From Herminiimonas arsenitoxidans (GTDB taxonomy: Bacteria > Pseudomonadota > Gammaproteobacteria > Burkholderiales > Burkholderiaceae_D): a stretch of DNA of 64,000 nucleotides. Under the pieces are notes generated by a model. It was not told the DNA's origin. It saw only the letters and a program-made list of their open reading frames with translations, and made no database searches. The DNA lies in contig NZ_LT671418.1 of assembly GCF_900130075.1 (NCBI RefSeq), positions 930,001-994,000 on the forward strand, written 5' to 3'. The translations under genes were made by a program, and so were the position numbers. Positions 1-64,000 of the stretch are shown here, piece after piece (position 1 is the first letter of the stretch; each line of letters begins with the position of its first letter).

Positions 1-551
1 TTGCCGGCCATCGCCACATTCGGATTGAAATTGCGCGCGGTGCGACGATAGACGAGGTTACCGGCCTTATCCGCCATATAGGCTTTAACGATGGAAACAT
101 CGGCAACCAGCGCGCGCTCCATCACATATTGCTCGCCGTCAAATTCACGCACATCCTTGCCTTCGGCGACCACGGTACCGACACCGGTTTTCGTGAAAAA
201 GGCAGGGATCCCGGCACCGCCGGCGCGCAACTTTTCGGCCAGCGTGCCCTGTGGCGTAAACTCCAGCTCCAGTTCACCGGCCAGATATTGGCGCTCGAAT
301 TCCTTGTTTTCGCCTACATAGGAGGCAATCATTTTCTTGATCTGGCGTGTTTGCAGCAATTGACCGAGGCCGGCATCGTCCACCCCGGCATTATTCGAAA
401 TAGCGGTCAGGTTTTGCACGCCTGAGTCGCGCAAGGCGGCGATCAGGGCTTCCGGGATACCGCACAAGCCGAAGCCGCCGACAGCGATGGTTTGCCCGTC
501 GCGTACGATATCTGCGAGGGCGCTGGCTGCATCAGGATAAACTTTGTTCAT
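1..551 (-). CDS. scoA: 3-oxoacid CoA-transferase subunit A (partial, runs off the left edge)
   Basis: This is the N-terminal ~183 residues of a CoA-transferase family I subunit A (ScoA/AtoD/PcaI type), which moves CoA between acyl-CoA and a 3-oxoacid such as acetoacetate together with a subunit B not visible here. The protein starts [16 protein letters not shown] and shows the glycine-rich [13 protein letters not shown] stretch around residues 25-37, the SNNAG motif of the family, and an [21 protein letters not shown] stretch near the window edge. The ATG lies at 551-549. The gene is divergent from the regulator at 656. Whether the substrate is succinyl-CoA, acetoacetate or 3-oxoadipate cannot be told from this fragment. 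Confidence 0.88.
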
Positions 552-655
552 AGGCACCCTTCTTTGTGTAGAGTAAACCGCAACGGGACAACAAAAGTGC
601 ATCTGCCAGCATACGGCGGCACTGTCATAGTCACAATACCGTAGAACTACGAGGA

Positions 656-1240
656 ATGAAGGCTGAATCCGGCATGAATGAACCCGCAGACATCGATTAT
701 GAAAGCATATTCCGGCATGCGCCTATCGGCATGTGCATATCGCAGCATCGCGTCATGCATGACTGCAATCATGCGCTGACGGCGATGTTTGGCTATGAGC
801 TTGGTGCGCTGACAGGACTCTCATTCGCGCTGCTGTACCCCAGCTATGCTGAATTTGAACGGACCGGCGCCCGCATTGTTCCCATCATGAATACCAAGGG
901 TTGTTACTCGGACGAACGCATCATGAAGCGCGCAGACGGGCAATTATTCTGGTGCCATGTGAGCGGACGGGCACTACACAGCAAAGACCCGCATGCAGCC
1001 GGCATCTGGACTTTTGAAGACTTGAGTGAGAAACGTCCGGTCACGGCCGAACTGACGCCCCGCGAGCGCGAAATTGCCGCACTGCTGGTAGACGGCAAAA
1101 CCAGCAAACTGATCGCCAAGCAAATCGGCCTCAGCCCACGCACGGTGGAAATGCACCGGGCCAAGCTGATGCGGAAATTCACCGCAACCACATCCAGTGA
1201 ATTGGTGAATCGCTTGCTCGGCGTGGCGCGTCAAATATAA
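656..1240 (+). CDS. PAS-LuxR type transcriptional regulator
   Basis: A 194-residue putative DNA-binding regulator. Residues ~18-125 look like a PAS sensory domain ([12 protein letters not shown] start, conserved FGY turn). Residues ~130-190 form a LuxR/FixJ helix-turn-helix, recognised by [19 protein letters not shown] and the recognition helix [16 protein letters not shown]. There is no receiver domain, so control is probably through the PAS domain or a partner protein. The start is uncertain: ATG 656 has GAGG almost touching it, while ATG 674 ([11 protein letters not shown]) is also possible with only a weak AAGG upstream. It is divergent from the CoA-transferase gene, which makes that operon a plausible target, but this is inference. 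Confidence 0.85.
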
Positions 1241-1322
1241 AATCAAACGCTTGTAAACATCATCCTTTTGCCATTAGTCCTTGTATCCTATCCTTCTCCT
1301 CTGACCATAGACCGGAGCCGCT

Positions 1323-1709
1323 ATGCACACGAACCCTAGCTCTTTGCACCTTGTTGTGATCTTCGCCCTCGCTTTTCCCCTCCTGGCCATGGCACAACAA
1401 AAAGCTTGCCTGATGGAAGGCAGTTTCACAGTCGCAGGCGAAAAAACAGAGATCAAGGATTGTTTGCAAAACAATGGCATCCCACATGGACAATTCGTCG
1501 AAACCTGCAATAGCCTGTCGCAGGCAACGGCAGCATTCGGCGGACCACCTGCCAAGACGACCTATATGGCAGCTTGTCCGGCCCAGGCACAAGGCGTTTG
1601 CGTGGGATTCTTTGGACAGCCTTTAAGCAGTCATTATTACAAGCGCGACCCCAAGACTTTAGCCTCTACCAAGTCGGGATGTCAGGCACAAGGCGGGAAG
1701 TGGCAATAA
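1323..1709 (+). CDS. small cysteine-rich exported protein of unknown function
   Basis: A 128-residue protein I do not recognise. The first ~24 residues form a classic signal peptide (hydrophobic VVIFALAFPLL core, AMA-QQ cleavage region), so the product is probably periplasmic or secreted. The mature part has six cysteines (positions 29, 47, 62, 85, 93, 120), an even number consistent with three disulfides, and many Gly, Gln and Lys residues. A GGAG ribosome site at about 1314-1317 supports the ATG at 1323. It is followed after 28 bases by the DUF1801 gene on the same strand. No function is assigned. Confidence 0.75.
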   Translation: MHTNPSSLHLVVIFALAFPLLAMAQQKACLMEGSFTVAGEKTEIKDCLQNNGIPHGQFVETCNSLSQATAAFGGPPAKTTYMAACPAQAQGVCVGFFGQPLSSHYYKRDPKTLASTKSGCQAQGGKWQ

Positions 1710-1737
1710 GCGGCTGGACCTCACTGAGCGCACCATC

Positions 1738-2142
1738 ATGAAACCGTTCGCACATCACCAGGTCCAGGCCAAATTTGACGCATATCCGGCCAAAGCACGT
1801 CGGCGCTTGCTGGCCCTGCGTGAACTGGTTTTTCAGACGGCGGAAAATACGGACGGAGTCGGCCAACTGGAAGAGTCGCTGAAATGGGGCGAGCCGGCCT
1901 ACGTCGGTAAAAACAAGGCGGGCACGACGATACGTATGGACTGGAAAGAAAAGGATCCACTGAACTACGCAATGTACTTTCATTGCCAGACCAGTTTGAT
2001 TGAAATGTTCCGGACCATGTTTCCGCAGGACTTCACATTCCAGGGTAACCGTGCCCTGATCCTCAAACTGGAAGACGAGCCGCCGCAAGATGCACTGGCT
2101 ATCTGTATAGCCGCAGCCCTGACCTACCATTTGAAAAAATGA
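1738..2142 (+). CDS. DUF1801 (YdhG-like) domain protein
   Basis: A 134-residue soluble protein matching the DUF1801/YdhG family by its overall layout: an N-terminal helical segment with RRRLLALRELVF, the conserved LKWGEPAYV motif around residues 48-56, a YAMYFHCQTS strand and a short helical C terminus. The family is widespread, has a fold related to the frataxin-like/SufE-like scaffold in databases, and has no settled biochemical role. No signal peptide or membrane segment is visible. The upstream ribosome site is weak, and the 28-base gap from the preceding exported-protein gene suggests co-transcription. Confidence 0.78.
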   Translation: MKPFAHHQVQAKFDAYPAKARRRLLALRELVFQTAENTDGVGQLEESLKWGEPAYVGKNKAGTTIRMDWKEKDPLNYAMYFHCQTSLIEMFRTMFPQDFTFQGNRALILKLEDEPPQDALAICIAAALTYHLKK

Positions 2143-2204
2143 AACAAGAGCTGATTCCCACCTGTAGCCAATCAGCCACCAGATGGAAATCTTCTACATG
2201 GAAG

Positions 2205-2981
2205 TTACTGCACGCTCATGCCATCGTCGGCAGTCATGATGGAGCCATTGATAAAGTGCGATTCCTCGGCCGCCAGTAACAGCAACAAACCATCCAGATC
2301 CTCAGGTTTTCCTATGCGTTTGCGTGGCAACATTTCCAGCACTTGCTGTCCTTGCTCACTCTGGAAATATTCGGAATTTATTTCAGTGCCGATATAGCCG
2401 GGACAGATGGCATTGACGTTAATACCGAATTTGCCCCACTCCAGCGCCATCGCCTTGGTCATGTGCACCACAGCAGCTTTGCTCATGCAGTACAGGCCCA
2501 GTTCAGGCACAACACGCAGACCAGCGACCGATCCGATGTTGATGATGCGATGCTGTTTTTTCGCATCACCCTTGTAACGCGTGATCATGCGTTTAGCCAC
2601 TTCTTGTGCCACAAAAAATGCGCCGCGTTGATTGGTATCCATCATGTACGCGTAATCTTCCGGCGTCACATCCACCAGACGTTGACTGCTCGAAACACCT
2701 GAATTATTGACCAGAATATCGATCGCACCAGCTTCGGTTTCAGCATGTGCAATGGCGGATTTGATGCTCGCGTAATCGGTCACATCCAAACTGATGACAT
2801 GTGCAGCACCACCTTCTGCCTCAATCTCGGCACGCAACTCCTTGAGCCTATCTACCCGGCGAGCTGCCAGAATGACTTGTGCACCAGCCATAGCGAGCAC
2901 TTTTGCAAACCGCGCACCCAGCCCACTGGAAGCACCTGTGACGAGAGCCACTTTGCCCTCAAAATTGACTTCTATGCCCAC
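2205..2981 (-). CDS. short-chain dehydrogenase/reductase (SDR)
   Basis: A classical NAD(P)-dependent SDR oxidoreductase of 258 residues when read from the GTG at 2981. That start has a GGGAG ribosome site about six bases upstream; the frame stays open to a TTG at 3011 without such a site. Numbered from the longer frame, the cofactor motif TGASSGLG is at residues 25-32, NNSG replaces the usual NNAG at 102-105, and the catalytic set is Ser161, Tyr174 and Lys178 (YCMSK). The C-terminal PGYIGTEI segment is typical. An acidic residue (D76 in SLDVTD) follows the third strand. It is divergent from the ETF-QO gene, so a link to acyl-CoA metabolism is possible but unproven; the substrate is unknown. 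Confidence 0.88.
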   Translation of the reverse strand: MGIEVNFEGKVALVTGASSGLGARFAKVLAMAGAQVILAARRVDRLKELRAEIEAEGGAAHVISLDVTDYASIKSAIAHAETEAGAIDILVNNSGVSSSQRLVDVTPEDYAYMMDTNQRGAFFVAQEVAKRMITRYKGDAKKQHRIINIGSVAGLRVVPELGLYCMSKAAVVHMTKAMALEWGKFGINVNAICPGYIGTEINSEYFQSEQGQQVLEMLPRKRIGKPEDLDGLLLLLAAEESHFINGSIMTADDGMSVQ

Positions 2982-3141
2982 AGAACTCTCCCGTTTATTA
3001 ACGTACTGCAAATAAAAAGCATGGCTTACGCGTTATGATTACACGAAAGCGCAGGAATGCGCGTTTTACGCTTCGTATTGCCGCTAAAACAAGGGACAAT
3101 ATCAAATCTTGCGTGAAGATCATTTTGACTGCTTTAAAACA

Positions 3142-4830
3142 ATGACCAATACCCCTACTTCCAATTCCAGCCTGCTTGAACAATACGGCCCGCGCGAAGC
3201 GATGGAATACGACGTCGTGATCGTCGGCGGTGGCCCTGCAGGCCTGTCCGCGGCGATCCGCCTCAAGCAACTCGCTGCAGAAAAAAATCAGGAAGTCTCC
3301 GTCTGTATTCTAGAAAAAGGCGGTGAACTAGGCGCGCACATCCTGTCCGGTGCCGTCATGGACCCACAAGCCATTACCGAACTATTCCCGAATTGGAAAG
3401 AACTAGGCGCACCGTTAAACACTGCCGTCAGCGAAGACCGCTTCCTGTTTCTGACCGAGAAGAAAGCTTACAAGACACCGAATTTCCTGTTACCTGGCTG
3501 TTTCCAGAATCACGGCAACTATGTCGTCTCACTGGCCAATGTCGTTCGTTGGTTGGGCCAACAAGCCGAAGCCTTAGGTGTAGAAATATTCCCCGGCTTC
3601 CCTGCGGCTGAAATCCTGTACAACGATGACGGCTCCGTCAAAGGTGTCGCAACCGGCAATATGGGCGTCGATAGAGCTGGCCAGCCAACTGCAGCATTCC
3701 AGCTAGGGATGGAATTGCACGCCAAATACACATTATTTGCCGAAGGCTCACGCGGTAATCTTGGTAAGCAATTGTTAGAGAAATTCAACCTCAACGAAGG
3801 CAAGTCGCCGCAAACCTATGCCATCGGCATCAAGGAATTGTGGGAAATCGATCCAGCCTTGCATCAACCCGGCTTGGTTATCCATACCGCCGGTTGGCCG
3901 CTGACTAGTGATACCTATGGCGGGTCCTTCCTGTATCACCTGGAAAACAATCAAGTCGCGGTTGGCTATGTTGTCGGCTTGGCCTATGACAATCCTTACC
4001 TGTCGCCATTTGAAGAATTCCAGCGTTACAAGACGCATCCTGAGATCAGCCGCTTCTTTATCGGTGGCAAGCGTATCTCCTACGGCGCTCGCGCCATTAC
4101 AGCTGGCGGCTTGCAAGCCTTACCAAAGCTGGTGTTTGCCGGTGGTGCTTTGACCGGCTGCGATGCCGGCTTCCTGAATGCGAGCCGTATTAAAGGCAGC
4201 CATGCGGCCATGAAGAGCGGCATGATGGCTGCTGATGCCGCTTTCACTGCGTTGAATGAAGGCCGTCAAGCAGATGAATTGAGCGACTATCCGATTGCCT
4301 TCAAACAATCGTGGCTGCATGAAGAATTACATGTCGCCCGTAACTTCAAACCATGGATGAGCAAAGGTCTCTATACCGGCTCATTGATGGTTGGTATCGA
4401 TCAAATCCTATTTCGCGGCAAGGCTCCGTGGACCTTGCGCACTACGCATGCTGATCACACGTATCTGCGACCAGCTTCCGAGTTCCAGCCTATTGTGTAT
4501 CCGAAGCCGGATAACAAACTGACCTTTGATCGCTTGTCATCGGTGTTCATCTCGAATACCAATCATAGCGAAGACCAGCCTATCCATTTGACGCTCAAAG
4601 ATCCCAACGTACCAGTGCAAGTCAATCTGGCCGAGTACGCAGGTCCGGAAGCGCGCTATTGCCCGGCTGGCGTCTATGAGTTCGTCAAAAGCGATGCGGG
4701 TGAAGATAAGTTGCAGATCAATGCGCAAAACTGTGTGCATTGCAAAACCTGCGATATCAAGGATCCGACACAGAATATTGTGTGGGTTACGCCTGAAGGT
4801 GGCGGTGGGCCGAATTATCCAAATATGTAG
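3142..4830 (+). CDS. electron transfer flavoprotein-ubiquinone oxidoreductase (ETF-QO)
   Basis: A 562-residue membrane-associated flavoprotein that takes electrons from reduced ETF (fed by acyl-CoA and other dehydrogenases) and passes them to ubiquinone. The FAD-binding GGGPAG motif is at residues ~29-34. The C-terminal [4Fe-4S] domain shows cysteines at about 507, 531, 534 and 537 (CPAG...NCVHCKTCDIKDP), the ETF-QO signature. The length matches the family. The frame is open to a TTG at 3109, but ATG 3142 gives the usual N terminus. A strong terminator at 4836-4861 follows directly, so it is probably transcribed alone. Confidence 0.96.
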   Translation: MTNTPTSNSSLLEQYGPREAMEYDVVIVGGGPAGLSAAIRLKQLAAEKNQEVSVCILEKGGELGAHILSGAVMDPQAITELFPNWKELGAPLNTAVSEDRFLFLTEKKAYKTPNFLLPGCFQNHGNYVVSLANVVRWLGQQAEALGVEIFPGFPAAEILYNDDGSVKGVATGNMGVDRAGQPTAAFQLGMELHAKYTLFAEGSRGNLGKQLLEKFNLNEGKSPQTYAIGIKELWEIDPALHQPGLVIHTAGWPLTSDTYGGSFLYHLENNQVAVGYVVGLAYDNPYLSPFEEFQRYKTHPEISRFFIGGKRISYGARAITAGGLQALPKLVFAGGALTGCDAGFLNASRIKGSHAAMKSGMMAADAAFTALNEGRQADELSDYPIAFKQSWLHEELHVARNFKPWMSKGLYTGSLMVGIDQILFRGKAPWTLRTTHADHTYLRPASEFQPIVYPKPDNKLTFDRLSSVFISNTNHSEDQPIHLTLKDPNVPVQVNLAEYAGPEARYCPAGVYEFVKSDAGEDKLQINAQNCVHCKTCDIKDPTQNIVWVTPEGGGGPNYPNM

Positions 4831-4835
4831 AAAAC

Positions 4836-4861
4836 AAAAAAGCCGCTATGCGGCTTTTTTT
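4836..4861. terminator. bidirectional intrinsic terminator between ETF-QO and Nudix gene
   Basis: An AAAAAGCCGC / GCGGCTTTTT stem with a TAT loop, an A-tract before and a T-tract after. It can serve the plus-strand ETF-QO gene and the minus-strand nuo/Nudix transcript that converge here. Confidence 0.9.
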
Positions 4862-4898
4862 ACAATCAATTGCTTGAGCAGAAGATTCAAGCTTCCGT

Positions 4899-5453
4899 TC
4901 AAAGTTTCCATTCCCCGCTGATTATTTTCTCCAGCCAAAATGCGCCGATTACCGTTTTCACGTCAGTGATCTTGCCTTCCCTGATCCAGGTTGGCAATTC
5001 ATCGGCAGCCACTTTAAAAGTGTCCAAGAATTCTTCATCATCCAACTTGCGTTCACCAGCAGTCAAACCGCGTGCGAGATAAAGATCCAAATGCTCATCC
5101 GCATAGGCAATTGCATTATGTATGGTGCAAACGAATTGCCAGTCTGTTGCGGTATAACCGGTTTCTTCCAATAACTCGCGTTTGGCACAAGCCAGCGGCT
5201 CTTCGCCTGCATCGATTTTACCTGCTGGGAATTCAATGAATACGCGATCAATCGGATAACGGAATTGGCGCTCCATCAGCACGGATCCATCTTCGAACAA
5301 AGGCAGGATCACTACTGCGCCTGGATGCTTGATGTATTCGCGCGTCGTGGGCTGACCATTTGGCAAACGCACCGTATCGCGCTGAACTTTCAAGAAATGG
5401 CCATCGTACGCCAGCGTACTGTCGATGCGAATTTCTTTGAGGTGATTATCCAT
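4899..5453 (-). CDS. Nudix hydrolase, ADP-ribose pyrophosphatase type
   Basis: A 184-residue cytosolic Nudix enzyme expected to hydrolyse ADP-ribose or a similar nucleoside diphosphate derivative using a divalent metal. The complete Nudix box GX5EX7REUXEEXGU spans residues 78-100 (GKIDAGE...RELLEETGY), and the preceding HPGAVVILPLF and RQFRYPID stretches are typical of NudF/ADPRase proteins. It is the last gene of the minus-strand run after nuoN and the DUF2818 gene. Removal of ADP-ribose from NAD turnover next to an NADH dehydrogenase operon makes sense, but functional linkage is inference. Confidence 0.92.
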   Translation of the reverse strand: MDNHLKEIRIDSTLAYDGHFLKVQRDTVRLPNGQPTTREYIKHPGAVVILPLFEDGSVLMERQFRYPIDRVFIEFPAGKIDAGEEPLACAKRELLEETGYTATDWQFVCTIHNAIAYADEHLDLYLARGLTAGERKLDDEEFLDTFKVAADELPTWIREGKITDVKTVIGAFWLEKIISGEWKL

Positions 5454-5513
5454 ATTCCAGCTCCGATGACCTACTTGGCAGAAATGGTAAAGCCGAATGG
5501 CCTAAAGTTTTGA

Positions 5514-5819
5514 TCAGTGATGACGCTTGCGCATATAGCGCATGACGAATCCTGGATAGGCCAGCACGATAAACAGACAACCCGTTACCGCAAAAAATTC
5601 CCAGCCTTGTGGGAAAACACTACCGATACGCGACTCCAACGCACGTGCGATGAGCCCGACTGCAAAATACAAAAGGAATAATTCGATCAAGCGCAGCCAC
5701 ACCGGCTTGATCTTCAGAGACAAGGGAATAACGGCGAATAAGCGTTCATTGAAGAATGGAAGGTTGGCGCTGAACAGCGCCAACAGAATCACAAACCAAC
5801 TTACCAGAGAGACATCCAC
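5514..5819 (-). CDS. DUF2818 small membrane protein at the end of the nuo operon
   Basis: A 101-residue protein with three predicted membrane helices (around residues 6-23, 42-61 and 74-94) and a basic C terminus (RYMRKRHH). It matches the DUF2818 family, which in beta-proteobacteria sits directly after nuoN. The start appears to be GTG at 5819, since no upstream ATG fits and the ribosome site is weak. It lies 21 bases after nuoN on the same strand. Its role is unknown; an accessory or assembly function for complex I is the natural hypothesis. Confidence 0.85.
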   Translation of the reverse strand: MDVSLVSWFVILLALFSANLPFFNERLFAVIPLSLKIKPVWLRLIELFLLYFAVGLIARALESRIGSVFPQGWEFFAVTGCLFIVLAYPGFVMRYMRKRHH

Positions 5820-5840
5820 TCGTCAGTAGCTAATCATCGA

Positions 5841-7325
5841 TCAAGACGCAAGCGTCTTGACGATTGCTGCAGCACATGCGGTCATCAGTGGACCTGGTAC
5901 CAGGCCCAACGCCAACAATGCACCACCGTTGATACTCAAGGCCACACTCATGTCCTTGCTGACAACGATCTTGGAATTATCCAGCGGCTCATCAAAGTAC
6001 ATGACTTTAACAACGCGCAGATAGTAGTAAGCACCGATCAGCGAGAACAACACGGCTACGATAGCCAGCCAGATTTGACCTGTGCTCAATACAGCTTGCA
6101 ACACGGATAGTTTTGCGTAGAAGCCGACAACTGGTGGCACACCAGCCAGCGAGAACATCAACATCAAAGTAACCAGTGCAAACCATGGGCTGCGTTGATT
6201 CAAGCCTTTGAAATCGTCGATATTTTCAGCTTCGAAACCGGCACGCGACAACAACATGATGACGCCGAAGATACCGAGGGTCGTCAACACATAGGTGATC
6301 GAGTAGAACATCGCTGCGCTGTAACCATTGGTGGTCGAGCCATCGGCACCAACAACCACACCGGACAACAGACCGAGCAGGATAAAGCCCATTTGCGAAA
6401 TCGTCGAATACGCCAGCATGCGCTTGATATTCGTCTGCACGATAGCAGTAATGTTACCGATAGCCATGGACAGCACAGCCAGGATAGTCAGCATTTGCTG
6501 CCAATCAACTGCCAGTGCCGGCAAGCCTTCGACCAGCAAACGAATCGTGATTGCAAACGCGGCCAGTTTAGGTGCACCGCCCAGCAACAACGTCACGGAT
6601 GTTGGCGCACCTTGATAGACGTCCGGTACCCACATGTGGAATGGAACGACACCCAATTTGAACGCCAGGCCGGAGACCAAGAATACCAGACCGAAAATCA
6701 GGATAGGTTTGTTCACTGTGCCTGCTGCCGTTGCTTTTGCAACTTCGGTCAGGTCGAGCGAACCAGTCGCACCGTACAACATCGAAATACCGTACAACAG
6801 GAAACCGGAAGCCAAAGCACCCAGGATGAAATATTTCATCGCAGCTTCAGTCGATACTGCGTGATCACGACGCATAGCAACCAGTGCATACAGCGACAAG
6901 GACATCAATTCCAGACCAAGGTAAATGATCAGGAAGTTGTTGGCCGAAATCATGACCATCTGACCCAGCAAGGAGAACAGCGCGAGGATGTAGAACTCAC
7001 CACCCAGACGACCATTGACCATGTCACGATCCAGGCCATATTGACGCGAGTAAACCAGTGTCAAGCCAACTGCCACATACGAGCAGATTTTCAACAAGTT
7101 CGACATCGGATCCGACACGAACATATTGTTGAAGGTATAGACCGTCGCACCTGTGCTGAAGTCGCACCAGCTCAGTACACCGCACACCAGCAATGCAATA
7201 ATCGACAGCACATAAGTGATGTGGCGTTTCGCGTCCGACAGAAACAGATCAATCAGCAGAATTGCGACGATCGCAATTGCCAGGAATATTTCAGGAAGGA
7301 CGGGTATCAGATTCAAATTATTCAT
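5841..7325 (-). CDS. nuoN: NADH-quinone oxidoreductase subunit N
   Basis: A 494-residue antiporter-like membrane subunit of complex I, one of the three proton-pumping modules of the membrane arm. About 14 transmembrane helices are predictable. The conserved charged residues of the family are visible: Glu139 in [10 protein letters not shown] and Lys223 in the [19 protein letters not shown] signature. The ATG at 7325 is clear. It is the last nuo gene, 45 bases after nuoM. Confidence 0.97.
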
Positions 7326-7370
7326 TTTGTCGCAGTTAGTGTGCGTTCAGTTGCGCGGTCGCGGCGTTCA

Positions 7371-8861
7371 TTAATTCAATTTCGAAATCGAAACATGCTT
7401 GAGCAAGTCGGTAACGGAAGTTTGCATCGCATCAGTGAATGGTGCTGGATACAAGCCCATCGCGAGAACAGCGATAGCAAGCAAACCAAGCATCAGGAAT
7501 TCACGCTTGTTGATGTCTTTGAGTTCAGCTACATGATGATTGGCAACAGCACCAAAGATCACGCGCTTGGCCAGCCACAGCGAATAAGCTGCGCCCAGAA
7601 TCAAAGCCGTTGCTGCCAGCAAGCCTATCCAGAAATTGAATTTGACTGCACCCAAAATCACCATGAACTCACCGACGAAACCAGAGGTTGCTGGCAAGCC
7701 TGCATTACCCATGGAGAACAATACGAAGAATGCAGCGAACTTAGGCATGGTGTTCACTACGCCGCCGTAGTCAGCGATGTTACGAGTATGCATACGGTCG
7801 TACAACACACCGATACACAAGAACATTGCGCCAGATACGAAGCCGTGCGAAATCATTTGCACGATACCGCCCTGCACTGCCATGTCGTTAAACATGAAGA
7901 AGCCGAGTGTAACGAAGCCCATGTGCGCAATCGATGAATACGCAACCAGCTTTTTCATATCGGTTTGTACCAGTGCAACCAGACCGATATAGATAACGGC
8001 GATCAGCGACAAGGTAATCATGAAGCCCGACAGATAGTGACTTGCATCTGGCGTGATCGGCAACGAAAAACGCAGGAAGCCGTAAGCACCAAGTTTCAAC
8101 ATGATCGCAGCCAGTACCACGGAACCACCAGTAGGCGCTTCAACGTGGGCATCCGGCAACCATGTATGTACAGGCCACATCGGTACCTTGACGGCAAACG
8201 CCATCAGGAACGCCAGGAAGATCAGGATCTGTGCATCCATCGGCAATGGCAATGCGTGCCAAGCCAAGATGTCGAAGCTGTGGCCGGACTTGAAGTACAA
8301 GTACAACAAGGCAACCAGCATCAACAACGAACCGAAGAATGTATAGAGGAAGAACTTGATCGATGCATAAACACGGTTTGCACCGCCCCATACACCGATG
8401 ATGATGAACATCGGAATCAGTGTCGATTCAAAGAACACATAGAACAGCAAACCATCCAGTGCGCAGAACACACCAATCATCAAGCCGGACAGGATCAGGA
8501 ACGCGCCCATGTACTGTGCAACGCGCTTCTCAATCACTTCCCATGCTGCGATCACAACGAAGATCGTGATGAAGGAAGTCAATATGACGAACCACATCGA
8601 CAGACCATCAATACCCAGCGAGTAATTGATATTGAAAATATCGATCCACTTCAGCTTTTCGACGAACTGCATACCGTGCGCAGCATTGTCGAATTGCGAC
8701 ACCAATGGCAAGGTGACGAGGAAACTGGCGATCGCGCCAAACAGCGATACGACACGCACAGCGTTAGGATTCGCGTCACGGCCGAAAGCCAGAACGAAGA
8801 TACCGAACGCGATTGGTAGCCAGATCGCGAGACTTAAGAGAGGAAATGTTGACTGCATCAT
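7371..8861 (-). CDS. nuoM: NADH-quinone oxidoreductase subunit M
   Basis: A 496-residue antiporter-like proton-pumping subunit of the complex I membrane arm with about 14 helices. The key Glu145 (FFESTLIPMF) and Lys225 (FAVKVPMWPVHTWLPDAHVE) match the pumping residues known for NuoM. Tandem ATG codons occur at 8861 and 8858, so the first residue is uncertain by one. It lies 27 bases after nuoL. Confidence 0.97.
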   Translation of the reverse strand: MMQSTFPLLSLAIWLPIAFGIFVLAFGRDANPNAVRVVSLFGAIASFLVTLPLVSQFDNAAHGMQFVEKLKWIDIFNINYSLGIDGLSMWFVILTSFITIFVVIAAWEVIEKRVAQYMGAFLILSGLMIGVFCALDGLLFYVFFESTLIPMFIIIGVWGGANRVYASIKFFLYTFFGSLLMLVALLYLYFKSGHSFDILAWHALPLPMDAQILIFLAFLMAFAVKVPMWPVHTWLPDAHVEAPTGGSVVLAAIMLKLGAYGFLRFSLPITPDASHYLSGFMITLSLIAVIYIGLVALVQTDMKKLVAYSSIAHMGFVTLGFFMFNDMAVQGGIVQMISHGFVSGAMFLCIGVLYDRMHTRNIADYGGVVNTMPKFAAFFVLFSMGNAGLPATSGFVGEFMVILGAVKFNFWIGLLAATALILGAAYSLWLAKRVIFGAVANHHVAELKDINKREFLMLGLLAIAVLAMGLYPAPFTDAMQTSVTDLLKHVSISKLN

Positions 8862-8888
8862 GATTTTTATTTGCTTTACTTCGCTAAC

Positions 8889-10997
8889 TTATTTGGCGAA
8901 CGATGGGAATGGCAAGAAATAAATCAGGAAACCCAGCACGCCGAGAATCATGACAAATGCGTAGTGATAAATGTAACCGGTCTGCAAGGTACGAACGATG
9001 CGTGAAAACCATCCGACAACCTTTGCACTACCGTTCACAATCAAGCCATCAATCAGTGTCTTATCGCCGACTTTGGACAAACCGCCACCCAACAAACGTG
9101 CGCCACCTGCCCAGAAAAAGTCGTTGAACTTATCCATGTAGTACTTGTTATCCAGCAGCGTATGCAATGCATGGAAGTGTTTGAAGAACCATGCAGGTAC
9201 ACGTGGATTGATCATGTAGCAATAGTACGCAGACACTACACCACCCAATGCCAACCAGAACGGCAAGGTCGTCAAACCATGAATTGCCATCGCTGTTGCG
9301 CCGTGGAAGTGTTCTTTCAACTCAGCCATTGCACCGTGCGATTCGCTCACGCTAATAACGCCGTTGAAGAAATCGCCATGCAACATAGGTTGAATTGCAA
9401 AGTAACCAATCAACACGGATGGAATTGCCAACAGTATCAATGGCAGCGTCACGACCCATGGGGATTCGTGCGGTTTTTGACCTGGTGCCAGACCATGGTG
9501 TTCATCATGCCCATGATCGTCGTCTGCATGATGCGCATCGTGTGCATGATCATCATGTGCAGCAGCTTTTGCGTGAGCATCAGCATGTGCATGGTCATCA
9601 TGGTGCGCATGTTCCTTGCCGAAACGTTCTTCACCGTGGAATACCAGGAAGTACATACGGAAAGAATAGAACGCCGTAACAAATACGCCTGCCAGCACTG
9701 CAAAGTTGGCAAAACCTGCGCCCGTAATGTGGGTCGCATGCACTGCTTCAATGATGCTGTCTTTTGAGTAAAAGCCGGAGAAGAACGGTGTACCGATCAA
9801 CGCCAATGAACCCAGCAGAGACGTAATCCAGGTAATTTTCATGTACTTGCGCAGACCACCCATGTTGCGGATGTCTTGGTCATGATGCATACCGATAATG
9901 ACCGAACCTGCTGCAAGGAATAACAATGCCTTGAAGAATGCGTGTGTCATCAAATGGAACACGGCAACCGAGTACGCAGAGGCACCGAGTGCAACCGTCA
10001 TGTAACCAAGCTGCGACAGCGTCGAGTAAGCAACCACGCGCTTGATATCGTTCTGGATAATACCCAGGAAACCCATGAACAAGGCCGTAATCGAACCGAT
10101 GATCAGGATGAACGACAGAGCCGTATCCGACAATTCAAACAGCGGCGACATGCGTGCCACCATGAAAATACCTGCGGTAACCATCGTTGCAGCATGGATC
10201 AGCGCGGAAATCGGTGTAGGACCTTCCATCGAATCCGGCAACCAGACGTGCAGCGGAAATTGAGCCGATTTACCCATCGCGCCGATAAACAGGCAGATAC
10301 AGGCAACGGTCAACAACATCCAGTCAGTACCAGGCAAGGTCAAGGTTGCCAGTTGTTCTTTCTTGGCAAAGACTTCTGCGTAGTCCATCGAACCTGCGTA
10401 AGCCAGCAACAAGCCAATACCGAGAATAAAGCCGAAGTCACCAACACGATTCACCAGGAAGGCTTTCATGTTCGCGAAAATCGCAGTCGGTTTGGTGTAC
10501 CAGAAACCAATCAACAGATACGAGACCAGGCCCACAGCTTCCCAACCGAAGAACAGTTGCAGGAAGTTATTACTCATGACGAGCATCAACATCGCAAACG
10601 TGAACAAGGAAATGTAGGAGAAGAAGCGGTTATAGCCTTCGTCTTCTTCCATGTAGCCGATCGTGTAGATGTGCACCATCAAGGAGACGAATGTCACCAC
10701 GCACATCATCATCGCAGTCAAGCTATCAACCAGGAAGCCGACTTCAAGCTTGATGCCTGCGACCGTCATCCATGTATAAAGATTGCCATTGAAAGTCGCG
10801 CCATCCAGAACCAGCGATAGCGTATGCAATGACAAGATGAATGCAATCAAGACGCCAAGTATCGTCACGGTATGCGACGTCTTGCGACCGATCAAGTTAC
10901 CAAAAAATTTAGTACCAAACAAACCAGCAATCATAGAACCGGCAAGTGGTGCCAGCGGTACGATTAGAAGGAGGTTAGGGTTAAGTTGCCCCGCCAT
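8889..10997 (-). CDS. nuoL: NADH-quinone oxidoreductase subunit L, with His-rich insert
   Basis: A 702-residue distal proton-pumping subunit of complex I. Conserved Glu153 (FFGWEAVGLVSY) and Lys243 (GKSAQFPLHVWLPDSMEGPTP) are present, and the C-terminal region carries the lateral-helix and last-helix features of NuoL. At about 700 residues it is longer than the ~610 of E. coli NuoL, partly owing to an insert at residues 463-501 (bases 9495-9611) in which 15 of 39 residues are His, mixed with Asp and Ala. The insert follows FHGEERFGKE and lies in a hydrophilic loop between membrane helices. The ATG is at 10997. Confidence 0.97.
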   Translation of the reverse strand: MAGQLNPNLLLIVPLAPLAGSMIAGLFGTKFFGNLIGRKTSHTVTILGVLIAFILSLHTLSLVLDGATFNGNLYTWMTVAGIKLEVGFLVDSLTAMMMCVVTFVSLMVHIYTIGYMEEDEGYNRFFSYISLFTFAMLMLVMSNNFLQLFFGWEAVGLVSYLLIGFWYTKPTAIFANMKAFLVNRVGDFGFILGIGLLLAYAGSMDYAEVFAKKEQLATLTLPGTDWMLLTVACICLFIGAMGKSAQFPLHVWLPDSMEGPTPISALIHAATMVTAGIFMVARMSPLFELSDTALSFILIIGSITALFMGFLGIIQNDIKRVVAYSTLSQLGYMTVALGASAYSVAVFHLMTHAFFKALLFLAAGSVIIGMHHDQDIRNMGGLRKYMKITWITSLLGSLALIGTPFFSGFYSKDSIIEAVHATHITGAGFANFAVLAGVFVTAFYSFRMYFLVFHGEERFGKEHAHHDDHAHADAHAKAAAHDDHAHDAHHADDDHGHDEHHGLAPGQKPHESPWVVTLPLILLAIPSVLIGYFAIQPMLHGDFFNGVISVSESHGAMAELKEHFHGATAMAIHGLTTLPFWLALGGVVSAYYCYMINPRVPAWFFKHFHALHTLLDNKYYMDKFNDFFWAGGARLLGGGLSKVGDKTLIDGLIVNGSAKVVGWFSRIVRTLQTGYIYHYAFVMILGVLGFLIYFLPFPSFAK

Positions 10998-11024
10998 GAT
11001 GAACCTTATCGTTATTGATTGGGA

Positions 11025-11333
11025 TTAGCCTTTGAGGCTGTCGAGATCTTCCACATTGATGGTATCCAGAGTACGGAACATGGAAACCAAAATGGCAAGA
11101 CCAATCGCAGCTTCAGCAGCAGCCACCGTCAAGATGAAGAAAACAAAAATTTGACCGGCTGCATCACCCAGGAAATAGGAGAAAGCGACGAAATTCATAT
11201 TCACCGCCAACAGCATCAATTCGATAGCCATCAACAAGATGATGATGTTTTTACGATTCAGAAAAATACCGACAATCGAAATCGCGAACAGAATCGCGCC
11301 GAGTATCAGGTAATGTACGAGCGATAACTCCAC
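11025..11333 (-). CDS. nuoK: NADH-quinone oxidoreductase subunit K
   Basis: A 102-residue membrane subunit with three helices, homologous to mitochondrial ND4L and part of the complex I proton path (conserved Glu in [12 protein letters not shown] and a second in [11 protein letters not shown]). The frame extends to 11390, but a GTG at 11333 preceded by GGGGAG gives exactly the family length and the start VELSLVHYL, so I use it. The longer version would overlap the end of nuoJ; with GTG 11333 the gap from nuoJ is 10 bases. Confidence 0.96.
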
Positions 11334-11343
11334 AACACTCCCC

Positions 11344-11991
11344 TTATTTTTGTTCTGCTGCAGGAGCAGCTGCTGGTTGACCATCGCCATTGTCGCGAGT
11401 CGAATCTGCCTTCATTTTCACGATACGCAGGCGATCGCCAGACTTAACCTTAACGGCATCGCCAGGAGCGAAATATTTCGTATCTTTACGCTTGCGCATA
11501 GTCAATGCCACTGCAGCCACAATCGCGACCAGCAACAGCAACGCTGCGATTTCAAACGCGTACAGATATTGGGTATAGATCAACTTACCGAGTTCTTTGG
11601 TATTGCCGATCATGGCCGATGCGTCCGGCACTTGTGTATGCGCTCTCCAGAAGCCGCGGAACAATACAGCGGCCATTTCCAGAACAATGACAACACCAAT
11701 CGTGGCAGCTAATGGCAAGTAGCCCCAGAAGCCTTCACGCACTTTGGTGAGCTTGATATCAACCATCATCACAACAAACAGGAACAGCACCATGACCGCG
11801 CCGACATACACCAGGATCAGTACGATCGAGAGGAATTCAGCTTTGAGCAACATCCACAATGCAGCTGCAGAGCAAAACGACAGCACCAGAAACAAGGCTG
11901 CGTGAACCGGATTGGAATCGGTGATGACGCGTATGGCAGCGAGTACAAGAATCGCTGAGAACACGTAAAACAAGACAGTTGTAAATTCCAT
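11344..11991 (-). CDS. nuoJ: NADH-quinone oxidoreductase subunit J
   Basis: A 215-residue complex I membrane subunit (ND6 homologue) with five predicted helices; the [16 protein letters not shown] segment is the family signature. The ATG at 11991 ([10 protein letters not shown]) is the usual start, although the frame stays open to 12012. The last ~50 residues are hydrophilic and end in an Ala/Pro-rich tail ([11 protein letters not shown]), typical of beta-proteobacterial NuoJ. Confidence 0.96.
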
Positions 11992-12047
11992 AATCAACCA
12001 AAAAGTCAGCAAAAGGTCAGCGGAATGCCGCTGCCAGTACTAATAAA

Positions 12048-12536
12048 TCAACGATAGGCCGCGTCGGCGGTGCGTGCTGCTGCGATTTCTGGTTCGTAGC
12101 GATCGCCTACTGCCAGCAACATTTCCTTGGTGTAGTACAAGTCGCCGCGTTTTTCGCCGTGATATTCCAGAATATGTGTTTCCACAATCGAATCGACCGG
12201 GCAGGATTCTTCGCAGAAACCGCAAAAAATACATTTGGTCAGATCGATGTCGTAACGAGTAGTACGACGCGAGCCGTCTTCACGTTGATCAGACTCAATG
12301 GTGATCGCCATTGCCGGGCAAACTGCTTCGCACAGCTTGCAAGCGATACAACGCTCTTCCCCATTAGGATAACGACGCAGTGCATGCAGACCACGGAAAC
12401 GTGGCGATTGCGGTGTCTTCTCTTCCGGGAACTGCACGGTAATCTTGCGTGCAAACATGTAGCGACCTGTCAACGCCAGCCCTTTGAAGAGCTCGCGCAG
12501 CATCAAGCTGCCGAAAAAATCTTTAATTGCTTCCAT
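12048..12536 (-). CDS. nuoI: NADH-quinone oxidoreductase subunit I
   Basis: A 162-residue peripheral-arm subunit of complex I that holds clusters N6a and N6b. Two CX2CX2CX3CP motifs are visible at Cys63/66/69/73 and Cys102/105/108/112, matching the TYKY family. It connects NuoG to NuoB in the electron path to quinone. The N terminus carries an amphipathic [13 protein letters not shown] segment that docks on the membrane arm. Confidence 0.98.
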
Positions 12537-12568
12537 CTTGGCTTCCCTCTTTGCTCAGCCTTGCTGCA

Positions 12569-13642
12569 TTAATTCCAGATATTCCACGGGGTTTTCATCC
12601 AGATCGCGACGATCAACAGATAAACCAAAGTCAGTGGGATAAACACTTTCCAGCCCAAACGCATGATTTGATCGTAGCGATAGCGTGGGAACGATGCGCG
12701 GAACCAGATAAACAGAGTCACAACGAACAATGTCTTCGCACCGAGCCAGATCCAGCCTGGCACCCATGTGAATGGAGCCATATCGATCGGTGACGACCAG
12801 CCGCCCAGGAACATCAGCGTTGCCATGATCGAGATCAACCACATGTTGGCGTACTCGGCCAGGAAGAACATCGCGAACGACATACCCGAGTATTCAACCA
12901 TGTGACCGGCAACGATTTCCGATTCGCCCTCAACCACGTCAAACGGATGGCGATTCAATTCAGCCGTACCCGAGATGATGTAGATGAAGAACATAGGCAA
13001 CAGTGGCAACCAGTTCCATGAGAGGAAGGTCAAGCCCATCTCTGCAAAGCGACCGGTGGTTTGTGTCATCACGATTTCGGTCAGGTTCAAGCTACCGGAA
13101 ACCATCAACACCACAACCAATACGAAGCCCATCGCGATTTCATACGAAATCATTTGTGCCGATGCACGCATCGCACCGAGGAACGCATACTTCGAGTTCG
13201 ATGCCCAACCAGCGATGATCACGCCGTAGACTTCGAGCGAAGTAATCGCCATCACGAACAGCAAACCTGCATTGACGTTAGCCAATACTGTTTCTGGTCC
13301 AAATGGAATCACAGCCCATGCAGCCAATGCCGGCATGATGGTCATGATCGGAGCGATCACAAACAATGCCTTGTTGGATTTCGATGGAACAACGATTTCC
13401 TTGAGCAAAAGCTTGAGGCCGTCAGCGATAGGCTGCAACAAACCTGCAGGACCAACACGGTTAGGTCCAAGGCGGATATGCATCCAGCCGATAACCTTAC
13501 GTTCCCACAAAGTCAGATAAGCAACTGCACCCATCAGCGGTGCAACAACCACAACGATTTTTACTAAAGTCCAAACCAGCGGCCAATAATATCCAAGCAA
13601 TGATTGACCCATCGCGTGGATGGATGCAAACAATTGATCCAT
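12569..13642 (-). CDS. nuoH: NADH-quinone oxidoreductase subunit H
   Basis: A 357-residue membrane subunit (ND1 homologue) that forms the quinone chamber together with NuoB and NuoD. About eight helices are predictable, along with the conserved [20 protein letters not shown] loop and the acidic [20 protein letters not shown] loop that lines the quinone channel. Its start codon overlaps the nuoG stop by one base (TAATG), pointing to translational coupling. Confidence 0.98.
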
Positions 13643-15981
13643 TACGCTTTCTCCACGCTGATAGAACCGAACATTGCGCCCAAGCCAGCTGTGGACTGAT
13701 GTCCTGCCGCTACGCGCACCACATTAACTGGCAACTTGGCATCAACCGCAGCAACCAATACTGCACTGCCCTCACCTTGCGTTACCTTGACTTGATCACC
13801 GGCAGCGACACCCAACTTGCTGGCCAGATCTGACGACAACCATGCTTTCGGTGCTGCGCCATCATTGGTTTGTTGCAGCGGCAAGGAACGACGAACGATT
13901 GCATCAGTTGCATAAATCGATACATCAGCAACACGCTCCAGTTGCAAACCAGCTGCGGCAACTTCTGCCTGTGGAGCTGCCTTGCCCAGATTGTTCAAAC
14001 GCGGTTGCAGATTTGCATCAGCAGGTGCGTTGGCACCGAGGATTTCGTTGCGAATTGCTTCTGAAGTGTCGTAGTCGAAACCGCTGAGTTCCAGCAGATT
14101 ACCCAGAACGCGCAATACCTTCCATGCCGGACGTGTATCGCCCAAAGGCTTGACGGTACCGTTGAAACTTTGTGCACGGCCTTCAGCATTGACGAAAGTA
14201 CCGGAAGTTTCGGAAAACGGCGCGATAGGCAACAAGACATCGGCAAAATCATTACCGTGCTTGTAAGGCGACATCACGACAACCATCTCAGCTTTGTTCA
14301 ATGCATTACGTGCAGCTTGTGGATTGAAGCTGTCGAGCTCTGGCTCTGCATTCAACAATACATACGCTTTACGTGGCTGCGCAAATGCTTGCGCTGCATT
14401 GGCACCGTTAGCACCAGGAACTGCATTGACCAGATAGCCGCCAACGCTGTTGGCTGCTTCAGTCAGGAAACCAAACTTGGCCTCTGTGTTTTGTGCAATC
14501 CATTGTGCGGCAGCGTGCAATTTCGCTGCTTGTGGGTGTTGCAATACTGCATTACCCAACAACACAGCTTTAGGCTCGCCAGACAACAGGCTCGCAGCAA
14601 TTTGTTTTGCTTCGGCAGATGCCTGGATCGCTTCGAAACCGGCTGGTGCTGCAATACCTTTAGCTTGCGCTACGGCGGCAACAACTTCGCTCAAAGCAGC
14701 CAACCAATCCGAAGGAGCCTTGATCATCTTGTTAGCAATCGGCATCAACAGATCGTCGTCGCTTGCGTGCAAGATGCTGACGCTTGCGCCCTGCTTCACT
14801 GCCTGACGCAGACGTGCTGCCAGCAATGGGTGATCTTTACGCAGGAAAGAACCGATAACGAATGCACGTTTCAATGCGCCGAATTCTGCGATCGACATAC
14901 CGAGCCATGGCGTAACGGAAGCATCCAGCGAGAAGTCCGATTGACGCAGACGGAAATCGATGTTTTCGGAACCAATGCCACGCACCAGCTTCTGCAACAG
15001 CGACAGTTCTTCCAGTGTCGAATACGGAGTTGCCAAAGCAGCGATGGAATCAGCACCATGTTCGTGCTTGATGTTACGCAGGCCGTGAGCCACGTATTCC
15101 AAGGCAGTCTGCCAATCTGTTTCTTGCCATTTACCGTCTTGCTTGATCATTGGGCTGGTCAGACGGTCTTCGCTATTCAAGCCTTCATAGGCGAAGCGAT
15201 CTTTGTCTGAAATCCAGCACTCATTGACGTCGTCGTTTTCCATCGGCAGCACGCGCATGACTTTACCTGCCTTGACCTGAACAACCAGGTTTGCACCCAA
15301 GCTATCGTGCGGGCTAACCGATTTGCGGCGTGACAATTCCCAGGTACGGGCGCTGTAGCGGAATGGCTTCGATGTCAGTGCGCCAACCGGGCACAGATCG
15401 ATCATGTTGCCGGACAACTCGGAGTCAACTGTCTTGCCAACGAAGGAAGTGATTTCTGCATGCTCACCACGACCCAGCATACCGAATTCCATCACGCCGG
15501 CGACTTCTTGACCAAAGCGAACACAGCGCGTGCAGTGGATGCAACGGCTCATCTCTTTCATCGAGATCAGCGGGCCGACATCTTTCGGTGCAACGACACG
15601 TTTTTCTTCTTCGTAACGCGATGTGGACTCACCGTAACCGACTGCCAGATCTTGCAATTGGCATTCGCCACCTTGATCACAGATTGGGCAATCAAGTGGG
15701 TGGTTAATCAGCAGGAATTCCATCACACCTTTTTGCGCTTTGACGGCCTTCTCACTGTTGGAGCGGACGATCATGCCTTGCGCAACTGGCGTCGCACAGG
15801 CTGGCAATGGCTTAGGTGCTTTTTCAACCTCTACCAGGCACATACGGCAGTTCGCCGCGATGGACAATTTTTTGTGGTAACAAAAGTGTGGGATGTAAGT
15901 GCCAAGCTTATTGGCAGCGTCCATCACCATGCTACCTGCTTCCACTTCGACTTTTTTACCGTCTATTTCGATTTCAACCAT
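13642..15981 (-). CDS. nuoG: NADH-quinone oxidoreductase subunit G
   Basis: A 779-residue peripheral subunit of complex I carrying several iron-sulfur clusters. Cys34, 45, 48 and 62 bind the [2Fe-2S] cluster. An [14 protein letters not shown] motif and [13 protein letters not shown] segment hold the [4Fe-4S] clusters. The remainder is the molybdopterin-oxidoreductase-like domain without an obvious cofactor site. The C-terminal part is Ala-rich and less conserved, as is usual for NuoG. The ATG at 15981 is clear. Confidence 0.97.
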
Positions 15982-16043
15982 GGCTTTGCTTTTGTTGACT
16001 TCAGTGTTCTCACTAGGTTTATAAAACTAAACGAAGTGATCGG

Positions 16044-17339
16044 CTAAATGTAAGCGGGCACCAAGCAATGTTTATGCTCAATGTGATATTCAAACTCTTC
16101 ACGGAACTGCTGAATCATTGCACGTACAGGCATCGCAGCTGCATCGCCGAGTGCGCAAATCGTACGGCCCTGAATGTTGTCAGCGACCGAGTTCAGCATG
16201 TCCAGATCTTCCGGACGACCTTGACCGTTCTCGATACGATGCACCATGCGATACAACCAGCCTGTGCCCTCACGGCACGGCGTACACTGACCGCAAGATT
16301 CTTCAAAATAGAAATAAGACAGTCGTAACAGTGCTTTCACCATGCAACGTGTTTCATCCATCACGATGACAGCGCCTGAGCCCAGCATCGAGCCTGCCTT
16401 GGCGACCGAATCGTAATCCATATCCGTCGCCATCATCAGATCGCCCTTGACGACCGGAACGGACGAACCACCAGGAATAACTGCTTTGAGTTTTTTGCCA
16501 CCGCGTACGCCACCGGCGAGTTTCAACAACTCGGCAAATGGGGTACCCAGAGGGATTTCGTAATTGCCTGGACGTTCCACGTCACCAGACACCGAAAAAA
16601 TCTTGGTGCCACCGTTATTCGGTTTACCAAGTGCGGCATACGCTTCAGCGCCCACCTGGAAGATGAACGGTACTGCAGCAAATGTTTCAGTGTTGTTGAT
16701 CGTGGTTGGCTTGCCGTACAGACCATAGCTGGCTGGGAACGGCGGCTTGAAGCGCGGCTGGCCTTTTTTGCCTTCCAGCGACTCCAGCAACGCGGTTTCT
16801 TCGCCGCAGATATACGCACCAAAACCATGGAATGCATGCAACTGGAAGCTGTACTCAGTACCCAGGATGCGATCACCAAGGAAACCTGCTGCACGAGCTT
16901 GTTCCAGTGCTTCTTCGAAACGATCGTATTCGGCAAAAATCTCGCCGTGAATATAGTTATAACCAACGCTGACACCCATTGCATAGGCAGCAATGGTCAT
17001 ACCCTCAATGACAGCGTGCGGGTTGTAACGCAGAATGTCGCGATCCTTGAATGTGCCTGGTTCGCCCTCATCCGAATTACAAACCAGATACTTTTGGCCT
17101 GCGTAATTCTTGGGCATGAAGCTCCACTTCAAGCCGCTAGGGAAACCTGCACCACCGCGACCGCGCAATGTCGATGCTTTGACTTCAGCAATGACTTGCT
17201 CAGGCGTCATGCCTTCGCTCAGGATGCGCTTCAGCGACGCGTAACCACCACGTTTAACGTATTCTTCCAGACCCCAGTTATCACCGGTGAGGCCGGCGAA
17301 AATCAATGGCTTGATATGACGATTATGCAGACTGGTCAT
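16044..17339 (-). CDS. nuoF: NADH-quinone oxidoreductase subunit F
   Basis: A 431-residue NADH-oxidising subunit of complex I that binds NADH, FMN and cluster N3. The nucleotide/FMN motif [10 protein letters not shown] is at residues 60-69, [15 protein letters not shown] is present, and the [4Fe-4S] ligands are Cys349, 352, 355 and 395. The start overlaps the nuoE stop by four bases (ATGA), consistent with coupled synthesis of the NuoE-NuoF pair. Confidence 0.98.
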
Positions 17340-17815
17340 TTCTTCAATTCCTCTACCAGAGCGTCGATTTTTTCATCCGACATAAAGCTGCACATACGTT
17401 TGTTATTGACCAGCATGACAGGCGCATCACCGCAAGCGCCCATGCATTCGCCTTCTACCAGCGTGAACAGGTCATCGTCCGTGGTTTCACGATAATCGAT
17501 ACCGAGCTTTTGTTTCAGATAATGCGCAGCCTTCTCGCCGCCAGACAATTGGCATGGCAAGTTAGTACACACCGAGATCTTGAACTTGCCGACCGGCTTG
17601 GTGTTGTACATGTTGTAGAAGGTCGCAACCTCTTGCACCGCGATCGCAGGCATACCCAGATAGTCAGCAACATCTTGCATGACTTCAGGTGGCAGCCACC
17701 GTGTTTCATCCTGAGCAATCTGCAGTGCGGCCATAACCGCAGACTGCTTTTGATCTGAAGGAAACTTGGCAACCTCGCGGTCGATTCTTTTATACGTTTG
17801 CTCTGATAACAGCAT
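17336..17815 (-). CDS. nuoE: NADH-quinone oxidoreductase subunit E
   Basis: A 159-residue thioredoxin-fold subunit carrying the [2Fe-2S] cluster N1a. The four ligands are Cys83, Cys88, Cys124 and Cys128 (CX4C and CX3C pattern). It pairs with NuoF in the NADH-dehydrogenase module. The ATG at 17815 follows nuoD by 27 bases, and the gene overlaps nuoF by four bases. Confidence 0.98.
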
Positions 17816-17842
17816 GTCTATGCCTCAATTATTGATCCGCGA

Positions 17843-19096
17843 TTAGCGGTCAATTTCACCAAACACAATATCTTGCGTGCCGATGATGGTTACTGCATCG
17901 GCAATCATGTGGCCCTTGGCCATTTCATCCAAACCTTGCAGATGCGGGAAGCCTGGTGCGCGAATCTTCATACGATATGGCTTGTTCGCGCCATCAGAAA
18001 TCAGATAAACGCCGAACTCGCCTTTCGGATGTTCCACTGCTGCATACGCTTCACTTGCTGGCACGTGGAAGCCTTCAGTGAACAATTTGAAATGATGAAT
18101 CAAATCTTCCATGTTCGACTTCATACCTACCCGTGATGGCGGTGCAACCTTGTGGTTGTTCGTCATGACAGGACCGGCATTATTACGCAGCCACTCAACG
18201 CATTGCTTGATGATGCGATTCGATTGACGCATTTCTTCAACGCGCACCAAATAACGATCGTAGCAATCGCCATTAGTACCAACCGGAATATCGAAGTCCA
18301 TCAAGTCATACACTTCGTATGGCTGTTTCTTACGCAAATCCCACTCAATACCAGAGCCGCGCAGCATCGCACCAGTAAAGCCCATAGCCATCGCACGTTC
18401 AGGCGACACTACACCGATACCAACCAGACGTTGCTTCCAAATACGGTTATCGGTCAGCAGAGTCTCGTATTCATCGACATAAGTCGGGAAACGATTGGTG
18501 AAGTCTTCGATGAAATCAAGCAAGGAACCTTGACGATTTTCGTTCAGTTGACTGATCGCTTTTGCATTGCGGATGATCGATGCCTTGTGTTGCGGCATTG
18601 CATCCGGCAGATCGCGATAAACGCCACCTGGACGATAGTAAGCAGCATGCATACGTGCGCCTGACACTGCTTCGTAGCAGTCCATCAAGTCTTCACGTTC
18701 ACGGAATGCGTACAAGAACACGCCCATTGCACCAACGTCCAACGCATGTGCGCCGAGCCACATCAGGTGATTCAGGATACGGGTAATCTCATCGAACATC
18801 ACGCGGATGTACTGTGCACGCAAAGGCACTTCGATGTTTAGCATCTTTTCGATAGCCATCACATACGCGTGCTCGTTACACATCATCGAGACGTAATCGA
18901 GGCGATCCATGTAAGGCACGGATTGCAGATAGGTTTTTTGTTCAGCCAGCTTTTCTGTCGCGCGATGCAACAGACCGATATGCGGATCAGCACGCTGAAT
19001 AACTTCGCCGTCGAGCTCCAGAACCAGGCGCAACACACCATGCGCCGCAGGATGCTGAGGACCAAAGTTGAGGGTGTAATTCTTAATCTCAGCCAT
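17843..19096 (-). CDS. nuoD: NADH-quinone oxidoreductase subunit D
   Basis: A 417-residue 49-kDa-type subunit that forms the quinone-binding pocket with NuoB. It opens with the [23 protein letters not shown] type N terminus containing the quinone-site His, has the [10 protein letters not shown] segment, and ends in the conserved FGEIDR. NuoC and NuoD are separate genes here, not fused as in E. coli. The start overlaps the nuoC stop by one base. Confidence 0.98.
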
Positions 19097-19692
19097 TATT
19101 TCGCCCCGTATTGTTCTTCACGAATCACGCGCGGCACATTCTCGCGCGGCTCTATCGTTACGGGTTGATAAATCACGCGTTTTTGTTCCGGATCGTAGCG
19201 CATTTCAACATAGCCAGAGACAGGGAAATCCTTGCGGAATGGATGACCGATAAAACCATAGTCAGTCAGGATGCGGCGCAAATCGTTATGACCTTCGAAC
19301 AAGATGCCAAAGAAGTCGAACGCTTCACGCTCGTACCAGTTGGCAGCAGGCCAGATATCAGTCATCGATGCAACCACTGGCATTTCGTCGTCTGCTGCGA
19401 ACACACGCACACGCACACGCCAGTTATGTTTAATCGACAGCAAGTGTGAAACCACTGCGAAGCGCAGACCTTCCCACGCATCATCACCGTACGTTGAGTA
19501 ATCAACGCCACACAAGTCAATCATTTCTTCAAAGCGCAGATCAGCATGATCACGCAATACACGCATTGCCGACGCATAATCATGCGACTTCACAACAATG
19601 GTAATTTCGCCCAATGCCAACGTCAGGCTTTGAAGTTGCTCACCCAGCGCGTTGCGCAGAGCGGCTTCAAGAAGTTCGAGTTTGATCGTCAT
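19096..19692 (-). CDS. nuoC: NADH-quinone oxidoreductase subunit C
   Basis: A 198-residue 30-kDa-type peripheral subunit of complex I. The signature [25 protein letters not shown] region lies near residues 120-142 and is followed by [18 protein letters not shown], both typical of the family. It is a free-standing gene that overlaps nuoD by one base and lies 13 bases after nuoB. Confidence 0.98.
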
Positions 19693-19705
19693 TTAAAAAC
19701 CAGCC

Positions 19706-20182
19706 TTAGCGAGCAATCGTATTGGTACGACGGATCTTGTTTTGCAACTGCATGATCCCGTACAACAGCGCTTCGGCAGTTGGAGGACAACCAGGAACAT
19801 ATACATCGACTGGAACGATACGATCACAGCCGCGCACAACAGAATACGAATAATGGTAATAACCGCCACCGTTGGCACAAGAACCCATCGAGATAACCCA
19901 ACGTGGCTCAGCCATCTGGTCATACACCTTGCGTAACGCAGGTGCCATCTTGTTGCACAAGGTACCTGCCACGATCATCACGTCGGATTGACGTGGGGAT
20001 GGGCGGAACACAACACCAAAACGATCCAGATCGTAACGCGATGCGCCAGCGTGCATCATTTCAACTGCGCAGCATGCCAAACCAAACGTCATTGGCCACA
20101 TAGAGCCTGTGCGCGTCCAGTTGATCAGCTTGTCAGCTGTAGTAGTAACGAAACCTTCGTTCAATACGCCTTCAATTGCCAT
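19706..20182 (-). CDS. nuoB: NADH-quinone oxidoreductase subunit B
   Basis: A 158-residue subunit that carries the terminal [4Fe-4S] cluster N2, which reduces quinone. The expected ligands are the adjacent Cys37 and Cys38 plus Cys102 and Cys132. The family motif [19 protein letters not shown] is present. It begins three bases after nuoA ends, so the two are coupled. Confidence 0.98.
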
Positions 20183-20185
20183 GAC

Positions 20186-20545
20186 TTACTCCCAATCCAG
20201 CGCGCCTTTTTTCCATTCGAACACCAGACCGACAGTCAGCACTCCAAGGAAAATCATCATTGACCAAAATCCCAGCATCCCGACTTCGCGCATCGCCACG
20301 GCCCAAGGCACAAGGAACGCAACTTCAAGATCGAACAGGATGAACAGAATCGCGACGAGATAGTAACGCACGTCAAACTTCATGCGCGCATCTTCAAACG
20401 CCTCGAAACCACATTCATACGGGGAAAGTTTTTGTGCATCTGGCTTGTGCGGCCCTAACACACGACCCAACACCTGTGGCACAACACCAACACCGATGCC
20501 GACCAGAATAAAAAGCAAAACGGGGAAATAGTTTTCGAGGTTCAC
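20186..20545 (-). CDS. nuoA: NADH-quinone oxidoreductase subunit A
   Basis: A 119-residue, three-helix membrane subunit (ND3 homologue) and the first gene of the nuo operon. The [26 protein letters not shown] loop after the first helix is diagnostic. The only reasonable start is GTG at 20545 ([11 protein letters not shown]); no Shine-Dalgarno sequence is visible in the 20 bases before it. A possible promoter sits so close upstream that the mRNA may have almost no leader. Confidence 0.96.
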
Positions 20546-20579
20546 GATTAGCGCAGTATGTTGAACGATTAATTGACTT
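20545..20579 (-). promoter_or_regulatory. candidate nuo operon promoter
   Basis: On the minus strand TTGCAA, a 17-base spacer and CATACT (four of six matches each to the -35 and -10 consensus) end about nine bases before the nuoA GTG. It lies downstream of the terminator that follows tRNA-Leu, where a new promoter is needed. This is a weak motif match only. Confidence 0.35.
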
Positions 20580-20618
20580 GCAAAATAATCCGTTAAATCA
20601 AACGACAGTTTTGTCGAT

Positions 20619-20654
20619 AAAAAGCCAGCTTAGGAATCCCCCTTGCTGGCTTAG
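20619..20654 (-). terminator. intrinsic terminator after tRNA-Leu, upstream of nuoA
   Basis: On the minus strand AAGCCAGC and GCTGGCTT (20645-20652 and 20622-20629) form an eight-base-pair stem with a 15-base loop, followed directly by a T-run. It would end the secG-tRNA transcript and separate it from the nuo operon. Confidence 0.75.
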
Positions 20655-20662
20655 AATTTCGT

Positions 20663-20747
20663 TGGTGCCGACGGCGAGACTCGAACTCGCACAGCTTTCG
20701 CCACTACCCCCTCAAGATAGCGTGTCTACCAATTTCACCACGTCGGC
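20663..20747 (-). tRNA. tRNA-Leu (anticodon GAG)
   Basis: An 85-base gene with encoded CCA. The acceptor stem GCCGACG pairs with CGTCGGC, the anticodon arm CTATC-TTGAGGG-GGTAG gives anticodon GAG, the T arm contains GTTCGAGTC, and a long variable arm typical of class II leucine tRNA is present. It lies between secG and nuoA on the same strand, an arrangement common in Burkholderiales. Confidence 0.97.
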
Positions 20748-20832
20748 CAAGACTCATATTCTAACCTGCTTTGACACATTTATTCAATGAGCAATTGCAA
20801 TAGAACAAGAACAAAAAGCGAATAAAACGCTC

Positions 20833-21219
20833 TTATTTTGGAATCTGATTTGATTGCTCAGATCCGGATGGCACAACAGGTGTTACTGGAGCCGCAGTTG
20901 GTGCAACTGGAGCTGTCGCTTCTGCGCCTGGAACAGCAGAAACCGGCAGATTTTCCATCACACCAGCACTTGGAGTTGCCGGTTTATTTCCAATGAACGC
21001 CAGACCCAATGTTGCAGCAAAAAAGATGACTGCAGCAACACCAGTAAATTTAGACAAGAAGTTGGACGAACCAGTCGCACCAAACAAACTACCGGACGCG
21101 CCAGAACCGAAGGACGCACCCATATCAGCACCTTTACCGTGCTGCAATAATACGAGGCCAATAATCGTCAACGCCGACAACACTTGAACAACGACGATGA
21201 TGGTATGCAAACTATTCAT
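20833..21219 (-). CDS. secG: preprotein translocase subunit SecG
   Basis: A 128-residue small subunit of the SecYEG channel. Two membrane helices (residues ~3-23 and ~58-77) flank the conserved LLQHGKGADMGASFGSG-type cytoplasmic loop. The C-terminal ~45 residues are a low-complexity Ala/Pro/Val tail that is common in beta-proteobacterial SecG. It lies 43 bases after tpiA on the same strand. Confidence 0.96.
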   Translation of the reverse strand: MNSLHTIIVVVQVLSALTIIGLVLLQHGKGADMGASFGSGASGSLFGATGSSNFLSKFTGVAAVIFFAATLGLAFIGNKPATPSAGVMENLPVSAVPGAEATAPVAPTAAPVTPVVPSGSEQSNQIPK

Positions 21220-21262
21220 TTAAATTCCAGTTTTAGTAATTCGTAATAAAGCTGATTGCGAC

Positions 21263-22015
21263 TTACGCCGCACGGATGATCGCGAGAAAATCCACTGCCT
21301 TCAATGCTGCTCCGCCAATCAAGCCGCCGTCGATATCTGACATGGCAAGCAATTCCTTGGCATTTTCCGGCTTCATACTGCCGCCGTATAAAATTCTGAC
21401 TTCCTCTGCTGCAACTGCATTTTTCGCACGCAGTTGCTTGCGTAGCATCGCATGTACTTCTTGCGCCATTTCCGGCGTTGCGGTCTTGCCTGTACCAATC
21501 GCCCAAACCGGCTCGTATGCTACAACAATCTTTGCCAGATCGCTTGCAGCGATTGACGATAACACCGCATTCAGTTGCGCGCCGACGACAGCATCGGTCT
21601 GCCCTGCTTCGCGCTGCGCCAATGTTTCGCCAACGCAAACAATAGGAGTCAAACCTGCGATCAAAGCGCGCGCCGTTTTTTGCGCGACCAATTCATCCGA
21701 CTCAGCAAAATATGCACGGCGCTCAGAATGACCAACAATCACATAGCGGCAAGCAAATTCCGACAACATGCCGGTTGAAACTTCCCCGGTGTACGCGCCT
21801 GCTTCATGCGTAGACACGTCCTGCGCGCCAAGCGCAACAGGCGTATTGAACAACAATGATTGGCACTGAGCGAGATACGGAGCCGGAACGCACACTGCAA
21901 CATCGCATGATGCACCAGCACGACCCAGTTCGCTCTTGATCTCGGTCAGTAATTGAGTATTGGCAGCTAAGCTGCCATTCATTTTCCAATTACCTGCGAC
22001 GAGTTTGCGGCGCAT
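21263..22015 (-). CDS. tpiA: triosephosphate isomerase
   Basis: A 250-residue glycolytic TIM-barrel enzyme that interconverts dihydroxyacetone phosphate and glyceraldehyde 3-phosphate. The active-site residues are Asn9 and Lys11 (GNWKMNG), His96 (VGHSERR) and Glu168 ([12 protein letters not shown]); the phosphate loop GGSMKPENA and IGGAALK are also present. It heads the tpiA-secG-tRNA-Leu transcript, after the terminator that closes pnp. Confidence 0.98.
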
Positions 22016-22096
22016 ATAAAACCTATGATTTTAATAACCCGCTATTCTAGCTCTTTGCAGTCAACACGGTCAAACTAAGACCCCATTTCCCCAATG

Positions 22097-22132
22097 AAAA
22101 ACCGCCCACGGCTTACGCAGTGGGCGGTTTTT
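22097..22132 (-). terminator. intrinsic terminator after pnp
   Basis: A 13-base-pair stem AAAAACCGCCCAC / GTGGGCGGTTTTT with a short loop and flanking A and T tracts, between the pnp stop and the tpiA start. It is symmetrical, so it could act in both directions. Confidence 0.92.
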
Positions 22133-22158
22133 ATACATCCAACAAAACGGGCAGTTGA

Positions 22159-24291
22159 TTACTCTTGCGCTGCCGGCTCTGGATTTTCTTCTGCAACAGC
22201 TGCCTTCATCGACAATTTCAAGCGGCCACGGTCGTCTGTTTCCAGAACTTTAACGCGTACTTGCTGACCTTCTGACAAGTAATCAGCAACTGCATTGACG
22301 CGCTCATTAGCGATTTGACTAATGTGCAACAAACCGTCTTTACCTGGCATCACTTGAACGATTGCACCGAAATCCAACAGTTTCAATACGGTACCTTCGT
22401 AGATCTTGCCAACTTCAACCGAAGCGGTCAGTTCTTCGATACGACGCTTAGCTTCTTGACCAGCAGCTGCATCAACGGATGCAATTGTGACCACGCCTTC
22501 GTCACTGATATCGATTTGCGTACCGGTTTCTTCGGTCAATGCACGAATAACTGCGCCGCCCTTACCGATCACGTCACGGATTTTTTCCGGATTGATCTTG
22601 ATGGTGATCAAACGTGGTGCGAAGTCAGACAATTCGCCAGTCGTGCCACTTGGCACTGCTTTTTCCATTTCACCGAGGATATGGATACGGCCTTCTTTAG
22701 CTTGCGCCAAAGCGACTTGCATAATTTCCTTGGTGATACCTTGGATTTTGATGTCCATTTGCAACGCGGTAATACCGTTTGCTGTACCAGCCACTTTGAA
22801 ATCCATATCGCCGAGGTGATCTTCGTCGCCGAGGATGTCGCTCAAGACTGCAAACTTGCCGCCGTCCTTGATCAAGCCCATTGCGATACCAGCCACGTGT
22901 GCTTGCATAGGAACGCCAGCATCGATCAATGCCAGGCAGCCACCGCAGACCGAAGCCATCGACGACGAACCATTGGATTCGGTGATTTCCGAAACCAGAC
23001 GAACCGAGTAGCTGAAATCTTCTGGTGCTGGCAAAGCAGCAACCAATGCGCGCTTAGCCAAACGGCCGTGACCGATTTCGCGACGCTTAGGTGTACCGAC
23101 ACGACCGGTTTCACCAGTTGCGAACGGAGGCATGTTGTAGTGCAACATGAAGCGATCCGAGTACTCACCCATCAATGCGTCGATCTTTTGTTCGTCGCGT
23201 GCAGTACCCAGGGTTGCGATAACCAGTGCTTGCGTTTCGCCACGTGTGAACAATGCAGAACCGTGAGTGCGCGGCAATACGCCAGTACGGATTGTGATTG
23301 GACGAACGGTACGTGTATCGCGACCATCGATACGTGGCTCACCATCAAGGATTTGCGAACGAACGATTTTTGCTTCCAAATCAAACAGGATGTTGCCAAC
23401 TTCGGATGAATCCGGAGCAACGCCGCCGACCGAGATAGCTTCTGCAGCGACTTCAGCATTCACTTCTGCAAACGCATCTTTCAACTTGGCAGTACGTGCC
23501 TGCTTGTCTTTGGTTTGGTAAGCAGCGCGCAATTTCGCTTCTGCAAAGTGCGCTACGCGTGCGATCAAGGCTTCGTTCTTTGCTGGAGGCGCCCATTGCA
23601 CTTCTGGCTTGCCACCATCACGCACCAAGTCGTGAATCGCATCGATAACTGCTTTCATTTGATCGTGGCCGAACACAACCGCGCCCAACATCACTTCTTC
23701 GGACAATTGTTGCGCTTCCGACTCAACCATCAACACTGCAGTTTCGGTACCGGCAACAACCAGATCCATTTGCGATGTTTTCAGTTGCGATGATGTCGGA
23801 TTCAATACGTATTGACCATCGATGTAACCAACGCGAGCTGCACCCAATGGGCCTGCGAATGGAATACCGGAAACCGACAATGCCGCCGATGCGCCGATCA
23901 TTGCAGCGATGTCTGGATCAATCTCAGGATTAACCGACATCACGTGAATGATGATCTGCACTTCGTTCAAATAACCTTCTGGGAACAACGGACGGATCGG
24001 ACGATCGATCAGACGCGATGTCAGTGTTTCTTTTTCGGAAGGACGGCCTTCACGTTTGAAAAAGCCACCTGGAATACGACCGGCAGCGTAGGTTTTTTCT
24101 ACATAATCAACAGTCAATGGGAAGAAGTCTTGACCTGGCTTGGCATCTTTTTTTGCCACAACAGTAGCCAGCACAACAGTGTCTTCAATCGAGACAAGTA
24201 CAGCACCGGAAGCTTGACGGGCGATTTCGCCGGTTTCAAGCGTGACCGTATGTTGGCCATACTGGAAGGTTTTAGTGACTTTATTAAACAC
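22159..24291 (-). CDS. pnp: polyribonucleotide nucleotidyltransferase (PNPase)
   Basis: A 710-residue trimeric 3'-5' exoribonuclease that degrades RNA by phosphorolysis. Domain order: RNase PH domain 1 (~10-140), helical linker, RNase PH domain 2 (~315-460), KH domain (~553-610, with [17 protein letters not shown]) and S1 domain (~620-690, with [18 protein letters not shown]). The start is GTG at 24291 with an AGGA-like site. It follows rpsO on the same strand, the classic rpsO-pnp arrangement, with a terminator between them. Confidence 0.98.
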
Positions 24292-24421
24292 GGTGTTCCT
24301 TTCTAATTTTACCGACAGATTTTCAGGCGCTGTCGTTCACCTCACCACAAACGATGGTTCAAAATGAACGATCGTTTTTATTGCTGACTTCTTTACAAAC
24401 AAGTACAAACCACCAAAAGAC

Positions 24422-24458
24422 AAAATGCCCGCATCAGAGAACTGACGCAGGCATTTTT
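24422..24458 (-). terminator. terminator between rpsO and pnp
   Basis: An imperfect hairpin with AAAATGCC / GGCATTTT at its base and an inner arm with two mismatches, followed on the minus strand by a T-rich end. It probably gives partial termination of rpsO while allowing some read-through into pnp, as in the well-studied E. coli locus. Confidence 0.75.
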
Positions 24459-24491
24459 ATCTATGAAAGCCGGATAAAATAGCGCAACGAA

Positions 24492-24761
24492 TTACTTGCG
24501 CAGACCGAGCTTTACAATCAGATCGCGGTAACGAGTAGCGTCTTTACCTTTGAGGTACGACAACAGGCTCTTACGACGATTAACCATCATGATCAAACCA
24601 CGACGGGAATGATGATCTTTGGAGTGTGCTTTGAAATGGCCGTTGAGTTCGTTGATACGAGCTGTCAGCAATGCAACTTGCACTTCTGGGGAGCCGGTAT
24701 CGTTTTGACCGCGGGCGTTATCAGCAACAATAGCTGCTTTGCTTGCTTTTTCGAGAGACAT
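24492..24761 (-). CDS. rpsO: 30S ribosomal protein S15
   Basis: An 89-residue ribosomal protein that binds 16S rRNA in the platform of the small subunit. The length is exactly that of the family and the signature [25 protein letters not shown] is present. The C terminus ends in KLGLRK. It is the first gene of the rpsO-pnp pair. Confidence 0.98.
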
Positions 24762-24912
24762 GAGACTTACCTTTCACATGCGATGCATAGAGTCTTGACC
24801 CCATACACCGTGAACAACGATTAAATAAACTGGTCGAATTAACCAGCCCCGCAGTATAGCGGAAAGACCTAGGCGATTCAAACACTTAGCGTATTTATTT
24901 GAAGGAAACAGC

Positions 24913-25422
24913 ATGAAATATAGTCAAAAAGCAATATTAGGCGGATTACTCCTCATGCTGAGCGCCTGTGCTGTGCTGATGCCGCCGCCAATCAGCGTCG
25001 GTGAGCCTGAAGCTTCGATTGTCGCCAAACTGGGGCGACCAAGCGCACGGATTGAAGAGCGTAACGGGTATTTGCTCGAATACACACGCAACCCTTGGGG
25101 GCAAGCCACAGATATGGCTCGCTTTGATCGCAACGGAAATCTGGTTTCCTATGAGCAAGTCTTAACTGTAGAGAAATTTGCAACCATCAAACCAGGTATC
25201 GCAACCAAGGAAGATGTTCTCCGTACTGTCGGACACCCTTCCGAAACCTCTTACCTATCCCGCCTTCAGCTTGAAGTATGGAGCTATCCGTACAAGGAAG
25301 CTGGTGTTTGGAACTCCGTTATGCACGTCCATTTCGACAACAACGGCATCGTCAAAATGATGCAAAACGGCCAGGATTTGCGCTTCGAACGTGACGGCAT
25401 GTTTGGCTCCGGCCGCCTGTAA
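24913..25422 (+). CDS. putative outer-membrane lipoprotein with two SmpA/OmlA-like repeats
   Basis: A 169-residue predicted lipoprotein. The signal peptide ends in the lipobox LLMLSACA, so Cys19 would be lipidated. The mature part seems to contain two related units (about residues 28-92 and 95-158). Each has a G...(S/K)..V...G.P...... start, a central Y or W strand and a final hydrophobic strand with (R/H)FD(R/N)NG, resembling the BamE/SmpA/OmlA fold. GAAGGA precedes the ATG. It stands alone and ends in a shared terminator. The precise role is unknown. Confidence 0.8.
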   Translation: MKYSQKAILGGLLLMLSACAVLMPPPISVGEPEASIVAKLGRPSARIEERNGYLLEYTRNPWGQATDMARFDRNGNLVSYEQVLTVEKFATIKPGIATKEDVLRTVGHPSETSYLSRLQLEVWSYPYKEAGVWNSVMHVHFDNNGIVKMMQNGQDLRFERDGMFGSGRL

Positions 25423-25458
25423 GTACCAAGCAAACTCACGCTGTCGATACACCAAAGA

Positions 25459-25491
25459 AAAAAGGCTGATGCTTATGGCATCAGCCTTTTT
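25459..25491. terminator. bidirectional terminator between lipoprotein and MFS genes
   Basis: A GGCTGATGC / GCATCAGCC stem with a TTATG loop, preceded by an A-run and followed by a T-run. It lies between two convergent genes and can stop transcription from both. Confidence 0.92.
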
Positions 25492-25585
25492 ATTATTCTC
25501 TATTTAAAGAGAGTAATCTTCTACAAAGCGACAACTCAAATAGTGAGTTGCCCGACATTGTCACGACATGCTTTCCGCATGCACT

Positions 25586-26899
25586 TTAAGCAGTAACGCG
25601 TTCGTCTGCGACTTCTGCTGCAGCGGCAACTTCTTTTGCCTGCATGCGTTTGCGCATAGGGCTCAAGATCAATTTAGCTGACAGACCCGAGAAGATCGTG
25701 ATGATTGCTGCCACCACGAATACGCGGCTCCAGCCACCACCAACTGCCAACACCGATGCCAATGGCACCAGCAAAGCAGCCGTACCTTTAGCGGTGTACA
25801 AGGTACCGGAGTTACCAGCGGCATATTTGCTACCGAAGATATCTGCGCAGATTGCTGGGAAGATCGAGAAAATTTCACCCCAGAACAAGAAGATCAAGGC
25901 AGCGAAGAACATGAATGCGTACATGTTGTGGCCCCAGGTCATCAAGCCCAGCAATGCCAAGCCTTCGCCGATGAAGACGATGAACATGGTGTTTTCACGA
26001 CCGATTTTATCGGAGATGAAACCGCACAGTGGACGTGTAATACCGTTTGCAACGTTGTCGATAGACAAGGTCATGGTCAGCAATGGCAAGGTGACGCCGA
26101 ACAATGTCACTGGCAAGGAAGCAAGACCGTAATCAGTTGCGATCGGGCCGAGCTGTGCTGTTGCCATCAAGCCGCCGGAAGCAACCAGAACGAACATCAT
26201 GTACAGAACCCAGAACACAGGCGATTTGAGCATTTGCTTGGTGGTGTAATCAACCTTGGTTGCGGAACCAGCTTTTGCCAATGCAGCTTTAGGAGCAACT
26301 GGTTTGATCAGCAACAGCGACAAGATGAAAATACTGACGCCTTGGATGATGCCGAAGGTGAAGAATGTTTGTTGGTAGCCCGAAGTTTGGATCATGTTCG
26401 CAATTGGAATCACGGTGATCGCAGCGCCTGCACCGAAACCAGCTGCAGTCAAACCAGCAGCCAAACCACGACGATCCGGGAACAGTTTCAAAGCATTACC
26501 AACACAGGTACCATAAACGCAACCGGCACCAACGCCGGAAACAACTGCAGCGAAATACAGCATAGGCAGAGTATCAGCGTAGCTGTTGAGTACCCAACCC
26601 AGGCCGGCACAAACAGCACCGACAGCAACGACAGGACGTGGGCCGAATTTATCAACCAGATAACCCTCGATAGGAACCAACCAAGTTTCTGTCACGATGA
26701 AAATCGAAAACGCGAGTTGAATCGCTGCTTTACCCCAGTGATGCGCATTGTCGATAGGCGTGACGAACAGTGTCCAGCCATATTGCAAGTTAGCCATAAA
26801 AGCCATACACGCAATACCAATGATCAGTTGCATCCAGCGGTTTTTGTAACCTTTTGCGCCCTGCAAATTAGACGCGCTTATTGTTTGATTGTTGCTCAT
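25586..26899 (-). CDS. MFS transporter, OxlT-like oxalate/formate antiporter family
   Basis: A 437-residue inner-membrane carrier with 12 predicted helices. The loop between helices 2 and 3 has the DKFGPRPVV form of the MFS motif, and the N-terminal half carries QYGWTLFVTPI and GAGCVYGTCVGNALKLFPDRRGLAAGLTAAG-type sequence, characteristic of the oxalate:formate antiporter branch. GAGGT precedes the ATG at 26899. No oxalyl-CoA decarboxylase or formyl-CoA transferase gene is nearby, so the true substrate (oxalate, formate or another small carboxylate) is uncertain. Confidence 0.85.
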   Translation of the reverse strand: MSNNQTISASNLQGAKGYKNRWMQLIIGIACMAFMANLQYGWTLFVTPIDNAHHWGKAAIQLAFSIFIVTETWLVPIEGYLVDKFGPRPVVAVGAVCAGLGWVLNSYADTLPMLYFAAVVSGVGAGCVYGTCVGNALKLFPDRRGLAAGLTAAGFGAGAAITVIPIANMIQTSGYQQTFFTFGIIQGVSIFILSLLLIKPVAPKAALAKAGSATKVDYTTKQMLKSPVFWVLYMMFVLVASGGLMATAQLGPIATDYGLASLPVTLFGVTLPLLTMTLSIDNVANGITRPLCGFISDKIGRENTMFIVFIGEGLALLGLMTWGHNMYAFMFFAALIFLFWGEIFSIFPAICADIFGSKYAAGNSGTLYTAKGTAALLVPLASVLAVGGGWSRVFVVAAIITIFSGLSAKLILSPMRKRMQAKEVAAAAEVADERVTA

Positions 26900-27005
26900 T
26901 AACTACCTCTCAAGAAGTCATAAACGTTGAAACAGAGTCGATTAGCCACTACGGGCCGACTAGCTTGTTTCGAAATTGATTGTTTGACTGCAGGCATCCG
27001 AATAG

Positions 27006-27038
27006 GGAAACGTAAGGTTTCCGATGTAGGTCAAGACC
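27006..27038. promoter_or_regulatory. inverted repeats upstream of the OxlT-like gene
   Basis: GGAAAC-GTAAG-GTTTCC (27006-27022) and a nearby GGTC-AA-GACC (around 27028-27038) lie 107-139 bases before the transporter start. They could be operator sites or a small hairpin. The regulator is unknown, and no other feature is seen in this 237-base gap. Confidence 0.35.
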
Positions 27039-27136
27039 ATCCGACGATCTATGACTTATTCGCGTGATTGATGACGTTGACCAACATGGCCAGATGTGTG
27101 CAGATGACAAGCACACGCCATTACGTCAAATGCCTG

Positions 27137-27454
27137 CTAAACGAGAGGTGGTGCGCGGGAGCGGTATGGTAGCGAGGCTACCGAGAGGAATTGCTCGAAG
27201 GTGACTTCAAGCTGTGCCACGACCAACTGCGGCACATACGGCGTGATGGATAACGACGAAGCGCCGTCATCAAATTCATCTAATGCGAGATGCTTGGAAA
27301 GGTTGCCATCAGCAGAATCGCCCTCTTCCAGCGTGCACTGATGATCGAAAGCCGTCTGTTGTACAAATGTCAGCGCACCGGCAAACGCAACGTGCTGCGA
27401 AAAGAGCAGCAAGAAGGCAAACCAGATATAGACAATTGAAGAACGGGATTTCAT
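27137..27454 (-). CDS. small exported protein of unknown function
   Basis: A 105-residue protein read from ATG 27454 (the frame stays open further upstream). Residues 1-26 form a signal peptide or membrane anchor (IVYIWFAFLLLFSQHVAFAG). The mature part is acidic in its middle (LEEGDSADG, LALDEFDDGASS), has a single Cys and ends in an RSRAPPLV tail. The size and a proline-rich tail recall small periplasmic proteins found with metal-efflux systems (CzcI-like), but the similarity is too weak to name it and no efflux genes are nearby. A promoter-like TATAAT and a perfect palindrome lie upstream. Confidence 0.6.
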   Translation of the reverse strand: MKSRSSIVYIWFAFLLLFSQHVAFAGALTFVQQTAFDHQCTLEEGDSADGNLSKHLALDEFDDGASSLSITPYVPQLVVAQLEVTFEQFLSVASLPYRSRAPPLV

Positions 27455-27523
27455 TTGTAGCAATGATCCTGACGGTTGCACTTGAACAAACAGCGCACGG
27501 GATCAATTGAGATAATTTGTTGC

Positions 27524-27541
27524 ATCAGTGCACTGATTATA
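27524..27541 (-). promoter_or_regulatory. candidate -10 element with palindromic operator
   Basis: On the minus strand a TATAAT (27541-27536) runs directly into the perfect 14-base palindrome ATCAGTGCACTGAT (27537-27524), about 70 bases before the start of the small exported protein. A protein bound there would cover the predicted transcription start. No good -35 is visible. Confidence 0.45.
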
Positions 27542-27671
27542 AATCCAATTAGAATTTCTCGTCCGGCAGTTATTCAATCGCCGACTGACAGATATTCCAA
27601 AGACAGATAATGGCACAATTTTGAGTACCCTTTTAGCCTTCCTTGATAAGGGATAATACGTACGAAAAAAA

Positions 27672-27694
27672 AACGCTCCCAGTGAGGGAGCGTT
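27672..27694 (-). terminator. intrinsic terminator after gdhA
   Basis: A nine-base-pair stem AACGCTCCC / GGGAGCGTT with loop AGTGA, followed on the minus strand by nine T residues, 25 bases after the gdhA stop. Confidence 0.93.
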
Positions 27695-27718
27695 CAGAAT
27701 AGTGCTTTATAGAAACTA

Positions 27719-29062
27719 TTAGTACACGCCTTGCGCCAGCATCGCGTCAGCCAACTTAACGAAACCGGCGATGTTTGCGCCGTCGACATAGTTGACCGAT
27801 CCATCAGCACGCTTACCGTAGTGCGCACAATTGAGATGGATCTCTTTCATGATGCTATGCAAGCGCTCATCCACTTCTGCGTGATGCCATGACAAACGCA
27901 AAGCATTCTGCGACATTTCCAGACCTGAGGTCGCGACACCACCTGCATTACTCGCTTTGCCCGGTGCGTAGAGTGTTCCCGCCTTCAGGAAAACATCAAC
28001 CGCGTCCAGCGTGGATGGCATGTTGGCGCCTTCCGCAACGCAGATAACACCGTTTTTAACCAGCGTCTCTGCATCCTTGCCATCCAATTCATTTTGCGTT
28101 GCGCAAGGCAATGCAATCTGTACCGGGATATGCCACGGTCTTTTGCCCGGCTCATATTGCAGTTTGAATTCCTTGGCGAAGTCCTCTATGCGACCACGCT
28201 GGACATTCTTCAAGTTCATCAGTGCTGCCAGTTTCTCTTCGTTGAAACCGTCTTTGTCATACACAGTACCGTTGGAGTCGGACATCGCCACAACTTTGGC
28301 ATTCAGCTCCATCGCTTTTTCAACTGCGTATTGCGCTACGTTGCCGGAACCGGAAACAGAGACTGTCATGCCATCGAAGGATTTGCCGTTACGACGCAAC
28401 ATTTCTTCCGCGAAGTAAACCGTACCGTAACCAGTCGCTTCAGGGCGCATCAAACTACCGCCATAGGCCAAGCTTTTACCAGTGAAAACAGCCGACGTAT
28501 CGTTCGACAACTTCTTCATCATGCCAGCCATATAGCCAACCTCGCGCGCACCGACACCGATGTCGCCGGCAGGGATATCTGTATCCGAACCCAGATGACG
28601 GTACAGCTCAAACATCAAAGCCTGGCAGAAGCGCATCACTTCACCATCGCTTTTGCCTTTAGGATCGAAGTCGGAACCGCCTTTGCCGCCGCCCATAGGC
28701 AAAGTCGTTAATGCATTTTTGAACGTTTGTTCGAAGGCGAGGAATTTCAAAATCGACAGATTGACTGACGGATGGAAACGCATACCTCCTTTAAATGGGC
28801 CTATCGACGAGCTGTGCTGAATACGGAAAGCGCGATTGATTTGCACTTGACCGCGATCATCTACCCAGGACACACGAAATTGAATGACGCGTTCAGCTTC
28901 TACCAAGCGTTCCAACAAACCTTCTTTTGCATACTTCGGATTGTTTTGAATAAAGGGCCACAAGCTAAGCATGACTTCTTTAACTGCTTGCTGGAATTCT
29001 GGTTGATGCGGGTCGCGCTTGGCGACCATGGCAAGGAAGCCATCCACATTGGCGTGAGTCAA
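27719..29062 (-). CDS. gdhA: NADP-specific glutamate dehydrogenase
   Basis: A 447-residue hexameric enzyme that makes glutamate from 2-oxoglutarate and ammonium with NADPH. The length equals E. coli GdhA. The catalytic lysine is in PMGGGKGGSDFDPKGKS (Lys127), the substrate-binding GPFKGGMRFHP motif is at ~88-98, and the Rossmann motif SGSGNVAQYA is present. The start codon is TTG at 29062, supported by AGGAG five bases upstream and by family length; no ATG fits. It is probably monocistronic, and an NtrC-like site lies upstream. Confidence 0.96.
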   Translation of the reverse strand: MTHANVDGFLAMVAKRDPHQPEFQQAVKEVMLSLWPFIQNNPKYAKEGLLERLVEAERVIQFRVSWVDDRGQVQINRAFRIQHSSSIGPFKGGMRFHPSVNLSILKFLAFEQTFKNALTTLPMGGGKGGSDFDPKGKSDGEVMRFCQALMFELYRHLGSDTDIPAGDIGVGAREVGYMAGMMKKLSNDTSAVFTGKSLAYGGSLMRPEATGYGTVYFAEEMLRRNGKSFDGMTVSVSGSGNVAQYAVEKAMELNAKVVAMSDSNGTVYDKDGFNEEKLAALMNLKNVQRGRIEDFAKEFKLQYEPGKRPWHIPVQIALPCATQNELDGKDAETLVKNGVICVAEGANMPSTLDAVDVFLKAGTLYAPGKASNAGGVATSGLEMSQNALRLSWHHAEVDERLHSIMKEIHLNCAHYGKRADGSVNYVDGANIAGFVKLADAMLAQGVY

Positions 29063-29518
29063 AATTTCTCCTAATAAAATGGGGGCGTACGCCTTCGATC
29101 TGATTTCACTATCGAATCACAATCTGTGTTTAGCGTTATTTACTGCTTGAAGGGACGAGCTGAATCTGCGCTTTTTGCACAGAGCGCACTATTTTAGTGC
29201 AATTTGACAAGTTTCGTCGACAAAAAATGAGGTGCGACACACATAAATACATGAAAAATATCAATGCTAGGCCACTGGCATTTTCAACGGCATCTTGTTT
29301 CTTGATGAACAGATTAGTGAAAGTGCTTTCTTTAAGCAGCTCGGCCTCGAACTCAAACACATTATGTGAATGCAACGATCAACACACAAAGAACAAAAAA
29401 TGTTGAGTACAGACGTTTTGAATAAAACGAATGTTTGGCTTTGCGTGATGACGATAAGAAGAGGGATAACAAAAAAGACCTGATGCGATTTTCTGTAAAA
29501 CAGAAAAGCAGAATAGAA
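29063..29518. other. intergenic region between gdhA and tRNA-Arg without a convincing gene
   Basis: About 450 AT-rich bases. Besides the NtrC-like site, it holds a 10-base palindrome GGCGTACGCC (29084-29093) just upstream of the gdhA ribosome site. Short frames exist on both strands, but they lack good ribosome sites and have an unnatural composition. I see no gene here. Confidence 0.5.
29185..29201. promoter_or_regulatory. NtrC-like binding site upstream of gdhA
   Basis: CGCACT-ATTTT-AGTGCA fits the NtrC consensus TGCACY-N5-RGTGCA at every defined position except the first base. It lies 123-139 bases upstream of the gdhA start. Nitrogen control of gdhA by NtrC is known in other proteobacteria; binding here is inferred. 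No clear sigma-54 promoter was seen between the site and the gene. Confidence 0.5.
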
Positions 29519-29548
29519 AAAAGGGCCCATCTTGCGATGGACCCTTTA
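29519..29548 (-). terminator. intrinsic terminator after tRNA-Arg
   Basis: An AAAGGG(C)CCATC / GATGG(A)CCCTTT hairpin with a TTGC loop, followed by a T-run on the minus strand, immediately downstream of the tRNA. Confidence 0.85.
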
Positions 29549-29552
29549 TATC

Positions 29553-29629
29553 TGGTGCGGCTGGCAGGAATCGAACCCACGACCCCTTGGTTCGTAGCCA
29601 AGTACTCTATCCAGCTGAGCTACAGCCGC
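29553..29629 (-). tRNA. tRNA-Arg (anticodon ACG)
   Basis: A 77-base gene with encoded CCA. Acceptor stem GCGGCTG pairs with CAGCCGC, the anticodon arm CTTGG-CTACGAA-CCAAG gives anticodon ACG (expected to become ICG), and the T arm has GTTCGATTC. It has its own promoter-like TATAAT just upstream. Confidence 0.97.
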
Positions 29630-29639
29630 GAAAGAAAAA

Positions 29640-29645
29640 ATTATA
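29640..29645 (-). promoter_or_regulatory. candidate -10 element of tRNA-Arg
   Basis: A consensus TATAAT on the minus strand, 11 bases before the first base of the tRNA, with no strong -35 at the usual spacing. Confidence 0.5.
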
Positions 29646-29746
29646 GCATGAGTAGAATTCATTTTGGAAGCCTCTCGTGAAGATTTTTATCAACTTTCTT
29701 TCAACGATCAGAATGTTCTGCAAATTTCGGCAGCAAGAAATCACGA

Positions 29747-29807
29747 AAACGATGCGAGATACACATCCTTCATCAACAAGTTCTTATATATAAAGCACGC
29801 ATCGTTT
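29747..29807. repeat. widely spaced inverted repeat upstream of the sensor kinase
   Basis: AAACGATGCG (29747-29756) and its exact complement CGCATCGTTT (29798-29807) are separated by 41 AT-rich bases. They could be paired operator half-sites or a long-loop hairpin. This is the only structure I see in the 306-base gap between tRNA-Arg and the kinase gene. Confidence 0.5.
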
Positions 29808-29935
29808 CACACATCGTCGCACTCAAGACAAACTTGCAGCCCTCTTATTACTTGCAAGCATGTTGGCGAAAAAACTTATGCTAAAGTCGGCAAAGTGATT
29901 TTTATCGCCAAATACAGTAGCTTGCCGGAGCCAAT

Positions 29936-31489
29936 ATGGTCGCCAATCGCCAATACCAAGCCCGTCGTCCCAAAAGCGAAAAAAACATTGAAGAAAAAGG
30001 AAACATCATTAACACGATGCACGCCGAGTGGTTACCAACGATCCTGCAAGGGTCGTTCAGCGAAATCTACGTATTGAACTGTAATACCTTACGCTTTGAA
30101 TATGCCAATCCCACCGCTTTAAACAATCTGCAATACAGTCAGGATGAATTGGCGCAAATGTCGCCGACCTGCGTCGCCAAGAACGTGACGCCAGCGGTCT
30201 ACTCGCAATTTATCCAAGGCTTGCAAGATGGTAGCAAAACCTCTGTTGCGATCAACACGCTGCATACGCGCAAGGACGGCACGCACTATCCGATTGAATT
30301 CCAGCTGTTCTATTTAGCATCCGATACCGCACCGACCATCATTGCCATCGGCAACGATGTCAGCTCGCGCGACAAATCGGATAAGGCTTTACGCGCAAGT
30401 GAATCTCGTCTCAGTGCGATGGTATCCAATACCCCGGGACTAGTTTATCAATTCCTGTTGTGTGACGATGGAAAGTTTTCCTTCCCCTATGTAAGCGATG
30501 GTTGCGAAGCGCTATTGGGAATTACATCGGAAGAATTACATGAGTCGCCATCTCTATTCGTTGATCTGATTCTTCCTGAAGACAGATCCTCTTATCGCGA
30601 GACGATGCGTATCTCTACCTCAGAAATGAGCAACTGGAACTGGGAAGGCCGTATCTGGGTAGAAAAATGGAAAGACATCAAGTGGATCAATCTTCGCGCG
30701 ACACCACGCGCACTCGATGAGCATAACGTGCAGTGGGAAGGCATCATGACCAACATCACTGCCAGCAAACTGGAACAGGAAGAAATCATCCGTTCACGCG
30801 CGCAATTGGCAGAGTTGTCAGCCCACGTCGATACCGTCAAGGAAAAAGAGCGCACGCGCATCGCACGCGAAATCCATGACGACTTGGGCGGCAATCTGAC
30901 TGCCATCAAAATGGCACTTGCTCTATTAACACGCCGCCTGCCCGTCAAAACACCAGAACTCACAGAGAAAGCTGCCTACGTTGAGTCGCTGGTCGATCGC
31001 ACTATAGAAACCGTACACCGCATCGCCGGCGATCTGCGCCCAGGGATTCTCGATTTCGGTTTGGTAGCTGCGCTTGAATGGCAAGCCGGTGAGTTCGAGA
31101 AGCAATTGGGCATTCCCTGTGAATTTCTGTCCAACAAAGCTGAAATCGATTTGAGCCTGGATCAGGCGACAGCCCTATTCCGTATTTTTCAGGAAGCACT
31201 GACCAATATTGCAAAACACGCAAAAGCAAGTCAGGTCAATGTACAACTGGTGCACACACATCTTTACGTCAGATTAGAGATTACAGATAACGGACGTGGC
31301 ATCAAGGTCGCAGATCGTACAAAACCAAAGTCATTTGGCATCCGCGGCATGGTAGAACGATCCGTCGCCATGGGTGGCAGTTTGTCTGTCAGCACAGCAC
31401 CTAAAGGTGGCACAGTCGTTGCTATCAATGTCCCGTTGCCCCATACCTTGCCGTCTGACCGCATTCAGACGAATAATATTGGACATTAA
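29936..31489 (+). CDS. PAS-PAS sensor histidine kinase, NarL/DegS type
   Basis: A 517-residue sensor kinase without predicted membrane helices, so probably cytoplasmic. Domain order: PAS 1 (~30-150), PAS 2 with PAC (~155-280), a short coiled segment, HisKA_3 dimerisation domain (~300-370) with phospho-acceptor His314 in AREIHDDLGGNL, and HATPase_c (~405-505) with DNGRG and GIRGM. A GGAG site five bases before ATG 29936 fixes the start. The cognate response regulator follows after 106 bases. The signal is unknown; the two PAS domains could bind a ligand or cofactor. Confidence 0.93.
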   Translation: MVANRQYQARRPKSEKNIEEKGNIINTMHAEWLPTILQGSFSEIYVLNCNTLRFEYANPTALNNLQYSQDELAQMSPTCVAKNVTPAVYSQFIQGLQDGSKTSVAINTLHTRKDGTHYPIEFQLFYLASDTAPTIIAIGNDVSSRDKSDKALRASESRLSAMVSNTPGLVYQFLLCDDGKFSFPYVSDGCEALLGITSEELHESPSLFVDLILPEDRSSYRETMRISTSEMSNWNWEGRIWVEKWKDIKWINLRATPRALDEHNVQWEGIMTNITASKLEQEEIIRSRAQLAELSAHVDTVKEKERTRIAREIHDDLGGNLTAIKMALALLTRRLPVKTPELTEKAAYVESLVDRTIETVHRIAGDLRPGILDFGLVAALEWQAGEFEKQLGIPCEFLSNKAEIDLSLDQATALFRIFQEALTNIAKHAKASQVNVQLVHTHLYVRLEITDNGRGIKVADRTKPKSFGIRGMVERSVAMGGSLSVSTAPKGGTVVAINVPLPHTLPSDRIQTNNIGH

Positions 31490-31507
31490 ACGACATAATT
31501 TGGTCAT

Positions 31508-31547
31508 ATAGCGCTATGCTCGTCCAAAATTTGTCACATTCGGACGA
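31508..31547. promoter_or_regulatory. palindromes between kinase and response regulator
   Basis: A perfect palindrome ATAGCGCTAT (31508-31517) is followed by the inverted pair TCGTCC / GGACGA (31520-31525 and 31542-31547, 16-base spacer). They lie 49-88 bases upstream of the response regulator start, a suitable place for autoregulation by its LuxR-type domain. This is motif inference only. Confidence 0.4.
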
Positions 31548-31595
31548 ATCGCCAACCAATATCTGGCGACACGCAGATTCTATAAAAACAGAACA

Positions 31596-32243
31596 ATGAC
31601 AACGAAGAACGTAATCAAAGTCCTTATTGCTGATGATCATGCGATCGTACGCGAAGGGCTGAAGCAAATTCTGGCAGACACCAAAGACATCATCGTGGCC
31701 GGTCACGCTGAAAACGGGATAGAAGCAATCAAGTTATCGCGCGAAGGCGCATGCAACGTACTGCTACTGGATATTTCGATGCCAGACCGCAGTGGCATCG
31801 AGGTGCTGAAGCAGGTCAAGAAAGAGTCTCCGAAGATCGCCGTTCTCATGCTGTCCATGCATCGTGAAGATCAATACGCCATCCGCTCGCTCAAAGCTGG
31901 CGCCTCCGGTTATCTAAATAAGCAAAGTGCACCGGCTGAACTGGTCAACGCCATTCGTCAGGTTGCCACCGGACGCAAGTACATCAGTGCAGCCTTGGCG
32001 CAAGAACTGGCCAACCAAATCAGCGACGATCACGAAACGCCGCTGCACGAAACCCTGTCCGATCGCGAATACCAAACCCTGACCATGATTGCTTCCGGCA
32101 AAACTGTCAGCGACATCGCTAACGAATTGGTCTTGTCCGTCAAAACGATCAGCATGTATCGCTCGCGCTTATTGCAAAAAATGAAACTACGCCATAACGC
32201 CGAACTGACCCATTACGCGATCAAAAATCATCTGGTCGAATAA
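31596..32243 (+). CDS. NarL/FixJ-family response regulator
   Basis: A 215-residue two-component regulator. The receiver domain (~7-122) has the acidic pair near residues 13-14 (IADDH), phospho-acceptor Asp59 (LLLDISMPDRSG) and Lys109 (GYLNKQSAP). The C-terminal LuxR-type helix-turn-helix (~148-210) begins LSDREYQTLTMIASGKTV and has recognition helix SVKTISMYRSRLLQKM. It is almost certainly the partner of the kinase at 29936. Targets are unknown; the downstream diguanylate cyclase and glycan cluster are candidates. Confidence 0.95.
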   Translation: MTTKNVIKVLIADDHAIVREGLKQILADTKDIIVAGHAENGIEAIKLSREGACNVLLLDISMPDRSGIEVLKQVKKESPKIAVLMLSMHREDQYAIRSLKAGASGYLNKQSAPAELVNAIRQVATGRKYISAALAQELANQISDDHETPLHETLSDREYQTLTMIASGKTVSDIANELVLSVKTISMYRSRLLQKMKLRHNAELTHYAIKNHLVE

Positions 32244-32468
32244 ACATCAAAGCTTCGGCCTTGGAGCTTCACCTGCAACAATGTCTTATCTAATCAACAA
32301 GATATCAACTCCTCGGCAGCTTCTCTTTTTAGCGCAGGTCTAGATAAAGCGGCAAAGTGACAATCATTTGCCCGCCTAATCCCATCATCAAACTTGTCTG
32401 CATAGTTATATTATTCAGAGATAAGCCGACTTCCGGCCGATCAACGATAAAGAAACGTGCGTGCCTTC

Positions 32469-34052
32469 ATGCAAGACAAGCGAGACAACCCGTCACAAAA
32501 CCCTGCAGAGATCGCACGCGAAGCTTTCCGTCAACTAGCCGTCCGCAGAATTGCCCCAACGCCCGATGCCTACCGTGCGATCTATGATGAGATCGCCGGC
32601 TACGCCATGGAGCCAACCGCAGAAGAAGTTCTCGCCGAGTTTGCCACCACCTTGCTCAATGCACCGGATGGTGTCGCCATCATCGGCAAGACCTTGCAGG
32701 AAGCAGCGACCACACCTTACTGGCCGGATTACAGCAAAGGCCTGACCCAATTGGTCAAGCATTACCAAACCCAGCTATCCGCGCAAAGCAGCACCAATAC
32801 CAGCACAGCACCGACTGTCGTCAACACGACGATGTCATTGATAGACGATCCGCAACCGCTCATGTTGCGCGACTTGCTGACGCGCACACTCTCGCTCGCA
32901 GTTGCCTCCTTGCTACAAGGTGCACCTGCGCTAGCGGAAGAAGCCGAAGCCTTGGGCCGGTCGATCAAGGATGCTCAAACAGAATCCGCACTCAACGAGG
33001 TTTCAGCGCGCCTGAAACAACTGTGCTTCAAGATTGAATTGCAAAGCGGTGACATGGCAGAACAGCAGGAACTGTTGCTCCGTGTATTTAGATTGCTACT
33101 GGAAAATATCAGCAATCTGCTCGAACAAGACTCATGGATGCAAGGACAAATCGAAGCCGTCCGCAATCTGATTTCAGCACCTATTAATGACGTTGCACTC
33201 AACGAAGTCATGCGCAGTCTGAAAGAAGTGATCTACAAACAAGGGACTCTTAAACACAGTCTCGTCGATGCAAAAACTTCCGTCAAAAATATGGTCAATA
33301 CATTTATCGATCGCCTTGCAGACATCGCCAATACCACTGGCAACTACCATCAGCAGATTGACCGTTACTCAAAAGAGATTACGCAGACTGCCGATATCAC
33401 CAAGCTCAACAAGATACTCGACGAAGTGAAGCGCGAGACGCGCATCGCACAAACCGAGGCGCTACGTTCGCGCGACATCATCATCGCCGCACGCAAAGAT
33501 GTCGAAGACGCCGAAGCACGCATCCATAATCTGGAGCTGCAACTGGAACAAATGAGTGAGCTGGTACGCGAAGATCAACTGACCGGCAGCCTCAATCGTC
33601 GTGGTCTGGATGATGTGCTTGAACGCGAAATGGCACGCGCCGATAGACGCGCATCGCCACTTTGCATCGCCATGCTCGATCTGGACGATTTCAAGAAAAT
33701 CAATGACAAGTACGGCCACACTGCTGGCGATGAAGCATTAATCCACTTGGTGCGTGTTATCAAGGAGACACTGCGCTCCATGGATATGATTGCCCGCTTT
33801 GGCGGCGAAGAGTTCTTGATCGTGCTGCCAGATACATCAATGGAAGAAGCCATTCAAACCATCACACGCCTGCAGAGAGAGCTCACCAAGCAGATATTCA
33901 TGCACAACCACACGCGTCTGCTCATGACATTCAGCGCCGGCGTCGCCTTGCGCAACGAAAAAGAAGATCAGCCATCGATGATCAAACGTGCGGATGCCGC
34001 TTTGTATAAAGCGAAAAAAGCTGGGAAAAACCGGGTCATCGCAGCAAATTGA
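32469..34052 (+). CDS. diguanylate cyclase (GGDEF protein)
   Basis: A 527-residue soluble protein that should make the second messenger c-di-GMP. The first ~390 residues are helical, opening with the AREAFRQLAVRRIAPTPDAYRAIYDEI segment common in Burkholderiales GGDEF proteins, and include long coiled-coil stretches (~300-385). The GGDEF domain (~395-527) has an intact GGEEF active site (445-449) and an RSMD inhibitory site five residues before it. ATG 32469 is used; a GTG at 32457 would add four residues. Neither start has a strong ribosome site. The YcgR-like receptor at 52877 could sense its product. Confidence 0.92.
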   Translation: MQDKRDNPSQNPAEIAREAFRQLAVRRIAPTPDAYRAIYDEIAGYAMEPTAEEVLAEFATTLLNAPDGVAIIGKTLQEAATTPYWPDYSKGLTQLVKHYQTQLSAQSSTNTSTAPTVVNTTMSLIDDPQPLMLRDLLTRTLSLAVASLLQGAPALAEEAEALGRSIKDAQTESALNEVSARLKQLCFKIELQSGDMAEQQELLLRVFRLLLENISNLLEQDSWMQGQIEAVRNLISAPINDVALNEVMRSLKEVIYKQGTLKHSLVDAKTSVKNMVNTFIDRLADIANTTGNYHQQIDRYSKEITQTADITKLNKILDEVKRETRIAQTEALRSRDIIIAARKDVEDAEARIHNLELQLEQMSELVREDQLTGSLNRRGLDDVLEREMARADRRASPLCIAMLDLDDFKKINDKYGHTAGDEALIHLVRVIKETLRSMDMIARFGGEEFLIVLPDTSMEEAIQTITRLQRELTKQIFMHNHTRLLMTFSAGVALRNEKEDQPSMIKRADAALYKAKKAGKNRVIAAN

Positions 34053-34128
34053 TGCGACTTTCTTGTTGCACAACGACAGAACTTAATGATATGTACACGT
34101 AATTCATCGTTTTTTGAGATGGAACATT

Positions 34129-35841
34129 ATGCAAGAATCAGAACAATTGAAAGAGCAAGCTTCGGATATCGAGCTTGACTTACAAGCTGCGATCAACTTC
34201 CATCAAAATGGCAATCTTGAAAAGGCTAGCATTCGCTATCGACAAATACTAAAGCAAGAGCCAAACCATGTAACAGCGTCGCATCTCCTCGGCGTTCTTG
34301 CCTATCAAATTGGCAAACACGAACTCGCGATCAATTTGATTAGCAAGGCGATTACACTCAAACCGGACAATCCCGATTTTTACTGCAATCTGGGTACTGC
34401 CTATCAAGGATTGCAGCAGACTGAAGATGCCATAGCCTGCTATCGCAATGCTTTGCTGATTAATCCCGCCTATGCGCTCGCACACAACAATCTTGGTTCT
34501 GCGTTAAAAGAGCAAGGTCGAATTGATGAAGCAATCGTATGCTTTCAACAAGCACTTTCGCTACAACCTGATTTTGTCCTGGCGCAAAACAACTTATCGA
34601 CAGCACAAGGAAACGACAACCAGAATGTACGTCCACCACTATCGGGGCCAGAACAGTTTTATGCAGAAGCCTTGCGATTTGCAGCACAGTTCGAAGTGCC
34701 CCTGAAAGCCTATTGGCCAGCGCACACCAACACACCAGATCCTAAAAAACGGATCAAGCTAGGCTATGTATCCGGCGATTTTCGCAATCATGCGGTAGCC
34801 TATTTCATCCAGCCTATTTTTGTTAACCACGATCACGCCCATTTTGAAGTTTTTTGCTACTCGAATTCTCACATCCACGATGACATCACTGAACAACTCA
34901 AGAAATCGGCCGATCACTGGATAGTCTGCAAAGATCTATCGGAAGATCAACTTGCTGCGCAAATCCTGCAAGACGGGATCGACGTACTAGTCGACCTGTC
35001 TGGCCACACTGCACATAATCGCCTGTTAACATTCGCACGCAAACCTGCGCCGGTACAAGTAACATCCGTCGGCATTCCTGCATCCACCGGCTTACAAGCC
35101 ATCGATTATCGCCTCACCGACATTGACATGGATCCGCCCGGCATGACCGAGGCCTGGCATACCGAAACGCTAGTACGTTTGTCGACCGCAGCAACTTATC
35201 AGCCGCCGACTGACAGTCCAGAAGTATCACCATTACCGGCCTTGAGCTCCCCCGTCTTTACCCTAGCCTGCTTAAATAACCTTGCCAAAATCAGTAAGAG
35301 AACAATTCGGCTCTGGTCTCGTATCCTACATGCGCTCCCCTCTGCACGCCTGATACTTGGCAATGCCCGCAACGAACAAACACGTCAACAATTATTCGAT
35401 CAATTTTCTCAGCAGGGGATTGCCGCCGAACGCATCATACTGAAACCCAACATGCCGCTGCGCGATTATCTGGCACTGCACGGTGAAATCGATCTTGCAC
35501 TCGACCCCTTCCCTTACAATGGTGGCACAACGTCCAACCATTCATTATGGATGGGTGTCCCAGTCATTACACTTGCGGGTAATTCGTCAATTTCGCGCGT
35601 CGGTGTTGCGATCATGTCGCGCATCGGACTCACAGAATGCATCGCTACAGATGAGGAGGATTACCTACGGCTAGTTGTAGAGTACGCCAACGATCTGCCA
35701 CGTCTTTCTGCATTACGCTCAATCTGCCGTACGATGGTTGCAACAGGATCTGGTTCTGGTCCGAAGGAGTTCACATTGGCAGTTGAAAACGCCTATCGAA
35801 CAATGTGGCGTACATGGTGCGCATCTCAAGAATCAGCGTAA
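34129..35841 (+). CDS. TPR / O-GlcNAc-transferase-like (SPINDLY, GT41) protein
   Basis: A 570-residue protein in two parts. About four tetratricopeptide repeats lie at residues ~16-155, followed by a linker and a GT41 catalytic domain (~205-560). The GT41 part shows GYVSGDFRNH (His221 aligns with the conserved N-terminal-lobe His of OGT), VDLSGHTAHNRLLTF, APVQVTSVGIPASTG and the nucleotide-sugar lobe YNGGTTSNHSLWMGVPVITL. Such enzymes transfer a sugar from an NDP donor to Ser/Thr of proteins. ATG 34129 with GGA upstream is preferred over a TTG at 34114. It opens the glycan cluster that ends next to flagellin, so flagellin is the likely acceptor (inference). Confidence 0.9.
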   Translation: MQESEQLKEQASDIELDLQAAINFHQNGNLEKASIRYRQILKQEPNHVTASHLLGVLAYQIGKHELAINLISKAITLKPDNPDFYCNLGTAYQGLQQTEDAIACYRNALLINPAYALAHNNLGSALKEQGRIDEAIVCFQQALSLQPDFVLAQNNLSTAQGNDNQNVRPPLSGPEQFYAEALRFAAQFEVPLKAYWPAHTNTPDPKKRIKLGYVSGDFRNHAVAYFIQPIFVNHDHAHFEVFCYSNSHIHDDITEQLKKSADHWIVCKDLSEDQLAAQILQDGIDVLVDLSGHTAHNRLLTFARKPAPVQVTSVGIPASTGLQAIDYRLTDIDMDPPGMTEAWHTETLVRLSTAATYQPPTDSPEVSPLPALSSPVFTLACLNNLAKISKRTIRLWSRILHALPSARLILGNARNEQTRQQLFDQFSQQGIAAERIILKPNMPLRDYLALHGEIDLALDPFPYNGGTTSNHSLWMGVPVITLAGNSSISRVGVAIMSRIGLTECIATDEEDYLRLVVEYANDLPRLSALRSICRTMVATGSGSGPKEFTLAVENAYRTMWRTWCASQESA

Positions 35842-35854
35842 TGAGCGAAAAGAC

Positions 35855-36529
35855 ATGAAGACCATCATTTATGGAAATGGCGCGATGGCCAAGGTACTGT
35901 ATTCCTACGCGCGCCACAGCATGGATATCTGCGGTTTTACCGTTGACGACATCTGTATTGCCGAAGGAACGAACAATTTCCTCGGATTGCCATTGGTACC
36001 GTTCAGTCTGGTAGAAAAAAAATGGAATACCTCATCGCATAATATGATCCTCGCGATCGGTTACACAGATTTGAATGCACTACGCGAACGAAAATATATC
36101 GAAGCACAACAAAAGGGATACAGTTTTACGCGCTTTATCCATTCATCGGTCATTCAACACGATGGAGTGACAATAGGTGAAAACTGCATTTTGCTGGACC
36201 ACGTCTCTGTGCATCCGGGTTGCCGAATTGATGTCGGCACGTTTATCTCAAGCAACGTCAATATTGGTCACGACTGCATTATCGAAAATAACAACTGGAT
36301 CAATTCCGGTGTAGCCATTGCTGGTGGCTGCACAATCGGTGCCGGCAGTTTTTTCGGCGTCAATGCATCTGTTGGACATAACGTAAAAGTCGGGGCACGC
36401 AACTTCATTGCAGCCAACACCTTAATCAATCGTTCAACCAAAGATGAGCAGGTTTACTTATCTGAGCCAGGCCTGTTGTTCAAACTAAAAAGCAAGGCCT
36501 TTCTTAAGTTCAGTCAGTTGATGAAATAG
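35855..36529 (+). CDS. PglD/NeuD-like sugar N-acyltransferase
   Basis: A 224-residue enzyme with an N-terminal Rossmann-like PglD_N domain (~1-80, starting IIYGNGAMAKVLYSYA) and a left-handed beta-helix of hexapeptide repeats (~90-205, e.g. VTIGENCILLDHVSVHPGC, CTIGAGSFFGVNASVG). Family members transfer acetyl or another acyl group from CoA or ACP to an amino sugar nucleotide. The start at 35855 is 13 bases after the GT41 stop; an ATG overlapping that stop leads only to five codons. The DegT aminotransferase at 43776 would supply the amino group. Confidence 0.88.
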   Translation: MKTIIYGNGAMAKVLYSYARHSMDICGFTVDDICIAEGTNNFLGLPLVPFSLVEKKWNTSSHNMILAIGYTDLNALRERKYIEAQQKGYSFTRFIHSSVIQHDGVTIGENCILLDHVSVHPGCRIDVGTFISSNVNIGHDCIIENNNWINSGVAIAGGCTIGAGSFFGVNASVGHNVKVGARNFIAANTLINRSTKDEQVYLSEPGLLFKLKSKAFLKFSQLMK

Positions 36530-36549
36530 CGAAAGAAATAACAAAAATA

Positions 36550-38178
36550 ATGAAACTCGCAAATCATACTCCGAGCATCCCTCAAGCAAACTATACGCTC
36601 GCCACACTTTTCCTCGCCTGCTCGCAACGCGAGGCAGAAAAAATTGCGGTCATCTGCCAAGATAAAAAAATAACGTACCACGCGCTCGCATCATTGGTCT
36701 GCCGCTGGTCGCAGGCAATGTCTCAAAGAGGCGTCAACCGTGGTGATCATATAGGCGTATTACTGCCGAACAGCATCGAGTTCGTTGCACTGATACTGGT
36801 TGCCGCAGACCTCGGTGCCGTTCTGGTACCACTAAATACATCGCTGACTGCTGCTGCCATACGCAAAGCGTTCAATGCCACGGACGTCAAACATGTCGTC
36901 TCGACTACTACTTTGCTGGAAGAGTTGTCGCGCGACGACTTCCCAGAAGTAAGCGGATTATGGCTGGCGATTGATGAGGCAGTGGACGATATTGCATTAC
37001 CCAACATTGAATATCTCTCAACGTTACTGAGCACAGCCCATCATGAGGCGGCATTGCTTAACTGGGGACAAACCGATGATGCCCTCATCTTGACGATGAC
37101 ATCTGGCTCTACCGGCGACCCAAAACCCATCATCCTCACACAACGTACCAAGTTGAATCGCGTAGCTGCGGCAATAGCGCTGTACAACATCCACGCGACC
37201 GATATCACTCTTGCAGCCACCCCCCTCTACCATTCGTTAGCAGAAAGACTTGTGCTTATTCCACTACTGACCGGCGGCACGTCAGTATTAATGGACAAAT
37301 TCTCTGCAACAGAATGGATAAAACACATCGAGGCACAAACCGTTACTTTCACAATCGCTGTTTCATCTCAACTCAAACAAATCGTTGATTACCTGCCAAA
37401 CGTTGCGCCGACTGCCATGCGCAGCCTGCGTTGCGTCGTTTCGTCTTCTGCGCTATTGGAGTCAGAATTAAAAGAAAAGCTGCTTGCCAAATTAGATTGC
37501 GATTTTCACGAATGCTACGGCACGTCCGAAATCGCCATCGCATCTAATCTGGACGGCAGCGCTGCACGAACCAAATTAAATTCCGTAGGCATCAGCGCAC
37601 CTGGCGTGGACATTATGATCATCGATGCCCATGACCATGTCGTAGCAGCCGGCCAGCCAGGTGAAATTGTATGTAAAACGACGATGCTGTTCGGCGGTTA
37701 TTACAAGCGGCAGGAACTAACTCAGGCAGCAATGTGGGGGGAGTATTTTCGCACCGGCGACATCGGCACACTGGATGCAGACGGTTTTCTGCATTTTCTC
37801 GGCCGAAAAAAAGACATCATCGTGACTGGTGGTATCAACGTCTATCCTGCCGATATCGAGGCGGCACTTACCGAGCATCCTGCGGTACTGGAAGCGGCTG
37901 CATTCGCCTATCCAGATGCCAATCTTGGAGAAGTTGTTGCCGTTGCCATTGTTCCGAAAGATGCCATCCGCTTCGATACCGATGGCGAATTGCGAAAACT
38001 CCGATTTCATTGCGCCGCACAGTTGGCAGATTTCCAGCAACCTCGAAAATTTTTCATTATCGAGACATTACCGCGCAACAGTATGGGGAAACTGATGAAG
38101 TTTCAGTTGACAAACAGATTTAGCAACACAGCAAGCGATGTCGCAATTCACATCGAAACAAAGGCAACAACCTCCTGA
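36550..38178 (+). CDS. AMP-forming acyl-activating enzyme (acyl-CoA/acyl-ACP ligase type)
   Basis: A 542-residue ANL-superfamily ligase that adenylates a carboxylic acid and passes it to CoA or a carrier protein. The phosphate-binding motif MTSGSTGDPK is at 183-192, ECYGTSE follows near 320, the RTGDIG and GRKKDIIVTGGINVYP hinge is at ~400-433, and the catalytic Lys is Lys514 in NSMGKLMK. With a stand-alone ACP gene two genes downstream, loading of that ACP is a plausible role. The acyl substrate cannot be deduced. It starts 20 bases after the acyltransferase gene. Confidence 0.92.
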   Translation: MKLANHTPSIPQANYTLATLFLACSQREAEKIAVICQDKKITYHALASLVCRWSQAMSQRGVNRGDHIGVLLPNSIEFVALILVAADLGAVLVPLNTSLTAAAIRKAFNATDVKHVVSTTTLLEELSRDDFPEVSGLWLAIDEAVDDIALPNIEYLSTLLSTAHHEAALLNWGQTDDALILTMTSGSTGDPKPIILTQRTKLNRVAAAIALYNIHATDITLAATPLYHSLAERLVLIPLLTGGTSVLMDKFSATEWIKHIEAQTVTFTIAVSSQLKQIVDYLPNVAPTAMRSLRCVVSSSALLESELKEKLLAKLDCDFHECYGTSEIAIASNLDGSAARTKLNSVGISAPGVDIMIIDAHDHVVAAGQPGEIVCKTTMLFGGYYKRQELTQAAMWGEYFRTGDIGTLDADGFLHFLGRKKDIIVTGGINVYPADIEAALTEHPAVLEAAAFAYPDANLGEVVAVAIVPKDAIRFDTDGELRKLRFHCAAQLADFQQPRKFFIIETLPRNSMGKLMKFQLTNRFSNTASDVAIHIETKATTS

Positions 38179-38193
38179 TCGACCTGAACAACT

Positions 38194-39390
38194 ATGCAGA
38201 CTCAAATACAAACCAAGCTACCACTACAACTCGGTTTCATAGGCGGATCACTCAATGCAGCGGTCGGCTATTCGCATTTTATCTCCAGCACGATGGATGG
38301 CAAATGGCAACTTGTCGCAGGCTGCTTCAGCAAGAGTCCAGAATCAAACACGAAGACGGCGGAAGTCTACGGCGTAAGTACTGACCGTGTTTATAGTAGT
38401 CTGGCCGATATGCTACTGCATGAAAAAGACCGTCTGGATGCTATCGTTGTCTTGACCCCTACACCAGACCATTTTGACAACGTCAGCGCCTGTCTAACCG
38501 CTGGTATTCCCGTGATCTGCGAAAAATCGCTATCCGTCTGCAGCGATGATGCACAAAAGCTGATTGCGCTACGAGACAAGGTCAAAGGCTTTCTTGCCGT
38601 CACCTACAACTACTCCGGCTATCCAATGCTGCGCGAACTGGCACTACGGATTCGCAAGGGGAAGCTTGGCAAGATCCTACACTTCCAAGCCGAAATGCCG
38701 CAGGAAGGTTTCATCCGACTGGACGCACACGGCAACAGGCCTCAGCCTCAACCGTGGCGATTGTCCGACGGTGACATCCCAACGCTTTATCTTGACCTCG
38801 CAGTCCATCTCCACCAAATCATGCATTACCTCACCGACGAAAAACCGATCGAATTGGTAGCTGACCAGAATAGCTACGGCTGGTTTTTCGGCGTAATTGA
38901 TAACGCCAATTGTCTTGTACGCTATAGCAACGAGATACAGGGCCAACTCTGGTTCAGCAAATCTGCGTTAGGCCACCGCAACGGCTTGCGTATCCGTATC
39001 TATGGTGATCGCGGTTCAGCCGAGTGGTATCAGGCCAATCCCGAAGAACTAGTGCTATCGCATATCGATGGCCGTCGGGAAATTCTGGATCGCTCTGGCC
39101 AGGTCGAAATAAGTAACCAGTCACGCTACAACCGTTTCAAGGCTGGTCATCCGGCCGGCTTCATCGAGGCATTCGCTAATTTATACAGTGATATCGCGGT
39201 GAGCTTACGGCATTTCCAACAGAACGGTGAATGGAAGTCGGACGAAGTATTTAGTGCGGAACTAGCACTGGAAGGCATGTTCTTTTTAGAAGCCATGGTG
39301 ACGTCGTCGCACAGCCGGAGTTGGCAGACCGTCCAGTCTGCCAAGCTGCAGAATGACGACACAGAACATACATTTTTGAGGGCGATTTGA
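38194..39390 (+). CDS. Gfo/Idh/MocA-family NAD(P)-dependent oxidoreductase
   Basis: A 398-residue sugar-type oxidoreductase. The N-terminal Rossmann domain starts LGFIGGSLNAAVGYSHF, and the family EKP motif appears as CEKS in GIPVICEKSLSV. The C-terminal alpha/beta domain has the expected YLDLAVHLHQIMHYLT segment with the catalytic-type His. Members oxidise or reduce sugar nucleotides, so a step in making the cluster's modified sugar is likely. It starts 15 bases after the ligase and its stop overlaps the next start by one base (TGATG). Confidence 0.9.
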   Translation: MQTQIQTKLPLQLGFIGGSLNAAVGYSHFISSTMDGKWQLVAGCFSKSPESNTKTAEVYGVSTDRVYSSLADMLLHEKDRLDAIVVLTPTPDHFDNVSACLTAGIPVICEKSLSVCSDDAQKLIALRDKVKGFLAVTYNYSGYPMLRELALRIRKGKLGKILHFQAEMPQEGFIRLDAHGNRPQPQPWRLSDGDIPTLYLDLAVHLHQIMHYLTDEKPIELVADQNSYGWFFGVIDNANCLVRYSNEIQGQLWFSKSALGHRNGLRIRIYGDRGSAEWYQANPEELVLSHIDGRREILDRSGQVEISNQSRYNRFKAGHPAGFIEAFANLYSDIAVSLRHFQQNGEWKSDEVFSAELALEGMFFLEAMVTSSHSRSWQTVQSAKLQNDDTEHTFLRAI

Positions 39391-39644
39391 TGCAAAACGA
39401 CATACAGCTCTATGTTCTGGCACTACTGCAAAAGAAATCCCGGCTACCGAAGGATTTTGACGATGCCAGCGATTTCATCTCAACTGGGATCATCGATTCA
39501 ATCGCTATCATCAAATTCATATTGGCACTGGAAGAAAAGTTCGATATAGAGATTACCGACAGCGATCTTGAGTCCGAACAATTTCGTTCAGTACAAGGAT
39601 TAGCCATGATGATCAGCAAAAAAACCGGAACTACTCACTCATGA
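39390..39644 (+). CDS. stand-alone acyl carrier protein
   Basis: An 84-residue acidic, helical protein with the ACP fold. Ser37 in GIIDSIAI is the expected 4'-phosphopantetheine attachment site (the usual DSL is DSI here), and helix III has FDIEITDSDLESEQF. It differs from the housekeeping ACP of fatty acid synthesis and is embedded in the glycan cluster, overlapping both neighbours (1 base upstream, 4 bases ATGA downstream). It probably carries the acyl group used to decorate the sugar. Confidence 0.9.
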   Translation: MQNDIQLYVLALLQKKSRLPKDFDDASDFISTGIIDSIAIIKFILALEEKFDIEITDSDLESEQFRSVQGLAMMISKKTGTTHS

Positions 39645-40783
39645 TTACTCATTCAATAAGCATGATCGAGAGCACTGCATTCGGCCCCCTTCTCGGCAAC
39701 CTTGCGTCCGCAAGCGACATGCTCAACGAAGCCGAACTCTTCCTGTCACCAGCCTATCGTGGCCCACGTTTTCTGCTTGGTCGAAATGAACATAGCGCTG
39801 CATTGCTTCACACCGCCGGCATCGACTCCCTGATTGATGGCATCGTCGACGATCATGCCGACGGCACCACTTGGCAAGGAAAACCTGTGCTTGCCGGTGA
39901 AAACGTCCCAACCGATGCGATGATCGTTAATTGTTCAATGTCGATCGCGCCGGTATCGGCTTCACGCCGATTGCGCGCATTGCGCTTCAAGAGCAGTCTT
40001 AATTATGCGGATCTGATGGCGGCCCGGCCAGACCTGATACCGGCCCCTGCATTCGTCACGGAAATGCGGGCAAATCTAGTCGAGCATACATCTCGCTGGA
40101 ACGCTCTATATGCTCAATTGAAAGACGAAGAGTCTAAAACCATCTTCACCGATGTGCTACGCTTTCGCTTGACCGCCGATCCGCTATATATGGCGTCATA
40201 TTCCATACGTTTTTCCGATCAATACTTTGAAGATTTTCTGCCTCTACAGAATGCTATATTCGTCGATGCTGGCGGCTTCAATGGTGATACAACAGAGGAA
40301 TTCTGCAAACGATATCCAGATTATCGCGAAGTCATCTTGTTTGAGCCATCCGCCACCAACATGGCAGATGCCAAACTCAGATTGGCCGAACACCGCGATA
40401 TACGATTCATCGAACAAGGTATTTCCGATGCCCCCGGCACACTATGGTTCAACTCGGATGCCGGCTCCGCGAGCGCGGTGAGTACCGAGGGTGCATGTCG
40501 TATCGACGTCACCACACTCGACATCGCACTCAGTGATGCCGTCACGTTCATCAAAATGGATCTCGAAGGTTGGGAAATGAAAGCACTGGCTGGTGCAGAA
40601 CAACATATTCGCAACGATTATCCGACGCTGGCGATTTCGGTTTACCACAGCACCTCTGACTTCTGGCGTATCCCTGAATATATCGCCAGCATTCGGCAAG
40701 ACTATGACATTTACCTGCGTCATTACACGGAAGGCTGGTCAGAAACCGTGATGTTCTTTATCCCCAAAACCACAGCCGATTGA
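39641..40783 (+). CDS. FkbM-family methyltransferase with extra N-terminal domain
   Basis: A 380-residue protein. The C-terminal half (~200-380) is an FkbM-type SAM methyltransferase: FVDAGGFNGDTTEEF binds SAM, VILFEPSATNM follows, and FIKMDLEGWEMKALAGAEQHI is the family signature. The N-terminal ~190 residues have an alpha/beta look (LGRNEHSAALLHTAGIDSLIDG, PTDAMIVNCSMSIAP) and are not recognised; they may bind a sugar nucleotide. FkbM enzymes O-methylate sugars and other small molecules. The start overlaps the ACP stop by four bases. Confidence 0.87.
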   Translation: MITHSISMIESTAFGPLLGNLASASDMLNEAELFLSPAYRGPRFLLGRNEHSAALLHTAGIDSLIDGIVDDHADGTTWQGKPVLAGENVPTDAMIVNCSMSIAPVSASRRLRALRFKSSLNYADLMAARPDLIPAPAFVTEMRANLVEHTSRWNALYAQLKDEESKTIFTDVLRFRLTADPLYMASYSIRFSDQYFEDFLPLQNAIFVDAGGFNGDTTEEFCKRYPDYREVILFEPSATNMADAKLRLAEHRDIRFIEQGISDAPGTLWFNSDAGSASAVSTEGACRIDVTTLDIALSDAVTFIKMDLEGWEMKALAGAEQHIRNDYPTLAISVYHSTSDFWRIPEYIASIRQDYDIYLRHYTEGWSETVMFFIPKTTAD

Positions 40784-40796
40784 CTCGAAAGTTCCC

Positions 40797-41537
40797 ATGA
40801 CCGAATTCACACAACAACACGGCGTACGCGAAATTCGCCCCAAGATATTGTTTCAACAGATCGAAGAACGAAATCCAGATCGCAATGTAATGTTCAACGT
40901 CAGCATTCCGAGTAGCGCCATCGGCGGCATGACCTTGCTGGAGAGTTCGATTCTGGTTAGCTTGGCATCACTGACATCCGCCAGTATTTTTTTTGAATTC
41001 GGCACTTACATGGGGGCAACTAGCGTCCTGCTGGCAGCCAATTCGGCACCACACGCCAGGATCACGACGGTCGATCTCCCCCCGGCCAGTATCGACACTG
41101 CCAAACCAGACAGCGACGAAGTTACATTAATTCTGCAAAATGATATCGAAAACGATAACTACCTGCGTCGCACATTTGCTGAAAAGGGCGCGTTTTACAT
41201 CGACCGCGCCGACGCAGAAACGCAGAACAAGATTAAGCGTATTTACCACGACAGTCGCAGCCTCGATCCACAGGCACAAGACTTGGCAGGTCGCTTCGAT
41301 TTCATTTTTATCGATGGTGGCCACGACTACGACACGGTCGCCATCGATACCACGAATGCGCTAAAAATGGCAAAACCGGATGCAGTCATCATCTGGCACG
41401 ATTACCGCTCAAAAATCCATGGAGACGTGACCCGTTTTGTCGATCACTTCAGTCAGGAAATCCCACTGATTCATGTGCAAAACACCATGCTGGCTTTCAT
41501 GCTCAAAGGAAAATTCCGCAACCTGCTGCCGAATTGA
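40797..41537 (+). CDS. class I SAM-dependent methyltransferase
   Basis: A 246-residue Rossmann-fold methyltransferase of the Methyltransf_24 type. Motif I is FEFGTYMG (66-73) and the later IDGGHDYD (172-179) is the metal/SAM-linked acidic loop typical of sugar O-methyltransferases. It ends in a basic KGKFRNLLPN. It is 13 bases after the FkbM gene in the same transcription unit. The likely target is a hydroxyl of the glycan being built, by position only. Confidence 0.87.
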   Translation: MTEFTQQHGVREIRPKILFQQIEERNPDRNVMFNVSIPSSAIGGMTLLESSILVSLASLTSASIFFEFGTYMGATSVLLAANSAPHARITTVDLPPASIDTAKPDSDEVTLILQNDIENDNYLRRTFAEKGAFYIDRADAETQNKIKRIYHDSRSLDPQAQDLAGRFDFIFIDGGHDYDTVAIDTTNALKMAKPDAVIIWHDYRSKIHGDVTRFVDHFSQEIPLIHVQNTMLAFMLKGKFRNLLPN

Positions 41538-41565
41538 ACAACAGGCCACAAGAACGACCACGCAT

Positions 41566-42606
41566 ATGGAAATTTCCACAGAAAATCTGGAACCACAACG
41601 CATCGACTGGTATCGCACGCCAATCGACGCACAAGCACTCGGCCTCCTGACCAAGCGCAGCGACCGACAAGGCTGGCTGCATATAGGCGGCCATCTCCTG
41701 CTGCTCACCTGCACGGGCACCATAGCCTACCTTACCTATCTGCATCAGCTTTACTTGACTGCATTGGTAATGCTACTGATCCATGGCACCTGCTATTCAT
41801 TCTTGGGATGGGCCGGTGCCGGTCATGAACTGGTGCACCGTACTGTATTCAAGAACAAGGCATGCAATGAATTTTTTCTATTTCTGTTTGCCTTTTTGAG
41901 CTGGAATAATCCGATCTATTTTCGTGCCAGTCACATTCGCCACCATCAAAAAACTGTATTCACTGCTCACGATAGCGAAGTAAGATTGCCGCAGACACTC
42001 CGTTATACAGACTGGATCTGGTCACTAACCTTTGATGTGCCAGCAGCGTACCGTGCGTTGCGCATCGTCATCGAAAACAGTATGGGAATCATCAAGGGGC
42101 AATGGAGCTCGCGCCTGTTTACGGAAACTATGGGTGCAGAACGACGTCAGATCGCCATCTGGGCGCGTGCCGTGCTGCTCGGACATATAGCTTTAGCCGC
42201 AGCTTTTGTTCTGAGCGGACATTGGCCACTTCTGCTAATCATCACATTTGCCCCCTTCATCGCCGATTGGTTAAACAAGGTGCTAGCCTTGGCTCAGCAT
42301 TTCGGCATGCAACCGAACGTTTGCGATTACCGCGACAACAGTCGTACTGTGCTGCTGCACCCTGCACTGGCATTTTTATACTGGCAAATGAACTATCACA
42401 TAGAACATCACATGTATCCGGGCGTGCCGTTCTTTCAACTGAAAAATTTACGGCGCCAGTTGGAGTACGATCTGCCGATTGCCTCTAACGGGATTCTGCC
42501 ATTGCTAGTGGAAATGGCATTGATCAAAAAGCGGCAAGCGCAGTCAGATGCTCTTACCCAGTCTACTGCCCAAACCGATAACCTTATCCAAAAAGGAAGG
42601 CCATGA
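41566..42606 (+). CDS. membrane fatty acid desaturase family protein
   Basis: A 346-residue di-iron membrane enzyme. The three histidine boxes are HELVH (87-91), HIRHH (123-127) and HIEHH (278-282), with two membrane hairpins between them (~45-85, ~103-120, ~200-235). The spacing fits acyl-lipid or acyl-CoA desaturases and related hydroxylases. The start at 41566 is internal to a longer frame, chosen because it clears the preceding gene. It overlaps the next gene by four bases, so it belongs to the cluster. Desaturation or hydroxylation of the acyl group carried by the nearby ACP is an inference. Confidence 0.9.
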   Translation: MEISTENLEPQRIDWYRTPIDAQALGLLTKRSDRQGWLHIGGHLLLLTCTGTIAYLTYLHQLYLTALVMLLIHGTCYSFLGWAGAGHELVHRTVFKNKACNEFFLFLFAFLSWNNPIYFRASHIRHHQKTVFTAHDSEVRLPQTLRYTDWIWSLTFDVPAAYRALRIVIENSMGIIKGQWSSRLFTETMGAERRQIAIWARAVLLGHIALAAAFVLSGHWPLLLIITFAPFIADWLNKVLALAQHFGMQPNVCDYRDNSRTVLLHPALAFLYWQMNYHIEHHMYPGVPFFQLKNLRRQLEYDLPIASNGILPLLVEMALIKKRQAQSDALTQSTAQTDNLIQKGRP

Positions 42607-43727
42607 ATCAGCTACAAACCGGCCCTACAGGTAAACCAATCCTGATCTTCCCCGCCAGCATGCCGCGCTCGCTCGACTATCTCGAAAAATGTAAACGTGA
42701 TGGCCAAGCAGTAATCGGCTCATCATCGCTAGCCTACGATGTCTCAAAAGAAAAGTATCCGGCATGGGCTTACCTACCATACGTCAATGACCCGACCTTT
42801 AACGACGCGCTGCAAACCTTGATTGCAGAACGCAACATCGGTGGAATCTATACCCCAAATCCAGTAGTCTGGAATTATTTGAACAAGGTATTGAAAAAAA
42901 TTAGTCTCGATATCCGACTGGTCAACACATGGCCAATGAATGACGAGTTGAGCGGCTATCGCACCGCAATTTCCCGTGCTGCTTATGTGCTCGATAACCC
43001 GCTGTCATTAGCGTCCATGCATACGCCCAAACCTGCGCTGAGCAAGCTGCAAATTGCCTCTCTGTTCCGTCACGGCAATGTCATTCCAGGGATGTGCGAC
43101 GATGCAAAAATCAATGCCTTGTACGAGATCGCCCGCAATAGTTGCAGCGGCGACGTTGTCGAAATCGGCAGCGCCTTCGGCAAATCCGCATTCATACTAG
43201 CGCGCCTGTCACAATGTTACGGTATCGGCAAGGTCTTATGTATCGATCCCTGGAAAAGTGATTTCGTGATACAGAACGACAATGGAGGCTTAGTCGATAA
43301 TTGCATCGACCAATATGATTATGATGAAGCGCTGCGAGTGTTCGAAATGAATCTGTTGCCATACAGTGTCAACGACATCAATTATTTGCGCATGCCATCA
43401 AGCGAAGCGGCGCAGTATTACAAGTCGCAACGCAACGTGCAAAGCGAGTCGTTCGGCAACACCGAATATACGGGCCGGATCGCACTGCTACACATCGACG
43501 GCAACCACAGTTATGAAGCTGCCCAAGCCGACGTGGAAGCTTGGTGCACGCACGTATTACGCGGCGGCTGGATCATCATTGACGATTACATCTGGCCGTA
43601 CGGCGATGGACCACAACGCGTAGGCGATGAATTTCTCCGGCAGCATCAAGCAAAAATTGTCGTATCCTTCGTAATGGGCAGTGCGCTATTCATTCAGCTG
43701 TCGGCACCACTACAGATAACAGAGTAA
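42603..43727 (+). CDS. two-domain SAM-dependent methyltransferase
   Basis: A 374-residue protein. The N-terminal ~130 residues (KPILIFPASMPRSLDYLEKCKRDG) resemble a Rossmann-like pre-ATP-grasp or sugar-binding domain that I cannot name. Residues ~175-370 are a Methyltransf_24 domain with VVEIGSAFGKSAFILARL (from residue 185), LCIDPWKSDF, and LLHIDGNHSYE with a later IIIDDYIWPYGDGP. It is the third methyltransferase of the cluster and overlaps the desaturase gene by four bases (ATGA). Confidence 0.85.
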   Translation: MNQLQTGPTGKPILIFPASMPRSLDYLEKCKRDGQAVIGSSSLAYDVSKEKYPAWAYLPYVNDPTFNDALQTLIAERNIGGIYTPNPVVWNYLNKVLKKISLDIRLVNTWPMNDELSGYRTAISRAAYVLDNPLSLASMHTPKPALSKLQIASLFRHGNVIPGMCDDAKINALYEIARNSCSGDVVEIGSAFGKSAFILARLSQCYGIGKVLCIDPWKSDFVIQNDNGGLVDNCIDQYDYDEALRVFEMNLLPYSVNDINYLRMPSSEAAQYYKSQRNVQSESFGNTEYTGRIALLHIDGNHSYEAAQADVEAWCTHVLRGGWIIIDDYIWPYGDGPQRVGDEFLRQHQAKIVVSFVMGSALFIQLSAPLQITE

Positions 43728-43775
43728 TAGATCGCCAAAAAACATTTCAATCGTAGTCCTTTCCAAGTGCGCCCG

Positions 43776-44885
43776 ATGAACAAAAAAAAATTACATGTCA
43801 CCGAACCTTATCTGCCGCCACTGGAAGAATTTATTCCCTATCTGGAACAAATCTGGGAGAGCAAATGGTTGACCAATAATGGTCAATTTCATCAGGAGCT
43901 GGAACAGGCCTTATGCGATTACCTCGGCGTCAAACATCTCGCCCTTTTTTCCAACGGCACGCTGGCCTTGGTTACGGCACTACAGGCATTGCGCATAGGC
44001 GGCGAAGTCATCACAACGCCTTACAGTTTTGTGGCTACCACACACGCACTAAATTGGAACGGCATTAAACCGGTATTCGTCGATATTGATCCACTCACTT
44101 TCAACATAGATCCCAGTAAAATTGAAGCAGCCATAACACCTCAGACCACCGCGATCCTACCGGTACACGTCTATGGCAACCCATGTGCAACCGACGAAAT
44201 TCAGGTAATCGCCGACAAATATGGATTGAAAGTCATCTATGACGCTGCGCATGCGTTTGGCACCCGCCATGAAGGCCAGTCGATACTTGGTGCTGGTGAT
44301 CTATCCGTATTGAGTTTTCACGCGACAAAAGTTTTTAACACGTTTGAAGGTGGCGCCATCATTTGTCCAGATGCCAAAACCAAGCAACGCATCGATCACT
44401 TGAAAAATTTCGGCTTTGCCGATGAAGTCACGGTAGTTGCACCCGGCATTAATGCGAAGATGAATGAAATGCAAGCTGCGTTCGGATTGCTACAGCTAAA
44501 GCATATGGATAAAGTCTTTACCGAACGCCGGCGCATCGACCAAACATACCGCAGCACACTGCAAGGAATAAAGGGCTTGCATCTGCCACAAATTCCACCG
44601 CAAGTTGATCGTAACTATGCATACTTCCCCGTGCTAATCGACAACGATTTCCCGTTCGGACGTGATGCGCTGTACGACAAACTGCGTGCCCAAAATATCT
44701 TTGCGCGACGTTATTTTTATCCACTAATCAGCGAATTTCAGCCTTATCGCAACCTACCGTCAGCCTGCAAAGACAATCTGCCGGTTGCAACGCAACTGGC
44801 GCAACAAGTCCTGTGCCTGCCAATTTACCCAAATTTAAGCCACGCTGAGCAGATGTCTATCATTAACGCGCTTAAATCAGCCTGA
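43776..44885 (+). CDS. DegT/DnrJ/EryC1/StrS sugar aminotransferase
   Basis: A 369-residue PLP enzyme that converts a keto sugar nucleotide to an amino sugar using glutamate. Lys185 in SFHATKVFNTFEGG binds PLP, Asp156 in YDAAHAFG pairs with the cofactor nitrogen, and FSNGTLALVTAL binds phosphate. The family includes VioA, PglE and similar enzymes. ATG 43776 is preferred over a GTG at 43767. Nine consecutive A residues follow at 43782-43790, directly after the second codon. No dehydratase or nucleotidyltransferase gene is in the cluster, so the keto sugar must come from elsewhere. Confidence 0.93.
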   Translation: MNKKKLHVTEPYLPPLEEFIPYLEQIWESKWLTNNGQFHQELEQALCDYLGVKHLALFSNGTLALVTALQALRIGGEVITTPYSFVATTHALNWNGIKPVFVDIDPLTFNIDPSKIEAAITPQTTAILPVHVYGNPCATDEIQVIADKYGLKVIYDAAHAFGTRHEGQSILGAGDLSVLSFHATKVFNTFEGGAIICPDAKTKQRIDHLKNFGFADEVTVVAPGINAKMNEMQAAFGLLQLKHMDKVFTERRRIDQTYRSTLQGIKGLHLPQIPPQVDRNYAYFPVLIDNDFPFGRDALYDKLRAQNIFARRYFYPLISEFQPYRNLPSACKDNLPVATQLAQQVLCLPIYPNLSHAEQMSIINALKSA

Positions 44886-44924
44886 GACTGGCTCCCGAAG
44901 AAATAACGTCTTTATACCCTCCTC

Positions 44925-44948
44925 CTCGCTCTACCGGACGAGAGCGAG
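44925..44948 (+). terminator. putative terminator at the end of the glycan cluster
   Basis: CTCGCTCT / AGAGCGAG stem of eight base pairs with an eight-base loop, followed by a T-rich but not uniform ATTCCTTATTCT. It lies 40 bases after the aminotransferase stop and may separate that operon from the TPR gene. Confidence 0.55.
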
Positions 44949-45006
44949 ATTCCTTATTCTGTGAAATCAATAAGCATCTCCGTGCTCACTTGCACCAGAA
45001 ACGGCA

Positions 45007-46125
45007 ATGAAAAAACATAGATCAAAAGACTTATCGTCTTCCACCACGCACAACACCATCAGCGATTTGATGAAATTAGCGCTCAAGCAACAGCAATCCA
45101 CTCGCCTCGCTGATTCGGAAAAAAATTATAGGAAAATACTGGCATTGTCGCCGACCCATGCAGGCGCACTACGTCAACTCGGAATCCTCTTGCGCGCATC
45201 CGGTAGATCGCTGGAAGCATTGGAACCACTAAGCACTGCACAGGCAATACAACCCGACGACTCGCAGACTCATCTAGCATTGGGCAATGCCTTCCACGAT
45301 CTGGGGCGCTTGCAAGAAGCCGCCGCCTGCTACACCAAGGCTATTGAGATCAATCCGCAGTTCGCAGAAGCACATCACAATCTCGGCCACACCCTCAACC
45401 TGCAAGGATTGCAGCAAGATGCGGCAATTTGTTATCGCCAAGCGCTGGCACTCAATGTCGATTACGTCGATGCTTATCTCAATCTAGGCGGCATCTACAA
45501 AGAGCTAGAACAATTTACTGAAGCAGAAGACTGTTATCGCCAAATATTAAAACGTCAACCAAAGTCGGCCGAAGCGCATTACAACTTGGGCTGTACGTTT
45601 CAAGCACAAAATCATTTCGACCCGGCCATTACAGAATATCGACAAGCGATTAATCTGAAAAACGACCATCTCGATGCGCGCCTCAATCTCGGCACGACGC
45701 TATTTGCGCAGGGACACTACGATAATGCGATTGATTGTTATCGTGCATTATTGGCAATTGCCCCATCACATGCATCGGCATATTCCAATATGGGCTTGGC
45801 TCTCCAGGCACAAACCAAGCTCGGCGAAGCAGAATCCTGTTATCGCACAGCACTCAAGCTGGATCCGGCACGGGCAGATGTTTTTTGCAACCTTGGAGTG
45901 GTGCTAAATCTGATGGATCGTACAGCGGATGCATTACTCTGCTACCAAGAAGCAATTCAGCTACGAGATGATTACGCGCTGGCTTACAACAACATGGGGC
46001 TTACACTGATCAACCAAGGGCAACCAGAAGCGGCAATTGCCAGTTATCGGCGCGCGCTCGAGATCACCCCTGACTACGCCGAAGCGCACAGCAACCTGCT
46101 AATGACTTTGTTATATATGGAGTAA
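45007..46125 (+). CDS. tetratricopeptide repeat protein, ending where a GT41 domain would begin
   Basis: A 372-residue protein made almost entirely of about nine TPR units (from ~12 to ~360), each 34 residues with the W/L-G-Y-A-F-A-P pattern (for example LGNAFHDLGRLQEAAACYTKAIEINPQ). The last residues AHSNLLMTLLYME match the junction that in bacterial TPR-OGT proteins leads into the SPINDLY catalytic domain, but the frame stops there and no catalytic remnant follows. It could be a scaffold for the GT41 enzyme at 34129 or a truncated gene. It lies directly before the flagellin promoter region. Confidence 0.85.
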   Translation: MKKHRSKDLSSSTTHNTISDLMKLALKQQQSTRLADSEKNYRKILALSPTHAGALRQLGILLRASGRSLEALEPLSTAQAIQPDDSQTHLALGNAFHDLGRLQEAAACYTKAIEINPQFAEAHHNLGHTLNLQGLQQDAAICYRQALALNVDYVDAYLNLGGIYKELEQFTEAEDCYRQILKRQPKSAEAHYNLGCTFQAQNHFDPAITEYRQAINLKNDHLDARLNLGTTLFAQGHYDNAIDCYRALLAIAPSHASAYSNMGLALQAQTKLGEAESCYRTALKLDPARADVFCNLGVVLNLMDRTADALLCYQEAIQLRDDYALAYNNMGLTLINQGQPEAAIASYRRALEITPDYAEAHSNLLMTLLYME

Positions 46126-46441
46126 AGCTACGCCTAGCATAGTTGAGCGTTTATTTTTAGATAACAATCTATTCCACCGCAGTTGCACCTCCTCTGGATG
46201 CCACTTGTTTACTTATCGCATGTGGCTTAAGACATTTATTTATATCGCTCTCGAACATTTATTTAAAAAAATCTTCCATCAAAATTCGTAAAATTGCATG
46301 CATAACTGAGGAGCACATACACTTTCAAAAAACTTGAGGGTTAATTAAAAAAATATTTCCTTAAAGAATTTTCTAGTTAAGTCGAAGAACAAGTTGTCTG
46401 GCGCATGTTGAGACGGGACCGGAAAAAATTAAGTTATTTAT
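46126..46441. other. AT-rich spacer upstream of the flagellin promoter
   Basis: About 316 bases without a convincing frame, notably richer in A and T than the neighbours. The 11-base sequence ACATTTATTTA occurs twice (46232-46242 and 46255-46265), 23 bases apart. It may bind nucleoid proteins or regulators of fliC; I see no gene. Confidence 0.5.
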
Positions 46442-46468
46442 TAAACTTTTTCCAGTAGCGTCCGATAA
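46442..46468 (+). promoter_or_regulatory. sigma-28 (FliA) promoter of fliC
   Basis: TAAACTTT (46442-46449), an 11-base spacer and TCCGATAA (46461-46468) differ from the FliA consensus TAAAGTTT-N11-GCCGATAA by only two bases. It is 99 bases before the fliC start and gives an mRNA leader of about 90 bases that contains several GGA motifs. Confidence 0.88.
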
Positions 46469-46566
46469 AGGTAGTAACAACGACGGAAATACCTCCATAA
46501 AAAGGGATTCAGCCGAAGTTGCAGCACTTACGTCAGAATTCATCGACCTTTAACTGGAGAAATAAT

Positions 46567-47985
46567 ATGGCAGCAGTAATCAACACCAATGTCTCGTCGC
46601 TGAATGCGCAACGCAATCTGACGACATCCCAATCCTCCCTGGCAACTTCGCTGCAACGTTTGTCGTCTGGTCTGCGTATCAATAGCGCAAAAGACGATGC
46701 TGCAGGCTTGGCAATTTCCGATCGTATGACCAGCCAGATCAATGGTTTGAACCAGGCTGCACGTAACGCCAACGACGGCATTTCGCTGGCACAAACGGCT
46801 GAAGGTGCACTCGGTCAGGCAACGGATTTGCTGCAACGTATCCGCACATTGGCAGTACAGTCTGCAAATGCTTCCAACAGCGCAAGTGATCGCGGCGCAT
46901 TGCAAAATGAAGTAACACAATTGGTTGGCGAATATGACCGTCTTGCTACACAAACCCAGTTCAATGGCCAAAACGTGCTGGATGGCTCGTTTGCTAATGC
47001 AAATTTCCAAATCGGCGCCAATGCCAACCAAACCATCGGCGTACAAATCGGTGACTCGCGCTCCAGCGCAGTCGGCAACAAAACAGCTGCTGCAAGTATA
47101 TTTGCCCCTACCACCGTGGCTAGTACGGGCCTGACAATCAATGGTCAAAGTGTCGCCACTACTGGCACAACATCTAAAGCAAAAGTTGATGCAATCAATG
47201 CACAATCAGGAATAACTGGCGTCACCGCATCGCAATCTGGCAACTTTAGCATCGGCGCGGCCATCACTGGCACCACAGCAATTGCAGCTGGCGACATCAC
47301 CATCAATGGTGTCCAGCTTGGTGCGGTTAGTGGCGGAGCAAATGCATCAGCACAAGCGACTAATGTTGCAGCTGCCATCAATGCAAAAACTGGCTCGACC
47401 GGCGTCACTGCTACTATTGGCGATGGCTCAAACGGCGGCGCGGCTAACGCTATCATCCTCAGCAATACTACGGGTGCGGCAATTTCGGTCGGTCTTGGTA
47501 GCACAGCAACTGCCGCTGCCGCTGGCCTGACTGCTGGCACCACTGCTGCAGGCGAGAACGGCAAAATCACTCTGTCGACTGACTTGAACGGTAGTATCGC
47601 TATCGGTGGGACCGCTGCGGCAGCTGGAAGTATAGGTTTCGCGACGGGCACGATCACCACCGACACAAATCTGTTGAGCTCGATCTCGATCTCCACTGAT
47701 ACTGGTGCACAAAATGCATTGCTGGTAGTCGATGCAGCCCTGTCGGCCGTCAGCAGCACTCGTGCGCAACTTGGTGCAGTACAAAATCGCTTTACCTCAG
47801 TAGTAGCATCGCTAGGCACCACCAGCGAAAATTTGAACGCAGCTCGCAGCCGTATTCTGGATGCTGACTTCGCTTCGGAAACAGCTAACCTGACACGCGG
47901 TCAGATCTTGCAACAAGCTGGTACAGCCATGCTGGCACAAGCGAACTCACTGCCTAACGGTGTGCTCGCCCTGCTCCGCGGCTAA
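46567..47985 (+). CDS. fliC: flagellin
   Basis: A 472-residue filament protein exported by the flagellar type III system. The conserved N terminus ([40 protein letters not shown]) and C terminus ([33 protein letters not shown], ending LLRG) form the D0/D1 core. The middle (~175-385) is rich in Ala, Gly, Thr and Ser and contains flagellin-hook-IN-like segments ([23 protein letters not shown]). GGAG seven bases upstream fixes the ATG at 46567. It is driven by the sigma-28 promoter. The Ser/Thr-rich middle is a candidate target of the adjacent glycosylation cluster. Confidence 0.97.
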
Positions 47986-48012
47986 TCAAAAGCAGCTAGC
48001 GTAGTAAAAAAT

Positions 48013-48046
48013 GAATCCCCGGCTGCATTTCAGTAGCCGGGGATTC
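48013..48046 (+). terminator. strong hairpin between fliC and flaG
   Basis: A perfect 12-base-pair stem GAATCCCCGGCT / AGCCGGGGATTC with a 10-base loop, 28 bases after the fliC stop. There is no T-run after it, so it may stabilise the fliC mRNA end or give only partial termination before flaG. Confidence 0.65.
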
Positions 48047-48065
48047 GTTACAACAGGAGTGAATC

Positions 48066-48443
48066 ATGGATATCGGGCAAATCGGTAGCACTGCGAAAGC
48101 AAGCATACGAATCGATAATCAATCAGCGCCGATCGCTGGCTCAGTGACCGCCCCGGTCAAAGCTACATCAGCACCAGTACTTACATCCAGCGCCGTACAA
48201 CAGCCAGATGCCGCCCTCGCAGAAAGCCAGGTTGGACCAGCACTAGAAAGCATCAACAAAGCACTACAAGCCTTATCTTCCAATCTGGAATTTACCGTTG
48301 ACTCCGACAGTAATCGGACCGTCGTCAAAGTTGTAGATCAACAGACGAAAGAAGTCATACGTCAGATGCCGTCGCTGGAAGCACTCGAGATTTCCAAGGC
48401 ATTAGATAAATTGCAAGGTTTGTTGGTTAAGCAAAAAGCATAA
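48066..48443 (+). CDS. flaG: flagellar protein FlaG
   Basis: A 125-residue small cytosolic protein. The C-terminal half has the FlaG signature (INKALQALSSNLEFTVDSDSNRTVVKVVDQQTKEVIRQMPS), while the N-terminal ~55 residues are low-complexity Ala/Pro/Ser/Thr. FlaG proteins influence filament length in other bacteria. An AGGAG site precedes the ATG. It lies between fliC and fliD, its usual place. Confidence 0.92.
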   Translation: MDIGQIGSTAKASIRIDNQSAPIAGSVTAPVKATSAPVLTSSAVQQPDAALAESQVGPALESINKALQALSSNLEFTVDSDSNRTVVKVVDQQTKEVIRQMPSLEALEISKALDKLQGLLVKQKA

Positions 48444-48539
48444 ATTGCATCAAACAGACGGGTAAATTGCCCTCTAACCTCGGGCTTACCCTAGTCTGCC
48501 TTCCTTTATATTATGGTTTTTCTCTAGCAGGAGAAGCAA

Positions 48540-50561
48540 ATGGCCGTCTCATCTATCGGCGTTGGCTCCGGTCTACCCCTCGACACTTTATTGACCAATA
48601 TCATGACGGCTGAAAGTCAGCCTCTGACATTGATGGCGCAAAAAGAAGCAAGCTATCAAGCCAAGTTATCGGCTTATGGCATCCTCAATAGCGCACTCAG
48701 CGCTTTTCAGACGGCTATGGCCAATCTGGGGAAAAGTTCAACCTTCGAAAATTTGCAGACCTCGATCGCAGACAAAACGATTTTCAATGCGACTGCAGGC
48801 AGCAAAGCCGCATCCGGCACCTATCAAGTCAATGTCACTCAACTGGCCCAGGCGCAAAGTATTTCCACTGCAGGACAGACCAGCAAAACTGCTCTGATTG
48901 GCGGCGGTGGCACTACTACTTTGACTTTCCAGTTCGGCACCATCGCTGGTGGCACACTAACCGATGGTAAGTATACCGGCTCCACTTTTACGCAAGATGC
49001 GAATCAAGCAACCGGCACTGTCACTCTCAAAGATGGTGACAATTCTTTGCAAGGGATACGCGATGCGGTCAATGCTGCCAACATTGGCATTACTGCAACA
49101 CTCGTTTCCGACGGTAGCTCCACACCTGATCATCTGATATTTACATCCAATAAGACTGGTGAAGCTTCGAGTATGAAAATCGAGGTAGATGGTGATCCTG
49201 CTCTACAAAATTTACTGGCTTACGATCCGGCCGGCACACAAACACTGAAACAAACCAGTGCGGCACAGAATGCACAATTGACGGTGAACGGTTTCCTCGT
49301 CAATAGCGCAACCAATGAAGTCAAGGAAGCGATTCAAGGTGTTACCTTGAACGTCGCCAAGATAGGCAGCAGTTCGATGACTATCGCAAAAGATACGGCA
49401 GCAGTAGAAAGCAGCGTCAGCAATTTTGTTAAAACGTATAACGATTTGAATGCGACCTTGAAAAGACTGACCGGCTATGACCCGACTACGAAAACAGGCG
49501 GATTGCTAGTAGGTGACTCCACCGCGCGTACTATTCAAGATCAAATCCGCAACACGTTATCAGCCTCATTGGACGGATTAAGTAATAGCAGTATGTCGCT
49601 AGCACAAATCGGTGTCACCTTTCAAAGAGATGGTACGCTCGCAGTCGACTCAGCAAAACTGAGTAAAGCGATGAGCACCAACTACGATGATATTGCTGGC
49701 TTGTTTGCGACCGTAGGCAAGGCAACCGATAGTTTGATCAATTTCAGCAGTTCCACATCGACTACCAAAGCAGGTAGCTACGACATAACAGTCAGCAAAC
49801 TGGCTACTCGCGCCAATCTAACAGGCGACGTTAACCTCAACGCAAGCAGCACCGTCATCGCACCAAACACAAAATTGAGTGTCAAGATCGACGGCGTCGA
49901 GTCCAAGATCAATTTGACAGAGGGAACGTACACGGCGAAAGAACTCGCTGCAATGGTGCAATCTGCTATCAACGGTGCCTCCGAGATATCTAAAGCTGGT
50001 GCCAAAGTGACTGCAACCATCGACAGTAACGGATTTCTTAATTTACAGTCCGAGCGCTACGGCTCCGCCTCCAACATCCTTATTACTTCGGACTCGGGAA
50101 CGCCAGCGTCGACTTTGTTGGGTACGGTATTAACTGGTACCGACGGCGAAGACGTCGAAGGCACCATCGGCGGTATTGCCGCGACTGGCTCCGGCCAAAT
50201 ATTAAGTGCCGGCAAGGATTCAGACGCTTATGGACTCAAGTTGGAAATCGTGGGCGGCACCTTAGGTAGTCGTGGCAGGATTGATTTCTCGCAAGGTTAT
50301 GCCGATCGCTTGAACAAGCTGACTGATAACTTTATCGGCACCAATGGATTGATTACAGGAAATACCGCCAGCCTTAACAGCAGTATCAAACGCGTTACAG
50401 ATGATGCAGATGCGTTCAAAATTCGATTAACTGCCATTGAGGCACGCTATCGCAAGGAGTTCTCAGCATTGGATGCTCTCGTTGCAAGTATGCAGGCAAC
50501 TCAGACCTACCTAACTCAGCAACTTGCATCAATTGCTGCAAATAACTACACCGGCAAATAA
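48540..50561 (+). CDS. fliD: flagellar filament cap protein FliD (HAP2)
   Basis: A 673-residue protein that forms the cap at the filament tip and helps flagellin polymerise. The N-terminal FliD_N domain (GVGSGLPLDTLLTNIMTAESQPL, ~5-100) and the C-terminal FliD_C domain (ending in the coiled-coil ALDALVASMQATQTYLTQQLASI) are clear. It is much longer than the ~470 residues of E. coli FliD. The extra part contains several flagellin-hook-IN-like modules, for example around residues 235-285 and 410-500. An AGGAG-like site lies upstream. Confidence 0.95.
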   Translation: MAVSSIGVGSGLPLDTLLTNIMTAESQPLTLMAQKEASYQAKLSAYGILNSALSAFQTAMANLGKSSTFENLQTSIADKTIFNATAGSKAASGTYQVNVTQLAQAQSISTAGQTSKTALIGGGGTTTLTFQFGTIAGGTLTDGKYTGSTFTQDANQATGTVTLKDGDNSLQGIRDAVNAANIGITATLVSDGSSTPDHLIFTSNKTGEASSMKIEVDGDPALQNLLAYDPAGTQTLKQTSAAQNAQLTVNGFLVNSATNEVKEAIQGVTLNVAKIGSSSMTIAKDTAAVESSVSNFVKTYNDLNATLKRLTGYDPTTKTGGLLVGDSTARTIQDQIRNTLSASLDGLSNSSMSLAQIGVTFQRDGTLAVDSAKLSKAMSTNYDDIAGLFATVGKATDSLINFSSSTSTTKAGSYDITVSKLATRANLTGDVNLNASSTVIAPNTKLSVKIDGVESKINLTEGTYTAKELAAMVQSAINGASEISKAGAKVTATIDSNGFLNLQSERYGSASNILITSDSGTPASTLLGTVLTGTDGEDVEGTIGGIAATGSGQILSAGKDSDAYGLKLEIVGGTLGSRGRIDFSQGYADRLNKLTDNFIGTNGLITGNTASLNSSIKRVTDDADAFKIRLTAIEARYRKEFSALDALVASMQATQTYLTQQLASIAANNYTGK

Positions 50562-50578
50562 AATTCCAGGAGATACGG

Positions 50579-51067
50579 ATGTTTGGATCAATGCAAAACG
50601 GAGCGAGTGCCTATGCCAAAGTTGGCATGGAAACCGGCGTGATAGCAGCCAATCCGCACAAGCTCATCATCATGTTGTTTGAAGGCGCACAAATCGCGCT
50701 CAACAACGCGCTACAGCAAATGCAGGCAGGGAATATTGCAGGAAAAGGCCAGGCCATTTCCAAGGCAATCATGATTATTGAAAACGGTCTGCGTGCCAGT
50801 CTGGACAAATCCGTCGGTGGCGAAATCGCGATCAATCTCGATGCGCTTTACGAATACATGAGCAGCCGTTTATTACTGGCAAACCGGAATAATCAGCCTG
50901 AGATCATTCAAGAAGTACAAACCCTTCTGAATGACATCAAAAGCGCATGGGAAGCTATTGCACCAAATTCCGCAACATCAACACCTGTAACAGAGTTAGC
51001 TGGGCAAATACAATCGTCTTCGTACGATGCTCTCGCACCTAACATGCCTCGCTTAATGAAAGCCTGA
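50579..51067 (+). CDS. fliS: flagellar export chaperone FliS
   Basis: A 162-residue helical chaperone that binds the flagellin C terminus before export. The typical pattern is present: YAKVGMETGVIAANPHKLIIMLFEGAQIALNNAL near the N terminus and LDALYEYMSSRLLLANRNN in the middle. The C terminus is longer than usual. It lies 17 bases after fliD and has a GGAG site. Confidence 0.95.
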   Translation: MFGSMQNGASAYAKVGMETGVIAANPHKLIIMLFEGAQIALNNALQQMQAGNIAGKGQAISKAIMIIENGLRASLDKSVGGEIAINLDALYEYMSSRLLLANRNNQPEIIQEVQTLLNDIKSAWEAIAPNSATSTPVTELAGQIQSSSYDALAPNMPRLMKA

Positions 51068-51070
51068 TCG

Positions 51071-51409
51071 ATGATGAACGAACAAGAAATCATTTGTCTT
51101 TACGAAAACGTTGCAACGATTACCGATCAGATGCTGGCAGCTGCACGCCTTGGCGATTGGGAAGAATTGACTGCACTGGAACAGCGTTGTGCGGCACAAG
51201 TCAGTATCCTGAAAGCTGGCGAACCGCCAGTGCCGTTAACAGGTGCAGAGCGTGAGCGCAAAGTTGCGATCATCAAAAAAATTCTGGCTGATGATAAAGA
51301 AATCCGCAACATCACAGAACCGTGGATGGCCAAGCTTTCGATGCTCATCAATAGTACCGGGACTGAACGTAAGCTCAGTCACGCCTATGGTGCCAATCAC
51401 TCGAGATAA
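51071..51409 (+). CDS. fliT: FliT-like flagellar chaperone
   Basis: A 112-residue helical protein in the fliT position, three bases after fliS. Features are a leading helix with LYENVATITDQMLAAARLGDWEELTALEQRC and KKILADDKEIRNITEPWMAKL, both typical of FliT, the chaperone of FliD. FliT proteins are poorly conserved, so the call rests on pattern and position. A second ATG lies one codon downstream. Confidence 0.85.
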   Translation: MMNEQEIICLYENVATITDQMLAAARLGDWEELTALEQRCAAQVSILKAGEPPVPLTGAERERKVAIIKKILADDKEIRNITEPWMAKLSMLINSTGTERKLSHAYGANHSR

Positions 51410-51412
51410 TAG

Positions 51413-52543
51413 ATGCTGCCACGGGCCGACATAACAGGAACCCGGCCCGTAATCTTGATCGAGGCAACCACGCCGTCAACGGCGTTGGGACAAGCCAAAC
51501 AGGAAACACTAGACCGGCTCATCCAGCTCACGCTTGGTAAAGAATACCAGGCGCAAGTTTTGTCGCGTCTGGCAGATGGTACCTTCCTGGTTAAAGTGGA
51601 CAATGCGCCAGCCAATATGGCGCTGCCTCCCGGCACCAAGCCGGGCGACATCCTGGATCTCACCTTGCTGGCGATTCAGCCACGTCCTACTTTTTTGCTG
51701 GGCAAACCAGACGCTAGTGCTACAACATCTCTCAGCAATGCCGGCCGCTTGATCGGTAATATGCTGCAACTGGCTGAACAAGGTGCGATGCCGACTGCTG
51801 TCGTTGGCAAAACACCGCTCGTCGCCACACCCGGCGCAACTCCACAACAGATCGCTACCGCCTTGCATAGCGCCATTGCCTTCAGCGGACTTTTTTACGA
51901 ATCGCATGTTGCACAGTGGGCCGTCGGCGCGCGTCCAATAGCCGATTTATTGCGTGAGCCACAAGCCAAACGCGTCAGTAATACACCAGCAGGAACTGCG
52001 CAGCCAGCACCGGCAGACGCAGAAATTGGCAAAAACGACTTGAATCGTTTGATGAGCAACATACGCGAATGGGTCGGTGCAGAACGTCTACCGGATAAAT
52101 TGCAGGCAACGCAAGCGCGCAATCCTGCTCTGCAGGACAGTGCCGATCCCATCGTCGGCAAACAACAAGAATTGTCCGGAATAGAAAGCGTCAAGCTCAT
52201 CAGCCTGCAGCTCGACACACTGGAACAACGCCGCGTGATGTGGCAAGGCGAGCTTTTTCCTGGTCAGCCGCTGGAATGGGAAATTGAGGAAGACGCGCCA
52301 GAAAAAAACAAAGATCAAGCCGAGACAGAACCAGTCTGGAACAGCACAGTACGCTTTTCCCTGCCTACGCTGGGTTCAGTATCGGCGACCATCCGCCTGA
52401 TCGGCGATCGCGTTCAGGTACAGGTCAATACCGCTAATCCGGACACAGCAACAGCATTACGTACACACGGCGATTCACTAGCCGAGGCATTGGGTGCCGC
52501 TGGCTCAACGCTGGAATCCTTGTTGGTAAAACAGGATGGATAA
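51413..52543 (+). CDS. FliK-like hook-length control domain protein
   Basis: A 376-residue protein with a Pro/Ala-rich N-terminal and central part and a C-terminal FliK-like domain (~285-376: FSLPTLGSVSATIRLIGDRVQVQVNTANPDTATALRTHGDSLAEALGAAG). A second FliK-like gene lies at 59657 and is the expected fliK. This copy overlaps by eight bases a gene for an FlhB-C-terminal-like protein, the natural partner of FliK, so the two may form an accessory export-switch pair. It starts three bases after fliT. Confidence 0.8.
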   Translation: MLPRADITGTRPVILIEATTPSTALGQAKQETLDRLIQLTLGKEYQAQVLSRLADGTFLVKVDNAPANMALPPGTKPGDILDLTLLAIQPRPTFLLGKPDASATTSLSNAGRLIGNMLQLAEQGAMPTAVVGKTPLVATPGATPQQIATALHSAIAFSGLFYESHVAQWAVGARPIADLLREPQAKRVSNTPAGTAQPAPADAEIGKNDLNRLMSNIREWVGAERLPDKLQATQARNPALQDSADPIVGKQQELSGIESVKLISLQLDTLEQRRVMWQGELFPGQPLEWEIEEDAPEKNKDQAETEPVWNSTVRFSLPTLGSVSATIRLIGDRVQVQVNTANPDTATALRTHGDSLAEALGAAGSTLESLLVKQDG

Positions 52544-52823
52544 AGCCACGCCACCAGCCAAAGCCGTTGCAATCGCCTATCAGAGTGGCGATTCAGCACC
52601 GCGCGTCGTCGCCAAAGGGCGAGGCGCCATTGCAGAACAGATTATCGAGCGCGCCAAAGAACATGGCGTAGCAATTCATGAATCGAAAGAGTTGGTGGCA
52701 CTATTATTGCAAGTTGAGCTGGATGATCACATCCCGCCTGCCCTGTACCGAGCGGTAGCTGAACTTCTGGCGTGGTTATATCGCGTCGAAGCCGCCCAAC
52801 AGAGCGGCGGCAATGTATCATAG
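52536..52823 (+). CDS. FlhB C-terminal-domain homologue (FlhX type)
   Basis: A 95-residue protein equivalent to only the cytoplasmic C-terminal domain of FlhB/YscU export proteins, lacking membrane helices. AVAIAYQSGDSAPRVVAKGRGAIAEQIIERAKEHGVAI is the family pattern. The usual NPTH autocleavage motif is absent, so the protein would resemble the already cleaved fragment. Stand-alone proteins of this type are known in several bacteria as helpers of, or substitutes for, FlhB's C-terminal fragment. It overlaps the FliK-like gene. Confidence 0.88.
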   Translation: MDKATPPAKAVAIAYQSGDSAPRVVAKGRGAIAEQIIERAKEHGVAIHESKELVALLLQVELDDHIPPALYRAVAELLAWLYRVEAAQQSGGNVS

Positions 52824-52876
52824 CCAGCTGTAATTTTTGCTACCAATGAATTACACCCAGTTTTGAAGAAATAATA

Positions 52877-53635
52877 ATGACACTTGTTAGCGATCACGAT
52901 AATGATGCATTGAACCCTTATCGGGTTAATTCCCGTCGGGAAGTAATCGCTTTGCTGCGCAGCATAGGTGAACGCAATCAGCTCGTCAGAATGGTCATTA
53001 ATCACGGCGTGGATACGATTGTGACATCCATCCTCAAGATTGATGAAGCCAACAACACCGTTTTGCTTGACTGTGCCCCAACGGCCATCATGAATCAGCG
53101 CGTTCTCGATAGCAAAAAGTTATCGTTCGAAACCGTGTTGGAAAACATCCGCATTCTTTTCACCTCGCCCGCAGCCGAAAGCTGCATATACGAGAACCTG
53201 CCCGCCTTCATTATTCCCTTGCCGGAAAGTGTCATTCGCCTGCAACGGCGGGAGTTCTATCGCGTCCCGACTCCGCTCACGACGCCGGTATCGTGCACCA
53301 TTCCAGTCACAGTGGATGGAGTCACTACCGAGGTTGTCACCACACTGCACAATATCAGCGGTGGCGGCATATCGATCGTCGATGAAAAGAAGTTGCTCGA
53401 TGCGACTCAAGGCCTCACCTACAAGAATTGCAAGATCGATTTGCCCGGCAGCGGCATTATCACCGTCACTCTGCAAGTACGTAATTTGCTGGAATTGACT
53501 CTGACCAACGGCAAGAGCATCAATCGGATTGGATGCGAATTCACCAATCCATCCAACGGCACGCTAGCGGTCGTACAAAAGTACATTACCAAGATTGAAA
53601 GAGAACAGAACGCGAAGGCAACCGGACTCGGTTGA
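52877..53635 (+). CDS. ycgR: YcgR-like c-di-GMP-dependent flagellar brake protein
   Basis: A 252-residue cytosolic protein. Residues ~10-115 form the YcgR N-terminal (PilZN) domain and ~120-240 the PilZ domain. The c-di-GMP-binding motifs are RREFYR (RxxxR) and HNISGGGIS, which keeps the (D/N)xSxxG pattern. YcgR slows the motor by binding MotA or the switch when c-di-GMP is high. It lies between the fliD-fliT group and fliE, with the diguanylate cyclase at 32469 upstream as a possible source of signal. Confidence 0.9.
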   Translation: MTLVSDHDNDALNPYRVNSRREVIALLRSIGERNQLVRMVINHGVDTIVTSILKIDEANNTVLLDCAPTAIMNQRVLDSKKLSFETVLENIRILFTSPAAESCIYENLPAFIIPLPESVIRLQRREFYRVPTPLTTPVSCTIPVTVDGVTTEVVTTLHNISGGGISIVDEKKLLDATQGLTYKNCKIDLPGSGIITVTLQVRNLLELTLTNGKSINRIGCEFTNPSNGTLAVVQKYITKIEREQNAKATGLG

Positions 53636-53687
53636 TATAAAGCGGAAGTAGATCGAAGGTAAAACGAGGAAGTTACGATGCCGCGCA

Positions 53688-53706
53688 AGGCGGCATGTAT
53701 ATGGGC
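53688..53706. terminator. weak hairpin between convergent ycgR and fliE
   Basis: ATGCCGC / GCGGCAT stem of seven base pairs with loop GCAAG and no T-run on either side. It may be a weak terminator or simply a stabilising hairpin in an 83-base convergent gap. Confidence 0.4.
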
Positions 53707-53718
53707 ACTACAACGGTG

Positions 53719-54072
53719 TCACACCTGCATGTTCATGATTTCCTGATACGACGATACCAGCTTGTTACGCACCTGTACCGTTGCCTGAAATGAAATACTC
53801 GCCTTCTGCATCGATATCATCACGTCCGACAGATTGACACTGTCATCACCTGTAGAAAATTTCTGCCCCAGCTTGTCTGCACTGTTTTGTGCACTGGCGA
53901 CGTTATCCAGCGACGCCTTCAGCGCTTGCGAAAAATCGACACGCGTCGCCGATTTTTCCGTCTGCGCCACCCCAGCCAAGGGATTAACGTCAGGCTGAGC
54001 GCGCGCTGCGGCAGCTTTAAGCTGCTTAACCATAGCGTCTATCGCGCTTGAATCAATTCCACCAACTTTCAT
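53719..54072 (-). CDS. fliE: flagellar hook-basal body protein FliE
   Basis: A 117-residue basal-body adapter joining the MS ring to the rod. The C terminus has the family pattern VNLSDVMISMQKASISFQATVQVRNKLVSSYQEIMNMQV. Three in-frame ATGs occur (54084, 54075, 54072). GGAGAG at 54082-54077 is best spaced for 54072. It is transcribed away from fliF, with a 266-base divergent promoter region between them. Confidence 0.95.
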   Translation of the reverse strand: MKVGGIDSSAIDAMVKQLKAAAARAQPDVNPLAGVAQTEKSATRVDFSQALKASLDNVASAQNSADKLGQKFSTGDDSVNLSDVMISMQKASISFQATVQVRNKLVSSYQEIMNMQV

Positions 54073-54166
54073 CATTCTCTCCATCTAGTTGCTTGCGGGC
54101 ACTATACTTGCCTAAACTGAGTGACTCGGGTGCCTCGCACAGGTGTGTTCAAACTACCTCGACAAG

Positions 54167-54200
54167 TTATCACGCTGTCTAATTTGAATCGCTCTGATAA
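54167..54200. promoter_or_regulatory. inverted repeat in the fliE/fliF divergent region
   Basis: TTATCA (54167-54172) and TGATAA (54195-54200) are separated by 22 bases near the centre of the divergent region. It might be an operator shared by both promoters. No clear sigma-54 or sigma-28 promoter was seen here. Confidence 0.3.
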
Positions 54201-54291
54201 GCCATAGAAACATTGCTCTATTCCAAAGATTGAAATTTCGAGCAAGCCCGACAATTCAAGCTACGGAAAAGCTTCGATAGCGAGAACAGCA

Positions 54292-54348
54292 ATGAACAAC
54301 ACACTCACATTTGACGATAGCCAAGCAGGAGCACAATCATGGCAGTAG
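54292..54348 (+). CDS. possible 18-codon leader ORF overlapping the fliF start
   Basis: ATG at 54292 opens an 18-codon frame (MNNTLTFDDSQAGAQSWQ) that stops at 54348, ten bases inside fliF in another frame. It has a modest GAGAA site upstream. It could couple translation into fliF or be chance; there is no protein family to support it. Confidence 0.25.
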   Translation: MNNTLTFDDSQAGAQSWQ

Positions 54349-56072
54349 TCGTAGCAGGCGAAGGCGGCCTTCCTCAAAACGTCCCCGCGGACGGCGCTAC
54401 CAATATGTCCAGCAACTTCCTCAATTTGGCGAAGTCGCCAAATGGGCGCAAAGTCATATTGATGCTGGGTGCAGCCGCAGTCATTGCGGTCATGATTGCC
54501 TTGGTACTCTGGAGCCAGAAGCCGGAATATCGTGTGCTGTTCTCCAACTTCTCCGACCGTGACGGCGGTGCCATCATGGCTTCGCTGCAAGCGGCCAATG
54601 TGCCGTACAAATTCGCAGAAGGCGGCGGCGCGATTCTGGTGCCGGCCGATAAAGTGCATGAAATTCGCCTGAAACTGGCCGCCGAAGGTTTGCCTAAAGG
54701 TGGCGGTGTCGGCTTCGAGTTGATGGAAAATCAAAAACTCGGCGTTTCTCAATTCCTCGAACAAGTGAATTTCCAGCGTGCGCTGGAAGGCGAGCTGGCT
54801 CGCTCCATTCAATCCGTAGGCGCAGTGCAGGCTGCACGTGTGCATCTCGCTTTACCTAAGGCATCCGTCTTCGTACGCGATCAGCAAAAACCAACTGCAT
54901 CCGTCTTGCTGAATCTGCGCCAAGGCCGTGCACTCGATCAGCAACAAGTCAGCGCCATCGTGCATCTGGTTGCCAGCAGCGTTCCCGAGCTGTCGCCGAA
55001 GAATGTCACCATCGTCGATCAGTCAGGCAATCTGCTGTCCGAAAACAACAAACCGGCCGGTGCCAACACACTGGACCCATCGCAGCTCAAATATGTACAA
55101 GAGCTGCAACAAAGCATTACCAAGCGCATCGAATCCATCATCACGCCTATCGTTGGCCAAAACAATATTCGTGCTGAAGCAACTGCCGATGTCGACTTCT
55201 CGACTAGCGAACAAGCTGCCGAAATTTACAAGCCGAACCAAGTAGCGAACAGCGCAACCGTACGCAGTTTGCAAACAAGCGAATCGAGCAATGGCGGTGC
55301 CAATGCAACAGGTGTTCCAGGTGCATTGACTAACCAACCTGCACCAGCCGCTACCGCGCCACTAGATACAACGCCGCCACCTGCTGCGCCAGGCACACCT
55401 GCAGCAGTAGCTGGTGCACCAGGAGCGCCAGGCGCAGCGGCTGCCACTGCGGCCGCAGCTGCAGCGACACCAACGCAAAAAGACACGACCACCAATTTCG
55501 AAGTGGATAAAACTGTCCGCTACGTTCAACAACCTATGGGCGGTCTTAAACGCTTGTCCGTTGCGGTCGTCGTCAACTACAAACGCGTTGTAGCAAAAGA
55601 TGGCAAAGTTACCGTACAGCCTTTGACAGAAATCGAAAAAACACAGATCACCGATCTGGTGAAAGAAGCCATGGGCTACAACAAGGATCGTGGTGACACG
55701 CTCAACGTTGTCAACAGCCCATTTGCCGGTGTAGACAAGGAAGAAATTGCCAAACCGCCACTCTGGGAACGTCCAGAAGTCATCGATATGGCACTACAGG
55801 CTGCCAAGTATCTGGCTATCGGCATTGCACTCCTGATTCTCTACTTCAAAATGTTGAAGCCTATGCTCAACAAGTTGAATCCACCACCGCCACTGGCGTT
55901 GATGGATGAGAGCGGCGAGCCAATACAAAAGATTCACCTTGAAGAGCCAGAAGTTGGACCGATGGGTGTGCAGAATACGTATCAACAAAATCTGGAAGCC
56001 GCCAAAGAGCTCGCCAGAAAAGATCCTAAAGTCGTCGCAAACATAGTTAAAGCGTGGGTGGGAAATGATTGA
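54339..56072 (+). CDS. fliF: flagellar MS-ring protein FliF
   Basis: A 577-residue inner-membrane protein that forms the MS ring. There are two membrane helices (~39-59 and ~478-500). The periplasmic YscJ/FliF domain has EYRVLFSNFSDRDGGAIMASL and GVGFELMENQKLGVSQFLEQVNFQRALEGELARSI. A Pro/Ala-rich linker is at ~330-385, and a C-terminal cytoplasmic tail binds FliG. AGGAG seven bases upstream supports ATG 54339, though MSSN at residue 23 is another candidate. It overlaps fliG by eight bases. Confidence 0.97.
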   Translation: MAVVVAGEGGLPQNVPADGATNMSSNFLNLAKSPNGRKVILMLGAAAVIAVMIALVLWSQKPEYRVLFSNFSDRDGGAIMASLQAANVPYKFAEGGGAILVPADKVHEIRLKLAAEGLPKGGGVGFELMENQKLGVSQFLEQVNFQRALEGELARSIQSVGAVQAARVHLALPKASVFVRDQQKPTASVLLNLRQGRALDQQQVSAIVHLVASSVPELSPKNVTIVDQSGNLLSENNKPAGANTLDPSQLKYVQELQQSITKRIESIITPIVGQNNIRAEATADVDFSTSEQAAEIYKPNQVANSATVRSLQTSESSNGGANATGVPGALTNQPAPAATAPLDTTPPPAAPGTPAAVAGAPGAPGAAAATAAAAAATPTQKDTTTNFEVDKTVRYVQQPMGGLKRLSVAVVVNYKRVVAKDGKVTVQPLTEIEKTQITDLVKEAMGYNKDRGDTLNVVNSPFAGVDKEEIAKPPLWERPEVIDMALQAAKYLAIGIALLILYFKMLKPMLNKLNPPPPLALMDESGEPIQKIHLEEPEVGPMGVQNTYQQNLEAAKELARKDPKVVANIVKAWVGND

Positions 56073-57060
56073 TAACGGCATACACAAAGGCGCCATTCTG
56101 ATGCTCGCACTCGGTGCAGATGAAGCGGCCGAAGTCATGAAGTATCTAGGCCCAAGAGAAGTGCAAAAGCTCGGAGCAGCCATGTCCACGATGAAAGCAA
56201 TCCAGAGCGAAGAACTGGTTGCCGTACTCAGTGAATTCAGAGGCGAGACGGAGAAAAATACTTCGCTCGGACTGGATTCCGATGACTATATCCGTGACGT
56301 ATTGACCAAGGCACTGGGCGACGACAAAGCTGCTTCCCTGCTCAACCGGATTCTCGGTGCACGTGACGCCAGCGGTATTGAAAGTCTGAAATGGATGGAC
56401 GGCCAATCGGTCGCCGATCTGATTCGCAATGAACATCCACAAATCATTGCCACCATCCTGGTCCATCTCGAACGCGATCAAGCTTGCGAAGTACTGGAAC
56501 GTTTTACCGAACGTCTGCGCAACGATGTTGTGTTGCGTATCGCCACGCTGGACGGCGTACAACCAGCCGCCTTGCGCGAACTCAATGAAGTGCTGACCAA
56601 ACTCCTCACAGGTAACGAAAATCTGAAGAAAAAACCAATGGGCGGCATACGCGCAGCGGCAGAGATACTCAACTTCTTCAGCGGCGAAAACGAAATATCA
56701 GTCATGGCCAATCTGAAAAGCTACGACAACGATATGGCACAGAAGATCATGGACGAAATGTTCGTCTTCGATAACATCATGGATATCGAAGATCGCGGTA
56801 TTCAATTACTGTTGCGTGAAGTTCAGTCCGAAGCGCTCATCATTGCGCTCAAAGGTGCAACGCCAGATTTGCGCGAAAAATTCTTCAAGAATATGTCGCA
56901 GCGTGCCGGCGAGATGATGCGCGAAGATCTCGAATCGAAAGGCCCTGTACGCCTGTCCGAGGTCGAAGCAAATCAAAAAGAAATTCTGCAAATCGTCCGT
57001 CGTCTGGCCGACGAAGGTCAACTGACTCTGGGCGGCAAAGCGGAAGATGCCTATGTCTAA
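56065..57060 (+). CDS. fliG: flagellar motor switch protein FliG
   Basis: A 331-residue rotor protein that links FliF to FliM and interacts with the stator. The middle domain has the EHPQIIATILVHL motif and the C-terminal domain has the charged torque helix (EVQSEALIIALKGATPDLREKFFKNMSQRAGEMMREDLE). A GG hinge is visible near MGGIRAAAEIL. It overlaps fliF and fliH. Confidence 0.98.
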   Translation: MIDNGIHKGAILMLALGADEAAEVMKYLGPREVQKLGAAMSTMKAIQSEELVAVLSEFRGETEKNTSLGLDSDDYIRDVLTKALGDDKAASLLNRILGARDASGIESLKWMDGQSVADLIRNEHPQIIATILVHLERDQACEVLERFTERLRNDVVLRIATLDGVQPAALRELNEVLTKLLTGNENLKKKPMGGIRAAAEILNFFSGENEISVMANLKSYDNDMAQKIMDEMFVFDNIMDIEDRGIQLLLREVQSEALIIALKGATPDLREKFFKNMSQRAGEMMREDLESKGPVRLSEVEANQKEILQIVRRLADEGQLTLGGKAEDAYV

Positions 57061-57754
57061 TGTCATTCCAAAAGAACGTCAATCAGCGTATCAGCGCTGG
57101 GAAATGACGTCTTTCAACGAAGAACCGGCCAGCACAAGCACTGCTGCCACACCTGTGATCGATAGTGCCAGCATCGCGGCTGCCAATGCAGCAGCGGCAG
57201 CGCACACGGCCAACATTGCGGCGATGGAAGAACAAATCGCCAGCATCCGTGCGGAAGCGCATACCGAAGGCTATGCAGCCGGCATGGAAGAAGGTCGTGC
57301 CGCAGGTTTGGCTGAAGGACGTGCACAGGCCGAGCAAGAAAGACTCAGCCTGCTGCAGATTGCCGATACCTTCGGTACCGAAATAGCACAAGCCAATGAA
57401 TTGATCGCCAGCGATATGCTGGATCTGTCACTCGATCTGGCCAAGGCTATGCTGAAAACAGCATTGAACGTACGTCCCGAACTGATCATCCCACTGGTAC
57501 GCGAAGCGATACATTACTTACCGACTTTGCAGCAGCCGGCCCTACTCCATCTGCATCCGGACGATGCGGCGATCGTCGCCACCCATCTGGGTGATGAATT
57601 GAGTACAGCCAGCTGGCGCGTAGTCGAAGATCCACACATGGATAGAGGCAGCTGCCGCGTAGAAACCGTCACCAACCAGATTGACGCCACCACGTCGACC
57701 CGCTGGCAGCGCATCGCCGCTGCGCTCGGCAAAGAATCCGACTGGCTGAACTAA
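57047..57754 (+). CDS. fliH: flagellar assembly protein FliH
   Basis: A 235-residue soluble protein that regulates the export ATPase FliI. The middle is a long Ala/Glu-rich coiled coil with glycine repeats typical of FliH ([21 protein letters not shown]), and the C-terminal globular domain (~125-235) has [18 protein letters not shown]. Starts at 57047 or 57053 are both possible. The stop overlaps the fliI start by one base (TAATG). Confidence 0.95.
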
Positions 57755-59157
57755 TGAGTCCTGACCATCCCAACAGCGGTCGCTGGCAAGCCTATTTGCG
57801 CGACTGTCGCATGCTGCTGGATATCGCCGAACCCATGCAGGTATCAGGCCGCATTACACGTGTCGCCGGCTTGGTCATGGAAGCGGTTGGCTTGAAACTC
57901 GCGGTCGGCAGCGCTTGTACAGTGCCGCTGGCCAACGGAGCGCGTATCGAAGCGGAAGTCGTCGGTTTTGAAAACGACCGCCTGTTCCTGATGCCGCAGA
58001 GCGATGTCGAAGGCATCGTGCCCGGCACACGCGTGTTCCCAGTTGAAGTTGTGCAATCCTTGCCGCGTCCTGGTGCTGTCACGCATCCGCGTCGTCGCCC
58101 TAGCGATCGCGGCCGCCATTTGCCAGTTGGGATAGAACTGCTCGGTCGCGTACTGGACGGCGCAGGTCGCCCGCTCGACAATCTAGGCCCACTCAATGCC
58201 GTCCACGCCGCACCGCTGAACGTACGTGCGGCCAACCCTTTATCACGCGCACCGATTACCGATGTACTCGATGTCGGCGTACGCGCCATCAACAGCATGC
58301 TGACCGTCGGCCGCGGCCAACGTATGGGCTTGTTCGCCGGCTCCGGCGTCGGTAAGAGCGTCTTGCTCGGCATGATGGCGCGCTACACTACCGCTGATGT
58401 GATCGTGGTGGGACTGATCGGCGAACGGGGTCGCGAAGTCAAGGAATTCATCGAACAGATTCTTGGTGCCGAAGGTCTGGGGCGCTCTGTCGTCGTCGCT
58501 GCGCCTGCCGATACGCCACCCTTGATGCGCTTGCAAGGTGCTGCTTATGCCACCGCTATCGCCGAACATTTCCGCGATGAAGGCAAAGACGTACTACTGA
58601 TTATGGATTCGCTCACCCGCTATGCTATGGCACAACGTGAAATCGCGCTGGCTATCGGTGAGCCACCTGCGACCAAAGGTTATCCACCATCGGTCTTCGC
58701 CAAACTGCCAGCTTTGGTAGAGCGTGCCGGTAACGGTAAAGAAGGTGGCGGCTCGATCACGGCTTTTTACACCGTGCTGACCGAGGGCGACGATCAACAA
58801 GATCCTATCGCTGATGCAGCACGTGCGATTCTGGACGGTCATATCGTGCTGAATCGCTCCTTGGCAGAAGCCGGCCACTATCCGGCTATCGATATCGAAC
58901 AATCGATCAGCCGTGCGATGCACAACATCACCACGCCAGAACATCAGAAGCAAACGCGCAAGTTGAAACAGCTCACTTCACGCTATCAACGCAATCGTGA
59001 CTTGATCAGCGTAGGCGCTTATAGTGCAGGTTCCGACCCTGTGCTGGATGAAGCAATCGCCTTGAACACAAGAATGGAGTCATTTTTGCAACAGGATATT
59101 ACCGAACGCTGCGGCATAAACGAGAGCTTGGGGCAACTTGCCTCTCTATTCGACTGA
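57754..59157 (+). CDS. fliI: flagellum-specific ATP synthase FliI
   Basis: A 467-residue hexameric ATPase of the flagellar type III export apparatus. Walker A GSGVGKS is at 196-202, followed by the [18 protein letters not shown] and [13 protein letters not shown] (Walker B region) signatures shared with F1-ATPase beta subunits. The N terminus binds FliH. Coupled to fliH by a one-base overlap. Confidence 0.98.
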
Positions 59158-59192
59158 TGGGCACTTCGTTCTCAAAAATATAATCAAGAAAA

Positions 59193-59633
59193 ATGGCTAC
59201 ATCTTCTGCATTAGACACACTGATCGAATTGGCGACCAAGGAAACCGACGAGGCCGCCAAACGTCTTGGGAAATGCATGAAGGCCGCCGAAGAAACCGAA
59301 CAAAAACTGGCTTTGCTGCAGCAATATCGCGACGATTACGCAGCGCGTTTTCAGCAAAACCTGACCACCGGTTTGACGGCGATGGGTTATCGCAATTACC
59401 AGCTTTTTCTGGACAAGCTGGAACAGGCGATCACCAGTCAGCAATTAGTGGTCCGCGACGCACATATTCGTGTTGATCGCGAACGAGCAGCCTGGCAAGC
59501 CAGTGAACGCAAGCGCATGTCCTACGGCACGCTAGCCAATCGGGCTTTGAAAGCGAAGCAGTTGCAAGAAAATAAACGCGACCAAAAACAGACAGATGAA
59601 CACGCTGCAAGAGCTTTGCAGTACAAAAGATAA
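59193..59633 (+). CDS. fliJ: flagellar export protein FliJ
   Basis: A 146-residue coiled-coil protein that sits in the FliI ring and helps substrate delivery. It is almost entirely helical and charged (LIELATKETDEAAKRLGKCMKAAEETEQKL; AWQASERKRMSYGTLANRALKAKQLQENKRDQKQTDEHAARALQYKR). It lies 35 bases after fliI, the standard position. Confidence 0.94.
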   Translation: MATSSALDTLIELATKETDEAAKRLGKCMKAAEETEQKLALLQQYRDDYAARFQQNLTTGLTAMGYRNYQLFLDKLEQAITSQQLVVRDAHIRVDRERAAWQASERKRMSYGTLANRALKAKQLQENKRDQKQTDEHAARALQYKR

Positions 59634-59656
59634 ACGATCAAGAAGGCGGCACAACG

Positions 59657-60844
59657 ATGAACACCTCAGCAGTCAACAGCCCTCTCAGCGTATTGCAGGC
59701 ACCAGCTCCCGGCAATAAACAAGACGCCAGCTCAACCTCTGATGCGGGCACGTTCAATCAAATGCTGTCGCGTGAAATCGCAGGTCGCAACAATTCCGGC
59801 AACAGCGCCAACGAAGCCAGCAAGAACGCGCCTAAAGATAGTGCCAATAACGGCGACAAAACCAAGACCAAGAGCGACGCCAATACCGCAGCAACGCCTA
59901 CCGAAGCAGCCAAAACAACGGACGCTGACAAAGCCGCGCCCGTAGCCGATGGCAAAACGGATGAAACCGATACCGAGCCAACCACCGTTTCGGCTGAATT
60001 GCTCGCCTTTGTCGCAGCCCTGACACAAGCCAATACCGCAACTGCCGTCACACCAGCAGCGACTGCTGAGACCGATGCCTCAGTCAAACTCGGCAAAGGT
60101 ACTGGCCTTACAACTGACACTGTCGCCGACATCACGCTAGGCGCTGCTACAACAGGAGCAGCCAGTACCAGCGAAAAAGATGCAATAGGCAAAAAATCTG
60201 ATTTCGTTTCTGCACTCGATAAAGCGACTAATGCAGCCAGCGATGGCAAACCTGCGCCAGCAGCAACTAAAACCGATCTTGAAGTAGCCGCTGCCGTTGT
60301 ACAAACCGCTAAGGCCATCGAACCAGCCACCGTATCCAATCCGCAAAATGTCGCTGCACTCACAACTGCAGCATTGCAGCAGATGAACGAAGCACAAGGC
60401 CCACAATCCAACAAACTCGCGCCACAAGTCGGCACGCCGGACTGGAATCAGGCCTTGGGTCAAAAAGTAGTGTGGATGGTGCAAGGCGTGCAGCAAAGCG
60501 CAACGCTGACATTGAATCCGCCTGATCTGGGACCGATGCAAGTCACGTTACATGTCTCCAACAACCAGGCCACTGCCAACTTCACCGCACATCAGCCTGA
60601 AGTCCGCCATGCGCTGGAAGCCGCCATGCCGCGTCTGCGCGAGATGTTGAACGACGCTGGTATTCAATTGGGTCAATCCAACGTCAGCGCCGGTTCGCCT
60701 AATCAGCAAGGCGCTTTCAGTGAACAGCGCCAAGGCGGTCCGCGTCAGTCGAATCAAGCCGACAATGCCGTAGATCCGGCACTGCATGTCAGCCACATCC
60801 CCGTCTCCACCGCTGGTACCGGGATCGTCGATACATTTGCCTGA
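59657..60844 (+). CDS. fliK: flagellar hook-length control protein FliK
   Basis: A 395-residue secreted ruler that ends hook growth. The long N-terminal part (~1-245) is Ala/Thr/Asp-rich low-complexity sequence. The C-terminal Flg_hook domain (~265-340) has WNQALGQKVVWMVQGVQQSATLTLNPPDLGPMQVTLHVSNNQATANFTAHQPEVRHALEAAMPRLREML, the FliK signature. This is the canonical copy, in fliJ-fliK order; a divergent FliK-like gene lies at 51413. Confidence 0.94.
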   Translation: MNTSAVNSPLSVLQAPAPGNKQDASSTSDAGTFNQMLSREIAGRNNSGNSANEASKNAPKDSANNGDKTKTKSDANTAATPTEAAKTTDADKAAPVADGKTDETDTEPTTVSAELLAFVAALTQANTATAVTPAATAETDASVKLGKGTGLTTDTVADITLGAATTGAASTSEKDAIGKKSDFVSALDKATNAASDGKPAPAATKTDLEVAAAVVQTAKAIEPATVSNPQNVAALTTAALQQMNEAQGPQSNKLAPQVGTPDWNQALGQKVVWMVQGVQQSATLTLNPPDLGPMQVTLHVSNNQATANFTAHQPEVRHALEAAMPRLREMLNDAGIQLGQSNVSAGSPNQQGAFSEQRQGGPRQSNQADNAVDPALHVSHIPVSTAGTGIVDTFA

Positions 60845-61196
60845 AGAAGGACGGATGGCAGTTGCAACAGAAAATTGCCATCCTGTTACTTGCCATCCAG
60901 CCTGATCACGTCTCTGAACGGCAACGTATGTGCCGCCTTCATTAAAATTCGCATTGTTTTCGCACACTGCAGATGTTTGCTGCAATTAATAATGGTTTAA
61001 TACGCCTTGAGCATCGCTTTCGTCTCTGCCAAATGGCAGAACGGAACCCCGCTAGAAGATTCGACCTCAGGCCTTGATGGCGCGAATACGTCGATATGCG
61101 TCGTGTTCCCCTCTCTTTTCAATGCATCCTGTGTGTCGTTTTTTTTTAATAATGGCATGTAAGTAAAAGAACTCATGTCGTACTTGAGGAAAACAG
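60845..61196. other. intergenic region between fliK and fliL
   Basis: A 352-base gap without a convincing gene. GGATGGCA (60853-60860) can pair with either of two TGCCATCC copies (60876-60883 and about 60891-60898), giving alternative hairpins just after fliK. A nine-T run lies at 61139-61147 upstream of fliL. It probably holds a promoter for fliL-M-N-O-P, but none is clear. Confidence 0.5.
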
Positions 61197-61709
61197 ATGG
61201 CAACAGCAGCACCAAAGGCAGGCGCAAAAGGTAGCGCCGATACAGCAACTGGGAAACCGAAATCCCGCCTATTGATCATTTTGATTGTGCTTGTGCTCGC
61301 ACTGGGTGCTGGTGGCGCAGGTGCATGGTACTTCCTTGGTCACAAAGCGGAGTCGCATGCGCCGAAAGCGGCTGATGCCGTCGATCTGAGCAAGCCACCA
61401 GTATTTTTGCCGATGGAAGCATTCACGGTGAACTTGCAAGGCGAGAACGGTGAGCAATTCCTGCAAACCAGCTTCACGCTACAAGTGCCAAATCAGGCAC
61501 AACTGGATTTGATCAAGCTTTACATGCCGCACGTACGCAGCCGCTTGCTGCTTTTGTTGTCGGGCAAAAAAGCTTCCGAGATTCTGAGCGTCGAAGGCAA
61601 GAACAAGCTTTCTGAAGAAATCATTGCTGTCTTTAAACAGCCATTTACGCCACAAGGCCAAACAGTGAACGTTACCAACGTTTTATTTACCTCATTCGTC
61701 GTTCAATAA
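61197..61709 (+). CDS. fliL: flagellar basal-body-associated protein FliL
   Basis: A 170-residue single-pass inner-membrane protein near the stator. An Ala/Gly/Lys-rich N terminus, one helix (~22-44, LLIILIVLVLALGAGGAGAWYFL) and the periplasmic domain (VFLPMEAFTVNLQGENGEQFLQTSFTLQV) fit FliL. GAGGA precedes the ATG. It begins the second flagellar transcription unit and lies five bases before fliM. Confidence 0.95.
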   Translation: MATAAPKAGAKGSADTATGKPKSRLLIILIVLVLALGAGGAGAWYFLGHKAESHAPKAADAVDLSKPPVFLPMEAFTVNLQGENGEQFLQTSFTLQVPNQAQLDLIKLYMPHVRSRLLLLLSGKKASEILSVEGKNKLSEEIIAVFKQPFTPQGQTVNVTNVLFTSFVVQ

Positions 61710-61713
61710 GATC

Positions 61714-62712
61714 ATGGCCGATAATTTCCTCTCTCAAGAAGAAGTTGATGCCCTGCTCAAGGGCGTCAATGGCGATCAGGATGAGACCGGTAAGCCGGAA
61801 GATGCGACGGGCGTACGCCCCTACAATCTGGCAACGCAAGAGCGTATCGTCCGTGGTCGGATGCCTACGCTGGAAATTATCAATGAACGCTTTTCGCGTC
61901 TGTTGCGCATAGGTCTGTTCAACTTCCTGCACCGTAGTGCGGAAGTATCGATCGGTCCGGTACGCGTCTCCAAGTACAGCGAATTCATCCGCAATCTGGT
62001 GGTGCCAACCAATCTGAATCTGATCCACATGAAGCCGCTGCGCGGTACCGGCCTGATCGTGCTCGATCCGAATCTGGTATTCCTGCTGGTCGATAATCTG
62101 TTCGGTGGCGATGGCCGCTTCCACACTCGTGTAGAAGGTCGCGACTTTACGCAGACAGAACAACGCATCATTCAACGCATACTCGGTATTATTTTCGAAA
62201 CCTACGCCAAATCGTGGGAACCGGTTTATCCGGTCGAATTCGAATACATCCGTTCCGAGATGAATACCCAGTTCGCCAATATTGCGACGCCAAATGAAGT
62301 CGTCGTGGCAACTACGTTCACGATCGAACTCGGTCCGGTCAGCGGCGATATGCACTTCTGCACACCATACGCGATGATCGAACCGATCCGCGATCTGCTG
62401 ACCAGCAGCATGCAGGGTGAAACGCTGGAAATGGATAAGCGCTGGATACGTTTGATGACACAACAAATCCAGACCGCAGAAGTAGAAATTCTGGCGAATA
62501 TGGGCTCGGCCAAAGTCACGCTGGGCGATATCTTGAATATGCAAAAAGGCGACATCATCCCTATCGCCGTGCCAGACACAATTACCGCTGAAGTTGATAG
62601 CGTGCCGGTGATGGAATGCTCGTATGGGAAGCTGAACGGACAATACGCATTGCGCGTAGAAAAACTGATCTATAGCGCAAACGATTCAACGCAAGGAGAA
62701 GATCATGGCTGA
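61714..62712 (+). CDS. fliM: flagellar motor switch protein FliM
   Basis: A 332-residue switch protein that binds phosphorylated CheY. The N-terminal CheY-binding peptide LSQEEVDALLKG is at ~5-16; the middle CheC-like domain has LRGTGLIVLDPNLVFLLVDNLFGGDGR and the C-terminal SpoA domain has VTLGDILNMQKGDIIPI. It overlaps fliN by eight bases. Confidence 0.98.
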   Translation: MADNFLSQEEVDALLKGVNGDQDETGKPEDATGVRPYNLATQERIVRGRMPTLEIINERFSRLLRIGLFNFLHRSAEVSIGPVRVSKYSEFIRNLVVPTNLNLIHMKPLRGTGLIVLDPNLVFLLVDNLFGGDGRFHTRVEGRDFTQTEQRIIQRILGIIFETYAKSWEPVYPVEFEYIRSEMNTQFANIATPNEVVVATTFTIELGPVSGDMHFCTPYAMIEPIRDLLTSSMQGETLEMDKRWIRLMTQQIQTAEVEILANMGSAKVTLGDILNMQKGDIIPIAVPDTITAEVDSVPVMECSYGKLNGQYALRVEKLIYSANDSTQGEDHG

Positions 62713-63124
62713 TGAAAACGAACCGCAAACCACAGTAGAGGACGATTGGGGTGCAGCGATGGCGGAACAAGAGCAGACCGAAGCGGCTGCGATAGACGCC
62801 AAACCTGCATCGGCTACCGTATTCAAGGATTTCGCCGGTGGCGACTTGAAGACAGGTACGCACAACGATATCGACTTCATTCTCGATATTCCAGTGCAAT
62901 TGACGGTTGAACTTGGTCGCACCAAGATCGCCATCAAGAATCTGCTGCAATTGGCACAAGGCTCGGTCGTCGAACTCGACGGTTTAGCTGGTGAGCCTAT
63001 GGATGTATTGGTCAATGGCTGTCTGATCGCACAAGGTGAAGTTGTCGTCGTCAATGACAAATTCGGTATTCGCCTGACCGACATCATCACACCTGCGGAA
63101 CGTATTCGAAAACTGAACAGATGA
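62705..63124 (+). CDS. fliN: flagellar motor switch protein FliN
   Basis: A 139-residue C-ring protein that also docks the export ATPase. The C-terminal SpoA domain (~60-135) is typical: ILDIPVQLTVELGRTKIAIKNLLQLAQGSVVELDGLAGEPMDVLVNGCLIAQGEVVVVNDKFGIRLTDI. The first ~55 residues are an acidic, Ala-rich extension. It overlaps fliM by eight bases and fliO by four. Confidence 0.98.
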   Translation: MADENEPQTTVEDDWGAAMAEQEQTEAAAIDAKPASATVFKDFAGGDLKTGTHNDIDFILDIPVQLTVELGRTKIAIKNLLQLAQGSVVELDGLAGEPMDVLVNGCLIAQGEVVVVNDKFGIRLTDIITPAERIRKLNR

Positions 63125-63561
63125 TTTGCATTCGTCCTGCCTTACTCGCATCAGGGCTGCTCGCTTCGAGCTTGCTCACGGCCAGCGTCCACGCAGCCAC
63201 CGCTTCCGCCAAGACCGCTGTTCCGTCGACTGCCGGCAATCTATTGCAGGTATCGCTAGGGCTGGTCGTTGTACTAGGCTTGATGGCAGCCGCAGCATGG
63301 TTGTTGCGTCGCCTTAACGCAGGCAAAGGCGTCAACAACGCCAACATCAAGATTATCGGTGGCGTCAGCGTCGGCAGTCGTGAACGCGTCATCGTGGTTG
63401 AAGTAGCAGACCAATGGATAGTCGTCGGCGTCGCGCCAGGTCGCGTCAATTCTCTGGCAACCATGCCTAAGCAAGAAACCACGATCGCAACTGAAGCACC
63501 GCCTTCGAGAAACTTCTCGACCTGGCTTGCGCAAACAATTGAAAAACGCAATGGCCAATAA
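63121..63561 (+). CDS. fliO: flagellar biosynthesis protein FliO
   Basis: A 146-residue membrane protein that helps FliP assembly. An N-terminal signal-like helix (~7-22) and a second helix (~42-60, LGLVVVLGLMAAAAWLLRRL) precede a small cytoplasmic domain with IKIIGGVSVGSRERVIVVEVADQWIVVGVAPGRVNSL, the FliO hallmark. It overlaps fliN (ATGA) and fliP (11 bases). Confidence 0.93.
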   Translation: MICIRPALLASGLLASSLLTASVHAATASAKTAVPSTAGNLLQVSLGLVVVLGLMAAAAWLLRRLNAGKGVNNANIKIIGGVSVGSRERVIVVEVADQWIVVGVAPGRVNSLATMPKQETTIATEAPPSRNFSTWLAQTIEKRNGQ

Positions 63562-64000
63562 ATTTTATCCATTAGTACGCCGCGGCTTGCCGCTGCTATT
63601 GCTGGCCTTACCTATCGCCGCGATGGCGCAAGGTCTGCCTGCATTCACCAGCACACCGGCAGCCGGTGGCGGCCAGAACTATTCACTCAGCCTGCAAACC
63701 TTACTGCTGCTGACTGGACTCTCTTTCCTACCGGCAGCATTACTGATGATGACCAGCTTCACGCGCATCATCATCGTGCTGTCGTTGTTGCGTCAGGCAC
63801 TCGGTACGCAAAGCTCACCGCCAAATCAAGTCATCATCGGCCTCTCTCTTTTCTTGACTCTGTTTGTCATGAGCCCGGTGCTCGACAAGATTTACGTCGA
63901 CGCATATCAGCCCTTCTCGCAAAACAAGATTCAAATGACGGAAGCCTTGGACAAGGCTGTTGCGCCGCTGAAAACTTTCATGCTCAAGCAAACACGTGAA
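63551..64000 (+). CDS. fliP: flagellar export gate protein FliP (partial, runs off the right edge)
   Basis: The first 150 residues of FliP, the core of the export channel. A signal peptide (LPLLLLALPIAAMA) is followed by SLQTLLLLTGLSFLPAALLMMTSFTRIIIVLSLLRQALGTQSSPPNQVIIGLSLFLTLFVMSPV, diagnostic of the family. The ATG at 63551 overlaps the end of fliO by 11 bases. The frame is open to the end of the window, so the remainder lies beyond it. Confidence 0.96.
   Translation, partial: MANKFYPLVRRGLPLLLLALPIAAMAQGLPAFTSTPAAGGGQNYSLSLQTLLLLTGLSFLPAALLMMTSFTRIIIVLSLLRQALGTQSSPPNQVIIGLSLFLTLFVMSPVLDKIYVDAYQPFSQNKIQMTEALDKAVAPLKTFMLKQTRE

What the first reader, a model, noticed from the sequence alone, without database searches (positions are those of the whole stretch)
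34129..46125. Accessory glycan cluster with GT41 transferase, ACP, acyl ligase, desaturase and three methyltransferases next to flagellin
Eleven plus-strand genes, many overlapping by 1-4 bases, sit between a diguanylate cyclase and fliC. The set fits synthesis of an N-acylated, O-methylated amino sugar: DegT aminotransferase, PglD-like acyltransferase, acyl ligase plus ACP, methyltransferases and a Gfo/Idh oxidoreductase. The GT41/SPINDLY enzyme could attach it to Ser/Thr. Flagellin of some Pseudomonas strains carries an acylated, methylated viosamine made with a comparable aminotransferase/ACP/methyltransferase set. The GT41 enzyme, the TPR partner and the desaturase give this cluster an unusual composition. 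No dehydratase or nucleotidyltransferase is present, so precursor supply must come from elsewhere.
Basis: partly seen in the sequence, partly recalled or inferred. Interest (0 to 1): 0.78.

Follow-up and report, generated by a model that had tools for sequence, protein, structure and literature searches.

The report
Acyl-sugar decoration island beside flagellin
A 12-kb block of eleven genes, inserted in front of this bacterium's flagellin gene and missing there in its closest relatives, very likely builds an unusual acylated, methylated sugar and attaches it to the flagellum; the kind of system is known, but the way it supplies the acyl group appears to be a new variant.

Summary
Eleven open plus-strand genes fill 34129-46125 and form an insertion (about 34053-46353): in all 12 congeners examined the diguanylate cyclase gene is followed by fliC, about 456-655 bp apart.

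Relatives of the block occur in other Proteobacteria. NeuD-ligase-Gfo-ACP keep one order in 7 of 7 loci that have all four, and in 8 of 8 testable ligase-bearing loci (window included) flagellin lies on the same contig within 45 kb (7 of 8 within 20 kb). This supports a flagellin glycosylation island with a TPR-GT41 (SPINDLY/FlmG-like) transferase.

It differs from the known viosamine islands in acyl supply: ketoacyl synthase and reductase are replaced by an AMP-ligase, ACP and Gfo/Idh enzyme, here with a desaturase-like protein. Among 20 Gfo loci examined, 9 have the ligase, 7 an ATP-grasp protein, none both; two ligase loci are pseudaminic acid clusters. This suggests an exchangeable acid-donor cassette. 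ATP-grasp versions are near flagellin in only 2 of 7. RmlA and RmlB, for the precursor, lie elsewhere in the genome.

No glycan, site or activity is shown. Verdict: new variant of a known kind.

The parts
34053..46353 (.). Inserted block (12.3 kb) between the diguanylate cyclase gene and the fliC promoter; ends approximate
   Evidence: similarity to congeners does not pass the cyclase stop (left flank matched in 10 of 12) and resumes near 46350 (right flank matched in 12 of 12)
34129..35841 (+). TPR + GT41 (SPINDLY-like) glycosyltransferase, 570 aa; proposed flagellin O-glycosyltransferase
   Evidence: PF13844 159.9 bits (cut-off 25); best PDB match SPINDLY 403.9 bits; K387 aligns with SPY K665 (that K665 is catalytic is recalled)
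35855..36529 (+). NeuD/PglD/PerB-like left-handed beta-helix N-acyltransferase
   Evidence: Hexapep; TIGR03570 135.6 bits (cut-off 160.8, below); best PDB perosamine N-acetyltransferase; G138-H139 invariant in 7 of 7 aligned
36550..38178 (+). AMP-forming acyl/acid ligase (ACL)
   Evidence: PF00501 220.8 bits; TSGSTG-PK motif and K514 invariant in 7 of 7 aligned, window included
38194..39390 (+). Gfo/Idh/MocA oxidoreductase
   Evidence: PF22725, PF01408; 68-73% identity to orthologues in L021-L024
39387..39644 (+). Acyl carrier protein (TTG at 39387; ATG at 39390 is the likelier start)
   Evidence: PF00550 35.2 bits (cut-off 20.8); D37-S38 invariant in 7 of 7 aligned
39641..40783 (+). Two-domain FkbM-family methyltransferase
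40797..41537 (+). Class I methyltransferase (Methyltransf_24)
   Evidence: PF13578 59.8 bits; no NCBIfam or PDB sequence match at E 0.001; 69-72% identity in L022 and L024
41566..42606 (+). Membrane di-iron FA_desaturase-family protein (desaturase or hydroxylase)
   Evidence: PF00487 91.1 bits; His boxes H87/H91, H123/H126/H127, H278/H281/H282 invariant in the 20 aligned (of 120 listed)
42603..43727 (+). Methyltransferase whose C-terminal half best matches MeT1, SpnH, NovP and MycF
43767..44885 (+). DegT/DnrJ/EryC1 aminotransferase, closest to DesI
   Evidence: PF01041 360.4 bits; TIGR04427 DesI 317.3 bits (cut-off 650, below); best PDB 2po3
45007..46125 (+). TPR-only protein next to fliC; possibly a GT41 paralogue without its transferase domain, or a flagellin-binding partner
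   Evidence: TPR families, no GT; related by its TPRs to full TPR-GT41 proteins, no clear GT remnant downstream; in L024 the gene at this place is a full TPR-GT41
46442..46468 (+). sigma-28-like site upstream of fliC, kept outside the insert
   Evidence: 2 mismatches to a recalled consensus; same site in 12 of 12 congeners, 11 with 2 mismatches and 1 with 3. One such match in the window alone is not significant (33 of 100 shuffles have one)
46567..47985 (+). fliC flagellin, the proposed acceptor

Best explanation
The block is a horizontally acquired flagellin glycosylation island. Proposed order of events. (1) RmlA and RmlB, encoded elsewhere, make dTDP-4-keto-6-deoxyglucose. (2) The DegT enzyme aminates it at C-4 to a dTDP-4-amino-4,6-dideoxyhexose of the viosamine type. 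(3) The AMP-ligase loads a carboxylic acid onto the dedicated ACP; the Gfo/Idh enzyme, and in this sub-lineage the di-iron desaturase-like enzyme, help make or alter that acid. (4) The NeuD-like enzyme moves the acyl group from ACP to the C-4 amine. (5) The methyltransferases O-methylate sugar and perhaps acyl hydroxyls. (6) The TPR domain of the GT41 protein binds flagellin in the cytoplasm and its GT domain puts the sugar on Ser/Thr before export. Shown here: gene content, insertion, synteny with flagellin genes, precursor genes, predicted folds and conserved motifs. Inferred: every reaction, the sugar, the acid and the acceptor.
For: Insertion directly upstream of the fliC promoter region, absent from that site in 12 of 12 congeners. 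Flagellin on the same contig within 45 kb in 8 of 8 testable ACL-bearing loci, within 20 kb in 7 of 8. One GT41 gene in the genome and no PF01973 match (that Maf transferases fall in PF01973 is recalled, and the control set rang only in archaea). DegT closest to DesI; NeuD closest to PerB and PglD, with LpxA and LpxD acyl-ACP acyltransferases among its further matches. ACP attachment serine and ligase motifs invariant in those aligned. Best fold matches of one methyltransferase are sugar O-methyltransferases. rmlA-rmlB present. Precedents, passages read: FlmG, Enterobacteriaceae islands with GT41, DegT, NeuD, FkbM, Acp and CaiC ligase, viosamine island.
Against: No mass or activity data. DegT and NeuD stay below the NCBIfam cut-offs of their best-matching models. 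The Gfo sub-module occurs away from flagellin in 5 of 7 ATP-grasp loci, two of them in genomes without a PF00669 match (L073, L054). If only flagellin-bearing, two-sidedly testable genomes are compared, the ligase/ATP-grasp contrast is 8 of 8 against 2 of 4, p = 0.09. In L052 flagellin is 42.7 kb from the cluster. S+T content of the flagellin centre, 28%, is within the congener range of 20-30%, so the acceptor shows no adaptation. Characterised GT41 enzymes use UDP or GDP donors (recalled), not dTDP.
Confidence: 0.75

Rival explanations
1. The block makes an acylated amino sugar for another surface polysaccharide (LPS or exopolysaccharide); its place beside fliC is incidental.
For: Gfo with an ATP-grasp protein, mostly with DegT and FkbM, lies far from flagellin or in flagellin-free genomes in 5 of 7 loci.
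Against: All 8 testable ligase-bearing loci have flagellin on the same contig within 45 kb; no polymerase, flippase or second glycosyltransferase among the eleven genes; the rml operon lies about 830 kb away.
Confidence: 0.1
2. The GT41 enzyme puts GlcNAc or fucose on flagellin or other proteins in the SPINDLY/OGT manner, and the other genes make an unrelated acylated metabolite.
For: Closest solved relatives are SPINDLY and OGT.
Against: A GT41 lies with DegT and the acyl genes in L023, L024 and L052 (there on the other strand), and with DegT in L016 and L077; genes in the window are tightly spaced.
Confidence: 0.08
3. A decaying island: the flagellin-proximal TPR gene has lost its GT domain and the system is no longer active.
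For: TPR-only gene where L024 has a full TPR-GT41; insert found in 1 of the 13 held species of the genus at this site.
Against: All eleven frames are open and the motifs checked are intact; a complete GT41 remains at the other end.
Confidence: 0.07

Closest known systems
Enterobacteriaceae flagellin glycosylation islands (De Maayer and Cowan 2016, PMC4875605; section 9 and passages read)
   Same: Patchy insert at the flagellin locus; GT41 with a SPINDLY domain; DegT, NeuD, FkbM and other methyltransferases; Acp and a CaiC-type ligase.
   Different: The words Gfo and desaturase do not occur in the main text; the site there is between fliC and fliA; the authors infer GlcNAc derivatives and a possible liposugar; most of their GT41s carry a methyltransferase domain.
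Pseudomonas syringae viosamine island and P. aeruginosa PAK island (PMC3927599, passages read)
   Same: DegT aminotransferase, VioB-type acyltransferase, ACP, methyltransferase; predicted dTDP-N-acyl-O-methyl-4-amino-4,6-dideoxyglucose.
   Different: There the acyl chain is built with ketoacyl-ACP synthase III (VioS) and reductase (VioR) and VioT caps rhamnose; here ligase plus Gfo plus desaturase-like protein, and a TPR-GT41. No sequence of those islands was compared here.
Caulobacter FlmG (PMC7591256, passages read)
   Same: Cytoplasmic TPR N-terminal domain plus C-terminal glycosyltransferase acting on flagellin.
   Different: FlmG uses pseudaminic acid; no FlmG sequence was compared here.
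Shewanella sfmABCDE and Aeromonas islands (PMC3765264, PMC7874193, passages read)
   Same: SfmE is an ATP-grasp-domain protein in flagellin modification; Aeromonas group II has ACP, ketoacyl reductase and AMP-dependent synthetase, group III a Gfo/Idh enzyme.
   Different: Nonulosonic acid systems with Maf proteins named as likely transferases.

Membership tests
Flagellin glycosylation island | Insert at the flagellin locus with glycosyltransferase and sugar-biosynthesis genes, patchy among relatives | tested here: met
Flagellin glycosylation island | Flagellin carries the glycan | not testable with these tools
   needs mass spectrometry
GT41 glycosyltransferase | PF13844 above cut-off and conserved active-site lysine | tested here: met
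   (159.9 bits, cut-off 25); K387 aligned with SPY K665 (role recalled)
FlmG-class flagellin O-glycosyltransferase | N-terminal TPR plus C-terminal GT in one protein | tested here: met
   architecture from PMC7591256
FlmG-class flagellin O-glycosyltransferase | TPR domain binds flagellin; enzyme sufficient for modification | not testable with these tools
   interaction and reconstitution assays needed
FlmG-class flagellin O-glycosyltransferase | Sequence orthology to FlmG | not tested
   no FlmG sequence was fetched; the GT41 model rings in Caulobacter vibrioides
Viosamine island | VioA-type C-4 aminotransferase | tested here: inconclusive
   closest to DesI but 317.3 bits against a cut-off of 650; 2po3 best PDB
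Viosamine island | Ketoacyl-ACP synthase III and reductase (VioS, VioR) | tested here: not met
   no such family among the eleven genes
Viosamine island | ACP and VioB-type acyltransferase | tested here: met
   ACP; NeuD-like fold, though below the TIGR03570 cut-off
NeuD/PglB/VioB acetyltransferase subfamily TIGR03570 | Score above curated cut-off | tested here: not met
   135.6 bits against 160.8
TylF/MycF-type sugar O-methyltransferase (gene 42603-43727) | Fold and metal-ligand aspartates | tested here: met
Membrane di-iron fatty acid desaturase superfamily | Three histidine boxes | tested here: met
   invariant in 20 of 20 aligned

The most novel reading that the evidence does not exclude
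Acid-ligase, ACP and Gfo/Idh enzyme form an exchangeable acyl-donor cassette for protein glycosylation: it is plugged into viosamine-type sugars in betaproteobacteria and pseudaminic acid in gammaproteobacteria, and is replaced by an ATP-grasp amide ligase in other loci. In the window's sub-lineage a membrane di-iron enzyme desaturates or hydroxylates the carrier-bound acid, so that the filament bears a lipid-like, O-methylated acyl sugar.
Probability: 0.3. Interest if true: 0.7.

Novelty: new variant of a known kind. Interest (0 to 1): 0.52.

Why it matters
Flagellin glycans affect motility and recognition by hosts and phages (general knowledge), yet the rules for their variable acyl parts are poorly known. 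The swap between ligase/ACP/NeuD and ATP-grasp with Gfo retained gives a testable rule: the Gfo enzyme belongs to the acid, not the sugar. The block also offers a TPR-GT41 that may transfer a rare acylated dideoxy-sugar, of use for protein engineering, and a natural plus/minus comparison within one genus.

Tried and rejected
The idea that the N-terminal domain of the FkbM protein is a PglD-like nucleotide-sugar domain: profile comparison gave probability below 1%; not supported. The fold lists are filled by the catalytic domains, so the N-terminal halves were barely tested on their own; the FkbM protein as a whole matches 2py6, whose function I do not know.

Search for GT-domain remnants downstream of the TPR gene: short-peptide matches only, none at E below 0.008, the best ones being TPR sequence. 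Ser/Thr enrichment of flagellin: none against congeners (20-30%); the cluster-bearing relatives L021, L080 and L082 show 33-39% but in much shorter centres, L081 27%. Foreign base composition: no. sigma-70 promoter scan: 10 found, 17.6 expected. Exact sigma-28 pattern: 0; sigma-28 site before the GT41 gene: best has 9 mismatches. Desaturase as a marker in the order: 10 of 399 genomes matched, own genome included; of the 9 others only 4 neighbourhoods were fetched (L017-L020), and L017 alone has related neighbours. Of the 11 Gfo matches outside the own genome, 7 were fetched; the 4 at 32-33% identity were not. Paper searches with 0 hits: flagellin + glycosylation + desaturase + Gfo Idh MocA; flagellin glycosylation + acyl carrier protein + viosamine, although PMC3927599 exists in other wording, so such zeros are weak. 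A distance of 37 kb for L052 in my notes was wrong; it is 42.7 kb. The 45-kb limit was set after seeing the distances.
Full report
What is there. The window lies in a 3.78 Mb single-contig genome. Between a diguanylate cyclase gene (32457-34052) and fliC (46567-47985) stand eleven open plus-strand genes: TPR-GT41, NeuD-like acyltransferase, AMP-ligase (ACL), Gfo/Idh, ACP, FkbM methyltransferase, Methyltransf_24 methyltransferase, FA_desaturase-family protein, a second Methyltransf_24 methyltransferase, DegT aminotransferase and a TPR-only protein. Internal spacing: six gaps of 13-39 bp, three 4-bp overlaps and one 121-bp gap.

It is an insertion. In 12 of 12 congeners the same cyclase gene is followed by fliC, flaG and fliD, with about 456-655 bp between cyclase and fliC. 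Similarity to the window does not pass the cyclase stop codon (left flank matched in 10 of 12) and resumes near 46350 (right flank matched in 12 of 12). The kept right flank carries a sigma-28-like site at 46442-46468, present in all 12 congeners (11 with 2 mismatches, 1 with 3); a single such match in the window alone would not be significant. None of the 12 congeners has a match to the 42603-43727 methyltransferase at E 0.001 or a close GT41; two have a distant GT41 at 30-31% identity. Insert GC is 48.9% against 50.7% for the rest of the window.

The gene order is conserved elsewhere and tied to flagellin. A scan with the ligase gave seven loci, one of them (L027) with no other cluster gene. 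Whole-genome searches with the Gfo protein matched 12 of 399 genomes (order, E 1e-50), 4 of 369 (class, E 1e-85) and 5 of 398 (phylum, E 1e-85), own genome included each time; four matches at 32-33% identity were not fetched. NeuD-ACL-Gfo-ACP is in the same order in the window, L021 (Gallionellaceae), L022, L023, L024 (Janthinobacterium lividum), L025 (Rhodocyclales) and L052: 7 of 7 loci that have all four; in L021 an extra open frame lies between ACL and Gfo. FkbM-MT-desaturase-MT follows in the same order in the window, L022 and L024. DegT stands upstream of NeuD in the six others (in L022 only a piece at the contig edge), but at the fliC end in the window; in L024 a DegT fragment also lies beside fliC (L024:20564-20815). 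Flagellin genes were located with PF00669 and tblastn. For ligase-bearing loci with a testable contig (window, L021, L023, L024, L025, L052, L026, L076) flagellin is on the same contig within 45 kb in 8 of 8 and within 20 kb in 7 of 8; distances from cluster edge: 0.4, 2.2, 7.8, 0.6, 13.9, 42.7, 1.3 and 18.8 kb. The 45-kb limit was set afterwards. L022 is an 8.6-kb contig and was dropped as untestable.

Two exchangeable versions. Of the 20 loci with a Gfo match examined (window, L017, L021-L026, L052-L057, L073-L078), 9 have the ligase, 7 have an ATP-grasp protein beside Gfo (L017, L053, L054, L073, L074, L077, L078; Pfam-confirmed in 7 of 7), 4 have neither (L055-L057 are distant at 31-35%; L075), and 0 have both (window). 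The ATP-grasp loci show no NeuD or ACP by tblastn at E 1e-6, a test that also missed the divergent ACP of L026. They are near flagellin in 2 of 7 (L077, L053); two genomes have no PF00669 match (L073, L054), and L074 lies near a contig end, so only one side could be tested. Fisher exact for 8 of 8 against 2 of 7 gives p = 0.007; 0.021 without the window; 0.015 without L074; 0.041 at 20 kb; 0.09 if only flagellin-bearing genomes are kept and L074 is dropped. The loci come from two different queries, so this is descriptive. L026 and L076 are pseudaminic acid clusters (PseB, PseC and PseI above cut-offs in both; PseG above it in L076 and below it in L026) that also hold the ligase and Gfo, and in L026 a weak ACP match. 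Because Gfo goes with either amide-forming module and with two different sugars, the most economical reading is that it acts on the acid that is attached. This is inference.

Precursor. RmlA, RmlB, RmlC and RmlD all pass their TIGRFAM cut-offs in one gene run at about 134-137.5 kb, so dTDP-4-keto-6-deoxyglucose should be available.

Comparison with what is known. Enterobacterial islands with GT41, DegT, NeuD, FkbM, ACP and ligase are described (PMC4875605), as are FlmG (PMC7591256), the viosamine island (PMC3927599), Aeromonas islands with ACP and AMP-dependent synthetase or Gfo/Idh (PMC7874193) and an ATP-grasp protein in Shewanella flagellin modification (PMC3765264); passages of each were read, and section 9 of the first. 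The kind is therefore known. I met no description of the ligase-Gfo-ACP core beside flagellin with the ATP-grasp alternative, nor of the desaturase-like member, in searches, which cover open-licence papers only and whose hits were mostly seen as listings.

Limits. Exclusivity was tested inside stretches of about 20 kb (L021 13.6 kb, L057 12 kb, L022 8.6 kb). The product, the acid and the acceptor sites are predictions.

Noticed in passing
L017, L053, L054, L073, L074, L077, L078: An ATP-grasp protein of about 380-390 aa sits beside the Gfo homologue where no ligase or NeuD was found; never together with the ligase (0 of 20 Gfo loci examined).
   Followed up: partly
L026:7106-14844 and L076:4912-12922: Pseudaminic acid clusters beside or near flagellin genes that hold the same ligase and Gfo enzymes.
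   Followed up: partly
window 45007-46125: TPR-only gene next to fliC; in L024 (17252-20500) the gene at this place is a 1083-residue open frame with TPRs and a full GT41 domain.
   Followed up: partly
L024:20564-20815: DegT fragment (59.5% identity to residues 19-102) between the second TPR-GT41 and fliC, a sign of past duplication or recombination; in the window the intact DegT lies at this end.
   Followed up: no
L021:8357-10183 and L025:12584-14920: Radical-SAM proteins (with B12-binding in L021, fused to a GT2 domain in L025) take part of the variable section in relatives.
   Followed up: no
L021:3646-4464, L052:5452-6810, L052:7884-9161, L017:9821-12070: Open frames in or beside related clusters with no Pfam match at E 1e-5; not shown to be genes.
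   Followed up: no
window 32457-34052: The diguanylate cyclase is a constant upstream neighbour of fliC in the genus (12 of 12 congeners) and a relative also precedes fliC in L016 and L084.
   Followed up: no
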